This document shows positions 1-46,767 of a stretch of 46,767 bases of DNA, piece by piece. The notes under the pieces are model-generated. The model was not told the origin of the DNA. It saw only the letters and a list, made by a program, of their open reading frames with translations, and did no database searches. The position numbers were made by a program, and so were the translations under genes. Origin of the DNA: Clostridia bacterium (GTDB lineage: Bacteria > Bacillota > Clostridia > Christensenellales > Borkfalkiaceae); the NCBI GenBank assembly GCA_017615975.1, contig JAFZYZ010000017.1, positions 1 to 46,767 of the forward strand. Reading direction: 5' to 3'. The stretch's first letter is position 1. Every line of letters begins with the position of its first letter.

Positions 1-22
1 GGGTGTTTTATGTTTCGTTTAA

Positions 23-1288
23 TTAGATTTTAACGTAAACGGTTTTTGCAAGTCCGTTTTCAACGAGTTTCTTATCGGACATAGCGGGGAACTTGTAGGT
101 CGCCGCAACGAAGTTCTTTTTGGGAGTTAAGCCTTCGCATATCACCGCGATAAGTTCTTTGGTGAATTTAACGCCCCTTTCCGATTTGATTTTAACCATC
201 ATAGGCGTGTCGGCGAATTTCTTTTTCTTACTCATATCGTGCGGATAGTATTTAGTACCCTGATATTTCTTGGGATCAAGCGCAAGATATGCAACCATCG
301 TTTGTCCCCTGAACGCGATTTTAACCGCTTTCTGTCTACCGATATTGAAACTGTCATAATGCCAACTTACTCTGGAATTAACGCGATTAAAGGAAAGCAG
401 ATAATTTTTGAGTTCGTTGTAGAATTCTTTCTGTTCTTTCTTTGCCTGCGACATTTTGCCGACGAAACTCTTCTGAACAACTTTACGGTTAATACCGCTT
501 ATTTCGAGTTTGGGTGCGGCGGCAGGTTTAGCAGCGGGCTTTGCAGTAGGTTTGGCAGCAGGCTTTGCCGCGGGCTTTTTGGCAGGCTTTTCCTCTTTAA
601 CGGGTTCAGCCGCCGTTGCCGCCACAACGGTTTCTTTTTCAGCCGTTTCGACAGCCGCAACGGGTTTCGCCTTTTTGGAACGGGTGATGAACTGACCGGT
701 AATAGCCATAAAGAATATTCTGAGAATAGAGTAAACGAGCACGATAACTATAAGTGCCGCAAACAGTATCGCAAGGAATATGCCAAGCATAATCAAAAGG
801 CTTATAAACGGGTTTTCCGCATTAGCGCCGTAGAGAGAGAACGCACCGGCAAAATAAGAGATAACGACTATAACTGCAGCGATAAGTACGAGCACGCCGT
901 AGAACATGCAGAAATAGAAAGCGCGCGTCTTTTTCTCGGTAGATAACAGGTTGGGATTATCCTTTACTTTGTTAGCCACGAATTTAGGCGCGACTATATT
1001 ACCGATAACGATAGTAAGCGTCAGCGTTGCGAGAATAATGAACAATACCCACGCACCGGACGTAACGTTGTATCTTTCCACGCCGAATATATCCATAAGG
1101 TCTGCGAATACGTTGTTGTTAAGGAAAGACAGGTGATCGTTTCTGAACGTGTTGTCTTCATCGATTAAGAACATGGACACGGTCGCAAACGCGATAAGTA
1201 AAAGGTACAAAATGTTTCTTACGCGTTTATATTTAAAGATAGAAAATATACGCGCAAAAATATTTTTGCTGGTTTTTTCGTTTTTCAT
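23..1288 (-). CDS. Polytopic membrane protein with Ala/Lys/Pro linker and conserved soluble C-terminal domain, function unknown
   Basis: I do not recognise a named family. The 421-residue protein has four hydrophobic segments (about residues 26-42, 79-100, 124-148 and 161-195). A low-complexity linker of repeated Ala-Lys-Pro units follows (about 233-259), then a soluble, basic C-terminal domain (about 272-421) with motifs such as RVSWHYDSF, RGQTMVAYLALDP and KIKSERGVKF. The domain probably faces the cytoplasm and the linker acts as a flexible tether; this is inference. The reading frame extends further upstream, but the start at 1288 is preferred because AGGAG lies just before it and a TTGACT-N17-TAAAAT promoter lies 65 bp upstream. 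The gene appears monocistronic. The window ends 22 bp past its stop, so the downstream context is not visible. Confidence 0.8.
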   Translation of the reverse strand: MKNEKTSKNIFARIFSIFKYKRVRNILYLLLIAFATVSMFLIDEDNTFRNDHLSFLNNNVFADLMDIFGVERYNVTSGAWVLFIILATLTLTIVIGNIVAPKFVANKVKDNPNLLSTEKKTRAFYFCMFYGVLVLIAAVIVVISYFAGAFSLYGANAENPFISLLIMLGIFLAILFAALIVIVLVYSILRIFFMAITGQFITRSKKAKPVAAVETAEKETVVAATAAEPVKEEKPAKKPAAKPAAKPTAKPAAKPAAAPKLEISGINRKVVQKSFVGKMSQAKKEQKEFYNELKNYLLSFNRVNSRVSWHYDSFNIGRQKAVKIAFRGQTMVAYLALDPKKYQGTKYYPHDMSKKKKFADTPMMVKIKSERGVKFTKELIAVICEGLTPKKNFVAATYKFPAMSDKKLVENGLAKTVYVKI

Positions 1289-1352
1289 ACAACTACTCCT
1301 TTCTAATATATATTTTGCGGAATCATAGAAAATTCCGTCATATATCAAAGAT

Positions 1353-1381
1353 ATTTTATCAAAGCGGCATAAAAAAGTCAA
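1353..1381 (-). promoter_or_regulatory. Sigma-A promoter for the 23-1288 gene
   Basis: Read on the minus strand: TTGACT (1381-1376), a 17-bp spacer, then TAAAAT (1358-1353). The predicted start point near 1346 leaves a leader of about 58 nt before the ATG at 1288. Confidence 0.7.
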
Positions 1382-1466
1382 TAAAAACGGCAAAATTTTT
1401 ATTGAAAACTATAAAAACAGCAGATAAATCCGTATCTTGGTTGAAAAAAAGCACCGCCTTTTGTAC

Positions 1467-1778
1467 TTATAAGATTAAAACCGCAACGAATACGGCGGCG
1501 CAGGAGAGCACCGCGACTATAATAAGCGAAAGGCGGAATGCGGCGGCAATAAGCGCTACTGCCGTTCCGACAATAGCGGCTGAGAAATTGCCCGTCGAAT
1601 AGAGTATAAAGGGAAATGTCATAGCGGACAATACTGCATACGGTATATAAAACAAGAGACTTCTTATATATCTCGACTTTATCTTTTTACGGAAAAAGAC
1701 GAGCGGCAGCATACGGATAAGATAGGTTATTCCCGCCATTGCGAAAAGCAATAAGAACATATGCGCAAGTTTACTCAT
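1467..1778 (-). CDS. azlD: AzlD, small subunit of branched-chain amino acid exporter
   Basis: AzlD-family membrane protein of 103 residues, the usual length. It has an N-terminal segment followed by the typical TYLIRMLPLVFFRKK motif and two or three further hydrophobic helices. AzlD works with AzlC in the cytoplasmic membrane to export branched-chain amino acids and toxic analogues (family knowledge). Its start overlaps the azlC stop by 8 bp (ATGAGTAA), and AAGGAGAAGG lies just ahead of it inside azlC, so the pair is translationally coupled. It is the last gene of a mscS-azlC-azlD unit. Confidence 0.92.
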   Translation of the reverse strand: MSKLAHMFLLLFAMAGITYLIRMLPLVFFRKKIKSRYIRSLLFYIPYAVLSAMTFPFILYSTGNFSAAIVGTAVALIAAAFRLSLIIVAVLSCAAVFVAVLIL

Positions 1779-2487
1779 TATCCTTCTCCTTTACGGGGAA
1801 GATTGCCGCCGCTACGGCGGCGGAGACGAGCGCGCATATAATTATCGCAAAACCTTCCGACAAGTTGTTTCTTATAAACGGAATATAATAGCAAGCGCAA
1901 CTTAAAAGCGCCGCTGAAAATACTGTAAAACATATGTTTAGCGCTTTAACTGCGGGCGGGAAAATTATGGCAATAAACATAGCGTAAAGGGCTATACCCA
2001 GCGCCGCCTGTAAGTTTGCGGGCAGAATATCGCCCGAAAAAGCGCCGAGCACCGTTCCTATCGTCCAGCCTATATACGGCAGCACCGCAAGCCCGATAAA
2101 ATACTTGAAGTTTATCGCCTGCCGTTTTGAAATCGCCACGGCGAAGATTTCGTCGGTGATGAACGCGGCGGCTATAAAACGTTTGCCCGTAGTGAAAGTC
2201 GCGTCCGCTTTTTGCGACAGCGAAACGCCCATAAGAAAATAGCGGGAATTGATTACGAGTTGTACCAGCATTATTTCCGCCACCGAACCCAAAGCGGCAA
2301 TTATGGTAATTCCCGCAAGTTGCCCTGCGGAAGTTAAGTTTGTCATAGAAATAAGAGTAGAGAAAAGGGCAGGCAAGCCCAAAATGCTTGCCTGAACTCC
2401 GAACGCGAACGCTACCGAAAGATATCCAAGCCCTATCGGCAGCCCGTCTTTTATTCCGTGTTTGAATTTTAAGGGAGATTGTTCCAT
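1771..2487 (-). CDS. azlC: AzlC, large subunit of branched-chain amino acid exporter
   Basis: The 238-residue protein fits the AzlC family (PF03591): an N-terminal stretch KDGLPIGLGYLSVAFAFG, many membrane helices and a central charged loop with SRYFLMG and FITDEIFA motifs. It forms the exporter with AzlD. The gene starts 13 bp after the mscS stop. There is no clear ribosome site in front of its ATG (the upstream stretch is A/T only), so translation may depend on coupling to mscS. Confidence 0.93.
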   Translation of the reverse strand: MEQSPLKFKHGIKDGLPIGLGYLSVAFAFGVQASILGLPALFSTLISMTNLTSAGQLAGITIIAALGSVAEIMLVQLVINSRYFLMGVSLSQKADATFTTGKRFIAAAFITDEIFAVAISKRQAINFKYFIGLAVLPYIGWTIGTVLGAFSGDILPANLQAALGIALYAMFIAIIFPPAVKALNICFTVFSAALLSCACYYIPFIRNNLSEGFAIIICALVSAAVAAAIFPVKEKDNE

Positions 2488-2500
2488 TTTTAGAAAAAAG

Positions 2501-3463
2501 TTATTTTTCTTTTTTAGCGCGTTTTTTGGTTTTGGTACGGTCTATTTTATCGTTTATGCCGTCAATTATTTCGCGTAAGGGAGATTTTTCCTTTTTGCGC
2601 GTTTTTTCCACCCGTTCTTTAAGGGGCGCGGGGTCGTACGGCAAAACCACTTCGTCCGTTCTAGAACGCACTTCGATTTGATTATACGGTACGCATATGC
2701 CGTTTTTCTTGAATTCGTTATAGACGGTTTCCATAACGTAATAATAAACGTCCCAGTAGTCGTTAGAGTCGCACCAGCAGTTGGCGAAAAAGTCCAGACT
2801 GCTGCTGTTTAAGGTTTTCAGACGGCAAAACGGCGCGGGATCTAAATATATGCGCCCGTCGCTTTTCATAACTTCTATAACCGTGGCTTTTACCTTTTCT
2901 ACGTCCGATTCGTAAGCAACGGAAAAGGTAAAGTTTACCCTGCGGGTGGGGTTTGCGCCGAAATTTACCACCGCGCTGTTTACGATAGTGGAATTCGGTA
3001 TGGTAATCCGCTTATTGTCGGGAGTGGTGAGCGTGGTGAACAGGAAATTTATTTCGGTAATAGAACCTTCCGAGTCGCCAAGGGTTATATAGTCGCCCTT
3101 TTTGAACATTTTAGTGGAGATAATGACGATTCCGTTTGCAAGGTTTGCAATATTCGACTGCAACGCCATACCGACCGCTAAAACCAGTGCTGAAACAGCG
3201 GTAAGCATACCCGTTATTTCCACGCCGATAAGGCTTAAAAGCACGAGGACGAGTATCAGCCACAGGATAAACTTAATTACGGCTAAAAGGAAGTTCTGCG
3301 TTATCTTTTCGGTTTTTGCGCGGGTGAAAATCTTCGCGAAAACAACCAAAACGATTTTTATGATTATCATACCGATAATAAGCGTTGCGAAAAACTTTAT
3401 TACGGACATGTAGTTGTCGGAAAAATAATCTTTGATACTCTGCCATATAGCCGCGAAATCCAT
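2501..3463 (-). CDS. mscS: MscS-family small-conductance mechanosensitive channel
   Basis: The 320-residue protein has about three N-terminal membrane helices (roughly residues 20-110 of the chosen start) and the family core: GMALQSNIANLANG, the pore-lining TM3, followed by a beta domain with GDYITLGDSEGSITEINF and TIPNSTIVNS. The C-terminal tail is highly basic. It releases solutes on hypo-osmotic shock (family knowledge). The frame is open upstream, but the start at 3463 has GGAG seven bases ahead and a good promoter. The promoter is divergent from the aromatic operon promoter, 30 bp away. Co-transcription with azlCD is inferred from the 13-bp gap. Confidence 0.92.
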   Translation of the reverse strand: MDFAAIWQSIKDYFSDNYMSVIKFFATLIIGMIIIKIVLVVFAKIFTRAKTEKITQNFLLAVIKFILWLILVLVLLSLIGVEITGMLTAVSALVLAVGMALQSNIANLANGIVIISTKMFKKGDYITLGDSEGSITEINFLFTTLTTPDNKRITIPNSTIVNSAVVNFGANPTRRVNFTFSVAYESDVEKVKATVIEVMKSDGRIYLDPAPFCRLKTLNSSSLDFFANCWCDSNDYWDVYYYVMETVYNEFKKNGICVPYNQIEVRSRTDEVVLPYDPAPLKERVEKTRKKEKSPLREIIDGINDKIDRTKTKKRAKKEK

Positions 3464-3510
3464 AATTTTCTCCTTTATAAATAACGATATATAGAATATA
3501 TAACGGAAAC

Positions 3511-3539
3511 AGTATAATATCGGGCGCAAAAAAAGTCAA
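3511..3539 (-). promoter_or_regulatory. Sigma-A promoter for mscS-azlCD
   Basis: Minus strand: TTGACT (3539-3534), a 17-bp spacer, TATACT (3516-3511). It is back-to-back with the aro promoter starting at 3569. Confidence 0.75.
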
Positions 3540-3568
3540 GTTTTTGTTATCCGTGCCTTGAAAATCAG

Positions 3569-3598
3569 TTGACAAAACCGCTTAAAGTTTACTATAAT
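3569..3598 (+). promoter_or_regulatory. Consensus sigma-A promoter of the aromatic amino-acid operon
   Basis: TTGACA at 3569-3574 and TATAAT at 3593-3598 with an 18-bp spacer. Both hexamers are perfect consensus. The predicted start is near 3605, just before the leader-peptide ribosome site AGGAG (3607-3611). A promoter this strong fits control by attenuation rather than by initiation. Confidence 0.88.
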
Positions 3599-3617
3599 GA
3601 ATGCAAAGGAGCAAAAA

Positions 3618-3671
3618 ATGGCAATCCGTTTTTACTTTTATTTCGGATATTACTTTAAAAAACCATGTTGA
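3618..3671 (+). CDS. Phe/Tyr-rich attenuation leader peptide of the aromatic operon
   Basis: A 17-codon ORF with the sequence MAIRFYFYFGYYFKKPC, then TGA. Eight of the nine codons 5-13 are Phe or Tyr (four of each). AGGAG at 3607-3611 is spaced six bases from the ATG. The ORF lies between a consensus promoter and a rho-independent terminator ahead of aroF-tyrA-pheA. That is the arrangement of the classic pheA, trp and his leader peptides. Role (inference): a ribosome short of charged tRNA-Phe or tRNA-Tyr stalls on these codons and changes RNA folding downstream. Confidence 0.9.
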   Translation: MAIRFYFYFGYYFKKPC

Positions 3672-3750
3672 AATAATATCGGTTATTTTTTGCTTGTAGA
3701 TTTTTTTATAAATTCAGACTTCAATGACCGATATAAAATCGGTCTTTTTT
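3657..3750 (+). promoter_or_regulatory. Transcription attenuator with pause, antiterminator and terminator structures
   Basis: Three mutually exclusive pairings can be read. (1) 3657-3664 (AAAAAACC, over the Lys-Lys-Pro codons of the leader) pairs with GGTT-A-TTTT at 3681-3689. (2) Antiterminator: 3676-3687 pairs with 3723-3734, 12 bp with one G-U. (3) Terminator: 3726-3732 pairs with 3738-3744. A ribosome stalled at the Phe/Tyr codons would cover strand 1 and free strand 2 to form the antiterminator. A ribosome reaching the stop at 3669-3671 would cover strand 2 and allow termination. Confidence 0.85.
3726..3750 (+). terminator. Rho-independent attenuator terminator
   Basis: GACCGAT (3726-3732), 5-nt loop, ATCGGTC (3738-3744), then six T residues and a further T-rich stretch. 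It sits 25 bp before the aroF start. Confidence 0.88.
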
Positions 3751-3774
3751 ATTTTTACAAAGAAGGTAGTTATT

Positions 3775-4791
3775 ATGATTATAGTCGTAAAGAAAAACAG
3801 CGATAAACAGCAGTTCGATAATCTCGTCAGATGGGTAAAGAGTCAGGGGGTAGATACCGATATATCCGTCGGCAGCAATTCCACGGTGTTGGGGCTTGTC
3901 GGGGATACTTCCAAAATCGACATAGATTTAGTACGTTCTCTCGATATAGTCGAAGACGTAAAGCGTATTCAGGAACCCTATAAATGCGTAAACCGCAAAT
4001 TTCACCCCGACGACACGATAGTAAGCGTCGGCGGCGTGAAGTTCGGCGGGGATAATTTTCAGATTATCGCAGGGCCTTGTTCGGTGGAATCGGAAAAGCA
4101 GATAGTTTTCGTTGCCGAAGAAGTTAAAAAGGCGGGTGCGTCTGTGCTGCGCGGCGGCGCGTTTAAGCCAAGGACTTCGCCCTACTCCTTCCAGGGGCTA
4201 CGGGAAGACGGCATAAAACTGCTGCTTAAAGCCAAGGCGGAAACGGGTATGCCCATAATTACCGAAATAATGAGCATAAGGCATATAGACCTGTTCCGCG
4301 ACGTGGATATAATCCAGATAGGCGCGCGCGATATGCAGAACTTCGAACTCTTAAAGGAAGTGGGCAGGCTTAACAAGCCCGTTATGTTAAAGCGCGGGCT
4401 TGCGAACACCGTCGAAGAGTGGCTTATGAGCGCAGAATATATTATGAGCGAAGGTTGTAAAGACATTATTCTCTGCGAACGGGGGATAAGAACTTTCGAG
4501 CCTTACACGAGAAACACGCTGGATTTATCCGCGATACCTTTGCTTAAAGAACTTACTCACTTGCCCGTAGTGGTCGATCCGTCGCACGCTTCGGGGCTTT
4601 CAAGACTGGTAAAGCCGCTTTCGCTGGCGGCGGTAGGCGCGGGGGCGCACGGACTTATGATAGAAGTGCATAACGATCCCTTGCACGCTCTTTGCGACGG
4701 GGCGCAGTCTATCCGTCCCGAAGAGTTTAAGGACATAGTAGATAAAATAGACGTTATGCTTCCGCTTGTCAATAAGCACAGAACGGTATGA
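3775..4791 (+). CDS. aroF: 3-deoxy-D-arabino-heptulosonate 7-phosphate (DAHP) synthase
   Basis: It condenses PEP and erythrose-4-phosphate, the first shikimate step. The 338-residue protein has an N-terminal ferredoxin-like domain (about 1-70) like that of the Thermotoga-type class I beta DAHP synthase, a domain known in that group for feedback inhibition. The TIM-barrel core follows: IAGPCSVES, LRGGAFKPRTSPYSFQG, QIGARDMQNFELL, LKRGL, ILCERGIRTFEPYTRNTLD and VVDPSHASG. The metal-ligand Cys of AGPC, the Glu, and the DPSH residues are present. The start at 3775 follows AAGGTAG; the open frame reaches into the terminator and is not used. It is the first gene after the attenuator and overlaps tyrA by 4 bp. 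Confidence 0.95.
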   Translation: MIIVVKKNSDKQQFDNLVRWVKSQGVDTDISVGSNSTVLGLVGDTSKIDIDLVRSLDIVEDVKRIQEPYKCVNRKFHPDDTIVSVGGVKFGGDNFQIIAGPCSVESEKQIVFVAEEVKKAGASVLRGGAFKPRTSPYSFQGLREDGIKLLLKAKAETGMPIITEIMSIRHIDLFRDVDIIQIGARDMQNFELLKEVGRLNKPVMLKRGLANTVEEWLMSAEYIMSEGCKDIILCERGIRTFEPYTRNTLDLSAIPLLKELTHLPVVVDPSHASGLSRLVKPLSLAAVGAGAHGLMIEVHNDPLHALCDGAQSIRPEEFKDIVDKIDVMLPLVNKHRTV

Positions 4792-5636
4792 AAATAGGCT
4801 TAATCGGTATGGGGCTTATGGGCGGTTCGTTCGGGCGCGCGCTCGTAAGGCAGGGCTTTACCGTATACGGCTTTGACGTAAGCGAAGAAGTTATGTTAAA
4901 ATGCGAACTTCTGCACGCCTTTTCCGCACCTTTGACAATGGACAACGCGGGGGAAGTGGATTTGCTTATAGCGGCGGTGAATCCGAGTAAATTCGAAAGA
5001 GCGGTCGCGCCCTTTCTGCCACTTTTAAAGGACGGGGCTACGGTGTCCGACTTCTGCGGCGTAAAAAGAACGATAGTAAAGATTATGCGCGGCTTTGCCG
5101 ACGAGTTTTCGGAACTTAACTTTATCGGTGCGCACCCTATGGCGGGAAGGGAATATTCGGGGATTGAACACTCGTCGATAACCCTGTTCGACAAAGCGTC
5201 AATGATACTCGTACCGGTAAAAGCCGATATATTCGCCGTGGACAGGATAAAGGAATTTTATCTGTCGGTTGGTTTTTCACGCGTTGTGATAACGGACGCC
5301 GATCATCACGATAAGGTTATTGCCTACACTTCGCAACTTTGCCATATAGTATCCAACGCGTTTATATTGAACGGGCAGGCGGAAAACCGCTTGGGGTATT
5401 CGGCGGGGAGTTTCAGGGATTTAACCAGAGTCGCCCGTATGAATCCCGCGCTGTGGACGGAACTTATCTCGCAAAATCAGGACAACGCCTTAAAAGAACT
5501 TGACGAACTGATAGCAAATCTCAATAAATACCGCGACGCCATAGCGAAAAAGGATTACGAAAGTCTGTCGCGCCTGTTTGCGGCGGGCAACGACAGAAAA
5601 ATCCGTATAGAACAGGGGAAGAACGACAATGTATGA
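4788..5636 (+). CDS. tyrA: Prephenate dehydrogenase
   Basis: It converts prephenate to 4-hydroxyphenylpyruvate for tyrosine synthesis using an NAD(P) cofactor. The 282-residue protein has an N-terminal Rossmann fold with GLIGMGLMGGSFG (G7, G9, G12), then the conserved substrate region GAHPMAGREYSG (His116) and a helical C-terminal domain with SFRDLTRVA and NPALWTELISQN. There is no chorismate mutase domain and no C-terminal ACT domain, so feedback control probably acts at other points, such as the operon attenuator and the ACT domain of PheA. It overlaps aroF by 4 bp (ATGA) and aroB by 8 bp. Confidence 0.95.
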   Translation: MKIGLIGMGLMGGSFGRALVRQGFTVYGFDVSEEVMLKCELLHAFSAPLTMDNAGEVDLLIAAVNPSKFERAVAPFLPLLKDGATVSDFCGVKRTIVKIMRGFADEFSELNFIGAHPMAGREYSGIEHSSITLFDKASMILVPVKADIFAVDRIKEFYLSVGFSRVVITDADHHDKVIAYTSQLCHIVSNAFILNGQAENRLGYSAGSFRDLTRVARMNPALWTELISQNQDNALKELDELIANLNKYRDAIAKKDYESLSRLFAAGNDRKIRIEQGKNDNV

Positions 5637-6675
5637 GTTAAAAGTGCGCGCGTCCAAGACTTACGACATTACGATAGCGGAAGATTTAAGTTTTTTTTCG
5701 GAACGGGTAATGCCGCTTGTCAAAGGCGAAAGCGTTGCGATAATCACAGACGATAAAGTGAACGCGCTGTGCGGCGGCGCTTTGGACGACTTTTTCGCCG
5801 CCAAGCGGGTAATAAAAATCGTTATACGGCACGGTGAAAAGAGCAAGGACGCGGCGAATTTTATGAAGATAATAAACACGCTGGCGGAACACGGCTTTAC
5901 GCGTGAAGATACGGTTATAGCGTTCGGCGGCGGCGTAGTAGGCGACCTTGCGGGGTTTGCCGCTTCTACCTATATGCGCGGAATAACCCTTATCGCTGTA
6001 CCGACCACGCTGCTTGCCGCGGTGGATTCTTCGGTGGGCGGTAAAACCGCTATCGACCTTAACGCGGGCAAAAATCTCTGCGGAACTTTCTATCAGCCGT
6101 CGGCAGTCTATATAAATACGGGATTTTTAAAAACTCTTCCCGTTAAAGAGATAAAGAACGGGCTGGGCGAAGTGATAAAGTACGCGTTTTTATCCGATAC
6201 GGTAAAGGATACCGATATTCGCAAGAGAGACGCCGCGCTTATTTATAAGTGTCTTAAAATAAAGCGCGATATAGTGGAAAAGGACGAAAGGGAAAGCGGC
6301 TGCCGCGCGCTACTGAACTTCGGGCATACCGTAGGGCACGCGATAGAAAAACTTTCGGGATACAAACTTTCGCACGGAGCGTGCGTAGTAAAAGGTATGG
6401 TTTACGCCGTGGAAATTTCAAAGCGTATTTACGGGCTTTCGGACGGGACGGTGGCTAAAATGTACGCGCTGCTAAACAGCGGAAAGCACGATTTAAGTTG
6501 CGCCTATTCGGCAGAGAGTATAGCGGGGCAGATTTCCGCGGACAAAAAAAGGTACGGCGACAGCGTTAATTTCGTCGCGGTGAAAGATTTGGGCAGGGCG
6601 GAAATAGTAAAAATTAAAATTTCCGACCTTAAAGATATGATGAGTGATTATGAAAGTAGTTTTAAGTCCGTTTAA
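5629..6675 (+). CDS. aroB: 3-dehydroquinate synthase
   Basis: It cyclises DAHP to 3-dehydroquinate, using NAD and a divalent metal. The 348-residue protein shows GGGVVGDLAGFAAS (NAD binding), PTTLLAAVDSSVGGKTAIDL and NGLGEVIKYA. Metal ligands are Glu181, His233 (in NFGHTVGHAIE) and His249 (in LSHG). Its length is normal for the family. It overlaps tyrA by 8 bp, and its 3' end overlaps the start of aroA by about 26 bp. Confidence 0.96.
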   Translation: MYELKVRASKTYDITIAEDLSFFSERVMPLVKGESVAIITDDKVNALCGGALDDFFAAKRVIKIVIRHGEKSKDAANFMKIINTLAEHGFTREDTVIAFGGGVVGDLAGFAASTYMRGITLIAVPTTLLAAVDSSVGGKTAIDLNAGKNLCGTFYQPSAVYINTGFLKTLPVKEIKNGLGEVIKYAFLSDTVKDTDIRKRDAALIYKCLKIKRDIVEKDERESGCRALLNFGHTVGHAIEKLSGYKLSHGACVVKGMVYAVEISKRIYGLSDGTVAKMYALLNSGKHDLSCAYSAESIAGQISADKKRYGDSVNFVAVKDLGRAEIVKIKISDLKDMMSDYESSFKSV

Positions 6676-7888
6676 GGCGGACGGAGAAATATCCGCGCCG
6701 CCTTCTAAATCGTTTGCGCATAGATATATTATCGCGGCGTTTCTTGCGGGCAAAAAATGCGCAATCCATAACGTCGGTTTTTCTGAAGACGTTATTTCCA
6801 CCGTTTCCGCCGTACGGAGTTTAGGCGGTATTGTCGAAAAGAAAGGGGATACCGTTATAGTAAGCGGAAAAGCGCCCGTAAGACAAGCGACGGTAGATTG
6901 CGGGGAAAGCGGTTCTACTATGCGCTTTTTAATGCCCGTGGCGGCGGCACTCGGCATAGAAGCGTCGTTTACCGGCAGGGGCAAACTTATTTCCCGTCCC
7001 GTGGAAGATATATCCGCGGCGATACAGGGGCACGGCGCTACTGTTTTTGGGCATACGGTACGGGGGAAACTCGTTTGCGGGGTTTACCGTATAAGCGGTA
7101 ATTTAAGTTCGCAGTTTGCGTCGGGGCTGCTTTTCGCCCTTTCCGCTTTAAGCGGGGATAGCGAAATAATATTTACGGGCGACAGAGTAAGCAAGGGCTA
7201 TATAGATATAACCGTAAGCGTGTTGAGAGAGTTCGGCGTAAAAATTTCCGAAACGGTGGCGGGCTATAAAATAAAAGGCGGATTTAATCCGCCGGAAAAA
7301 GCGTTCGTAGAAGGCGACTGGTCGGGCGCGGCGTCTCCGCTTGCGATAGGCGCGCTGTGCGGAAGAGTGGCGGTTAAAAACCTTAAATATCCCTCTTTAC
7401 AGCCCGATAGCGCTGTCTTGGATATACTCTGTAGGTTCGGTGCAAAGGCGTCCGCAGAAAAAGATAAAATTACCGTTGAAAAAGGCACGCTTTGCGGGAT
7501 AGACGAAATTTACTGCGAAAACTTCCCCGACATAGCGCAAGTGATATGTTCGGTTGCGGCGTTTAGTAGCGGCACGACTCGGCTTACGGGCGTAAACAGA
7601 CTTAAAATAAAGGAAAGCGACAGGATTGCGGCGATAATAAACACGCTTAAAACCTGCGGCGTGCGCGCGGAATACGACGGTGTTTCGCTTACCGTTTACG
7701 GCGGCGCACCCAAGGGTGGAGATTTTGACGGCGGCAAAGACCACCGCACGGTGATGAGTGCGGCGGTAATCGCGGCGGCGGCAGACGGGATTTCGACCAT
7801 AACGGAATCGGAATACTGCGCCAAATCCTACCCGTCGTTTTTTGAAGATATAAAACTTTTAGGGGGCAAAGCCGATGTCGGTATATAG
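6650..7888 (+). CDS. aroA: 3-phosphoshikimate 1-carboxyvinyltransferase (EPSP synthase)
   Basis: It transfers the enolpyruvyl group of PEP to shikimate-3-phosphate. The 412-residue protein shows the family marks: APPSKSFAHR near the N terminus, DCGESGSTMRFLMP, SSQFASGLLFAL, the catalytic Asp in FPDIAQ, IKESDRIAA, and a C-terminal DHRTVMSAAV. The start is ambiguous: GTG at 6644 or ATG at 6650. ATG is chosen because it begins the expected MKVVLSP start. It overlaps aroB by 26 bp and aroC by 14 bp. Confidence 0.95.
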   Translation: MKVVLSPFKADGEISAPPSKSFAHRYIIAAFLAGKKCAIHNVGFSEDVISTVSAVRSLGGIVEKKGDTVIVSGKAPVRQATVDCGESGSTMRFLMPVAAALGIEASFTGRGKLISRPVEDISAAIQGHGATVFGHTVRGKLVCGVYRISGNLSSQFASGLLFALSALSGDSEIIFTGDRVSKGYIDITVSVLREFGVKISETVAGYKIKGGFNPPEKAFVEGDWSGAASPLAIGALCGRVAVKNLKYPSLQPDSAVLDILCRFGAKASAEKDKITVEKGTLCGIDEIYCENFPDIAQVICSVAAFSSGTTRLTGVNRLKIKESDRIAAIINTLKTCGVRAEYDGVSLTVYGGAPKGGDFDGGKDHRTVMSAAVIAAAADGISTITESEYCAKSYPSFFEDIKLLGGKADVGI

Positions 7889-8927
7889 CGGCAAAAAACT
7901 CCGTATAGAAATTTACGGGGAATCCCACGCGGAAAAAATAGGCGTTAAGGCGGCGGGATTTCCGTCCTTTACCTTTGACGAAAGCGCGCTTAACGAATTT
8001 TTGGCGAGAAGAAAGGCGACCGACAGCGTGTTTTCCACTTCCCGAAAAGAATCGGACAGCCCGATATTTTACGGTATAAAGAACGGGCGTATAGACGGCG
8101 AGTTTACCGCGGAAATAAAAAACGAAAATAAAATAAGCAAGGACTATTCCGCGCTTTACGCAAAGCCCCGCCCTTCGCACGCCGACTACGCGTGGCATAT
8201 AAAGGACGGCGCGTTGGACTTTTCTGGCGGCGGCAGATTTTCCGCGCGGCTTACAGCGCCCTTCTGTGTCGTCGGCGGAATACTTAAACAGTACCTTAAA
8301 ACGCGCGGCATAGAGATAGAAAGTTACGCGTCTTCGGTAGGCAAGGTGTTTGCGCAATCGTATAAAAGCGGTGCGCTTTCAGCGGAAGAAATACGGACAA
8401 AAAGAAACGCCGGTTTTCCGTCGCTTGATAAAAAGGACGAAATAACGGAAGAAATACGGGCGGCAAAAGCCGCAAAAGATTCGGTGGGCGGTACTGCCGA
8501 GTGTGTGATTTTCGGCGTAAAGGGCGTGGGCGATAACCTTTTCGGCGGACTTGAAGGGAAAATCGCAAACCTTATTTACGCTATTCCCGCGGTAAAGGGC
8601 GTGGAGTTCGGCGACGGGTTCGATTTAGCCAAAATGCGCGGCAGTATGGCTAACGACGGCTTATATATTGACGGCGGCGAAGTCGGGTTTTATTCTAACC
8701 GCGCCGGCGGCATAAACGGGGGGATTGCCAACGGCAACCCCATAACTTTCAGGGTGGCGTTCCGCCCCACTCCGTCCATATCTCTGCCGCAGAAGACTGT
8801 GGACTTAGAAAGAAAAGAAAATACGGAAATAGTTATAAACGGCAGGCACGACGCTTGCGTAGTGCCGCGCGCGCTACCTGTGATTGAGAGTGCGGCGGCA
8901 ATCGCGATAGCGGACGAAATACTTTAA
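7875..8927 (+). CDS. aroC: Chorismate synthase
   Basis: It makes chorismate from EPSP with reduced FMN. The 350-residue protein keeps the two catalytic histidines, in YGESHAEKIG (near residue 18) and RPSHADYAW, the FMN-region GGGRFSARLTA and the C-terminal GRHDACVVPRALP. Several usually invariant positions differ: GESHG reads GESHA, RPGHAD reads RPSHAD, and GRHDPC reads GRHDAC. It is therefore a divergent but apparently functional member. It overlaps aroA by 14 bp and ends 13 bp before pheA. Confidence 0.94.
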   Translation: MSVYSGKKLRIEIYGESHAEKIGVKAAGFPSFTFDESALNEFLARRKATDSVFSTSRKESDSPIFYGIKNGRIDGEFTAEIKNENKISKDYSALYAKPRPSHADYAWHIKDGALDFSGGGRFSARLTAPFCVVGGILKQYLKTRGIEIESYASSVGKVFAQSYKSGALSAEEIRTKRNAGFPSLDKKDEITEEIRAAKAAKDSVGGTAECVIFGVKGVGDNLFGGLEGKIANLIYAIPAVKGVEFGDGFDLAKMRGSMANDGLYIDGGEVGFYSNRAGGINGGIANGNPITFRVAFRPTPSISLPQKTVDLERKENTEIVINGRHDACVVPRALPVIESAAAIAIADEIL

Positions 8928-8940
8928 CGGGGAGAAAAAT

Positions 8941-10080
8941 ATGGAACTTGACGAAATAAGAAAGAGGATAGACGGTATAGACGATAAAATAGTCGAACTT
9001 TTCGCGGAACGGACTAACCTTTCGGGCGAAATCGCCAAAGTAAAGGCGCAGACGGGTAAAGGGATAACTGACGGCGACAGAGAACGGGAGATTATATTCC
9101 GCCTTGCTTCAAAAGTGCCGCAGGAATTTACGCTGTATCTTAAAGAACTGTACGAAACGGTGTTTTTCACGAGTAAAGCGTACCAAAGCGCGGTGATGGG
9201 CAAGACTTCTGCGACTGCCGAAGCGATTAAAGAACTTATCGCCAAAGGGTTTTCAAAACTGCCCGCGTCGGCTACCGTTGCGTGTCAGGGGATAAAGGGC
9301 GCGAACAGCGGCGTTGCGGCGGCGAAATTCTTTCCCGTATCGAATATAGTTTACGTTAAAAATTTCGAAGGGGTTTTCAGCGCGGTGGAAAGCGGGCTTT
9401 GCGAGTACGGCGTGCTGCCTATCGAAAATTCCACGGCGGGTTCGGTTCTCGAAGTGTACGACCTTATGAGGAAACATAATTTCCACATAGTAAAGTCTGT
9501 GCGGCTTAAAATCTCGCATTGTCTCGCCGCGTTGCCTACGGCGGATATAAAATCTGTTAAAAAAGTTATTTCGCACCCGCAGGCGCTTATGCAGTGCGAC
9601 GAGTTTATAAAAAAACGCGGCTTACAGGCGGAAGCGGACGAAAACACCGCCGTCGCCGCCAAAAAAGTTGCGGAAAGCGGGGATATAACGCTTGCGGCGC
9701 TGTGTTCTAAGGAGTGCGCGGAGACTTACGGGCTTAAAATTTTACAGCCCGACGTGCAGGCAAGCGACGCAAATTACACCCGCTTTATCCTGATACGGAA
9801 AGATCTTTGTATCTATCAGGGCGCGGACAGAATAAGCGTTATGACTTCTCTCCCGCACGAGCCCGGTAGTTTAAACAGGATTTTGGGCAGGTTTTCGGCG
9901 CTGGGGCTTAACCTTACAAAGTTAGAATCCCGCCCGATAGCGGGTTCTGACTTCGAGTTTATGTTCTACTTCGATTTCGACGGAGATATAACCGACGCCG
10001 CAGTTCAGAACCTTATTGCCGAACTTGAAAACGGTTCGGATAACTTCGTATTCCTTGGCGCGTATAAAGAGAAATTATGA
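8941..10080 (+). CDS. pheA: Bifunctional chorismate mutase / prephenate dehydratase (P-protein)
   Basis: It turns chorismate to prephenate and then to phenylpyruvate. Three domains are visible in 379 residues. An AroQ-type chorismate mutase (about 1-85) carries LDEIRKRIDGIDDKIVELF and the Arg-Lys set. A prephenate dehydratase domain (about 105-285) carries VACQGIKGANSG, VLPIENSTAGSV and SHPQALMQC. A C-terminal ACT domain (about 297-375) has EPGSLNRILGRFSALGLNLTKLESRP in its usual form. The ACT domain binds phenylalanine for feedback inhibition (family knowledge). GGGGAG precedes the ATG. It overlaps the next gene by 4 bp. Confidence 0.96.
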   Translation: MELDEIRKRIDGIDDKIVELFAERTNLSGEIAKVKAQTGKGITDGDREREIIFRLASKVPQEFTLYLKELYETVFFTSKAYQSAVMGKTSATAEAIKELIAKGFSKLPASATVACQGIKGANSGVAAAKFFPVSNIVYVKNFEGVFSAVESGLCEYGVLPIENSTAGSVLEVYDLMRKHNFHIVKSVRLKISHCLAALPTADIKSVKKVISHPQALMQCDEFIKKRGLQAEADENTAVAAKKVAESGDITLAALCSKECAETYGLKILQPDVQASDANYTRFILIRKDLCIYQGADRISVMTSLPHEPGSLNRILGRFSALGLNLTKLESRPIAGSDFEFMFYFDFDGDITDAAVQNLIAELENGSDNFVFLGAYKEKL

Positions 10081-11309
10081 AATACTGTTTAATAGGCGAA
10101 CGTCTTTCGCACAGTTATTCGGCGGAAATACACGCTTTAAGCGGCTTAAACTATTCGCTTAAAGAAGTGCCGCGCGGGGAACTTGCCGAGTTTATCAAAG
10201 AAGACTACGACGGGTTTAATATAACTATTCCGTACAAAAAGGAAATAATACCGTTTTTAGACGGGCTTGACGAAAGTGCGAAGAAAGTTGGCGCGGTAAA
10301 TACCGCCGTTAAAAAAGGCGGCAAGTATTACGGCTATAACACCGATACGGAAGGTATGCGCTACGCGCTTTCGCGTAAAAATATCCTTTTATCTGGCAGG
10401 CGGGTTATGATTTTAGGCACGGGCGGAGCGGCTTTGACCGCGGAAGCGTTGTGCCGTGCGGAAAATGCGAAGAGTGTCGTAAAGGTAAGCCGTGCTGGTG
10501 AAGTGAATTACCAAACTTGCTATAATCTTAAAGATACCGAAATTATCGTAAACGCAACCCCCGTGGGTATGTTTCCTAATATCGGCGGAAAGCCGATAGA
10601 TTTAAGTGCGTTCCCGAACTTAACGGGCGTTTTCGACTGTATTTACAACCCGTTTAACACCGCGCTTATCGCGCAGGCGAAAGGGCTTAATATCAACTGT
10701 TCTGACGGGCTGCCCATGCTTGTTAAGCAAGCGCTGGAAGCGCAAAAAATCTGGGGCGTCGGCGGAAAGCAAGACGATACGGAAGAAATAATCGCCGCGC
10801 TGTACCGCAAAAAACTTAACATAGTGCTCTGCGGAATGCCGAGTTCGGGCAAAACTACGATAGGTAAGATGGCGGCGGCGCTTTTAGGCAAAAGTTTTAT
10901 AGATACCGACGCGGAAATTTTAAGCGCTACGGGCAAAACTCCCGCGGAAATTATAGAAAAGGACGGGGAACGGGCGTTCCGCGATATAGAAACGGAAATA
11001 ATAAAAAAAATCTCTATTGTTAGCGGCGCTGTAATCGCTACGGGCGGCGGCGCGATTTTACGCGAAGAGAACGTTTCCGCACTTAAAGCAAACGGCGTGA
11101 TTTTTTATATAAAACGCGACCTGTCGCTGCTTACCGCCGCTGGAAGGCCGCTCTCTAAGGACTTCGGCGTAGCGAAACTGTTTGAAGAGAGAAAAGCGTT
11201 GTACGCGCGGGCGGCGGATTTTACGGTGGAAAATAACGGCGAAAAACAGTCCGCGGCGGAAAATATCGCGCGGAAATTTGCCGCTTTTAATTACAATCCT
11301 GAAAATTAG
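10077..11309 (+). CDS. aroE-aroK: Shikimate dehydrogenase - shikimate kinase fusion
   Basis: One 410-residue protein with two enzymes for consecutive steps. Residues about 1-245 are shikimate dehydrogenase: GERLSHSYS, NITIPYKKE (catalytic Lys), VGAVNTAV, GYNTDTEGM, the NADP-binding GTGGAALTA, NATPVGMFP and a DGLPMLVKQA end. Residues about 246-410 are shikimate kinase: Walker A GMPSSGKTTIGK, FIDTD, GERAFRDIE, ATGGGAI and the lid residue in AGRPLS. Dehydroshikimate is reduced and then phosphorylated, so fusion could channel shikimate (inference). It overlaps pheA by 4 bp (ATGA). No separate aroE or aroK is in the window. Confidence 0.95.
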   Translation: MKYCLIGERLSHSYSAEIHALSGLNYSLKEVPRGELAEFIKEDYDGFNITIPYKKEIIPFLDGLDESAKKVGAVNTAVKKGGKYYGYNTDTEGMRYALSRKNILLSGRRVMILGTGGAALTAEALCRAENAKSVVKVSRAGEVNYQTCYNLKDTEIIVNATPVGMFPNIGGKPIDLSAFPNLTGVFDCIYNPFNTALIAQAKGLNINCSDGLPMLVKQALEAQKIWGVGGKQDDTEEIIAALYRKKLNIVLCGMPSSGKTTIGKMAAALLGKSFIDTDAEILSATGKTPAEIIEKDGERAFRDIETEIIKKISIVSGAVIATGGGAILREENVSALKANGVIFYIKRDLSLLTAAGRPLSKDFGVAKLFEERKALYARAADFTVENNGEKQSAAENIARKFAAFNYNPEN

Positions 11310-11320
11310 GGGGGGGAGTT

Positions 11321-11755
11321 ATGAAAATTCTCGTTATAAACGGAGTAAACTTAAATATGCTGGGTATTCGAGAACCCGACCTGTACGGTAAAAGCGATTA
11401 TAAGGCACTTGTTAAAACCGTCAAATCGCACGCGCAAAAAATAGGCGTAAAGGTAAAGTGCTTTCAGTCTAATTCGGAAGGCGCGATCGTTTCCGTGGTT
11501 CAAAAGGCGTACCGCCGCTTTGACGGGATAGTTATTAACGCGGGCGCGTATACGCATACGAGTATCGCGATATTAGACGCGTTAAAGGCGGTGCAAATTC
11601 CCACCGTAGAAGTGCATATCACCGATATAAACACCCGCGAAGAGTTCAGAAAAAACAGTTATATTTCGCTTTATGCTGAAAAATTTATCGCGGGCAAGGG
11701 AATTGCGGGCTACACCGAAGCGCTTGGCTACTTAAAAGAAAAATACGGAAAATAA
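11321..11755 (+). CDS. aroQ: Type II 3-dehydroquinate dehydratase
   Basis: It dehydrates 3-dehydroquinate to 3-dehydroshikimate. At 144 residues it has the normal length of the small dodecameric type II enzyme. Marks are NGVNLNMLG, the catalytic Tyr in REPDLYG, INAGAYTHTSIA (with the active-site His of this region), VEVHITDINTREEFRKNSY. A very G-rich ribosome site (GGGGGGGAG) precedes the ATG. It is the last gene of the aro operon, 11 bp after aroE-aroK, and supplies the only step missing from the genes before it. Confidence 0.95.
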   Translation: MKILVINGVNLNMLGIREPDLYGKSDYKALVKTVKSHAQKIGVKVKCFQSNSEGAIVSVVQKAYRRFDGIVINAGAYTHTSIAILDALKAVQIPTVEVHITDINTREEFRKNSYISLYAEKFIAGKGIAGYTEALGYLKEKYGK

Positions 11756-11763
11756 ATTAACGG

Positions 11764-11795
11764 AAAACTCTTCTTTTGGAAGGGGTTTTTCTTTA
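11764..11795 (+). terminator. Probable terminator of the aro operon
   Basis: AAAACTCTTC (11764-11773), a 5-nt loop, then GAAGGGGTTTT (11779-11789) with one G-U pair and one bulged G, followed by a T-rich stretch. It sits right after aroQ. Confidence 0.55.
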
Positions 11796-11861
11796 CTTTT
11801 TTCATATTTTATTATATTATTTATTTATTGAACGTTATCGCGCGTTTATCGGAGAGAGTTT

Positions 11862-13391
11862 ATGGAAAAAATATTAGTTATAGACTTCGGCGGACAGTAC
11901 AATCAACTTATCGCAAGGCGAATAAGGGAAGACAACGTTTACGCGGAAATTAAACCTTTCAATAAGATAACGACTGACGAGATCTTAAAAGAAGGCTATA
12001 AGGGCATAGTCTTTACGGGCGGGCCTAACAGCGTGTACGACGAAAAGTCCCCCCACTACGATAAAGGCGTGCTGAATCTCGGTATTCCCGTTCTCGGTAT
12101 TTGCTACGGGCATCAACTTATAAACTATATGGCTGGGGGAACGGTGTCTTCGGCGGAAAATTCTTCGGAATACGGCAAAATCCCGCTATATGTTGACGCC
12201 GAAGAACCGCTTTTTGAAGGCGTACCCGAAAAATCTATATGCTGGATGAGCCATAACGATTTCGTAAGCGTTTTGCCCGAAGGGTTTACCGCGATAGCGC
12301 ATACGGACAAGTGCCGCTACGCCGCCGTAAAAGATGCAAATCGCCGCATCTACGGCGTGCAGTTTCACCCGGAAGTTTCGCATACCGAATACGGCAAGAC
12401 TATCCTTAAAAATTTCGTTTACGGCGTTTGCGGGTGCAAGGGCGACTGGCACATAGGCAATTTCGTTGCGGAAACGATAGAAGAATACAGGCGTAAACTT
12501 GACGGGAAAAAGGTGTTGTGCGCGCTGTCGGGCGGGGTGGACAGTTCGGTCGCCGCGCTGCTTTTGCACAAGGCGGTGGGCAAAAATCTCGTGTGTGTGT
12601 TCGTGGATCACGGGCTTTTACGCAAGAACGAGGGCGATTTGGTGGAAAAGACCTTCCGCGGCGAATTCGATATGAATTTAATCCGCGTAAACGCGGAAAG
12701 CCGTTTTTTAACTAAACTTGCGGGGGTAATTGAACCCGAGAAAAAGAGAAAAATAATCGGCGAAGAGTTTATCCGCATTTTCGAAGAAGAGGCGAAAAAG
12801 ATAGGCAAAGTCGATTATCTCGTGCAGGGCACGATTTATCCCGACATAATAGAAAGCGGCAGGGGGGACGCTTCGACCATAAAAAGCCACCACAACGTAG
12901 GCGGACTTCCCGACGTAATAGATTTTGAAGAGATTATAGAACCGTTGCGCTATCTGTTTAAGGACGAAGTGCGCGCCGCGGGGCTTTCCTTGGGGCTTCC
13001 CCGTGAACTCGTGATGCGCCAGCCCTTCCCCGGACCAGGGCTTGCGGTAAGGGTTATAGGCGAGATAACGAAAGTCAAACTTGACACCCTTCGCGACGCG
13101 GACGCTATTTTCCGCGAAGAAGTGGAAAGGGCTGGGATTTCAAGCAATCAGTATTTTGCGGTTCTTACCGATACTAAAAGCGTGGGCGTTATGGGCGACG
13201 CCAGAACTTACGGCTATACGGTAGCGCTTCGCGCCGTTTCCACCGACGATTTTATGACCGCCGACTGGACTAGAATTCCGTTCGACGTTTTGGAACGGGC
13301 GTCAAGCCGTATTACCAACGAAGTAAAGGGCATAAACCGTATAGTTTACGATATTACTTCCAAACCGCCGGCCACGGTGGAGTGGGAATAA
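11862..13391 (+). CDS. guaA: GMP synthase (glutamine-hydrolysing)
   Basis: It aminates XMP to GMP. The 509-residue protein has a class I glutamine amidotransferase domain (about 1-190: [11 protein letters not shown], nucleophile Cys81 in [18 protein letters not shown]). An ATP-pyrophosphatase domain follows, with [14 protein letters not shown], and then the dimerisation domain ending in KPPATVEWE, the standard GuaA C terminus. GGAGAGAG precedes the ATG. The 106-bp upstream gap is too short and plain for a purine riboswitch, and I see none. It is separated from the aro operon by a probable terminator, so it is likely a separate unit. Confidence 0.97.
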
Positions 13392-13467
13392 AATATCGTA
13401 TTTTCAGCGGTTTTTTGCGATAAAATTTTTAAATTTCGTAAAATTTTTAAAATTTTCGTTATTTAGA

Positions 13468-13496
13468 TTGATTTTTTATTGCGATTAAGGTATAAT
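13468..13496 (+). promoter_or_regulatory. Sigma-A promoter for the Wzz pair
   Basis: TTGATT (13468-13473), 17-bp spacer, TATAAT (13491-13496). The predicted start lies near 13503, just before an inverted repeat. Confidence 0.78.
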
Positions 13497-13504
13497 CGTT
13501 AGTG

Positions 13505-13526
13505 CTTGATTTTAATTTTAATCAAG
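13505..13526 (+). repeat. Inverted repeat in the 5' leader of the Wzz operon
   Basis: CTTGATT (13505-13511) and AATCAAG (13520-13526) form a perfect 7-bp dyad around an 8-nt loop, starting about 2 bp after the predicted transcript start. It could be an operator or a 5'-stabilising hairpin. There is no T run after it, so it is not a terminator. Confidence 0.6.
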
Positions 13527-13551
13527 GACTTACAGGGGGCTTGTTTTCCGT

Positions 13552-14454
13552 ATGGACAACGAACAGTCTTTAAATATTCGGAACGGAGAGAAAAAAGGCG
13601 GGATTTCTTTGGCTGAAATCCTGCACGTTTTGCGTTCCCATATTTTGCTTATATTGATTATCACCCTGCTTTTTGCGGCGGGCGGCTTTTTGTATGCAAG
13701 AAATAAAAAGCCCGTTTATACCGCAAGCGTGCCCGTATTGTTTAGCGTTCAGGTTAGCGCGGACGGTGAGTTTGACCGCGTATCCAGCGTCAATTATATG
13801 CGGAAATATATGAATACCGCCGCGGGAATCTGTGAAAAGGGTATCGTTCTGGACAGGGCTAACGTCTATTATTATTTCTATCAGGAACGTTATAAGAAAA
13901 ACGGTAAAACGATAGACGAATTTATGACTGATATAAAATCAGTTTACAATCAAAGCGTAAAAGAAAACCGTGAAGAAATTCCTGGCTTTGAAGTAAATGA
14001 AACGCTGTTAAATAAATACAGAAACAAGTGGTTTAATCAAAATAATATTGTAGTAGGGTATACCGCCAGTGAAAGCGATGAGGAACTCGTGATTAAGTTC
14101 TCCTTGTCGGTTAAAGACGCAAACGCTACCGTAGCGCGTGAAATGGCGTATATCTATACGATTGCCTCCGACTTTTCGTTAAACTACGTGCTTAATTTCA
14201 GCGACGCCAGCACGGTTATCACTACCGCGGGACTTATAAATCTCGTTCGGGATTCAAGAGGTATAGGCGTGTCGTCAAACGCGTCCACTAAAAAGCCGAT
14301 TATTATAGCGGCGGTGTTGGGACTTGTAATTTCTCTCGCCGTGATCTACGTAATTTACGTTATAGATAATACGGTCAAATCCAAAGAACAGTTGGAAGCC
14401 CTTTCGGGTGCTAACGTTATCGCTTATATCGAAGACGTTGCGGAGGTGAAATAA
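13552..14454 (+). CDS. Wzz/CapA-type chain-length determinant protein (first of a tandem pair)
   Basis: Polysaccharide co-polymerase-like protein of 300 residues. A cytoplasmic N terminus leads to TM1 (about residues 32-50), then a long extracytoplasmic region (about 51-245) and TM2 (about 250-272). It ends in a short cytoplasmic tail with DNTVKSKEQLEALSGANVIAYIED, the usual Wzz/YveK ending. Such proteins set the length of surface polysaccharides and often partner a BY-kinase (family knowledge); no kinase gene is next to this pair. The ribosome site AGGGGG is about 12 bp ahead. Its stop overlaps the next ATG by one base (TAATG). Confidence 0.85.
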   Translation: MDNEQSLNIRNGEKKGGISLAEILHVLRSHILLILIITLLFAAGGFLYARNKKPVYTASVPVLFSVQVSADGEFDRVSSVNYMRKYMNTAAGICEKGIVLDRANVYYYFYQERYKKNGKTIDEFMTDIKSVYNQSVKENREEIPGFEVNETLLNKYRNKWFNQNNIVVGYTASESDEELVIKFSLSVKDANATVAREMAYIYTIASDFSLNYVLNFSDASTVITTAGLINLVRDSRGIGVSSNASTKKPIIIAAVLGLVISLAVIYVIYVIDNTVKSKEQLEALSGANVIAYIEDVAEVK

Positions 14455-15197
14455 TGGAAGATTTCGTTCAGAAAGACAATATCGCCGCAATCAATTCGGT
14501 AGGAAAGGAAAGTAGTGGCGCATTCACCGTATTCTTACGGTTTTTGCGTAGATTTATAGTTCTTATTCTGGTGTTTACGGTGCTTGGAACGGTCGGCGGA
14601 TTCGTGCTTGCCCGTAAAAAGGACCAGACGGTTTACACGCAGACTAAATCGGTAGTAGTCGTTGCAAGTATCGACGAGAAATCGCAAGCGACCAACATTA
14701 CGCTTACCGATATACTTAAAAACACTATAGCGAGAGTGACAACCACGCCTATCATTATCGACAGGGCGAGAAAAATATATATAGAGAATTGCAATAATGC
14801 GCAGAAAAAGCCGAACGGTACGGTTTCCTCAGGCGCTATATCCGTAGAATCGGGGGACAACCTAATTTTCGATATTTCTTACAGTTCGTCAAGTGCGGCA
14901 GACGCCGCGGATAAACTCGACGCGTTTATAGCCGCCGTACAAGAACAGACTTCAGTGTTGTTTCAGGATTATGCAAATCAGGTAAATTTATATCCCATTG
15001 ACAACGCACCGGCGCTTAGCACCAGCAACGGGTTCGTAAAGTTTATGCTGTTAGGCGTTTTAGGCGGGCTTGTAGCGGGGCTTGCGATAGCGTTTATCCT
15101 GTATATTCTCGATAATACCGTAAGCAGCAAGTCTGAACTTGAAGCCCTTACGGGTGCTACCGTGGTCGCTTATATTGACGACGTGGTGCAAAAATAA
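14454..15197 (+). CDS. Wzz/CapA-type chain-length determinant protein (second of a tandem pair)
   Basis: A 247-residue paralogue of the preceding protein, with the same layout and a nearly identical tail (DNTVSSKSELEALTGATVVAYIDD). TM1 is at about 26-46 and TM2 at about 196-220, with a shorter extracytoplasmic region. The C-terminal similarity points to tandem duplication followed by divergence of the outer domain. The two probably form a hetero-oligomer that controls the glycan made by the locus beginning 4 kb downstream (inference). It ends at a bidirectional terminator. Confidence 0.85.
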   Translation: MEDFVQKDNIAAINSVGKESSGAFTVFLRFLRRFIVLILVFTVLGTVGGFVLARKKDQTVYTQTKSVVVVASIDEKSQATNITLTDILKNTIARVTTTPIIIDRARKIYIENCNNAQKKPNGTVSSGAISVESGDNLIFDISYSSSSAADAADKLDAFIAAVQEQTSVLFQDYANQVNLYPIDNAPALSTSNGFVKFMLLGVLGGLVAGLAIAFILYILDNTVSSKSELEALTGATVVAYIDDVVQK

Positions 15198-15216
15198 CCG
15201 AATAAAATTTATAATA

Positions 15217-15241
15217 AGTGCCCGACAGAAAGTCGGGCACT
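15217..15241. terminator. Bidirectional terminator between convergent genes
   Basis: AGTGCCCGAC (15217-15226), loop AGAAA, GTCGGGCACT (15232-15241): a perfect 10-bp stem flanked by A/T-rich tails on both sides. It serves the Wzz pair (+) and the lipoprotein gene (-). Confidence 0.85.
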
Positions 15242-15248
15242 ACTTATT

Positions 15249-15902
15249 TTAAATAATATCGCGCACGGCAAGCAAGTTGCCGGAAACCCCGTCTATTAAC
15301 AGCGCTTTTAATCTGTCGTTTCCAGCGGCTATTCCGATATACCAGTAGGGCGTGCCGTCTTTTACGAATACGCGCATATAAATTTCCGCCTGAAAAACGC
15401 CGTCTTTAATATAGGAATTCAAAAGCGCGCTTTGCTTTTCTTCCAGAACCTGAAGCGCGTCGTCGTATGATATGCACTTTGCGGGCACTATCGATTTAAA
15501 TAGAACGGGCACGGTACTGTCGCCCGTATTCAGCGTTGCTGAAAATTCTTTACCCATATCGGCTTTAATTTCCACAGTCGCTTTGTATTCGCTGGTTATC
15601 TCGTCCAAGATGAATGCGGCGGAATATTCTCTGTCGCCTTTTCTGAAATTCAGCACGCGCCTTACTTCGTCGGGAAAGGCGTGCATTACGAAAGTCAGTC
15701 CGTATATTACGTTTCCCGTTTTGCCGTCGTTTATATAGGGGGATTCGCAGAATCCGTAGGTTGCGGTAATATTTATTTCTTCCGCAGTGCCCTGATAGAT
15801 TTCCTGTCTTAATTCGCTGACGTGCGCTATGTATGGGTTTATTTTGCCGCAGCCCGATAATACCATGGTAAAAACGGTAAATATAATCGCAAATTTACGC
15901 AT
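15249..15902 (-). CDS. Small lipoprotein of unknown function
   Basis: A 217-residue protein with a lipoprotein signal peptide (residues 1-17) and lipobox LSGC, Cys18 being the predicted lipidation site. It is therefore predicted to be anchored outside the cytoplasmic membrane. The C-terminal half (about 140-217) has a helix-strand pattern with SYDDALQVLEEKQ and GTPYWYIGI...DGVSGNLL, which resembles PepSY-type or lipoprotein dimer folds. This is a weak resemblance, so no function is assigned. GGAG lies just before the ATG. It is convergent with the Wzz genes and divergent from the 16019 operon. Confidence 0.82.
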   Translation of the reverse strand: MRKFAIIFTVFTMVLSGCGKINPYIAHVSELRQEIYQGTAEEINITATYGFCESPYINDGKTGNVIYGLTFVMHAFPDEVRRVLNFRKGDREYSAAFILDEITSEYKATVEIKADMGKEFSATLNTGDSTVPVLFKSIVPAKCISYDDALQVLEEKQSALLNSYIKDGVFQAEIYMRVFVKDGTPYWYIGIAAGNDRLKALLIDGVSGNLLAVRDII

Positions 15903-15971
15903 AAAATTCTCCTTAAAGTATTCTATGACGGCAGTACGGAGTATAGACCTGTAAATATATCCTTAAAAAAG

Positions 15972-16000
15972 TTGATTTTTGCGCTTAATTTTGTTAAAAT
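15972..16000 (+). promoter_or_regulatory. Sigma-A promoter for the 16019-19212 operon
   Basis: TTGATT (15972-15977), 17-bp spacer, TAAAAT (15995-16000). The predicted start near 16007 falls inside or next to the ribosome site AGGAAAGG (16005-16012), so the mRNA leader would be unusually short. Confidence 0.7.
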
Positions 16001-16018
16001 ATTCAGGAAAGGTAGAAT

Positions 16019-16633
16019 ATGAAGAGATGGATTATTAAAACAAGTCTTATAACGCTGGCGGCAACTGTATTGACGCTTGTCGTCGTATATTTTTTTCTTA
16101 TGCTTGCCTTTCCGAGAGTTCTGGCTAAAGGCTGGGAAGCCGTCGGCAGTTATGACTTGTCCATGAGATATTACGAAAAACAGTACGAGGCCAGTAAGGA
16201 AATGTCAGACCTATCCGTATTATGCGTTAAGGTTGACGTGGAAAAGGATACGAACCGTGCGGAAAAGTATCTTGCTATAATGACGAAAAACAGCGGGTTT
16301 TCGGAATTCTGTGCGAGTGAAGATGCGGATACTGCACAGGGCTACGGCTTTACCGCTTACGAGTTCTATTTCGGAAAATACGCGGTGGCGTCCTATTATA
16401 AATACGATATAACAGCGGCTGTAAACGTTGCAAAGATTGCCACGCAAAACGGATATTCCGAACACAACGCCTTTTACGTTATATTAAGCGGGGTGAAAAC
16501 GTTGACCGCCGCCGACGGACAGGCGATTGAAAGCGCGGTTTCCGAGATAAAAGCCCATCTTACCGACGCAGCGCAGATAGCCAACGCCGGACGGGACGAA
16601 AATATTGCCCGTTCAATATATGAAAACATTTAA
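16019..16633 (+). CDS. Membrane-anchored protein of unknown function, probably helical repeat
   Basis: A 204-residue protein with one N-terminal membrane segment (about residues 9-31) and a helical extracytoplasmic part. Spacing such as YYEKQYEASKEMSDLSVL and AEKYLAIM resembles tetratricopeptide-like helices, but no consensus repeat is clear. I do not recognise a family. It starts at ATG 16019, six bases after AGGAAAGG, and ends 11 bp before the CPBP protease gene, with which it is probably co-transcribed. It may act with that protease at the membrane, but nothing in the sequence proves this. Confidence 0.75.
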   Translation: MKRWIIKTSLITLAATVLTLVVVYFFLMLAFPRVLAKGWEAVGSYDLSMRYYEKQYEASKEMSDLSVLCVKVDVEKDTNRAEKYLAIMTKNSGFSEFCASEDADTAQGYGFTAYEFYFGKYAVASYYKYDITAAVNVAKIATQNGYSEHNAFYVILSGVKTLTAADGQAIESAVSEIKAHLTDAAQIANAGRDENIARSIYENI

Positions 16634-16644
16634 GGAATTTAAAA

Positions 16645-17502
16645 GTGGACTGTTTTAACGGTGCGAAACGTGGCGGATTTATTTATACCGCCACGCTAAT
16701 TTTATTTTTAATAGTAGCCCTTATCGGACGCACGGTTCTTGCCGCCTTTAACGCGTCCGAAACCCTTTCTTACGCGGTGAACGGGGTGTTGACTTTCGCG
16801 GTGTTTATCACCGTAGTTCTTTTAAGCACTAAAAAGCGAGTGATAACCGTATACGTGCGTAAATGTTCGTGCGGGTATTTCTTGGCGGCGGTTATGTTGG
16901 CGTTCGGTATGCTTTTGGGGCTTGGGTTCGTAAATTCCATCGTTGCGGACGGAGTTAAAAGCGTAGGCGGAAGAATTGCACAAGATCCCGACATATTGAA
17001 TAGTACCTTTGAGTTTATACTCTTTACCATCGTGCTCTGCGTTTTGCCCGCGGTAGGCGAAGAACTCTTTTTCCGCGGCGTTATCGCGGAAAGCGTGTCG
17101 AAAACGGGCAAGGTGGCTGGCGTGCTTACCGTCGCGCTGTGTTTTGCCGTGTATCACGGCAGCGTGTCGCAACTTTTATATCAGTTTATTTACGGGTTGG
17201 GGCTTGGCGTTCTCGCTTTAAAAGCGAAAAGCGTAGTGCCCACCGTTCTCGCGCACTTTATCAATAATTTTGCAGTTCTCTCTATGGAATATTTCAGCGT
17301 TCCGCTGGATTTATTCAACCCGATAGTTATATCTGTCGGCGCGGTATTACTGGCGGGGTTTGCGGCAATTATATTCGTTCCGAAAAAGCAGTCGGCGGGG
17401 GCGGAGAAAACGGAAAGTATAAAGGAATTTTATCTTCCTTTCGGAATAATAGGAATAGGAGCGGCGGTGCTTACGATAATTCTGTCGGCGTTGCCGTTAT
17501 AA
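16645..17502 (+). CDS. CPBP-family intramembrane metalloprotease
   Basis: A 285-residue membrane protein with about eight hydrophobic segments. It carries the CAAX/bacteriocin-processing motifs: EELFFRG (Glu139, Glu140, Arg144), FAVYHG with the second-motif His, and the third motif in LAHFINN. These residues form the metal site of the Rce1-like fold. Bacterial members process membrane proteins or provide bacteriocin immunity (family knowledge); the substrate here is unknown. The start is GTG with AAGGA ahead; no ATG fits. It ends 13 bp before rlmH. Confidence 0.9.
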   Translation: MDCFNGAKRGGFIYTATLILFLIVALIGRTVLAAFNASETLSYAVNGVLTFAVFITVVLLSTKKRVITVYVRKCSCGYFLAAVMLAFGMLLGLGFVNSIVADGVKSVGGRIAQDPDILNSTFEFILFTIVLCVLPAVGEELFFRGVIAESVSKTGKVAGVLTVALCFAVYHGSVSQLLYQFIYGLGLGVLALKAKSVVPTVLAHFINNFAVLSMEYFSVPLDLFNPIVISVGAVLLAGFAAIIFVPKKQSAGAEKTESIKEFYLPFGIIGIGAAVLTIILSALPL

Positions 17503-17515
17503 CGGCGGGGTTAGT

Positions 17516-17977
17516 ATGATAAAGATAAATCTCGTGTGCGTCGGAAAAGTCAAAGAGAAATATTTTGCCGAAGGCATTGCAGAATACGCTAAAAGACTTA
17601 AACGGTTCTGCGATTTTGCCATTATCGAAGCGGCGGAAGAAAATGCCGGCGATAACGCTGCGGCGATTATTTATAAAGAAGGCAAAAATATTTTGCCTAA
17701 ACTCCGCGGCGCGGTGTTCGCGTTTGCCATAGAGGGCGAAAAGTATTCGAGCGAGAAGTTCGCGGAAAAAATAAAAAAACTTACCGATAAGGGCGCGGGG
17801 GAAATAACCTTCGTGATAGGCGGTTCTTACGGGCTGTCGGACGAAATAAAGAAAAAAGCCGACGGGCTTGTATCCTTTTCCGACATGACCTTTCCGCACA
17901 CGCTTTTCAGGCTTTTATGCGTGGAACAGATTTACAGGGCGTTTTGTATTATAGGCGGAACACCGTACCACAAGTAG
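17516..17977 (+). CDS. rlmH: 23S rRNA (pseudouridine1915-N3)-methyltransferase RlmH
   Basis: A SPOUT methyltransferase of 153 residues that methylates pseudouridine 1915 in helix 69 of 23S rRNA. Typical motifs are INLVCVGKVKEKYF at the N terminus, the SAM-knot FVIGGSYGL, SDMTFPHTLFR and the C-terminal EQIYRAFCI...GTPYHK. The length is normal. It sits in an operon with unrelated housekeeping genes and is followed after 15 bp by the M14 peptidase gene. Confidence 0.96.
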   Translation: MIKINLVCVGKVKEKYFAEGIAEYAKRLKRFCDFAIIEAAEENAGDNAAAIIYKEGKNILPKLRGAVFAFAIEGEKYSSEKFAEKIKKLTDKGAGEITFVIGGSYGLSDEIKKKADGLVSFSDMTFPHTLFRLLCVEQIYRAFCIIGGTPYHK

Positions 17978-17992
17978 CGCATACCATACGGT

Positions 17993-18754
17993 ATGGACGT
18001 TCTTGAAGAATTAGACGTTTTCTACCGTGCTTGGCGTGGCGAAAAGGGGTATATAGGACTAACCGAACTAGGTGCGATCATACCGTATTTTGCAGTATGC
18101 AAAACGGCGCGCCCAAAGGTTATCGTGCAATACGCCATCCACGCGCGGGAATATATAACGACTTATATCGGTATGATGCAGGCGGCGGACTTTATTGAGC
18201 GCGGAAAGCGCGGACGGGTGTATTTTATTCCCGCTGTCAATATAGACGGTATAGCGGAAGCCCTGTACGGCGATAAAACTTATAAAGCCAACGCAAGGCG
18301 TGTGGACTTAAACGTAAATTTTGACGCAAGGTGGGGGCAGGGCGCAAAGAACGTGCGCGAAAAAGCCGCCGAAAATTATATAGGCGAGTTTCCTTTTTCG
18401 GAAAGTGAGACGCGGGCGCTGCGCGATTTTACCTTGCTGGTTAAGCCCGATATGACGGTTAGTTATCACAGCAAGGGCGAAGAGATTTACTGGGAGTTTT
18501 TTCAAGGGGAAAAAGAACGGGCGCGCGACTATCGTGTTGCCAAAGCGGTGTCGGATACAACGGGTTATCCGCTTAAAAGTGCGGGGGTATCCAGCGGCGG
18601 ATATAAAGACTGGTGCATTGAAAAACTTAAAATCCCCGCGCTGACCATAGAAGTCGGCTCGGACGAACTTTCGCACCCCATAGGCAGAGAGTTTGCCGAA
18701 GAAATTTTTAATAAAAACCGCGACGTTTTACGGGTTATTACGGAGATGTTATGA
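17993..18754 (+). CDS. M14-family zinc carboxypeptidase-like protein, no signal peptide
   Basis: A 253-residue M14 fold protein. Zinc ligands are His50 and Glu53 in HAREY and His159 in SYHSKG. The substrate-side Arg/Asn region reads ARRVDLNVNFDARWG, and catalytic Glu220 is in TIEVGSDE. M14C enzymes cleave gamma-D-Glu-mDAP bonds of peptidoglycan peptides (family knowledge), which would fit a cytoplasmic muropeptide-recycling role; the substrate is not proven. There is no signal peptide and no clear ribosome site. The ATG lies in a small hairpin (17980-17995), so translation may depend on coupling to rlmH. It overlaps tadA by 4 bp. Confidence 0.85.
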   Translation: MDVLEELDVFYRAWRGEKGYIGLTELGAIIPYFAVCKTARPKVIVQYAIHAREYITTYIGMMQAADFIERGKRGRVYFIPAVNIDGIAEALYGDKTYKANARRVDLNVNFDARWGQGAKNVREKAAENYIGEFPFSESETRALRDFTLLVKPDMTVSYHSKGEEIYWEFFQGEKERARDYRVAKAVSDTTGYPLKSAGVSSGGYKDWCIEKLKIPALTIEVGSDELSHPIGREFAEEIFNKNRDVLRVITEML

Positions 18755-19212
18755 ATAGGGAAAGAAAATTTATGCGCGCCGCGATAAGGGAAGCGCTTAA
18801 AGCGCGCGAAATAGACGACGTGCCTATCGGCGCGGTGATAGTCTTAGACGGTAAAATAGTAGCGCGCGGGTATAACAGAACGGAAAGTTCGCAGATAGCG
18901 ATAAATCACGCGGAAATAATAGCGATAGAAAAGGCGTGCAAAAAACTTAAAAGCCGCAGGCTTGACGGTGCGGAAATATATATAACTTTAGAGCCGTGCG
19001 CAATGTGTGCGGGGGCTATTGCGAACGCGCGGATAAAACGGGCGATTTTCGGGGCTTACGAGAGAAAAAGCGGCTGTGCGGAGAGTAAATATCCCGTTCT
19101 TTCGGATAACGGGCTTAACCATACGGTAGAATATCTCGGCGGCGTGGAAGAAGCCGAGTGCGCCGAACTTATAAAAGACTATTTTCGTGAAAAGAGAAAG
19201 GAAAACGCTTAA
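18751..19212 (+). CDS. tadA: tRNA(Arg) adenosine-34 deaminase TadA
   Basis: A 153-residue zinc deaminase that converts A34 of tRNA-Arg(ACG) to inosine. Visible residues are the HAE motif (His53, Glu55) and PCAMC (Cys83, Cys86), followed by ARIKRAIFGA and a C-terminal helix (CAELIKDYFREKRK) typical of TadA rather than of guanine or cytidine deaminases. It overlaps the M14 gene by 4 bp and is the last gene of its operon. I see no strong terminator after it. Confidence 0.95.
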   Translation: MNRERKFMRAAIREALKAREIDDVPIGAVIVLDGKIVARGYNRTESSQIAINHAEIIAIEKACKKLKSRRLDGAEIYITLEPCAMCAGAIANARIKRAIFGAYERKSGCAESKYPVLSDNGLNHTVEYLGGVEEAECAELIKDYFREKRKENA

Positions 19213-19248
19213 AGGGTGAGGCGTGCGGTCGGTTTTTTATTATAAGCC

Positions 19249-19277
19249 TTGCTTTTGGGACAAGAATATAGTATAAT
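19249..19277 (+). promoter_or_regulatory. Sigma-A promoter for the sugar transferase gene
   Basis: TTGCTT (19249-19254), 17-bp spacer, TATAAT (19272-19277). The predicted start near 19284 leaves a leader of about 51 nt. Confidence 0.7.
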
Positions 19278-19334
19278 ATAATCGTACTGATTGATAGACA
19301 TTAAAAGGGAACTTTACTTTTTATAAAGAATATT

Positions 19335-20087
19335 ATGAATACTAAAACGGAAGAAAAAGACGATTTATTAAAAGACGGTGAAAAAGTAGCCGCCAACAAC
19401 GCTGAAACGGAAACTTACGGTGCGCGTCCCGTTGCGCCTGATTACGTGCTGCGCCAGAAAACTTTCGGATATAAGACGTATTTGTTTGTAAAAAGGGCGT
19501 TCGATATAATTTTTTCCGGATTGTTTATTCTTCTTTTCAGTTGGCTTTACCTGATTATTGCGTGTATGGTAAAAATTTCCGACGGCGGAAAGGTGTTTTT
19601 TATACAAAAGCGGGTGGGCAAAAACGATAAGGAAATAAAGATAGCCAAGTTCCGCAGTATGAGAAAGGACGCGGACAAGATAGAACAATCCCTGTCGGCG
19701 GAACAGGTTGCCGCGTACAGAAAGGAATATAAACTTGAAAGCGATCCGCGCATAACGAAACTCGGTAAATTTTTGCGCAAGACGAGTTTGGACGAACTGC
19801 CTAATATTTTTGCCGTGTTTACGGGTAAAATATCCTTCGTAGGTCCGCGCCCGCTGTTAAAGTGTGAAGCGCACGAAAAATACGGGAAAGACGCGGATAA
19901 ACTGCTTTCCGTAAAACCGGGTATGGTAGGCTGGTGGGCGGTAAACGGCAGAAACAACTGCGTGTACGACAGCGGGGAAAGACAAAGGTTAGAACTCTTT
20001 TACGTGGACAAGTGTTCCGTGTGGCTGGATATTAAAATAATGCTTAAAGCGATAGTATGCGTGTTTAAGCGCACGGGTGCGTCTTAA
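19335..20087 (+). CDS. Undecaprenyl-phosphate sugar-phosphate transferase (initiating glycosyltransferase)
   Basis: Bacterial sugar transferase family (PF02397), 250 residues. After a polar N terminus come KRAFDIIFSG, one membrane or re-entrant helix (about 56-80) and the catalytic core: KVFFIQKRVGKND, KFRSMRKDAD, LGKFLRKTSLDELPN, SFVGPRPLL, KPGMVGWWAVNGRN and the C-terminal WLDIKIMLKA. It moves a sugar-1-phosphate onto undecaprenyl phosphate, starting a lipid-linked glycan on the inner face of the membrane. The short form, without the four-helix N-terminal part of WbaP, resembles PglC or EpsL. The ribosome site is weak. It has its own promoter and terminator, just before the phosphonoglycan operon. 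Confidence 0.93.
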   Translation: MNTKTEEKDDLLKDGEKVAANNAETETYGARPVAPDYVLRQKTFGYKTYLFVKRAFDIIFSGLFILLFSWLYLIIACMVKISDGGKVFFIQKRVGKNDKEIKIAKFRSMRKDADKIEQSLSAEQVAAYRKEYKLESDPRITKLGKFLRKTSLDELPNIFAVFTGKISFVGPRPLLKCEAHEKYGKDADKLLSVKPGMVGWWAVNGRNNCVYDSGERQRLELFYVDKCSVWLDIKIMLKAIVCVFKRTGAS

Positions 20088-20124
20088 ACACGCGGCGCGC
20101 GGGGCTTTAAATCTCCGAAATGTG

Positions 20125-20160
20125 AAAGTTGCTTAAAATTTTAAGCAACTTTTTTGTTTT
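20125..20160 (+). terminator. Strong terminator after the sugar transferase gene
   Basis: 20125-20152 is a perfect 28-nt palindrome with stem core GTTGCTTAAAA, followed by TTTTTTGTTTT. It separates the sugar transferase gene from the next operon. Because it is symmetrical it could also act on the other strand. Confidence 0.88.
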
Positions 20161-20206
20161 TTAGCCGTACTTTGCGTATTATTTGTCGCCGTTCCTTTCT
20201 TTTGTA

Positions 20207-20235
20207 TTGACAGTTAACTTTAAAAATGATACAAT
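20207..20235 (+). promoter_or_regulatory. Near-consensus sigma-A promoter of the phosphonoglycan operon
   Basis: TTGACA (20207-20212), 17-bp spacer, TACAAT (20230-20235). The predicted start near 20242 gives a leader of about 31 nt before the GTG at 20273. Confidence 0.85.
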
Positions 20236-20272
20236 TTATATTATAAATATTTAAAAGGCGGATTTTCGGTAG

Positions 20273-21055
20273 GTGTCGGAAACTAAAATTCTTATCGCTG
20301 TGCATAAACCTTATTCTTTTCCGACGGACGGGTTGTATATGCCCGTTCAGGTGGGCGCTGTCGGCAAAGATAAGTTTTTAACCTGTTCGGACGATACGGG
20401 CGACAATATTTCCGAAAAAAACCCCTATTACTGCGAACTTACCGCGCTGTATTTTGCGTGGAAGAATATAACGGCGGACGCCGTGGGGCTTGTACATTAC
20501 AGGCGGTATTTTAAGGGCGGTTTTAAATTTTCGGCAGGCGATAGAAAAATAGGCGTGTTAAGCGGCAAAGAGTGCGAAGACCTTTTGCGCGAAACGGACG
20601 TGATTCTGCCCAAAAAACGCAAGTATTACATAGAAACTCTGTATTCGCATTACGCCAACACTATGTACGTCGAACCGCTTGACGTGGCGGGTGAAATCAT
20701 CAAAGAACAATACGGCGACTATTACGCGGAATTTTTGCGGCTTAAAAAACGGTCGAGTGCGCATATGTTCAATATGGCAATTATGAAAAAGCCTGTGTTC
20801 GACGGGTATTGCGGCTGGCTTTTTCCTATTCTTTCCGAACTTGAAAAAAGAGTGGATTATAAAAAATACGACGCCTTCCACGCCCGTTTTTTCGGCAGGG
20901 TATCGGAACTTTTGTTGGACGTATATATAAACACGAATAAGATAAAGTATGCGGAAGTCAAGGTGGTTTCCACCGAAAAAATCCGCTGGGTAAAAAAGAT
21001 TTTAGGGTTTTTGGGCGCTAAATTCTTCAAGAAAAAATATGATAAGAGTTTTTAA
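20273..21055 (+). CDS. DUF4422-family glycosyltransferase
   Basis: A 260-residue protein matching the DUF4422 glycosyltransferase family of capsule and exopolysaccharide clusters. It starts KILIAVHKPYSFP and carries YYCELTALYFAWKN, GLVHYRRYF, DVILPKKRKYYIETLYSHY, SAHMFNMAIMKK and FHARFFGRVSELLLDVY. It probably adds a second sugar to the lipid-linked acceptor in the cytoplasm; the sugar is not predictable. The start is GTG with AAAGGCGG 11 bases ahead. It is the first gene of a nine-gene operon and overlaps the next gene by 17 bp. Confidence 0.88.
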   Translation: MSETKILIAVHKPYSFPTDGLYMPVQVGAVGKDKFLTCSDDTGDNISEKNPYYCELTALYFAWKNITADAVGLVHYRRYFKGGFKFSAGDRKIGVLSGKECEDLLRETDVILPKKRKYYIETLYSHYANTMYVEPLDVAGEIIKEQYGDYYAEFLRLKKRSSAHMFNMAIMKKPVFDGYCGWLFPILSELEKRVDYKKYDAFHARFFGRVSELLLDVYINTNKIKYAEVKVVSTEKIRWVKKILGFLGAKFFKKKYDKSF

Positions 21056-21983
21056 CGATAACGGTGCGGCGAAACCCGAAACGGTTGCCGCGGTAGTCGT
21101 TTCCTATAACAGAAAGGTGCTCTTGAAAGAGTGCGTAAACGCGTTGCTTAACCTACGCTGCGATTATCTTAAAGTTTTAATCGTTGATAATTGCAGTACG
21201 GACGGCACGGAAGAATATATCGGGGATTTGATTTCCGATAAAGTCGTCTATTTTAACACGGGCGAAAATATAGGCGGTGCCGGCGGATTTAACTTCGGCG
21301 TAAAGAAGGCGATGGAAATGGGCGCAGACTACGTCTGGCTTATGGACGACGACTGTATCGTGCAGGAAAATTCGCTTGCCGCGCTTTTGGATTTTGCCAA
21401 ATCCAAAGGCGGCGAGTTCGGGTTTTTGTCCAGCAAAGCCCTTTGGACGGACGGCACGATTTCCAAAATGAATATCCAAAGGCGGTCAATCGGAGATAAG
21501 AAATTAAACACGGACGTAAGCGGTCAGAAAATACGGATTGCTACGTTCGTTTCGCTGTTTTTAAGCGCGAAAGTTATAAGAGAAGTCGGTTTGCCGATAA
21601 AGGAATTCTTTATCTGGGGGGACGACTGGGAATATACTTACAGGGTTTCTACGAAATTTACCTGCTACTACGTTGCGGAAAGCGTGGTTATTCATAAATC
21701 CGCCGTAAATATGGGCAGTAATATAGCAAAAGACGACTTAAATAGGCTTGACAGGTATTTTTATTCTTACCGAAACGAAAGGTATCTGTATCGCGAAGTC
21801 GGGTTTAAGGGCAGACTTTACTATCTTTTGAAAATTTCTTACCATATAGTTAAAATTCTGTTTTCGAGATGTAAGAATAAGAAAACCAGATTGAAGATGC
21901 TGTTTAAGGGTGTTGCCGCAGGGCGTTCGTTTAAGCCGGATATAGAATATGCGGAACAAATAGAAGGTGTGGAGAAAGTTTAA
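21039..21983 (+). CDS. Family 2 glycosyltransferase, galactofuranosyl/rhamnosyl-transferase type
   Basis: A 314-residue GT2 enzyme with AAVVVSYNRKVLLKECVNAL (nucleotide-sugar fold), VDNCSTDGT, the NIGGAGGFNFG loop seen in GlfT2-like and rhamnosyl transferases, catalytic metal motif MDDDC (Asp103-105) and IWGDDWEYTYR. No membrane domain is obvious. It probably transfers a galactofuranose or deoxysugar residue; this comes from subfamily resemblance only. No UDP-galactopyranose mutase or dTDP-rhamnose genes are in the window. It overlaps both neighbours, by 17 bp upstream and 1 bp downstream (TAATG). Confidence 0.9.
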   Translation: MIRVFNDNGAAKPETVAAVVVSYNRKVLLKECVNALLNLRCDYLKVLIVDNCSTDGTEEYIGDLISDKVVYFNTGENIGGAGGFNFGVKKAMEMGADYVWLMDDDCIVQENSLAALLDFAKSKGGEFGFLSSKALWTDGTISKMNIQRRSIGDKKLNTDVSGQKIRIATFVSLFLSAKVIREVGLPIKEFFIWGDDWEYTYRVSTKFTCYYVAESVVIHKSAVNMGSNIAKDDLNRLDRYFYSYRNERYLYREVGFKGRLYYLLKISYHIVKILFSRCKNKKTRLKMLFKGVAAGRSFKPDIEYAEQIEGVEKV

Positions 21984-22672
21984 TGAATATTGCGTTAGTC
22001 GTTGCGGGCGGTTCGGGCAGCAGAACTTGCCAAAGCGTTCCGAAACAGTTTTTGACGGTGAACGAAGTTCCCATAATAATTCATTCTTTGCTGAATATAA
22101 AAAAGTCCGGCGTTTACGACGATATCGTAGTGGTGATTCCGGACGGTTGGCAGATGTTTATCACTTCGTATTGCACTAAATACGATATAGAAGTTTCGGG
22201 GTTCGTGCTCGGTGGGGAATCGCGGTTCGGCTCTATTTTAAACGCCGTGCGCTACCTTGGCGAACGTTATAAAGATCAGGACGTGGTGTCGATAATAGAC
22301 GCTAACAGGCCGCTTATTCCCGCGTCGGTGTTTACGGAAAATTTACGCGTGGTAAAAAGCGCAGAAGACGCTATGGTATTATCCGCATATCCGTGTATGG
22401 ACAGTATGTTTAGGACTACCGAAAGCGGCATACAAAGCGTGGACAGGAACGAATATCTTTTGGGACAATGCCCCGAAACGGCGTTCCTTAAATTACTGAA
22501 AGAAATTTACTTTAAAGCCGAAAAGGAAGGCGGTTGCGATTTATCCGCCGCAAATCTTGCCGTAAGGTACGGCAAGCGCGTGGAAGCAGTCCGCGGTTCG
22601 GCAAAGTCGTTCAAGATTACCGTGCAGGACGATTTGGATATTTTTAAGGCGTTATTGAATTTGGGTGAATAG
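21983..22672 (+). CDS. IspD/TarI-like cytidylyltransferase
   Basis: A 229-residue member of the IspD superfamily: N-terminal ALVVAGGSGSR, then VPKQF, IIHSLLNI, GGESRFGSILNAVRYLG, a loop IDANRPLI in place of the IspD HDAARP, and C-terminal SFKITVQDDLDIF. The context points to a TarI-like role, activating an alditol phosphate (ribitol- or similar) as a CDP derivative for the glycan, rather than isoprenoid synthesis. No TarJ-type reductase is nearby. GxGxRM reads GSGSRT, so the active site differs slightly. It overlaps the flippase gene by 8 bp. Confidence 0.82.
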   Translation: MNIALVVAGGSGSRTCQSVPKQFLTVNEVPIIIHSLLNIKKSGVYDDIVVVIPDGWQMFITSYCTKYDIEVSGFVLGGESRFGSILNAVRYLGERYKDQDVVSIIDANRPLIPASVFTENLRVVKSAEDAMVLSAYPCMDSMFRTTESGIQSVDRNEYLLGQCPETAFLKLLKEIYFKAEKEGGCDLSAANLAVRYGKRVEAVRGSAKSFKITVQDDLDIFKALLNLGE

Positions 22673-24146
22673 TTTGAAATCGGTAAGTAGCGGATTAAGT
22701 ATTAAACAAAATTATATATTCAGTTTACTGTATAAGGTTATCGCCGTTTTAGTCCCCGTACTTATAACGCCGCATCTCGACAGGGTTTTAGAACCCGACG
22801 GGAACGGGGCTATAAGTTTCGTGTCGTCTATTGCCTCCTATTTTATTCTGCTTGCAAATCTCGGCATAGAAGGCTACGGACAAAGGGCGGTCGCTATGCA
22901 CCGCGACGATAAAGAGTTCCTGCATAAATTCGTTATGGAAATTTTTGTCTTAAAAATTTTCTTAACCCTTTTTAGCGGTACTGTTTTCGTGGTTCTTTTC
23001 AGCATAATCGGCGGTGCGAAAACGGAAATGTATCTCATTTTTTCCATTTCCGTATTCTTCGTTGCGTTCGATTTTTCCTGGTTGTTCCAGGGGCTTGAAA
23101 ATTTCAGAATTTTAGCGATAACTCATCTTTTGGCGAGGGCGGCTTACGTCGTTTTCGTCTTCTTGCTTGTCAGCACCAAGCAGCATATCAACGTCGCGGC
23201 GTTCCTTTGGGTGGGGATGACGGTAGTGTCTTACCTTTTATCCTTCCCGTTCGTCATCAGGTTTTTCAAAGCCGATAAGAGCGTAAAACTTAAACCTTTC
23301 TCTCATCTTAAAGAGAGTATCGTTTATTTTATTCCCGCCATTGCCGTTTCCGTATATACCATTTTAGATAAAACTATGATAGGCATTATCACGGGTTCGG
23401 ACTTTGAAAACGGATATTACGAAGAAGCGGATAAAATCGTCAAACTCGTACTCACGGTAGTTACCACTCTCAATATCATTATGCGTTCGCGCATATCGTA
23501 TTGCTTTGCGCGCGGGGAGTTCGACCGTGTGAAAGACTATATCCGCCAGACGGCGCATCTGGCGTTTATGCTATGTTTCCCGATGGCTTTCGGACTTTTG
23601 GCGGTATCCAGACCTTTCATCAATATCTATTGCGGCGTGAAGTTCGGAAAGAGTATACTGCTTCTGCGCCTATTGTGCCCTTTAATTCTTATTATCGCCA
23701 CAAGCAATATTCTGGGCACGCACTACTATACGCCGTTTAATAAGCAGCGGACGAGTAATAAGTTTCTGATAGCGGGGGCTATCGTGAACATCATTTTCAA
23801 TATTCCGCTTATATACTTTATGCAGTCTGTCGGCGCGGCGATAGCGTCAGTCATTGCCGAATTTACCATACTCGTGTTATACGCCGTAAACGCGAACAGG
23901 TTTTTTGCGTTTAAGGAATTCTTAAAGATAAGTTGGAAATACGCCGCCTGTTCGGCAATTATGTTCGTAGCGGTTGCTCTTGCGGTACATTTCTTGCCCG
24001 AAGGTATATTATGGCTGGTTCTGGAAATTCTGGGCGGCATTGTGGTGTATTTTGTATTGCTGCTTGTTTTCAGGGCGGAATTTTTATTAAGCCATATGAA
24101 GAATTTGGCGGCAAGATTAAAAAAGCGTAAACAGCAGGATAATTAG
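22665..24146 (+). CDS. Wzx-type polysaccharide flippase (MOP superfamily)
   Basis: A 493-residue integral membrane protein with about 12-14 helices and a basic C terminus (LKKRKQQ). Its N-terminal segment SIKQNYIFSLLYKVIAVLVPVLITPHLDRVLEPDGNG-type signature (22690-22810) is typical of oligosaccharide flippases, with YGQRAVA shortly after. It moves the lipid-linked repeat unit to the outer face. The start is uncertain: GTG 22665 or TTG 22674. No Wzy-type polymerase or ligase gene is in this operon. Confidence 0.92.
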   Translation: MNSLKSVSSGLSIKQNYIFSLLYKVIAVLVPVLITPHLDRVLEPDGNGAISFVSSIASYFILLANLGIEGYGQRAVAMHRDDKEFLHKFVMEIFVLKIFLTLFSGTVFVVLFSIIGGAKTEMYLIFSISVFFVAFDFSWLFQGLENFRILAITHLLARAAYVVFVFLLVSTKQHINVAAFLWVGMTVVSYLLSFPFVIRFFKADKSVKLKPFSHLKESIVYFIPAIAVSVYTILDKTMIGIITGSDFENGYYEEADKIVKLVLTVVTTLNIIMRSRISYCFARGEFDRVKDYIRQTAHLAFMLCFPMAFGLLAVSRPFINIYCGVKFGKSILLLRLLCPLILIIATSNILGTHYYTPFNKQRTSNKFLIAGAIVNIIFNIPLIYFMQSVGAAIASVIAEFTILVLYAVNANRFFAFKEFLKISWKYAACSAIMFVAVALAVHFLPEGILWLVLEILGGIVVYFVLLLVFRAEFLLSHMKNLAARLKKRKQQDN

Positions 24147-24149
24147 AGT

Positions 24150-25064
24150 ATGGATTTAAGTGCGGAAATAAGGTGCGGGTTTAGCGTTTCTACCGCCAGA
24201 AAAAAAGTCTGGCTTACACAGATGGAAATGATGAAAGCCGTTCTCGATATATGCGAAAGCAATAATCTTAAAATCTTCGCGATAGCGGGCACGCTGCTCG
24301 GCGCGATTCGCCATAACGGCTATATTCCGTGGGATGACGATATAGATTTTCTTATGCCGAGAGAAGATTATGAAAAGTTTATCGCCGTAGCGAGCGAAAG
24401 CCTTAAAGCCCCGTATAGTATGCAATGCTGTAAAACCGAAAAGAGTTATCCGAACGGGCATATCCAGATAAGGAATTCCGAAACCACCTGTTTTATTTTT
24501 AATTCTTTCGACGACTTGAAATCGGGCAAGAACTGCGGTGTGTTCATAGATATTTTCTGCTACGACGAAATGCCTGACGAGGAAAGCGGGCGCGTAAAAT
24601 TCTGGGAAAAAGAAAAACGCCTTAAAAACTTATCGATGTGGAAAATTTATTCCAAAAAGAAAGGACTTAAGGGGCTTGTGCAAAAATTTCTTGCAAACAC
24701 TTACTTTTTAACCCACGGGGTACAAAGTACCATAGAAAAGCACGACGCGTTAGCGCAAAAATTTAACGACGGTACGCACGCTCTCGTCGGCGCGGTGGCT
24801 TTCGGTGCGAAAATAGAACGGAACGTGTGGAAGAAAAGCGATTTTGACGAAATAGTACCGCACGCGTTTGAAGATATTACCGTGCCTGTTCCAAAAAATT
24901 TCGACAGCGTTCTCACCGTGCAGTACGGCGACTATATGAAAATCCCCGAAAATAAGGGTGGCACGGTGCACGGACAGGCGTTTTTCGACGTCGATAAACC
25001 TTATACCGCTTACCGCGGCATAACTAAAGAAGAATTCGACAACTTGTTCAGACAAACTTTATAA
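24150..25064 (+). CDS. LicD-family phosphotransferase, candidate aminoethylphosphonate transferase
   Basis: A 304-residue LicD protein. The diagnostic block is GTLLGAIRHNGYIPWDDDID (residues 47-66), with metal-binding aspartates, and RED just after. LicD enzymes transfer phosphocholine or a related phospho group from a CDP-activated donor to a sugar (family knowledge). Here the genes right after it make and activate 2-aminoethylphosphonate, so CMP-AEP is the likely donor (inference). It starts 3 bp after the flippase stop and is followed 20 bp later by the AEP transaminase gene. Confidence 0.9.
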   Translation: MDLSAEIRCGFSVSTARKKVWLTQMEMMKAVLDICESNNLKIFAIAGTLLGAIRHNGYIPWDDDIDFLMPREDYEKFIAVASESLKAPYSMQCCKTEKSYPNGHIQIRNSETTCFIFNSFDDLKSGKNCGVFIDIFCYDEMPDEESGRVKFWEKEKRLKNLSMWKIYSKKKGLKGLVQKFLANTYFLTHGVQSTIEKHDALAQKFNDGTHALVGAVAFGAKIERNVWKKSDFDEIVPHAFEDITVPVPKNFDSVLTVQYGDYMKIPENKGGTVHGQAFFDVDKPYTAYRGITKEEFDNLFRQTL

Positions 25065-25084
25065 CACTAGTATAGGTGGTTATT

Positions 25085-26215
25085 ATGGTAAAAAGAAACG
25101 TTTTATTAAATCCCGGACCTTCCACGACGACGGATACCGTCAAAATGGCGCAGATAGTTCCGGATATCTGTCCGAGAGAAAAAGAGTTCGCCGATCTTAT
25201 GAAAGGATTAAGAGCGGATCTTTTGGGCATCGTGCACGCAAACGCCGAAAAATATACTTCGGTACTGTTCTGCGGTTCGGGTACTATCAATATCGACGTG
25301 TGCTTAAACTCTCTGCTGCCCGCCGATAAGAAAGTTCTTGTCGTGGACAACGGGGCGTATTCCGCACGCGCCGCGGAGATTTGCAAATATTACGGCTTGC
25401 CGCATATAGACCTTAAATTTTCCGTAAACAGCCGTCCGGATCTCGCCGCGGTGGAACGGGCGCTTAAAGATAATCCCGACGTGTATATAGTTCACACCAC
25501 GCATAACGAAACGGGTACGGGGCTGCTTAATCCCATACGCGAAATAGGTGCGCTGGCGCATAAATACGGCGCGATATTTACGGTGGATACCACTTCTTCG
25601 CTTGCAATGATACCTATCGATATAGAAAAGGACAATATCGATTTCTGTATGGCAAGCGCGCAGAAGGGCATTATGGCTATGACGGGGCTTTCCTTTATTA
25701 TAGGCAATAGGGCGGAGATAGAAAAAAGCAAGGATTATCCGAAACGGAGTTATTACTGCAATCTTTTCCGCCAGTTCGATTATTTTGAAAAGACGGGCGA
25801 AATGAACTTTACGCCCCCCGTGCAGACCGTTTACGCCACTATACAGGCGCTGAAAGAGTATTACGCAGAAGGCGAAACGGCTAAATGGGCGCGCCACACC
25901 CGTGTGTTTAACGCAATACACGAAGGGCTTGACAAACTCGGATTCAAAGATTTTATACCGAGAGAAATGCAGTCGGGGCTTGTGGTTGCCGCGCTGTATC
26001 CCGACGACGATAACTGGGATTTTATGAAAGTTCACGACTACTGCTACGAACGCGGATTTACCATTTACCCCGGCAAAGTGGAGAAAAAAGGTATGTTCCG
26101 CTTATGCGCTCTGGGTGCTATCGACGTTCAGGATATAAAAGACTTTTTCAAGGTGTTTGAAGAAGCGTTGAAAGTAAACGGTATAAAAATACCCGTTGTT
26201 TATAAGGAGAACTGA
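25085..26215 (+). CDS. phnW: 2-aminoethylphosphonate-pyruvate transaminase type enzyme (phosphonoacetaldehyde amination)
   Basis: A 376-residue class V PLP aminotransferase. It has the PhnW start LLNPGPSTTTDTVKMA, PDICPREKEF, FCGSGTINIDVCLNSL, VDNGAYSARAAEI, THNETGTGLLNPI, VDTTSS and the Schiff-base Lys194 in SAQKGIM. PhnW homologues interconvert phosphonoacetaldehyde and AEP. Next to PEP mutase and Ppd genes the direction is biosynthetic (inference). The start is ATG 25085 with AGGTGG ahead; GTG 25076 is in frame but overlaps the ribosome site. It ends 3 bp before pepM. Confidence 0.92.
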   Translation: MVKRNVLLNPGPSTTTDTVKMAQIVPDICPREKEFADLMKGLRADLLGIVHANAEKYTSVLFCGSGTINIDVCLNSLLPADKKVLVVDNGAYSARAAEICKYYGLPHIDLKFSVNSRPDLAAVERALKDNPDVYIVHTTHNETGTGLLNPIREIGALAHKYGAIFTVDTTSSLAMIPIDIEKDNIDFCMASAQKGIMAMTGLSFIIGNRAEIEKSKDYPKRSYYCNLFRQFDYFEKTGEMNFTPPVQTVYATIQALKEYYAEGETAKWARHTRVFNAIHEGLDKLGFKDFIPREMQSGLVVAALYPDDDNWDFMKVHDYCYERGFTIYPGKVEKKGMFRLCALGAIDVQDIKDFFKVFEEALKVNGIKIPVVYKEN

Positions 26216-26218
26216 CAA

Positions 26219-27517
26219 ATGAAAAAAATCTATACTTGTTTTTGCACCGACGTTATTCACGAAGGGCATCTTAACATCGTAAACCAAGCCAAAAAGTACG
26301 GCGAAGTGATAGTCGGCGCGCTTTCCGACGAAGCGTCTATAAGATATAATAAATTTCCGACTATACCCTTAGAAGAAAGGGTAAAACTGTACGAATCCAT
26401 ACCAGGCGTAAGCAAAGTCGTCGTTCAGAACAGAATGCATTACGACGATATTATAAAGGACTTAAAGCCCGATTACGTTATTCACGGCGATAACTGGCGG
26501 GAAGGTCCTGAAAGCGTGTTGAGAAACCAACTCGTCGAATTGCTTAAAACTTACGGCGGCGAATTGATAGAAGTACCGTATACGAGAAACGAAACGGTAA
26601 AGAAAATCGACGCGGTGCTGAAAGAAAAACTCGCGATGCCGGAATACAGGAGAAAGAGGCTTAAACAACTTATCAAAATCTGTCCCGTAGTAAAGACGAT
26701 AGAGGCGCACTCCGGATTAACGGGGCTTATCGCGGAAAAGACGGTGGTAGATACGGGGGAAGGCAAACTCGATCAGTTCGACGCTATGTGGGTGTCTTCG
26801 CTTTGCGATTCCACGGCGAAAGGCAAACCGGATATAGAACTCGTGGATATGACTTCGCGTTTCAGAACGATAGACGACATAATGGAAGTAACCACGAAAC
26901 CCATTATCTTTGACGGCGATACGGGCGGACTTACCGAACATTTCGTTTACACCGTAAGGTCTTTGGAACGTATGGGCGTTTCGGCAATCATAATCGAAGA
27001 CAAAACGGGGCTTAAAAAGAACTCGCTTTTCGGTACGGAAGTAAAGCAGACGCAGGATACTATAGAAAACTTCTGCGCCAAGATAGAAGCGGGTAAGAAA
27101 GTCAAACTTACCGACGAATTTATGATAATCGCGCGTATAGAGTCGCTTATTCTGGAACAAGGTATGGAAGACGCTTTAACGCGCGCGTTTGCATACGTCA
27201 AGGCGGGTGCGGACGGTATAATGATACATTCCCGCAAGAAAGATCCTGCGGAAATTCTGGAGTTCTGCGACAAGTTCAGGGAAAAGGACAAGGAAACGCC
27301 GATAGTGGTAGTGCCGAGTTCCTTTAATACCATAACCAACGAAGAGCTCGCTGGACACGGTGTAAATATCGTAATCTACGCCAACCAACTTACGCGCAGC
27401 GCTTTCCCCGCGATGCAGCAGACGGCTATGGATATACTGAAATATCACAGGGCGAAAGAAGTGGACGACAGGTTAATGTCCATAAAGCAGATTATAACGC
27501 TTATCAACGAATTGTAA
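26219..27517 (+). CDS. pepM: Phosphoenolpyruvate mutase with N-terminal cytidylyltransferase-like domain
   Basis: It rearranges PEP to phosphonopyruvate, the entry to nearly all natural C-P bonds. In 432 residues, about 1-135 is a TagD-like nucleotidyltransferase fold with HEGH (His14-His17) and the family's GDNW block. About 145-432 is the PEP mutase/isocitrate lyase TIM barrel with DGDTGG (232-237) and the diagnostic EDKTGLKKNS (260-269), which marks true PEP mutases. The usual C-terminal ISTT-type motif of TagD is not seen in the first domain; the position reads TRNETVKKI. A ribosome site AAGGAG precedes the ATG. It lies between phnW and the LicC/PntC-type gene. Confidence 0.95.
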   Translation: MKKIYTCFCTDVIHEGHLNIVNQAKKYGEVIVGALSDEASIRYNKFPTIPLEERVKLYESIPGVSKVVVQNRMHYDDIIKDLKPDYVIHGDNWREGPESVLRNQLVELLKTYGGELIEVPYTRNETVKKIDAVLKEKLAMPEYRRKRLKQLIKICPVVKTIEAHSGLTGLIAEKTVVDTGEGKLDQFDAMWVSSLCDSTAKGKPDIELVDMTSRFRTIDDIMEVTTKPIIFDGDTGGLTEHFVYTVRSLERMGVSAIIIEDKTGLKKNSLFGTEVKQTQDTIENFCAKIEAGKKVKLTDEFMIIARIESLILEQGMEDALTRAFAYVKAGADGIMIHSRKKDPAEILEFCDKFREKDKETPIVVVPSSFNTITNEELAGHGVNIVIYANQLTRSAFPAMQQTAMDILKYHRAKEVDDRLMSIKQIITLINEL

Positions 27518-27525
27518 GGTGATTT

Positions 27526-28239
27526 ATGAATGACGAAATAGCCGTGCTTATGGCGGCGGGGCTGGGTACGCGGATGAGGCCGCTTACCGAAAAAACGCCC
27601 AAGCCGCTTATAAAAGTATTCGGTAAACCTATGATAGAAACCGTAATCGACGGGCTTGAAGCGCGCGGGGTGCGGCACGTATATATCGTGGTAGGGTATA
27701 AGAAAGAACAGTTCGGGTATCTGACGGCAAAATACGGCAACGTATCTATTATCGAAAATACGGAATATACGACCGTCAACAATATTTCTTCTATTCACGC
27801 CGCTTTGCCGGTTATGAACGCGAATTGCTTTATCTGCGAAGCCGACCTGTACGTTTCAGATCCTTCGATTTTTTTAGCCGAACTTTCGCACTCCTGCTAT
27901 TACGGCAAGATGGTGAAAGGGCATAGCGACGACTGGGTATTCCCGCAGGACGATACCGGCAGAATAATACGGGTGTGCAAGGGCGGCGACGACTGCTTTA
28001 ATATGTGCGGGGTGGCTTATTTTATTAAAGACGACGTGAAAAAAATCGCAGACGCAATAAATAACGCGTATAAGAAAAAAGGCACTTACGAAGATAAGTT
28101 CTGGGATAATATAGTGGACGAAGAGATAAACAATCTGTATCTTACCGTCCACGAAGTAGGAAAAAATCAAATAGTGGAGATAGACTCTGTTAAAGAACTT
28201 GAAGTCGTCGATCCAAACTACAAGGAGTATAACTTATAA
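27526..28239 (+). CDS. pntC: LicC/PntC-type cytidylyltransferase, probable CMP-aminoethylphosphonate synthase
   Basis: A 237-residue nucleotidyltransferase: N-terminal AVLMAAGLGTRMRPLTEKTPKPL, VYIVVGYKKEQF, TVNNISSIHAA, the metal site EADLYV, and C-terminal QIVEIDSVKELEVVDP. This is the pattern of phosphocholine cytidylyltransferase LicC and the AEP-activating PntC. No choline uptake or kinase genes (licA, licB) are present, and the gene lies between pepM and ppd. The likely substrate is therefore 2-aminoethylphosphonate, giving CMP-AEP. The AAGGTGAT ribosome site is in place. It overlaps ppd by 1 bp. Confidence 0.87.
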   Translation: MNDEIAVLMAAGLGTRMRPLTEKTPKPLIKVFGKPMIETVIDGLEARGVRHVYIVVGYKKEQFGYLTAKYGNVSIIENTEYTTVNNISSIHAALPVMNANCFICEADLYVSDPSIFLAELSHSCYYGKMVKGHSDDWVFPQDDTGRIIRVCKGGDDCFNMCGVAYFIKDDVKKIADAINNAYKKKGTYEDKFWDNIVDEEINNLYLTVHEVGKNQIVEIDSVKELEVVDPNYKEYNL

Positions 28240-29360
28240 TGAAAGTCGAAAATTTTGTCAAAATACTTAACGCCGATTTTTACGCCGGCGTACCCGATTC
28301 GCAGTTAAAGGCGTTATGCAATTATCTTATATCCGTTTACGGCGTAAACGGTAAAAACCATATAATCGCGGCGAACGAAGGCAACGCCGTGGGGCTTGCG
28401 GCGGGCTATCATCTTGCGACCGGCAAAGTTCCCGTGGTTTATATGCAGAACAGCGGCGAAGGCAACGTTATAAACCCCGTCGCTTCGCTTATGAACGATA
28501 AAGTTTACGGTATGCCTTGCATTTTCGTAATAGGCTGGCGTGGCGAACCTAACGTTCACGACGAACCGCAGCATATCTTTCAGGGTGAAATAACCTGCAA
28601 ACTGCTTGACGTTATGGATATTCCTTACGCGATACTGTCGAAAGATACTACCGACCTTGAAATTGCGGACAAGATGAAAGAATTTTCCGCGCTGCTTAAT
28701 ATCGGCAAACAGGTGGCGTTCGTGGTGAGAAAGGGCGCGTTGGAATTTGACGGCAAGGTAAAATACGGCAATGCTAACACTATGCTGCGTGAAAGCGTTA
28801 TAGAACGCATCGTCGCCGCAACGGATAACGGCGTTATCGTTTCGACGACGGGCAAGGCTTCGCGCGAGTTGTTCGAAATAAGGGAAAGAAGGGGCGAAGG
28901 GCACGGCAAGGACTTTCTTACCGTCGGCTCTATGGGGCATTCTTCGAGTATTGCGCTTGCCGTGGCTATCAATCAACCCGATAAAAAGGTGTGGATAATA
29001 GACGGCGACGGCGCGGCGCTTATGCATATGGGTGCAATGGCGGTGCTTGCCGCCAACGCGCCTAAAAACGTCGTTCATATCGTAATAAACAACGGCGCGC
29101 ACGAAACCGTAGGCGGACAGCCTACCGTTATGGCTGGCGTGGATATAGTTAAGGTGGCGCAGGGCTGCGGCTATAAAAACGCCGTTTCGGTGGACGATTT
29201 CGATAAACTTTCCGCCGCGTTAAAAGCCGCGAAAGAGAGAGACGAACTTTCTTTTATAGAAGTTAAATGCGCACTCGGCGCAAGGGACGATTTGGGCAGA
29301 CCTACGACCACCGCAAAGGAAAACAAGCAGGCGTTTATGGCGAATCTTAACGTAAAATAG
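28239..29360 (+). CDS. ppd: Phosphonopyruvate decarboxylase
   Basis: A thiamine-diphosphate enzyme of 373 residues that converts phosphonopyruvate to phosphonoacetaldehyde, the step that pulls the PEP mutase equilibrium forward. It has FYAGVPDSQLK and AANEGNAVGLAAGYHLATG (with the ThDP-activating Glu) in the N-terminal half, and the ThDP motif GDGAALMHMGAMAVLAAN (from Gly256) ending in INNGAHETVGGQPT in the C-terminal half. Its length is normal for Ppd. An AAGGAG site precedes the ATG. It is the last gene of the operon. Confidence 0.95.
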   Translation: MKVENFVKILNADFYAGVPDSQLKALCNYLISVYGVNGKNHIIAANEGNAVGLAAGYHLATGKVPVVYMQNSGEGNVINPVASLMNDKVYGMPCIFVIGWRGEPNVHDEPQHIFQGEITCKLLDVMDIPYAILSKDTTDLEIADKMKEFSALLNIGKQVAFVVRKGALEFDGKVKYGNANTMLRESVIERIVAATDNGVIVSTTGKASRELFEIRERRGEGHGKDFLTVGSMGHSSSIALAVAINQPDKKVWIIDGDGAALMHMGAMAVLAANAPKNVVHIVINNGAHETVGGQPTVMAGVDIVKVAQGCGYKNAVSVDDFDKLSAALKAAKERDELSFIEVKCALGARDDLGRPTTTAKENKQAFMANLNVK

Positions 29361-29421
29361 ACGGCGTTATATCATCGTTATTATTTATTTAAAATTATTT
29401 TATAATAAAAATGATAATTCC

Positions 29422-29450
29422 TTGACCAACACGGGTTTAAGTATTAAAAT
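29422..29450 (+). promoter_or_regulatory. Sigma-A promoter for prs
   Basis: TTGACC (29422-29427), 17-bp spacer, TAAAAT (29445-29450). Just upstream, 29379-29416 is an A/T-only inverted repeat (TTATTAT ... ATAATAA) that may help end the previous operon. Confidence 0.65.
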
Positions 29451-29497
29451 ATAATCGGTACTAAATGTACACAAAGTTACATTAGGAGAAAAAAATT

Positions 29498-30451
29498 ATG
29501 ATTACACACGGCAACTCTATCGAAATTATCAGCGGCAATTCCAACCGCCCGCTTGCTGAAGCGGTCGCGAAAGAATTAGGGCTCACTCTTTCGGAAGCGG
29601 AAGTAGGCAAGTTTTCGGACGGCGAAATAAACGTTACCCTTCCGAATACCGTCAGGGGTAAGGACGTATTTATTATTCAATCCACCTCCGCACCCGTAAA
29701 CGACAACCTTATGGAATTGCTTATTCTTATCGACGCCTGTAAACGTGCGTCGGCGGGCAGGATAACGGCGGTAATGCCGTACTTCGGCTACGCCCGTCAG
29801 GACAGAAAGGCACGCCCCAGAGATCCGATTACCGCAAAACTCGTCGCGGACATTATAACCAGCGCGGGCGCGGACAGGGTTATGGCGATGGACCTTCACG
29901 CGGCGCAGATTCAGGGCTTTTTCGAAATCCCCGTAGATCACCTTTACGGCGCGCCTATGCTTGCCAAGTGTTTCAAGAAGAGAATGGACGAAAACTGGGT
30001 GGTAGTATCTCCGGACGTAGGCAGCGTCGGCAGGGCGAGAAACTTTGCTTCGAGAGTAAACGCGTCGCTTGCCATCGTGGATAAGCGCCGTCCCAAAGCC
30101 AACGCTATAGAAGTTATGAACGTGATAGGCGACGTACAGGATAAAATCTGCCTGATGGTCGACGATATGATAGATACCGCGGGAACTATCGTTCAGGGTG
30201 CGGAAGCGCTTGTTAAGAACGGTGCGAGAGAAGTTTACGCGTGCTGCACGCACGGCGTTCTTTCGGGCCCCGCTATCGACAGGATAAACGCTTCGCCGAT
30301 AAAGGAACTCGTGGTTTTGGACACGATAAATATGCCGGAAAACGTTAAGAACTGCCCCAAGATAAAAGTGGTGTCCGTTGCAAAATATATCGCAAAAGCG
30401 ATAACGGTTATTTTCTCCGACACTTCGCTTTCGGCGATTTACGAAGACTGA
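29498..30451 (+). CDS. prs: Ribose-phosphate pyrophosphokinase (PRPP synthetase)
   Basis: It makes PRPP from ribose-5-phosphate and ATP for nucleotide, His and Trp synthesis. The 317-residue protein has SGNSNRPLAEAVAKELG, FSDGEINV, FIIQSTS, the ATP region GYARQDRK, MDLHAAQIQGFFEIPVDHLY and the PRPP-binding loop VDDMIDTAGTI. These are typical of class I bacterial enzymes. AGGAG precedes the ATG. It has its own promoter and a strong terminator. Confidence 0.97.
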   Translation: MITHGNSIEIISGNSNRPLAEAVAKELGLTLSEAEVGKFSDGEINVTLPNTVRGKDVFIIQSTSAPVNDNLMELLILIDACKRASAGRITAVMPYFGYARQDRKARPRDPITAKLVADIITSAGADRVMAMDLHAAQIQGFFEIPVDHLYGAPMLAKCFKKRMDENWVVVSPDVGSVGRARNFASRVNASLAIVDKRRPKANAIEVMNVIGDVQDKICLMVDDMIDTAGTIVQGAEALVKNGAREVYACCTHGVLSGPAIDRINASPIKELVVLDTINMPENVKNCPKIKVVSVAKYIAKAITVIFSDTSLSAIYED

Positions 30452-30458
30452 TACGAAA

Positions 30459-30492
30459 GAAAAGCCGTTTTGATAACAAACGGCTTTTCGTT
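30459..30492 (+). terminator. Terminator after prs
   Basis: AAAAGCCGTTT (30460-30470), 7-nt loop, AAACGGCTTTT (30478-30488): a perfect 11-bp stem with a short T tail. It ends only about 10 bp before the pth start codon. Confidence 0.82.
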
Positions 30493-30500
30493 TAATTATT

Positions 30501-31073
30501 ATGAAACTGATAGTAGGACTCGGTAATCCCGACGCACAGTATCTTAATACCTTTCACAATCTCGGCTTTATCTGCGTGGAAAAAGCCGCGGCGCTTTTCG
30601 GTGCGGAATTTACGAAAGAAAAGTTCCGCGCTCTGATTGCTGAAAAAGGTACGGGCGAAAACAAGGTTATTTTTGCAAAGCCCTTAACCTATATGAATCT
30701 GTCGGGCGAAAGCGTTAGGGAGATAGCGGCGTTTTATAAAATCGAAAGTAAAGATGTTCTTATAATCTACGACGATTTCGACCTAGAAAAAGGTTTCGTA
30801 AGGATAAGAGAAAGCGGTTCTGCGGGCACGCATAACGGTATGCGGAACGTGATAAAAGAACTCGGTACTGAAAATTTCCCGCGCGTGCGCGTGGGGTTTA
30901 AGCCCAAAGAACCTATGCTTATTCCGCTTATAGATTATGTTCTTTCCGCAATGCGCGAAGAAGATAAACCTATATTTACGGAAGCGACGGCGCGGGCGGC
31001 GCACGCTGCGGCGGACTTTGCAAGCGGCGTTAGCGTTCCTTTGCTTATACAAAAATACAACGGTAAAAAATAA
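30501..31073 (+). CDS. pth: Peptidyl-tRNA hydrolase
   Basis: It releases peptidyl-tRNA dropped from ribosomes. The 190-residue protein has IVGLGNPDAQYLNTFHNLGF (with the catalytic His of the usual TRHN block; here FHN), KPLTYMNLSGESV, YDDFDLEKG (Asp) and SGSAGTHNGMRNVI. The Arg-to-Phe change at TRHN and the SAGTHNG version of GGHNG are unusual but conservative in position. There is no Shine-Dalgarno sequence: the ATG follows the prs terminator stem after about 12 A/T-rich bases. Translation may be leaderless or weak. Confidence 0.93.
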   Translation: MKLIVGLGNPDAQYLNTFHNLGFICVEKAAALFGAEFTKEKFRALIAEKGTGENKVIFAKPLTYMNLSGESVREIAAFYKIESKDVLIIYDDFDLEKGFVRIRESGSAGTHNGMRNVIKELGTENFPRVRVGFKPKEPMLIPLIDYVLSAMREEDKPIFTEATARAAHAAADFASGVSVPLLIQKYNGKK

Positions 31074-31103
31074 CACTTAACATAGCGGTTTTAGGTAGGT
31101 TAA

Positions 31104-34100
31104 ATGCTTGAAAAAATCGTAGCGTTAAGAAACGGGGAAAATTCGGTACACGAATTTCTTTCCGCACTCCGCCAAGGTATTCCTTCGGCGGTTTTCGGTG
31201 TTTCGGACGCGTTTAAAAATTATCTCGTCGCCACGGTGGAAGAACCCGTTTTATACGTGGTAAATGACTTTATTGCCGCGGCGTCGGCTGAACGCGCGAT
31301 AAGAGAGTTATCGGATAAGAAAGTAGTGTATCTGCCGGACGGGGAAGATACGCTGCTTTTAACGCGCGCTTTTTCCAAAGACGGGATTTATAAGCGCATC
31401 CGCGCGATAAAAGATATAAAGAGTGCGGACGTAGTGATAACCACCTCCGCCTGCCTTATGCAGACCTGCCCGAAATCGGTGCAGACCTTTACCGTGTCGC
31501 GCGGACAATCGCTTTCGCGGGACGAGATCGTCGGGTTTTTGACAGAAACGGGCTACGAACGCACGGAAACGGTGGAAAGTAAAGGCACGTTCGCCGTTCG
31601 CGGCGACGTGTTGGACGTTTTTCCGATAGACTATAACGAACCGTTAAGGATAGACTTTTTCGACGATTCCGTCGAAAATATAAAGACTTTCGACACGGAG
31701 ACGAGAAAGACCGTCGCGGCGCTTCAAAGTGCGGAGATTATTCAGGCAAAAGAATACGTTTTCGATAGCGCAAACTTAAAAGATCTTTTAAAAGTCGCGA
31801 AATCCGAACTTGACGCAGCCGACAAAACCCGCAAAACGCGGCTTAAAGAAATTTACGAAGATATTTTGCTTTCGGCGGAAAAAAAGGACGAAGGGCTTAA
31901 CGCGCTTGCCGTTTTGACCAAAGATTGCGGCACGGTGTTCGACTTGCTTGCAAAAAATACCGTGGTGATTTTCGACGAGGCAAAGCGCGTTTACGATACG
32001 GCGGTGCTTTGCGCTACGGAATTTACCGAACGGTTCAATTCGCTATATACGTCGGGAGAAGTGTTTTCGTTCGCAAAAAACACCTGTCTTTGCGCGGAAG
32101 AACTGAAAAGCAGGTTGGCTTCGTACAGGGAAGCGACTTTACAGACCTTGTCCGCCGCAAACCCCTTTTTCAATCCGCTGAAAATTATAAACCCGAAGAC
32201 GGGCGGCGTAATAAACTATCGTCTGGACTTTAAAGAAGTATTTACCGATATAGACAACTGGCTGTATTCGGGATACAGGGTGCTTATCGCCGCGGGCGAC
32301 AGCCGCCGCGCGGAAATGCTATGCAAGGATTTATCCGACCGCGGTATAGCGTCCGCAATACAATCGCGCGGCGAACTTAAAGGCGTTGTTATATCGACCG
32401 AAACTCTGTCCGCAGGGTTTATATTCCACGAAGAAAAAGTCGCGGTGATAGGTAGCGGCAATCTGTTTTCCAGAGATAATAACGCAAAAAAACTGAAAGT
32501 AAAGCGGCAGAGTTTTTTCACCGCGCCCGAAGTCGGCGACTACTGCGTGCACGAAGTTCACGGCATAGGCAGGGTGTTAGGTTCTAAAAAGATAACGACC
32601 ACCGAAGGTACGAAAGACTACGTTGCGGTGGAATATCAGGGCGGCGACGTTTTATACGTTCCCGTCGAACAGATGGATATTTTAACCCGCTATCTCGGCA
32701 GCGAGAAAAAACCGAAACTCTCTAAAATCGGCGGCGCGGACTTTGAAAAAATCAAAAAGTCGGTAAAAGAAAGTATCCGCAAAATGTCTTTCGACTTAAA
32801 AAAACTGTATTCCGAGAGAGAGCAGTCGGAAGGATTTGCCTTTAAGCCCGACTTGGAAATGGAAAAGGCGTTTAACGCCGCTTTCCCGTTTGAAGAAACT
32901 ATCGACCAGATTACCGCCGAAGAAGACGTTAAAAAGGATATGGCAAGCGGCAAGGTGATGGACAGGCTTATCTGCGGGGACGTGGGGTTCGGCAAAACCG
33001 AAGTAGCCTTCCGTGCGGCGTTCCGTGCTATAATTCACGGCAAACAGGCCGCTATGCTTGCGCCGACTACTATTCTTACAGAACAGCATTATAACACCGC
33101 GGTAGAACGGTTCCGTGATTTCGGCGTAAAAATAGCAGTACTTAACCGTTTCCGCACCCCTGCCGAACAGAAAAAGACGTTAGCCGAATTAAAGGCGGGC
33201 AAAATCGACCTCGTAATCGGCACGCACAGGCTTTTAAGCAATGACGTGGCGTTTTACGACCTTGGACTTTTGATTCTTGACGAAGAACAGCGTTTCGGGG
33301 TGGAACATAAAGAAAAGATAAAACTGCTAAAAAAGAACGTGGACACCTTGACTTTAACCGCCACGCCTATTCCCAGAACCCTGCATATGTCGCTTTCGGG
33401 CATACGCGCGATAAGCGTGATAAACACGCCGCCCAAAAAGCGGCTGCCCGTGCAGACGTACGTCGTGGAAGAGACGGAAACGCTGATAAAAGACGCCGTG
33501 TTTAGAGAGATAAACCGCGGCGGACAGGCGTTCGTTCTGTATAATAGGGTGGAAAGCATTTCTACCTTTGCGGCAAAACTTAAAAATATTATGCCCAACT
33601 TAAAGTTTACCGTCGTACACGGCAGGATGAACGAACGGGAAATGGAAAAAGGCGTCGAAGAATTCTATCAGGGCAAAACGGACGTTCTGGTTTCCACGAC
33701 CATAATAGAAAACGGCGTGGACTTGCCGCGCGCCAACACGCTTATAGTTATAGACGCGGATAGGCTGGGACTTTCTTCTCTATACCAACTTAAAGGCAGG
33801 GTGGGCAGAAGCGACCGTTTAGCGTACGCCTATTTCACCTTTAAGCGGGATAAAATTTTATCCGATACCGCTTTTGAACGGCTTAACGCCATCATAGAAT
33901 TTACCGAGATGGGTAGCGGCATAAAAATCGCTATGCGCGACTTGGAAATCCGTGGCGCGGGCAATATTTTGGGCGCGCAGCAGCACGGACATATGGATAA
34001 AATCGGGTACGAACTGTATTCTAAACTCTTGCGCGAAGAGATTTCGGGCAAAGAAGAAAAAACGCCTGAACTCGATATCCGCTTAAACGCGTATATTCCC

Positions 34101-34502
34101 GAAAGTTATATAGAAGGCAGCGTGGCGCGGATGGACGCCTACAAAGAGATAGCGGAAATAAATTCCGCCGCGCAAGAAAAAGAGTTTATCGGCGCGATAA
34201 AAGACGCGTACGGGGATATTCCCGAAGAAGTGAAAAATCTTATAGATATAGCCGTGGCAAAGTACCTTGCTATGAAGATTTCCGCCGTTAAAATCACCGT
34301 TTCGAAGGGCGAAACAAGTTTACGGTTTGAAAATTTCAACGCATTTAACAACGCCGCGCTTATGGAAGCGGTGGAAAGTTATAAGGACAGAGTGCGCATT
34401 TCCATGAGCGGCGCGCCGAAAATAGAGTTTGTAAGAGAGAGCGAAAACAACTCTGAAATGCTGGCGCTGATGCGCGAATTCCTGTCGAAAGCCGTAATTT
34501 AG
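31104..34502 (+). CDS. mfd: Transcription-repair coupling factor
   Basis: A translocase of 1132 residues, normal for Mfd. It removes RNA polymerase stalled at DNA lesions and recruits UvrA. The order is: UvrB-like N-terminal domains (about 1-340), an RNA-polymerase-interacting domain beginning GDYCVHEVHGIGRV (about 475-490), a RecG-like helicase with Walker A GDVGFGKTE (about 625-632), DEEQ box (about 726), TATPIPRTLHMSL, ENGVDLPRANT and the GRVGRS motif, a TRG region with RDLEIRGAGNILGAQQHGH, and a C-terminal UvrA-blocking domain. AGGTAGG precedes the ATG. It probably forms a unit with pth, 30 bp upstream. Confidence 0.97.
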   Translation: MLEKIVALRNGENSVHEFLSALRQGIPSAVFGVSDAFKNYLVATVEEPVLYVVNDFIAAASAERAIRELSDKKVVYLPDGEDTLLLTRAFSKDGIYKRIRAIKDIKSADVVITTSACLMQTCPKSVQTFTVSRGQSLSRDEIVGFLTETGYERTETVESKGTFAVRGDVLDVFPIDYNEPLRIDFFDDSVENIKTFDTETRKTVAALQSAEIIQAKEYVFDSANLKDLLKVAKSELDAADKTRKTRLKEIYEDILLSAEKKDEGLNALAVLTKDCGTVFDLLAKNTVVIFDEAKRVYDTAVLCATEFTERFNSLYTSGEVFSFAKNTCLCAEELKSRLASYREATLQTLSAANPFFNPLKIINPKTGGVINYRLDFKEVFTDIDNWLYSGYRVLIAAGDSRRAEMLCKDLSDRGIASAIQSRGELKGVVISTETLSAGFIFHEEKVAVIGSGNLFSRDNNAKKLKVKRQSFFTAPEVGDYCVHEVHGIGRVLGSKKITTTEGTKDYVAVEYQGGDVLYVPVEQMDILTRYLGSEKKPKLSKIGGADFEKIKKSVKESIRKMSFDLKKLYSEREQSEGFAFKPDLEMEKAFNAAFPFEETIDQITAEEDVKKDMASGKVMDRLICGDVGFGKTEVAFRAAFRAIIHGKQAAMLAPTTILTEQHYNTAVERFRDFGVKIAVLNRFRTPAEQKKTLAELKAGKIDLVIGTHRLLSNDVAFYDLGLLILDEEQRFGVEHKEKIKLLKKNVDTLTLTATPIPRTLHMSLSGIRAISVINTPPKKRLPVQTYVVEETETLIKDAVFREINRGGQAFVLYNRVESISTFAAKLKNIMPNLKFTVVHGRMNEREMEKGVEEFYQGKTDVLVSTTIIENGVDLPRANTLIVIDADRLGLSSLYQLKGRVGRSDRLAYAYFTFKRDKILSDTAFERLNAIIEFTEMGSGIKIAMRDLEIRGAGNILGAQQHGHMDKIGYELYSKLLREEISGKEEKTPELDIRLNAYIPESYIEGSVARMDAYKEIAEINSAAQEKEFIGAIKDAYGDIPEEVKNLIDIAVAKYLAMKISAVKITVSKGETSLRFENFNAFNNAALMEAVESYKDRVRISMSGAPKIEFVRESENNSEMLALMREFLSKAVI

Positions 34503-34522
34503 CGAAAAATTACGTTATATAA

Positions 34523-34568
34523 GCAATCAAAATTTTCAAAAAGCGGAAAAACGATTGCAATTTTGATT
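34523..34568 (+). repeat. Overlapping inverted repeats at the promoter of the 34631 gene
   Basis: Two dyads share sequence. GCAATC (34523-34528) can pair with GATTGC (34553-34558), and AATCAAAATT (34525-34534) can pair with AATTTTGATT (34559-34568). They cover the -35 hexamer at 34555. There is no T run, so an operator or mRNA structure after mfd is likelier than a terminator. Confidence 0.5.
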
Positions 34569-34583
34569 TATATAGTATATACT
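34555..34583 (+). promoter_or_regulatory. Candidate sigma-A promoter for the 34631 lipoprotein gene
   Basis: TTGCAA (34555-34560), 17-bp spacer, TATACT (34578-34583). Confidence 0.6.
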
Positions 34584-34630
34584 ATTTAAGTATAATAAAA
34601 ACTATTTCCGATTTTTTTGGAGAGAAATAT

Positions 34631-36502
34631 ATGAAAAAACTGCTGTTAAAACTTATTACGCTGCTACTTGCCGCAGTTATCGGTGTGGCTTTCGTTTCCG
34701 GTTGTAAGCTTGTAACCGAAGATACCGAACGAAATCTTAATCAGGTTGTCGCGACGGTAAACATCAACAAGAAAGAAAATATCACTAAAAAAGACCTTAT
34801 AGTCGGCTATATGAACTACGGCTATATTTACACGCAGTATTACGGGTACGACGTGGCGAGAACCTATAAGATTATTCTTAACGGGCTTATCGAAAACCGC
34901 ATAGTCGTTCAGGTGGCGACGGATATATTCGAACACGGCGACGCGGAACTGGGCATAGCCGCTAAAATCGAAAACGACACCCCCGCACCTAACGCGAAAA
35001 GGTATCTGACGGAAGACGAGATTACCGAAGCGAAGTATGCCGCATACAAGGCTATAAACGACCTTTTGGACAGTTATTCCGAAGATAAGTCCAAGACGGA
35101 AATTAAGGACACTTTGATTTTCGACGTAAGAACCGTTCCGACGGACGCTAAAAACGCCGACAAATACGATATAGAATATAAAGAAAATTACGTTGCGGAT
35201 ATAGAGAGCAACGGGTTCGACGTGAACGGGGAATACAGCCGCCCCGCGTTCAATAAGGTTGTGAAACTTCTCAAAACCAACGACCTTTTGGGCGATAAGT
35301 ACGACGGTACGCTTATGACGACCGAGTATCTTAACCAACTTCTTAAGAACTATTATGAAAATCAACTTATCGCTAATTACGAAGAGGCGATATTGCAGGG
35401 CATAAAGGATAGCCTGACCTACGAAAAACTTGAGGCTTCTTATCTTGATAAACTTGACGAACAGAAAGAGTGGTCTAATAAGGAATTTACGGACGCGTTG
35501 TCCGCAGCCACCGCTACAAGTCCTATCGTTTACAGCAATCAGGCAGGCAAATACGGCTACGTTTACAACCTGCTTTTAGGTATAAACGATTACCAGAGTA
35601 AACAGATAGAAGATTTACAGGAAGACCGCGAACACGAACATTTGTCCGAAGCGGACTACGCCGCAAGAAGAAAGGATATTTTAGAAGGCACTATTGCGGA
35701 AGATCTGCGTTCAAGTTGGATTTTGTCTGGCTACGATTACGACTTTGCGACTAATAAATTTACCGGCGACTATACCTTTGCTAAAGACGCCGACAACAGC
35801 CTTGAATTTCAAGGCACGGTAAGAGAAGTAAGGGCAAAGACGGACGATAAAGACGCCGTTTACGCGGTGGAAAGCGTGATAACCTACGGGCTGGAAGAAT
35901 TTACGGCTTTCGTAAACGGATACGTTTACAATAACGAAAGTCTTACTCCCGCGGAAACTAACGAAAATATTTACGCGGCTTATACGAGGAACGATAAACC
36001 CGCCGAGTACGACGCGAAGATAAACGAATTACTGTTTGCCTTCTCGACCGACCCCGGTTCGCTCAACACATATAAGGGCTACGTGATTAAACCCGATAAG
36101 AACGAATACGTTAAGACGTTCGGGGACGCGGGCAAAGCGCTTTTAGACGCTGGCGGCAGCAGTTATACGGTAGTTGCGTCCGACTACGGATATCACTTTA
36201 TGTTCTTCTCCGAAGTGTGGACGGCAAACGACGAGTATGCGACTCTTGCCGATTATCTCGATACTCTCGATATAGATAAGGGCGGCGCTGCGACCTGGGC
36301 GGAATATTTTGACGCGCAGAAAGCAAACTGGGAAGATTTTGAAGAAGAAAACAACTTCTTATACTTCCTTGCAAACGAACTTATTTCGGCAAAACTTTCG
36401 GCTAAATCTTCTCAAAGCAGAACGGTACTTTTGAACACTTACCGTTATAACGAGAAATACACAACGGTTTACGAAAGCGTTTACTCCGACTTAATCGGTT
36501 AA
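34631..36502 (+). CDS. Large lipoprotein with SurA/PrsA-like features (putative extracytoplasmic foldase)
   Basis: A 623-residue lipoprotein with signal peptide 1-24 and lipobox VSGC (Cys25). The N-terminal part (about 35-110) has the SurA/PrsA-type pattern, with VVATVN, KKDL and a helix ending in LIENRIVVQVA. Near the C terminus (about 500-540) a parvulin-like end GYHFMFFSE is visible, but the usual parvulin core is not clear, so rotamase activity is doubtful. Acidic residues are frequent in the middle. It is probably a cell-surface chaperone or a degenerate relative (inference). The ribosome site TTGGAGAG is in place. It is monocistronic and ends at a strong terminator. Confidence 0.8.
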   Translation: MKKLLLKLITLLLAAVIGVAFVSGCKLVTEDTERNLNQVVATVNINKKENITKKDLIVGYMNYGYIYTQYYGYDVARTYKIILNGLIENRIVVQVATDIFEHGDAELGIAAKIENDTPAPNAKRYLTEDEITEAKYAAYKAINDLLDSYSEDKSKTEIKDTLIFDVRTVPTDAKNADKYDIEYKENYVADIESNGFDVNGEYSRPAFNKVVKLLKTNDLLGDKYDGTLMTTEYLNQLLKNYYENQLIANYEEAILQGIKDSLTYEKLEASYLDKLDEQKEWSNKEFTDALSAATATSPIVYSNQAGKYGYVYNLLLGINDYQSKQIEDLQEDREHEHLSEADYAARRKDILEGTIAEDLRSSWILSGYDYDFATNKFTGDYTFAKDADNSLEFQGTVREVRAKTDDKDAVYAVESVITYGLEEFTAFVNGYVYNNESLTPAETNENIYAAYTRNDKPAEYDAKINELLFAFSTDPGSLNTYKGYVIKPDKNEYVKTFGDAGKALLDAGGSSYTVVASDYGYHFMFFSEVWTANDEYATLADYLDTLDIDKGGAATWAEYFDAQKANWEDFEEENNFLYFLANELISAKLSAKSSQSRTVLLNTYRYNEKYTTVYESVYSDLIG

Positions 36503-36522
36503 AACGGATATGAAAATCAAGT

Positions 36523-36551
36523 GGGGCGAAACGTCGGTTTTGCCCCTTTTT
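36523..36551 (+). terminator. Terminator after the PrsA-like lipoprotein gene
   Basis: GGGGCGAAAC (36523-36532), loop GTCG, GTTTTGCCCC (36537-36546), then TTTTT. It lies 20 bp after the stop, and the next gene starts 18 bp beyond it. Confidence 0.88.
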
Positions 36552-36569
36552 ACTGAAAGGAATTATATT

Positions 36570-37295
36570 ATGATAAAACTCGAAACGCATTGTCATTCTT
36601 TGGGCGGTAGCGGTTGCGCTACTGCGGACGATAACACTCTTATAGAAAAGTACGTTAGCGCTGGCTACGGCGGAATAGTTATAACCAACCATTTTTCCAG
36701 GGATAATTACGATTACTTAAAGGGCGACACGCACGCCGAAAAAGTGCGGTTTTATTATTCGCTTATAGATACTTTGCGCGAAAGGTTAAAGCCGTACGGG
36801 GTAAAGGTGTTCTGCGGGGCGGAAATCCGCATAGTGCCGGAAAACGGCAGCGTTCACGGTGAAGAGTTTATGGTGTACGGCATAACCGAAAGGGATATGA
36901 CCGACAGTAAGCCGTTTTTTACCTATACGCAGAAAGAATTGTTCCGCTTTGCCGAAAAGAAGGGGCTCTTTATGTACCAGACGCACCCTTTCCGAGACGG
37001 AGTGCTTTGCGGAAACCCGTGTTTTATGCACGGCGCGGAAAGGTTTAACGGACATTTTCACCATTATAATCATAACGCGAAAGCCGAAGAGTTTTGTGAT
37101 AAATACGGGCTTATAGGTATGTCAGGTACGGACTTTCATAACGAAGAACAGCCTTTGACGGCGGGCATATATATTCCCGACGGAATATGCACAGACCAAG
37201 GGCTTATAGAATATATTTTTAATAAGGACTTTAAAGTTTACGCCGACGCTTTAACGTACGAACGCGAACTTAAAAGGTATAAGGAAGGCAAATGA
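36570..37295 (+). CDS. PHP-domain metal-dependent phosphoesterase
   Basis: A 241-residue PHP protein. Metal-site motifs are ETHCHSLG (HxH near residue 6), the His in ITNHFSRDNYDY, GAEIRI (Glu), THPFRDG (His) and GTDFHNEEQP (DxH) near the C terminus. This matches the polymerase/histidinol-phosphatase fold, a phosphoesterase of unknown substrate. The frame is open upstream through the terminator, but the start at ATG 36570 has AAAGGA ahead and begins right at the conserved region. It overlaps the AEC transporter gene by 4 bp (ATGA). Confidence 0.88.
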   Translation: MIKLETHCHSLGGSGCATADDNTLIEKYVSAGYGGIVITNHFSRDNYDYLKGDTHAEKVRFYYSLIDTLRERLKPYGVKVFCGAEIRIVPENGSVHGEEFMVYGITERDMTDSKPFFTYTQKELFRFAEKKGLFMYQTHPFRDGVLCGNPCFMHGAERFNGHFHHYNHNAKAEEFCDKYGLIGMSGTDFHNEEQPLTAGIYIPDGICTDQGLIEYIFNKDFKVYADALTYERELKRYKEGK

Positions 37296-38296
37296 AAATA
37301 GAATTTACCGACGTTTTAATAACGGTTATTTTCCTGCTTGCGCTGGCGATACCGGGGTATCTGTTCGCCAAACTGAAAATGCTGCCCGAAAAGACGGCGG
37401 AAGCCGTTTCCACCATAGTTTTATACTGCTGTCAATCGGTACTCGTCATCACAAGTTTCCAGAAAAAAGCGTACGAACCGAAGATAGGGCTTAATATGCT
37501 GTGGGTAGCGCTTATTACGCTCGCCGTACACCTTATTATGTTTGCCCTGCTTAAACTGATTTTTATTAAAAAGAGTTCGGACGATAAAGTTCGCGTGCTG
37601 AAATTTGCCAGCGTGTTTTCCAACTGCGGGTTTATGGGCTTTCCCTTCTTGCAATCGCTTTTTTCGGACAATCAGGAACTTTTAGCAGAAATTATGATTT
37701 ACGGCGCGGTGATTATCGCCGTGTTCAATATTTTAACTTGGACTTACGGCGCGTATGTAATGACGGGGGATAAAAAACAGATTTCCTTAAAGAAAATCGC
37801 CCTTAATCCCGTTATTATTTCGCTTATTATAGGGTTCGTGCTGTTTATTGCGCTGCAAAGCCCGCTTGTCGATATTGCGCCTAACAACAGTTTCTTTGAC
37901 GGGGTGCTCGAAAAGTTTATGCAAAGCATGAACTACCTTGCCGATATGGTAACCCCGTGTTCTATGATAGTTATAGGCATAAGACTTGCCAACGTCAATT
38001 TAAAACAGTTGTTTTTGGATAAACGCGCCTATATTTCGGCGGTTTTGAAACTATTCGTAATGCCTGTAGTGGCAATTCTTTCCGTGGCGTTCTTGCCCGT
38101 GGCGACGACGGTGAAATACGCTATATTCTTTTTACTTTCTATGCCGAGCGCGACGAATACCGCAATGTTCTCCGTAAAATTCGGCAGGGACGGCGATCTT
38201 GCGTCCGTGTGCGTGCTGTTATCCACCGTTTTGTCGATTATAACTATTCCGCTTTTGTATCTCGTTATAAGCGGTGTGTTCGGAATAACCATATAG
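37292..38296 (+). CDS. AEC-family transporter (auxin efflux carrier type)
   Basis: A 334-residue membrane protein with about ten helices in two inverted halves, as in the AEC (PF03547) family: IPGYLFAKLKMLPEKTAEAVSTIVLYCCQ at the first repeat (start near 37340), FSNCGFMGFPFL in the middle, and SMPSATNTAMFSVKFG with the unwound-helix Asn/Pro region in the second. Bacterial members export or import small carboxylates such as malate or malonate (family knowledge); the substrate here is unknown. It overlaps the PHP gene by 4 bp and is probably co-transcribed with it. Confidence 0.9.
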   Translation: MKIEFTDVLITVIFLLALAIPGYLFAKLKMLPEKTAEAVSTIVLYCCQSVLVITSFQKKAYEPKIGLNMLWVALITLAVHLIMFALLKLIFIKKSSDDKVRVLKFASVFSNCGFMGFPFLQSLFSDNQELLAEIMIYGAVIIAVFNILTWTYGAYVMTGDKKQISLKKIALNPVIISLIIGFVLFIALQSPLVDIAPNNSFFDGVLEKFMQSMNYLADMVTPCSMIVIGIRLANVNLKQLFLDKRAYISAVLKLFVMPVVAILSVAFLPVATTVKYAIFFLLSMPSATNTAMFSVKFGRDGDLASVCVLLSTVLSIITIPLLYLVISGVFGITI

Positions 38297-38311
38297 CGTA
38301 GGGGGGGATTT

Positions 38312-39031
38312 ATGAAAGGTTTAACCGCAGTAATCACAGGCGCAAGCGGCGGAATAGGGCTTGCAATATCCAAAGCGCTTGCTAAAGAAGGCGTTAATCT
38401 CGTTTTATTCGGCGGCACTAATGCGAAAAAACTCGAAGATACCGCTGCTTTTCTTAAAAAAGAGTTTAAGGATATAGCGGTGGACTTTTACCCCTGCGAC
38501 TTAACCGACGATAAATCGGTGATAGGGTTTTTTAAAAAAGCGGCTAAAAACGGCGTTGATATTTTGATAAACAACGCGGGACAAGCGTTCAGCGCGCCCG
38601 TGGAAGATACGGATATGCGTGTTTTCGATAAAATAATGGATCTTAATTTCCGCGCGCCCGTTTTAATAACCAAGCAGGCGCTACCGTACTTAAAAGCGTC
38701 CAAGCGCCCGACAATAATCAATATTGCGTCGGTGGTGGCGCATAACGGCTATCCGCTGCAAAGCGCGTACACCGCTTCTAAACACGCGCTTTTGGGGTTC
38801 AGCAAGTCGATAGCCGCGGAACTTTATAATCAGGGGATACGCGTGCACGTTATATCGCCCGGGGGCGTTTATACGGATATGATTAAGACGGCGCGCCCCG
38901 ATTTAACCGGCGAAGATATGATAATGCCCGAAGATATCGCCGAAACGGTGCTGTTCCTGTTAAAAAACCGAACTAACGCCGTAATAGACGAAATAAGGCT
39001 GCATCGCGCGGCGAAAGAACCGTTTGCGTAG
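38312..39031 (+). CDS. Short-chain dehydrogenase/reductase
   Basis: A classical SDR of 239 residues: TGASGGIGLAI (cofactor), NNAGQAF, catalytic Ser in NIASVVAHNG, YTASKHAL (Tyr-x-x-x-Lys), then SPGGVYTDM. A cofactor preference cannot be read with confidence; an Asn/Lys-rich site after beta-2 (GGTNAKK) hints at NADP. The substrate is unknown. A G-rich ribosome site (AGGGGGGAT) precedes the ATG. It starts 16 bp after the AEC gene, so it is probably the third gene of that unit. Confidence 0.92.
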   Translation: MKGLTAVITGASGGIGLAISKALAKEGVNLVLFGGTNAKKLEDTAAFLKKEFKDIAVDFYPCDLTDDKSVIGFFKKAAKNGVDILINNAGQAFSAPVEDTDMRVFDKIMDLNFRAPVLITKQALPYLKASKRPTIINIASVVAHNGYPLQSAYTASKHALLGFSKSIAAELYNQGIRVHVISPGGVYTDMIKTARPDLTGEDMIMPEDIAETVLFLLKNRTNAVIDEIRLHRAAKEPFA

Positions 39032-39044
39032 ATACGTCAACCGA

Positions 39045-39073
39045 TTGACATTGAATAAATATTTTATTATAAT
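39045..39073 (+). promoter_or_regulatory. Perfect-consensus sigma-A promoter giving a leaderless mRNA for the SpoIIE gene
   Basis: TTGACA (39045-39050), exactly 17 bp, TATAAT (39068-39073). The start point expected 6-8 bp after the -10 box is 39079-39081, only 2-4 bases before the ATG at 39083. No ribosome site is present. Confidence 0.82.
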
Positions 39074-39082
39074 TACATAGTA

Positions 39083-41143
39083 ATGAAAAGATTTAAGAAA
39101 GTTTTTCGCGGTCTGACTTTCAATATAATAATGGCTGTCACCGTATTGTTATTGGTTTTCTGCGTCGTTACAAGCGCCATAGGCTATTTTAAATTTACCG
39201 ACGCATTGACCAAAGAATATACGGACTCCGCTTTGAATACGGCAAATACCGCCGCGGAACTGGTTAAAAACGATAATATTGACGCGTATCTTGAAAACAA
39301 GCAGAGTATTCTCGATAACGAAGATACTCCGCTGGTTGCCGAATACCTTCAGACGTTAGGATATCTGGATATACTTTGCAACAAGCAGGACGTTACGGTT
39401 ATTTACGTTATAGTGGTTGCAGAAGATTACTCAAATTACACTTGCGTTTTTAACTGTCCTAACGTTAACAGCGGCTATACGCCGTGGGAAATAGGCAAAG
39501 TCGTTTCCACGTCTTCAACGGCAGGAACTTACCGTCAGATTTACGAAGATATTTACGTCAACGGCGCAAAGAGTGCGACGGTGATGAGAACGACCAACTT
39601 AAACGGAGCGCAGCCGCATATAACTTCGCTTATTCCGCTGTATAAAAGCGACGGAACGACTGTGGCGGGAATTATGTGCGTTCAGCGTCCTATGGCGGAA
39701 CTTACCGAAGGGCGCAAAAGCTATATAGTTTTAGTCGTCTGCTTTACTTTGGGGATAGCGGTACTTTTCATAATGTTCTTTACGCTGTTTATGAAACGGC
39801 AGTTCGTCAATCCTATCAAGAAAATCAACGTGGAAGCGGCAAGGTTCGCAAAAGAAAACAGCGTTCCGGAAAAGCCCATTTCGGAAAAAATAAGCAAGAT
39901 AAACGAAATATCTTCGCTGGCGTCGGCAATATCCGATATGGAAAAAGAAACGCTGGAATATATCGATAACCTTTCGCAGGTTATTTCCGAAAAACAACGT
40001 ATGGGTACGGAACTTCGCATAGCAAGCCTTATTCAGGAAGGTTCTGTTTCGTCCGTGTTCCCGGCGTTCCCTGACCGCACGGATTTCGACCTGTTCGCGT
40101 CTATGGAACCCGCTAAAGAAGTGGGCGGCGATTTCTACGATTTCTTTATGATAGACGACGACCGTCTCGCGCTGGTTATTGCGGACGTGTCTGGGAAAGG
40201 CGTTCCCGCCGCGCTGTTTATGATGGCGACGAAGATTTTAATAAACGAACGTTCGCAAGTCGGCGGCACTCCCGCGGAAATATTAAATATCGTCAATACG
40301 CGAATATGCAAGCAGAACAAGGCGGAAATGTTTATAACCGTATGGCTTGGAATACTTGAACTTTCTACGGGCAAACTTACTTTTGCAAATGCCGGGCACG
40401 ACGATCCCGCATTTGCGCTCGGCGGCGAGTTTACTATAGAAAAGAGAAAACACGGGCTTGCCATAGGCGCTATGGATGGGGTTTGCTATCAGGATAACGA
40501 AATAACTTTAAGTAAAGGCGATAAGATTTTCCTTTACACCGACGGCGTTCCCGAAGCGACGGATAAAGATAATACGCTGTTTACTGCGGCAAGGATGATA
40601 GACGCACTCAATTCCGACAAGAACGGTTCGCCGGAAAGCGTAATAAAGACCGTGCGCCGCAAAGTAGCGGAATTTACGGGCGACGCGCCGCAGTTCGACG
40701 ATATGACTATGCTGTGCTGCGAATATAAGGGCAAAATCGGCAACGGTATAAAACTTCCGGCAACGAACGAAAATCTAGGTAAGGTAATAGACTTTATAAA
40801 CGATAAACTGAAAAATTCCGGATGCACGGCGAAATTCGTTCGACAAACGGAACTTTTTGTCGAAGAAGTATTCGTAAACGTGGCGAACTACGCTTACGCA
40901 CCGGGTACGGGCGACGTGGAAATAACCGTAAAAGTTCTTAAAGATAAGGTGAGAATTACTTTTATCGATCAGGGGGTAAAGTATAATCCGCTTGAAAAAC
41001 CCGATCCCGATATAACCCTTTCGGCAGATAAGCGCGAGATAGGCGGGCTTGGAATTTTTATGACCAAGAAACTTACCGATAAAATCGAATACGAATATAA
41101 AGACGGAAAAAATATTCTTATAACGGAGAAGAATTTTGAATAA
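39083..41143 (+). CDS. Receptor-type SpoIIE/RsbU-like PP2C phosphatase with C-terminal HATPase domain
   Basis: A 686-residue membrane signalling protein. Order: TM1 (about 13-35), an extracytoplasmic Cache-like sensor domain (about 36-210), TM2 (about 213-237), HAMP and coiled coil (about 240-310), then a SpoIIE PP2C domain (about 320-550) with metal-site GGDFYDF (Asp350), IADVSGKG (Asp368), GHDDPAF, LYTDGVPEA and DDMTML. A C-terminal RsbW-like HATPase (about 570-686) has EEVFVNVANYAY (Asn599) and GGLGIFM. Such fusions control STAS anti-sigma antagonists by phosphorylation state (family knowledge). No Shine-Dalgarno is seen; the promoter predicts a leaderless message. It overlaps the HD gene by 8 bp. 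Confidence 0.92.
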   Translation: MKRFKKVFRGLTFNIIMAVTVLLLVFCVVTSAIGYFKFTDALTKEYTDSALNTANTAAELVKNDNIDAYLENKQSILDNEDTPLVAEYLQTLGYLDILCNKQDVTVIYVIVVAEDYSNYTCVFNCPNVNSGYTPWEIGKVVSTSSTAGTYRQIYEDIYVNGAKSATVMRTTNLNGAQPHITSLIPLYKSDGTTVAGIMCVQRPMAELTEGRKSYIVLVVCFTLGIAVLFIMFFTLFMKRQFVNPIKKINVEAARFAKENSVPEKPISEKISKINEISSLASAISDMEKETLEYIDNLSQVISEKQRMGTELRIASLIQEGSVSSVFPAFPDRTDFDLFASMEPAKEVGGDFYDFFMIDDDRLALVIADVSGKGVPAALFMMATKILINERSQVGGTPAEILNIVNTRICKQNKAEMFITVWLGILELSTGKLTFANAGHDDPAFALGGEFTIEKRKHGLAIGAMDGVCYQDNEITLSKGDKIFLYTDGVPEATDKDNTLFTAARMIDALNSDKNGSPESVIKTVRRKVAEFTGDAPQFDDMTMLCCEYKGKIGNGIKLPATNENLGKVIDFINDKLKNSGCTAKFVRQTELFVEEVFVNVANYAYAPGTGDVEITVKVLKDKVRITFIDQGVKYNPLEKPDPDITLSADKREIGGLGIFMTKKLTDKIEYEYKDGKNILITEKNFE

Positions 41144-41717
41144 GATAGAACGGGCTGTGCAATACGCTACCGAAGCGCATCAAGGTCAAAAACGCAAACT
41201 TTCGGAGATGCCGTATATACTGCACCCCTTGGAAGCGGCGGCAATAACGTCAAGGCTTACGCACGACGAAGACGTCGTTTGCGCCGCACTGCTTCACGAC
41301 GTAGTGGAAGATACGGGGCGCAGCATAGGTGAAATAGAACGACTGTTCGGCAGTAGAGTTGCGGAACTCGTGGAGTCGGAAACGGAGAATAAGCGAACTA
41401 ATCTTCCGCCCGCTTCGACCTGGCGGATAAGAAAGGAAGAGACGCTTGCGCATTTAAGAGAGACTTCCGACAGAGCGGTAAAAATCCTGTGGCTTGCGGA
41501 CAAACTGTCGAATATGCGTTCTGTTTATAACGCGTATTTGCGCCGCGGGGACGATATTTGGCAGGACTTTAACGAAAAGGACAAAGAAAAGCAAAGATGG
41601 TATTACGAAAGCGTTGCCGCTGCTTTAGCGGAAGAGTGTAAAGGCACTGCGGCTTTTGAAGAATATGAAAAAATAATAGAGTTAGTATTCGGTAAAACCG
41701 ACAAGGGGGACAAATAA
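41136..41717 (+). CDS. RelA/SpoT-type HD-domain hydrolase
   Basis: A 193-residue HD protein like the hydrolase domain of SpoT and the small MESH1 alarmone hydrolases: AVQYATEAHQGQKRK, MPYILHPLEAA (His), ALLHDVVEDTGR (His-Asp) and LWLADKLSNMRSV (Asp near the C-terminal half). It could hydrolyse (p)ppGpp or a related nucleotide in the cytoplasm (inference). The start is TTG with GGAG seven bases ahead, and it overlaps the phosphatase gene by 8 bp. The position between two partner-switching proteins suggests that the pathway links to nucleotide signalling. Confidence 0.88.
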   Translation: MNKIERAVQYATEAHQGQKRKLSEMPYILHPLEAAAITSRLTHDEDVVCAALLHDVVEDTGRSIGEIERLFGSRVAELVESETENKRTNLPPASTWRIRKEETLAHLRETSDRAVKILWLADKLSNMRSVYNAYLRRGDDIWQDFNEKDKEKQRWYYESVAAALAEECKGTAAFEEYEKIIELVFGKTDKGDK

Positions 41718-41718
41718 A

Positions 41719-42888
41719 ATGAATTACACAAACGAAAACGGCGTTTTGAAGATATTTTTCAGCGGCAGGATAGATTCTGCCAACGCGGACGCTTTGGAAA
41801 AGGAAATTTCGGAAATTCGTGCCGCAAACGCGCATAACGCGTTGGTGGTAGATGCGGACGATTTGGAATACATTTCTTCCGCAGGGCTTAGGATAGTGTT
41901 AAGGCTTAAAAAAGCCGAAGCGGATTTCTGTGTGATAAACGCTAATTCCGAAGTGTACGATATTTTCGAGATGACGGGCTTTACCGAAATGATAGAAGTA
42001 AAAAAAGCCTATCGCCGCATAACTTTGGACGGTGCGGAGGTAATAGGTCAGGGCGCGAACGGTAAGGTGTACCGTATCAACGCCGACACCATTGTAAAAG
42101 TGTACCTTAATCCGGACAGTTTGTGCGATATACAGAGAGAACGCGATCTTGCCAAAAAGGCGTTCGTGCTGGGTATTCCTACCGCAATTTCTTACGATAT
42201 AGTAAGGGTTGGCGAAGGGTTCGGAACGGTGTTCGAGTGTCTTAACGCAAAATCGATTGCCAAACTTATTGCCGAAGAACCTGACAAACTCGACTATTAT
42301 CTGGACTTCTACGTCGATTTGCTTAAAAAGATACACTCTACCGTGGTTAAAGAAGGCGATATGCCCGATATGAAGGAAGTGGCCGTTAAATGGGCGGAAT
42401 TCGATCAGGAATATTTGCCTAAGGAAACGGGGGATAAACTTCTTGCGCTGGTAAAGGCCGTTCCGAAAGACAATCATATGATACACGGGGATTATCACCT
42501 TAAAAACGTTATGATGCAGGACGGGGAAGCGTTGCTTATAGATATGGATACGCTGTGCGTAGGCAATCCCGTGTTCGAACTCGGTTCTATGTTTAACGCG
42601 TACGAAGGGTTTTCCTCGCTTGATTATAGCGTTTCGGCGTCGTTTTTGGGAATTCCGCACGAACTTGCGGTAGAAGTGTGGCATAAATCTTTGGAAAGAT
42701 ACATAGGTTCTTGCGATAAGGCGAAATTTACGGAAGCGGAAGATCGGGCGAAGATTGTCGGATTTATGCGGCTTTTACGCCGCAGTATCCGTCGCGGCGG
42801 CTTAAACGACGAAAAAATGAAGAAAGAAATAGATCTTTATAAAGAACAACTTATCTCTCTCGTCGCCAAAGTCGATTCTTTGGTATAA
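41719..42888 (+). CDS. STAS domain fused to aminoglycoside-phosphotransferase-like kinase
   Basis: A 389-residue two-domain protein. Residues about 1-98 form a STAS anti-sigma-antagonist-like domain with SGRIDSANADALE and EYISSAGLR; Ser54 aligns with the phosphorylated Ser58 of SpoIIAA. Residues about 100-389 form an APH/choline-kinase-like domain with the G-loop GQGANGKVY (110-118), the catalytic loop HGDYHLKN (His256, Asp258, Asn263) and the metal motif IDMD (Asp275). It is the likely partner of the upstream SpoIIE phosphatase and HATPase. The kinase substrate is unknown; the attached STAS serine is one option (inference). GGGGG lies ahead of the ATG. Confidence 0.9.
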   Translation: MNYTNENGVLKIFFSGRIDSANADALEKEISEIRAANAHNALVVDADDLEYISSAGLRIVLRLKKAEADFCVINANSEVYDIFEMTGFTEMIEVKKAYRRITLDGAEVIGQGANGKVYRINADTIVKVYLNPDSLCDIQRERDLAKKAFVLGIPTAISYDIVRVGEGFGTVFECLNAKSIAKLIAEEPDKLDYYLDFYVDLLKKIHSTVVKEGDMPDMKEVAVKWAEFDQEYLPKETGDKLLALVKAVPKDNHMIHGDYHLKNVMMQDGEALLIDMDTLCVGNPVFELGSMFNAYEGFSSLDYSVSASFLGIPHELAVEVWHKSLERYIGSCDKAKFTEAEDRAKIVGFMRLLRRSIRRGGLNDEKMKKEIDLYKEQLISLVAKVDSLV

Positions 42889-42917
42889 CGGCAGAAATTT
42901 GAAGCGGTGTTTATATT

Positions 42918-44315
42918 ATGATAGAACGTATATTCCCAAAGAAGATTATAGAAAGCAGCGATTGTGAAAACGCGCGCGGGCTGCTGGTTAAAAAACAGTT
43001 GCAGATAGGACTTAGCGAACGCAATACGACTTATTTTAACACGGGCGCGCACGTTATTCTGGATTTCGGCGCGGAACTTCGCGGCGGCGTCAGAATTCTG
43101 ACCTTTCTCGCAAATAATATTCCCGTAAGAATAAGGTTCGGGGAAAGTCTTACAGAGTGTTGCGCGGAACTCGGCGGCGCACAGAACGCCACCAACGATC
43201 ACGCCGATAGGGATTTTACCGTTAATTTGCAGAATTATTCGGATATGAAGTTCGGCGGTACGGGGTTCAGATTCGTAAGGCTTGACTTTTTGGGCGAAGT
43301 AAGAATTAAAAGCGTAGTCGCCGAAAACGAAATATTGAATAAAAAGCCGCTGTTTCTTTACGGCGGCAACGACAAAGAGATAAGTGATATATTTTACACC
43401 GCAAAGCGGACTATAGACTTATGCGCTGCGGGCAATTATCTATGGGACGGCGTAAAGCGGGACAGACTGGTGTGGATAGGAGATATTCACCCCGAAATGC
43501 TTGCGCTTACCACACTTTACGGGCGAGTGAAAATTATAGAACGTTCGCTGGATTTTGTTAAAAAGCAGACGCCGTTGCCTAATTTTATGAACGGCTTTCC
43601 TATGTATTCTATGTGGTGGATAATAATCGTGGCGGACTATCTTAAACTCACGGGCGCGGCGGACTTTGCGAAAAAGCAGATAAAATATCTTAACGGGCTT
43701 GTGGATTTGATGTTAAACTGCGTTTTATCCGACGGGGAAATGCGTTATCCTTCGGAATTCGTGGACTGGCAGACGCACGGCAAGGCGGACGAAACGCACG
43801 GCGTTCGGGCAATAAATATTATAGCGGCTAAAAAGGCGATAGAACTCTTAAAGTGTTTTAACGAAAGTACCGCAAAAGCCGAAGAATTGCTTAACCGACT
43901 TATGAAAAAGCCGATAACGGTAAAAGACAGCAAATCGGTGTTAGGGCTTAAATACTTCGCCGTAGGGCTTAACGGGGAAGATAAAAAGAAACTCGTCTCC
44001 GGCGGCGCGAAAGGTATGAGTACCTTTATGAGTTATTATATCTTAAAAGCGGTTGCCTCTTACGATAAAGCGAAAGCGGTGGAAATGCTTAAAAGTTATT
44101 ACGGCGCTATGCTTAAAAAGGGCGCAGCCACCTTTTGGGAAGACTATAACGTGGACTGGTCTGAAAATTCCTGCCGTATAGACGAAAAACCGAAAGACGG
44201 AGAAAAGGACATACACGGGGACTTCGGGGCGCACTGTTATATCGGGTTCAGACACAGCCTTTGCCACGGCTGGTCTGCGGGCGTTATAAGGTTTATTAAA
44301 GAAGAATTATCGTGA
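42918..44315 (+). CDS. GH78-like (alpha-L-rhamnosidase-type) protein, cytoplasmic
   Basis: A 465-residue protein with the GH78 pattern: an N-terminal beta-sandwich part (DFGAELRGGVRI, about 50-145) and an (alpha/alpha)6 barrel with WDGVKRDRLVWIGDIHPE (from about 173) and the C-terminal HSLCHGWSAG. Compared with the usual RDERxGWxGD catalytic block it lacks the Glu after RD (it reads RDR--VWIGD). It is also much shorter than typical GH78 enzymes. There is no signal peptide, so it acts inside the cell if active. Its ribosome site is weak, and it starts 29 bp after the STAS-kinase gene, probably in the same operon. Confidence 0.85.
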   Translation: MIERIFPKKIIESSDCENARGLLVKKQLQIGLSERNTTYFNTGAHVILDFGAELRGGVRILTFLANNIPVRIRFGESLTECCAELGGAQNATNDHADRDFTVNLQNYSDMKFGGTGFRFVRLDFLGEVRIKSVVAENEILNKKPLFLYGGNDKEISDIFYTAKRTIDLCAAGNYLWDGVKRDRLVWIGDIHPEMLALTTLYGRVKIIERSLDFVKKQTPLPNFMNGFPMYSMWWIIIVADYLKLTGAADFAKKQIKYLNGLVDLMLNCVLSDGEMRYPSEFVDWQTHGKADETHGVRAINIIAAKKAIELLKCFNESTAKAEELLNRLMKKPITVKDSKSVLGLKYFAVGLNGEDKKKLVSGGAKGMSTFMSYYILKAVASYDKAKAVEMLKSYYGAMLKKGAATFWEDYNVDWSENSCRIDEKPKDGEKDIHGDFGAHCYIGFRHSLCHGWSAGVIRFIKEELS

Positions 44316-44323
44316 ACGTATTA

Positions 44324-44351
44324 AAAAAAGGCGGGTAAAACCGCCTTTTTT
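44324..44351. terminator. Bidirectional terminator after the GH78-like gene
   Basis: AAAAAAGGCGG (44324-44334), loop GTAAAA, CCGCCTTTTTT (44341-44351). Perfect 11-bp stem with A and T runs, so it works on both strands. It serves the GH78 gene (+) and the converging lipoprotein gene (-). Confidence 0.88.
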
Positions 44352-44394
44352 AATGCTTGGATTTTATACAAGCCGTTGACTTTGCTTTTTATTT

Positions 44395-45390
44395 TTAGTT
44401 AATCAGTGTTTGAGAAGAATCTCTATATAATTCGATTATTTCGCTTTTTTCCGTATATCCATCAAGGTCAAAAGTTTCTATTGTGGCGGAATTTGCAAAA
44501 TCTAAGTAATAAGACGCAACTACAGTCTTGTTTTCCGTGGTCTCGGTTGTTTTTATCTCAGATTTCAAAATTTCATTGTTTTTATATATTACAGTTCCCG
44601 ACAATTCATTCTTTTCCCATTTAAGACTCGTGTTAATATCGGTAAAATGATAGCCGAAAGAATATTTTACTTGATTTCCTGTTTTTGTAAGACTCGTGTT
44701 ATAGAAAGGATATATTAATAATTCAGTATAAGCGAAGAAATTTCTGACGACACTTGCGTTTGCATATTGCAGTGCATAACCGGTAATTAACGATGTCAAA
44801 CCTGCAAGATTTTCAACTTCTTGGTATTCCTTTGTAATAACCGGATCGGCATCATTGACTTTTGTTAACTTATAATGCGCAACGACGTTAAGAGTGTCCG
44901 TTTCTTTTGTTGCGGTTGTTACGGCAAAAATTTCTTGAGTTATCGTCGTCGTTATTATTTGTTTATACTGGTAGTTATCATCGGCGTCTTCAATATTATC
45001 GGTTTCAACCGTAGTGGTGTTCACTGTTAATTTTGCGATAAGAGAACCGTCGGCTTTTTTGATTGCAAGCCAGCACTCGCGATTTTCTACGGTTTTGTTT
45101 TCAAAAACACCGTCAGTATAATCTTCTCCATCTGCTGATTTGTTGTAGTGAAGCGTGATGTTTTCTTTTTCTGTCGACGATTCTGTCCAGTGATAAGTTA
45201 TGTCACTGAAATTTTCGTAATCCGTATGCCCTTTCTTGAAAGCCGTTATTGCGGCAACTTCAAGTGTCTGGTACTCGTCAAACGAAATTGTGTCCGCTGA
45301 ATTTTCGTTGCATCCCACAAGTGCAAGCGGCGTTATGGCAAAAGAGAGTATTACAAATAGGGCAACTAATTTTTTTGCTATTTTTTTCAT
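44395..45390 (-). CDS. Lipoprotein of unknown function, AT-rich
   Basis: A 331-residue lipoprotein with signal peptide 1-26 and lipobox LVGC (Cys27). The mature part is rich in Thr, Ser, Asn, Lys and Glu, with repeated hydrophilic beta strands such as KQIITTTITQEIFAVTT. It resembles the uncharacterised lipoproteins often seen in Clostridia, and I cannot name a function. Base and codon use is visibly more AT-rich than in its neighbours (many TCT, ACA, TTT and ATT codons, few GCG or CGC). This suggests later acquisition or relaxed selection. GGAG precedes the ATG, and an extended -10 box lies upstream. Confidence 0.82.
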   Translation of the reverse strand: MKKIAKKLVALFVILSFAITPLALVGCNENSADTISFDEYQTLEVAAITAFKKGHTDYENFSDITYHWTESSTEKENITLHYNKSADGEDYTDGVFENKTVENRECWLAIKKADGSLIAKLTVNTTTVETDNIEDADDNYQYKQIITTTITQEIFAVTTATKETDTLNVVAHYKLTKVNDADPVITKEYQEVENLAGLTSLITGYALQYANASVVRNFFAYTELLIYPFYNTSLTKTGNQVKYSFGYHFTDINTSLKWEKNELSGTVIYKNNEILKSEIKTTETTENKTVVASYYLDFANSATIETFDLDGYTEKSEIIELYRDSSQTLIN

Positions 45391-45444
45391 ATTGTTCTCC
45401 TTTTATCTTTTTTTGTAGTATAGATATTTTATCCTACTAACTAA

Positions 45445-45453
45445 ATTATAACA
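45445..45453 (-). promoter_or_regulatory. Extended -10 promoter for the AT-rich lipoprotein gene
   Basis: On the minus strand the sequence reads TGTTATAAT, a TGn extension directly in front of a perfect TATAAT (45450-45445). No -35 box at the normal distance is convincing. The leader would be about 48 nt. Confidence 0.55.
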
Positions 45454-45516
45454 TACGGTTATCAAATTTGTGCCAATATTTTTATTTTTTAAAAAAAATT
45501 CAGTTAATTTCAACAC

Positions 45517-45553
45517 AAAAAACGACCGCCGTTAACAGATGGTCGTTTTTTTT
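45517..45553. terminator. Hairpin with T run, probable terminator
   Basis: AAAAAACGACC (45517-45527), 13-nt loop, GGTCGTTTTTT (45541-45551) with further T residues. A/T tails on both sides make it look bidirectional. On the minus strand it would end any RNA coming from 45554-45654. Confidence 0.7.
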
Positions 45554-45654
45554 GGCAGGTTCTGGATAGTGCCGATCCTTTTGACAGGGCTTGCCCGTCA
45601 AATATGGCAAATCAAAGTCGCCCGCACCTTGGTTAAAATAACTCTACTCACAGC
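45554..45654. other. Non-coding segment with strong hairpin between two terminators
   Basis: No credible gene is found. The segment contains a stem TTGAC-A-GGG / CCC-GTCAA (45581-45601, one bulge) and a small GGCA/TGCC stem (45554-45573). It is clearly more GC-rich than the flanking spacers. It is not a tRNA and matches no RNA family that I can recognise. It may be a small RNA, most likely on the minus strand, or a copy of an interspersed repeat. Confidence 0.4.
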
Positions 45655-45689
45655 ATAATAAAAGGGCGGTTTTTACCGTCCTTTTATTA
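45655..45689. terminator. Terminator hairpin after tRNA-Gln
   Basis: ATAATAAAAGGGCGGT, loop TTTT, ACCGTCCTTTTATTA: a stem of about 15-16 bp with one G-T pair, touching the CCA end of the tRNA gene. It is well placed to end the minus-strand tRNA transcript. Confidence 0.75.
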
Positions 45690-45765
45690 TGGCAGGGGTA
45701 GCTGGATTCGAACCAACGAAGTGACGGAGTCAGAGTCCGTTGCCTTACCGCTTGGCGATACCCCT
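45690..45765 (-). tRNA. tRNA-Gln (anticodon CUG)
   Basis: A 76-nt gene on the minus strand. The acceptor stem AGGGGTA/TACCCCT is perfect, the D arm is GCC-AAGCGGTAA-GGC, and the anticodon stem ACGGA/TCCGT holds the loop CTCTGAC, giving anticodon CTG (plus-strand 45731-45733). The T arm has GTTGG-TTCGAAT-CCAGC. The discriminator is G and the CCA end is encoded. The sequence resembles known glutamine tRNAs (GCCAAGCGGTAAGGC). Confidence 0.95.
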
Positions 45766-45784
45766 AAATTCAAATTGCTATTGT

Positions 45785-45813
45785 ATTGTATCAAAATAAT
45801 AAAAATTTTTCAA
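45785..45813 (-). promoter_or_regulatory. Promoter of tRNA-Gln
   Basis: Minus strand: TTGAAA (45813-45808), 17-bp spacer, TACAAT (45790-45785). The start would be near 45778, 13 bases before the mature 5' end. Confidence 0.78.
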
Positions 45814-45883
45814 CTGTTTTCACGCTGTTTTTATTATTTTTTTATTTTTCCGTTCCTTTGTTTTATTCCGTTCGCCGAAAAGG

Positions 45884-45912
45884 TTGCTTTGCCGTGGAAA
45901 AAGTAGTACAAT
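45884..45912 (+). promoter_or_regulatory. Promoter of the aldose epimerase gene
   Basis: TTGCTT (45884-45889), 17-bp spacer, TACAAT (45907-45912). The start would be near 45919, 19 bases before the ATG. Confidence 0.68.
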
Positions 45913-45937
45913 ATCATTAAAAATTCAGGAGTTATCT

Positions 45938-46767
45938 ATGCTGTATATTATAGGAAACAAACGCCTTTCCGTGGCGGTTAATTCAACGGGCGCGGAACTC
46001 GACAGCGTTAAAAAAGACGGGAAAGAAATTCTTTGGCAAAATTACGACGGTTCTTGGGCGGGGCATTCGCCTATACTCTTCCCGTTCTGCGGCAAATGCG
46101 CCGTAAATATCGACGGGAAAGTCTATAACGCGCCGCAGCACGGGGTTTTAAGAAGAAACGAATTTACACTCGTTTCGCAGACGGAAAAGGAACTGATTTT
46201 GTCCTTTTCTGCAGATGAAAACACTAAAATGCTGTATCCTTACGACTTTACCTTTACCGTGCGGTATAGCGTGCGCGGAACTTCGCTTTCTATCGAGTAC
46301 GCGGTTAAAAATAACGGCAAAACGGAAATGTTTTTCGGCTGCGGCGGGCACGAGTCCTTTAATATCGACAAGCCGCTTACGGAATATTTTATAGAGTTTG
46401 AAAAAGAAGAAGCCTTATTAAGGCTGTACCATGACGAAAACGGGCGTTTGACGGGTGAGAGCCGCCTGTATCCGAAAAGCAGGTTTTTGAAGTTCAAAGA
46501 AGTGCCGATTGAAAATTCCGACACGCTTATTTTTAAGGATATCCGTTCTTCTTGGTGCAAACTCGTGGGTAAAAAAGGCGAAACGGTTGCCAAAACCTAC
46601 TTTAAGGGCTTTAAAAACCTTTTATTCTGGCGTCCGAAAACCGCCGCTATGGTCTGTATGGAACCTTGGTCTAATTTGCCCGACGCAATAGACGATAACA
46701 CCGATTTTAGGCATAAATCGGGCATAAAACCGCTTTCGGCAGGCGAAACGCGCATTATAAAACGAAA
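45938..46767 (+). CDS. Aldose 1-epimerase family protein (LacX-like), 3' end cut by window
   Basis: An open frame from ATG 45938 (AGGAG just ahead) to the window end without a stop, 276 codons so far. The protein has the galactose-mutarotase-like pattern of the LacX subgroup: ELDSVKKDGKEILW, HSPILFPFCGK, APQHGVLRRNEF with the His, FGCGGHESFNI (second His region) and the C-terminal MVCMEPWSNLPD. It probably interconverts alpha and beta anomers of a hexose in the cytoplasm. Family members are about 290 residues, so only the last few residues should be missing. Confidence 0.9.
   Translation, partial: MLYIIGNKRLSVAVNSTGAELDSVKKDGKEILWQNYDGSWAGHSPILFPFCGKCAVNIDGKVYNAPQHGVLRRNEFTLVSQTEKELILSFSADENTKMLYPYDFTFTVRYSVRGTSLSIEYAVKNNGKTEMFFGCGGHESFNIDKPLTEYFIEFEKEEALLRLYHDENGRLTGESRLYPKSRFLKFKEVPIENSDTLIFKDIRSSWCKLVGKKGETVAKTYFKGFKNLLFWRPKTAAMVCMEPWSNLPDAIDDNTDFRHKSGIKPLSAGETRIIKR

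Follow-up and report, generated by a model that had tools for sequence, protein, structure and literature searches.

Why would a lineage rich in T-boxes use a leader peptide for one operon, that of a pathway with two end products, both of which such a leader can read? This question is raised by a stretch of 46,767 nucleotides from a Clostridia bacterium (contig JAFZYZ010000017.1, assembly GCA_017615975.1), hereafter called the window. It is not confined to one genome: one unannotated 17-codon ORF type stands before the entire Phe/Tyr pathway in dozens of gut Clostridia. Leader-peptide attenuation is usually described in Proteobacteria and Actinomycetota, while for Bacillota the usual account is one of T-boxes. 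Each T-box responds to a single tRNA via one specifier codon, and does so without translation. Leaders that carry codons for several amino acids, such as those of ilv and thr, have long been known.

The leader and its start signals were located as follows:

3569-3598, forward strand: sigma-70-type promoter, TTGACA (3569-3574), 18-nt spacer, TATAAT (3593-3598), both hexamers perfect
3607-3611, forward strand: AGGAG ribosome-binding site of the leader ORF
3618-3671, forward strand: leader ORF of 17 codons, ATG 3618-3620, TGA 3669-3671, aromatic codons Phe 5, 7, 9, 13 and Tyr 6, 8, 11, 12

By direct reading, the ORF encodes MAIRFYFYFGYYFKKPC before its stop codon, in which residues MAIR and KKPC flank the run FYFYFGYYF at codons 5-13, with four Phe and four Tyr in nine. 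The preliminary description of this DNA, which had reported a 17-codon leader with eight of nine successive codons for Phe (four) or Tyr (four) behind a perfect promoter and AGGAG, is thus right to the base, the start signals being read at 3569-3611. A short ORF with an ATG start and 8 of 9 F/Y codons appeared in one of 20,000 dinucleotide-preserving shuffles of positions 3476-3774. The runner-up among the 600-nt stretches of the window, with both strands considered, reaches 5 of 9 F/Y codons. A whole-window scan for short ORFs that combine a biased run of nine codons with a ribosome-binding site and a terminator returned this leader ORF alone.

Start signals were also summarized for 107 leader-bearing loci. 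Within the 70 nt upstream, the best -35/-10 match averages 10.2 of 12 positions, vs 7.8 of 12 in shuffled sequence, and both boxes are perfect in 31 of the 107 loci. In three loci (L074-L076; leader ATG about -165 to -176 from aroF), the -10 box TATACT comes to within 6 nt of the ATG and no Shine-Dalgarno sequence is present, so that these leader mRNAs look leaderless.

The genes behind the leader form one operon, in which successive functions cover the shikimate pathway and both of its terminal branches:

3775-4791, forward strand: aroF, 3-deoxy-7-phosphoheptulonate synthase (NF006421, TIGR01361; start taken at ATG 3775)
4788-5636, forward strand: tyrA, prephenate dehydrogenase
5629-6675, forward strand: aroB, 3-dehydroquinate synthase (TIGR01357)
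6644-7888, forward strand: aroA, 3-phosphoshikimate 1-carboxyvinyltransferase (TIGR01356)
7875-8927, forward strand: aroC, chorismate synthase (TIGR00033)
8941-10080, forward strand: pheA, chorismate mutase-prephenate dehydratase
10077-11309, forward strand: aroE-aroK fusion, shikimate dehydrogenase and shikimate kinase in one ORF
11321-11755, forward strand: aroQ, type II 3-dehydroquinate dehydratase (TIGR01088), last gene of the operon, with guaA 106 nt further

Most other loci that extend far enough have the same gene order behind the leader. Earlier, the leader had been said to govern the whole common pathway instead of a terminal branch; the common pathway does lie behind the leader, but the operon also holds both terminal branches (tyrA and pheA). 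Domains PF00425 (TrpE/PabB) and PF00218 (IGPS) are found in 0 of 37 genus genomes, while all 14 control genomes have them. Judged by these two domains, Phe and Tyr are the only fates of chorismate that can be seen in this genus, and they look like the only amino-acid products of the pathway. Without a Trp branch the common pathway is in effect a Phe/Tyr pathway, and a leader with Phe and Tyr codons would read every amino-acid end product. A TrpB-like enzyme (NF009057) is retained in the present genome (G000, locus L001) under a Trp (UGG) T-box, in a genus lacking TrpE/PabB and IGPS, which suggests indole salvage or Trp uptake.

Between the leader stop and aroF lie the elements of a transcriptional switch:

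3678-3687, forward strand: region 2, the antiterminator strand AUCGGUUAUU, just past the leader stop, with its partner at 3723-3732
3723-3732, forward strand: region 3, AAUGACCGAU, which pairs with region 2 or, as 3726-3732, forms the 5' arm of the terminator
3726-3755, forward strand: intrinsic terminator, GACCGAU (3726-3732), 5-nt loop, AUCGGUC (3738-3744), U-rich run

The preliminary description had missed both the intrinsic terminator (3726-3744) and the antiterminator strand (3678-3687) that competes for its 5' arm. Since region 3 contains this arm and is complementary to region 2, antiterminator and terminator are mutually exclusive. Folding of the window gives segment energies of -16.5 kcal/mol for the antiterminator vs -8.6 kcal/mol for the terminator. 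The ribosome was then represented by a mask covering the A site plus 14 nt, moved codon by codon. When the RNA extends only to the loop, before region 4, the antiterminator forms with probability 0.96-0.98 for every A-site position from codon 5 to codon 13, and with probability 0.04 once the ribosome has reached the stop codon. When the whole hairpin is present, a ribosome at the stop codon leaves the terminator a probability of 0.98; stalls at codons 6-9 lower this to 0.37-0.38 and stalls at codons 11-13 to 0.01-0.05. A stall at codon 5 lowers it only to 0.81 at equilibrium, so switching from that position would have to be kinetic. In several relatives, folding lets the terminator win at equilibrium in every ribosome state.

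A terminator follows the leader stop in most loci, generally 20-70 nt downstream. Across 82 loci, the native duplexes between regions 2 and 3 average -11.2 kcal/mol vs -8.0 kcal/mol when the strands are swapped between loci. The terminator shows compensatory changes, affecting both sides, in 4 of 7 pairs, which is matched by 2 of 500 shuffles. For the antiterminator, region 2 hardly varies in the close group, so covariation there is not significant, with 354 of 500 shuffles scoring as high; its support comes from the cross-group swap test and from folding. Furthermore, the Shine-Dalgarno/start region at 3608-3622 (GGAGCAAAAAAUGGC) can pair with 3682-3696 (GGUUAUUUUUUGC), as a pairing of region 1 with region 2. 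The native value of this pairing is -12.5, vs -10.0 swapped and -8.5 shuffled, and as long as region 4 has not been transcribed the antiterminator forms even when no ribosome is present. In this modelling, the GGAGCAAAAAAUGGC:GGUUAUUUUUUGC helix is a possible protector helix.

In short, the locus has a leader ORF with a ribosome-binding site, a conserved run of end-product codons, an intrinsic terminator and an alternative antiterminator that, in the folding model, is blocked by a ribosome at the stop codon. We conclude with high confidence that the element is a classical ribosome-mediated transcription attenuator of the Phe/Tyr operon. RNA polymerase would start from the promoter at 3569-3598, and a ribosome would follow on the leader ORF. 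When charged tRNA-Phe and tRNA-Tyr are plentiful, the ribosome should reach the stop codon at 3669 and cover region 2 (3678-3687), so that region 3 would pair with region 4 and the terminator (3726-3744 and U-run) would halt transcription before aroF. When charging of tRNA-Phe or tRNA-Tyr is low, the translating ribosome would be expected to stall in codons 5-13; region 2 would then be free to capture region 3, no terminator would form, and readthrough into the nine-function operon aroF-tyrA-aroB-aroA-aroC-pheA-aroE/aroK-aroQ would result. As Phe and Tyr codons alternate, either shortage should stall the ribosome at nearly the same place, which would make the leader an OR gate over both end products.

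A ligand-binding RNA, such as a T-box, might instead control the operon, with the short ORF being incidental. Of the compared genomes, 60 of 61 contain T-boxes, this one has five, and one genome lacking the leader (G060) has a UUC (Phe) T-box between tyrA and aroE/aroK-aroF (L145, 2748-2491, minus strand), an apparent swap of one tRNA-charging sensor for another. In the window, however, neither a T-box (Rfam RF00230) nor, at gathering score, the Rfam Phe leader or another catalogued leader family was matched, and the sole Rfam match is a tRNA. The RNA measures about 170 nt from promoter to aroF, and 54 of these belong to the ORF; the aromatic run is conserved and far exceeds chance expectation; and the alignments contain no conserved ligand-binding or specifier-like structure. 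We regard control by such an RNA as scarcely credible.

By alignment position, the specifiers of the five T-boxes are UGG before the TrpB-like gene, CUC before an isopropylmalate-synthase-like gene, ACC before thrS and UUC at a contig end, and the fifth is ambiguous. One T-box in G000 (L002, G000:C101, 1501-1743) precedes a gene for an HTH-cupin plus AMP-binding protein, an unusual target. In G037, a Trp T-box lies upstream of trpE. An upstream T-box in G041 was considered as an aro control and rejected: the aligned specifier reads CUC (Leu), and the gene behind this T-box is isopropylmalate-synthase-like.

Conservation in relatives, on which the preliminary description had staked its proposal, was checked in two collections and found in both. 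An aroF match exists in 51 of the 61 compared genomes, and 31 of 32 same-genus genomes with aroF carry an aromatic leader upstream of it, the exception being G022; in G003 the leader sits at -602. In an independent broader contig collection, which overlaps with the same-genus collection in some loci, 64 of the 80 top aroF loci have the leader, almost always together with the aro operon. These carriers are mostly Clostridia bins, together with Angelakisella massiliensis, a Christensenella bin and bins labelled Coriobacteriales and Flexilinea. Among named records, Subdoligranulum variabile (YYYFGYYF and terminator) and Acetoanaerobium noterae have the pattern, Treponema saccharophilum has it more weakly (5 of 9), and the aroF locus checked in Collinsella aerofaciens is without a leader. 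A covariance model of the site found one copy per genome in 18 genomes, always directly 5' of aroF. A second copy in the same genomes was not found by this model, which is strict and missed diverged leaders of the other subclade of the genus.

Several loci deserve separate mention. On plasmid pTS2 of the spirochaete T. saccharophilum (L149), an aromatic short ORF about -320 from aroF is followed by a terminator-like hairpin. The FYFYF subclade (G007, G008, G017, G020, G021, G023 and G035, corresponding to L035, L034, L022, L026, L023, L041 and L032) has 180-360 nt between the attenuator terminator and aroF; a hidden gene was sought in this gap and no convincing ORF was seen. Five genomes of the same genus (G014, G016, G018, G031, G034) have no aroF match, through possible whole-pathway loss or missing contigs.

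The conserved ORF could also act through its product, as a functional microprotein or as an arrest peptide that binds free Phe/Tyr in the way TnaC binds Trp, without sensing tRNA charging. The peptide is hydrophobic, and some residues past the aromatic run (Pro, Cys/Tyr) are conserved in close relatives. Yet outside the run both length (about 14 to 36 residues or more) and sequence vary freely, F and Y interchange where a peptide that arrests by direct binding should preserve particular residues, and the ORF stays in place before the terminator and aroF. A function of this kind is thus very improbable, and we retain the tRNA-charging attenuator.

The earlier claim that the leader senses both end products at once draws on a codon mix that is indeed conserved: 98 distinct leaders contain 423 Phe and 409 Tyr codons, none is without one of the two, and a distance of one to four codons usually separates the first Phe codon of the run from the first Tyr codon. 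When 22 leaders of the genus are aligned, six aromatic columns comprise 132 residues, of which 130 are Phe or Tyr, with frequent exchange between the two. Such exchange fits selection for either aromatic codon, as Phe-only sensing would let the Tyr codons drift. In the folding model, stalls at Phe or at Tyr are also structurally equivalent. Taken alone, a conserved Phe/Tyr mix in sequence would be no proof of a Tyr response, and the Corynebacterium glutamicum operon speaks against this part of the claim. C. glutamicum aroR encodes a Phe-Tyr-Phe leader before aroF (Neshat et al. 2014; PMC4046766, PMC11802643), and its operon answers Phe limitation and not Tyr, the availability of which has no effect (PMC11802643). 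By this analogy, Tyr sensing here would be contradicted.

The element may accordingly be a real attenuator that in practice senses Phe alone, as described for aroR, with the Tyr codons as tolerated passengers. The Phe (UUC) T-box at aroE/aroK-aroF of the leaderless G060 points the same way. Several findings weigh against it: Tyr is as common as Phe and both occur in every leader; aligned positions swap F and Y and do not drift to Leu, Ile, Ser or Cys, although a single mutation of a Phe codon can equally lead to these; stalls at Tyr codons 6, 8, 11 and 12 give the same antiterminator in folding as stalls at Phe codons; tyrA belongs to the operon; and the 9-codon runs of the G049 and L083 leaders have Tyr and no Phe. 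We consider Phe-only sensing possible, though rather unlikely, and Tyr sensing in particular stays a prediction of the two-input attenuator.

Some leaders depart from the balanced mix. L036 (G049) and L083, whose 9-codon runs are of the Tyr-only AYYTAYGYYYYY type, are possibly Tyr-only leaders. Trp codons lie within the aromatic run of L088, L099, L140 and G057 (L051), for example in YFWFYYFF and FYFYYGYWWF, and these leaders possibly sense all three aromatic amino acids. The idea that leaders contain Trp codons whenever the genome makes Trp was not supported, for among the TrpE genomes G037, G040, G041, G049, G053, G056 and G057 only G057 has one in its run.

For the broader question, we give an even chance to the proposal that across Clostridia the complete shikimate/Phe/Tyr operon is as a rule controlled by a true two-input (Phe OR Tyr) tRNA-charging sensor, that this arrangement is probably ancient, and that it extends into bins labelled Chloroflexota, Coriobacteriales and Spirochaetota. 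The sensor may have been kept in T-box-rich lineages because one leader reads two amino acids and one T-box reads one tRNA. If this is true, in genera that lack a Trp branch the sensor would cover all the amino acids that the pathway yields. For gut bacteria, both those that make aromatic amino acids and those that lack them, the leader would also add a regulatory part that annotations omit.

Compared with known systems, the element resembles enterobacterial pheL-pheA and pheM-pheST in its logic of leader peptide, terminator, antiterminator and, possibly, protector, whereas those leaders have Phe codons only and control a terminal branch or a tRNA synthetase (Rfam Phe leader; PMC11802643). It resembles the Phe, Tyr and Trp T-boxes of Bacillota in that tRNA charging would be read and a terminator switched before aromatic genes; in T-boxes, however, the RNA binds one tRNA without translation, while the operon here has a leader ORF in a window without a T-box. 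The Acholeplasma motif uORFC-13-1 upstream of aroF, a predicted Phe uORF, shares the promoter, ribosome-binding site, aromatic codon(s) and terminator before aroF, but all that is described of its codons is at least one for Phe from a U-run, Tyr is not noted, and its 24 representatives come from Acholeplasma and environmental sequences only (PMC8632094). The contrast drawn earlier with the Phe-only pheA leader of enterobacteria was right; a closer precedent is the Phe-Tyr-Phe leader of C. glutamicum aroR (PMC4046766, PMC11802643). In both systems a short leader containing Phe and Tyr codons precedes an operon whose first gene encodes DAHP synthase, and the attenuation is ribosome-mediated, which for the present leader is a prediction. 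They differ in that aroR has three aromatic codons (F-Y-F) and belongs to an unrelated lineage, Actinomycetota, while the leader here has eight and its operon, unlike that of aroR, comprises the whole shikimate pathway and both terminal branches. Full-text searches found no Clostridia aro leader in the literature; Lopatovskaya et al. 2010 (Mol Biol 44:128), which lay outside their scope, could contain one. The mechanism itself is textbook attenuation of a known kind. From the sequences compared, the Phe/Tyr leader appears unusually widespread in gut Clostridia, a group regarded so far as depending chiefly on T-box riboswitches. Within the literature that was searched, four features are new relative to these systems: how widely the leader occurs in Clostridia, how strong its balanced Phe/Tyr run is, the predicted control of a complete-pathway operon and the fit to a genus without the Trp branch.
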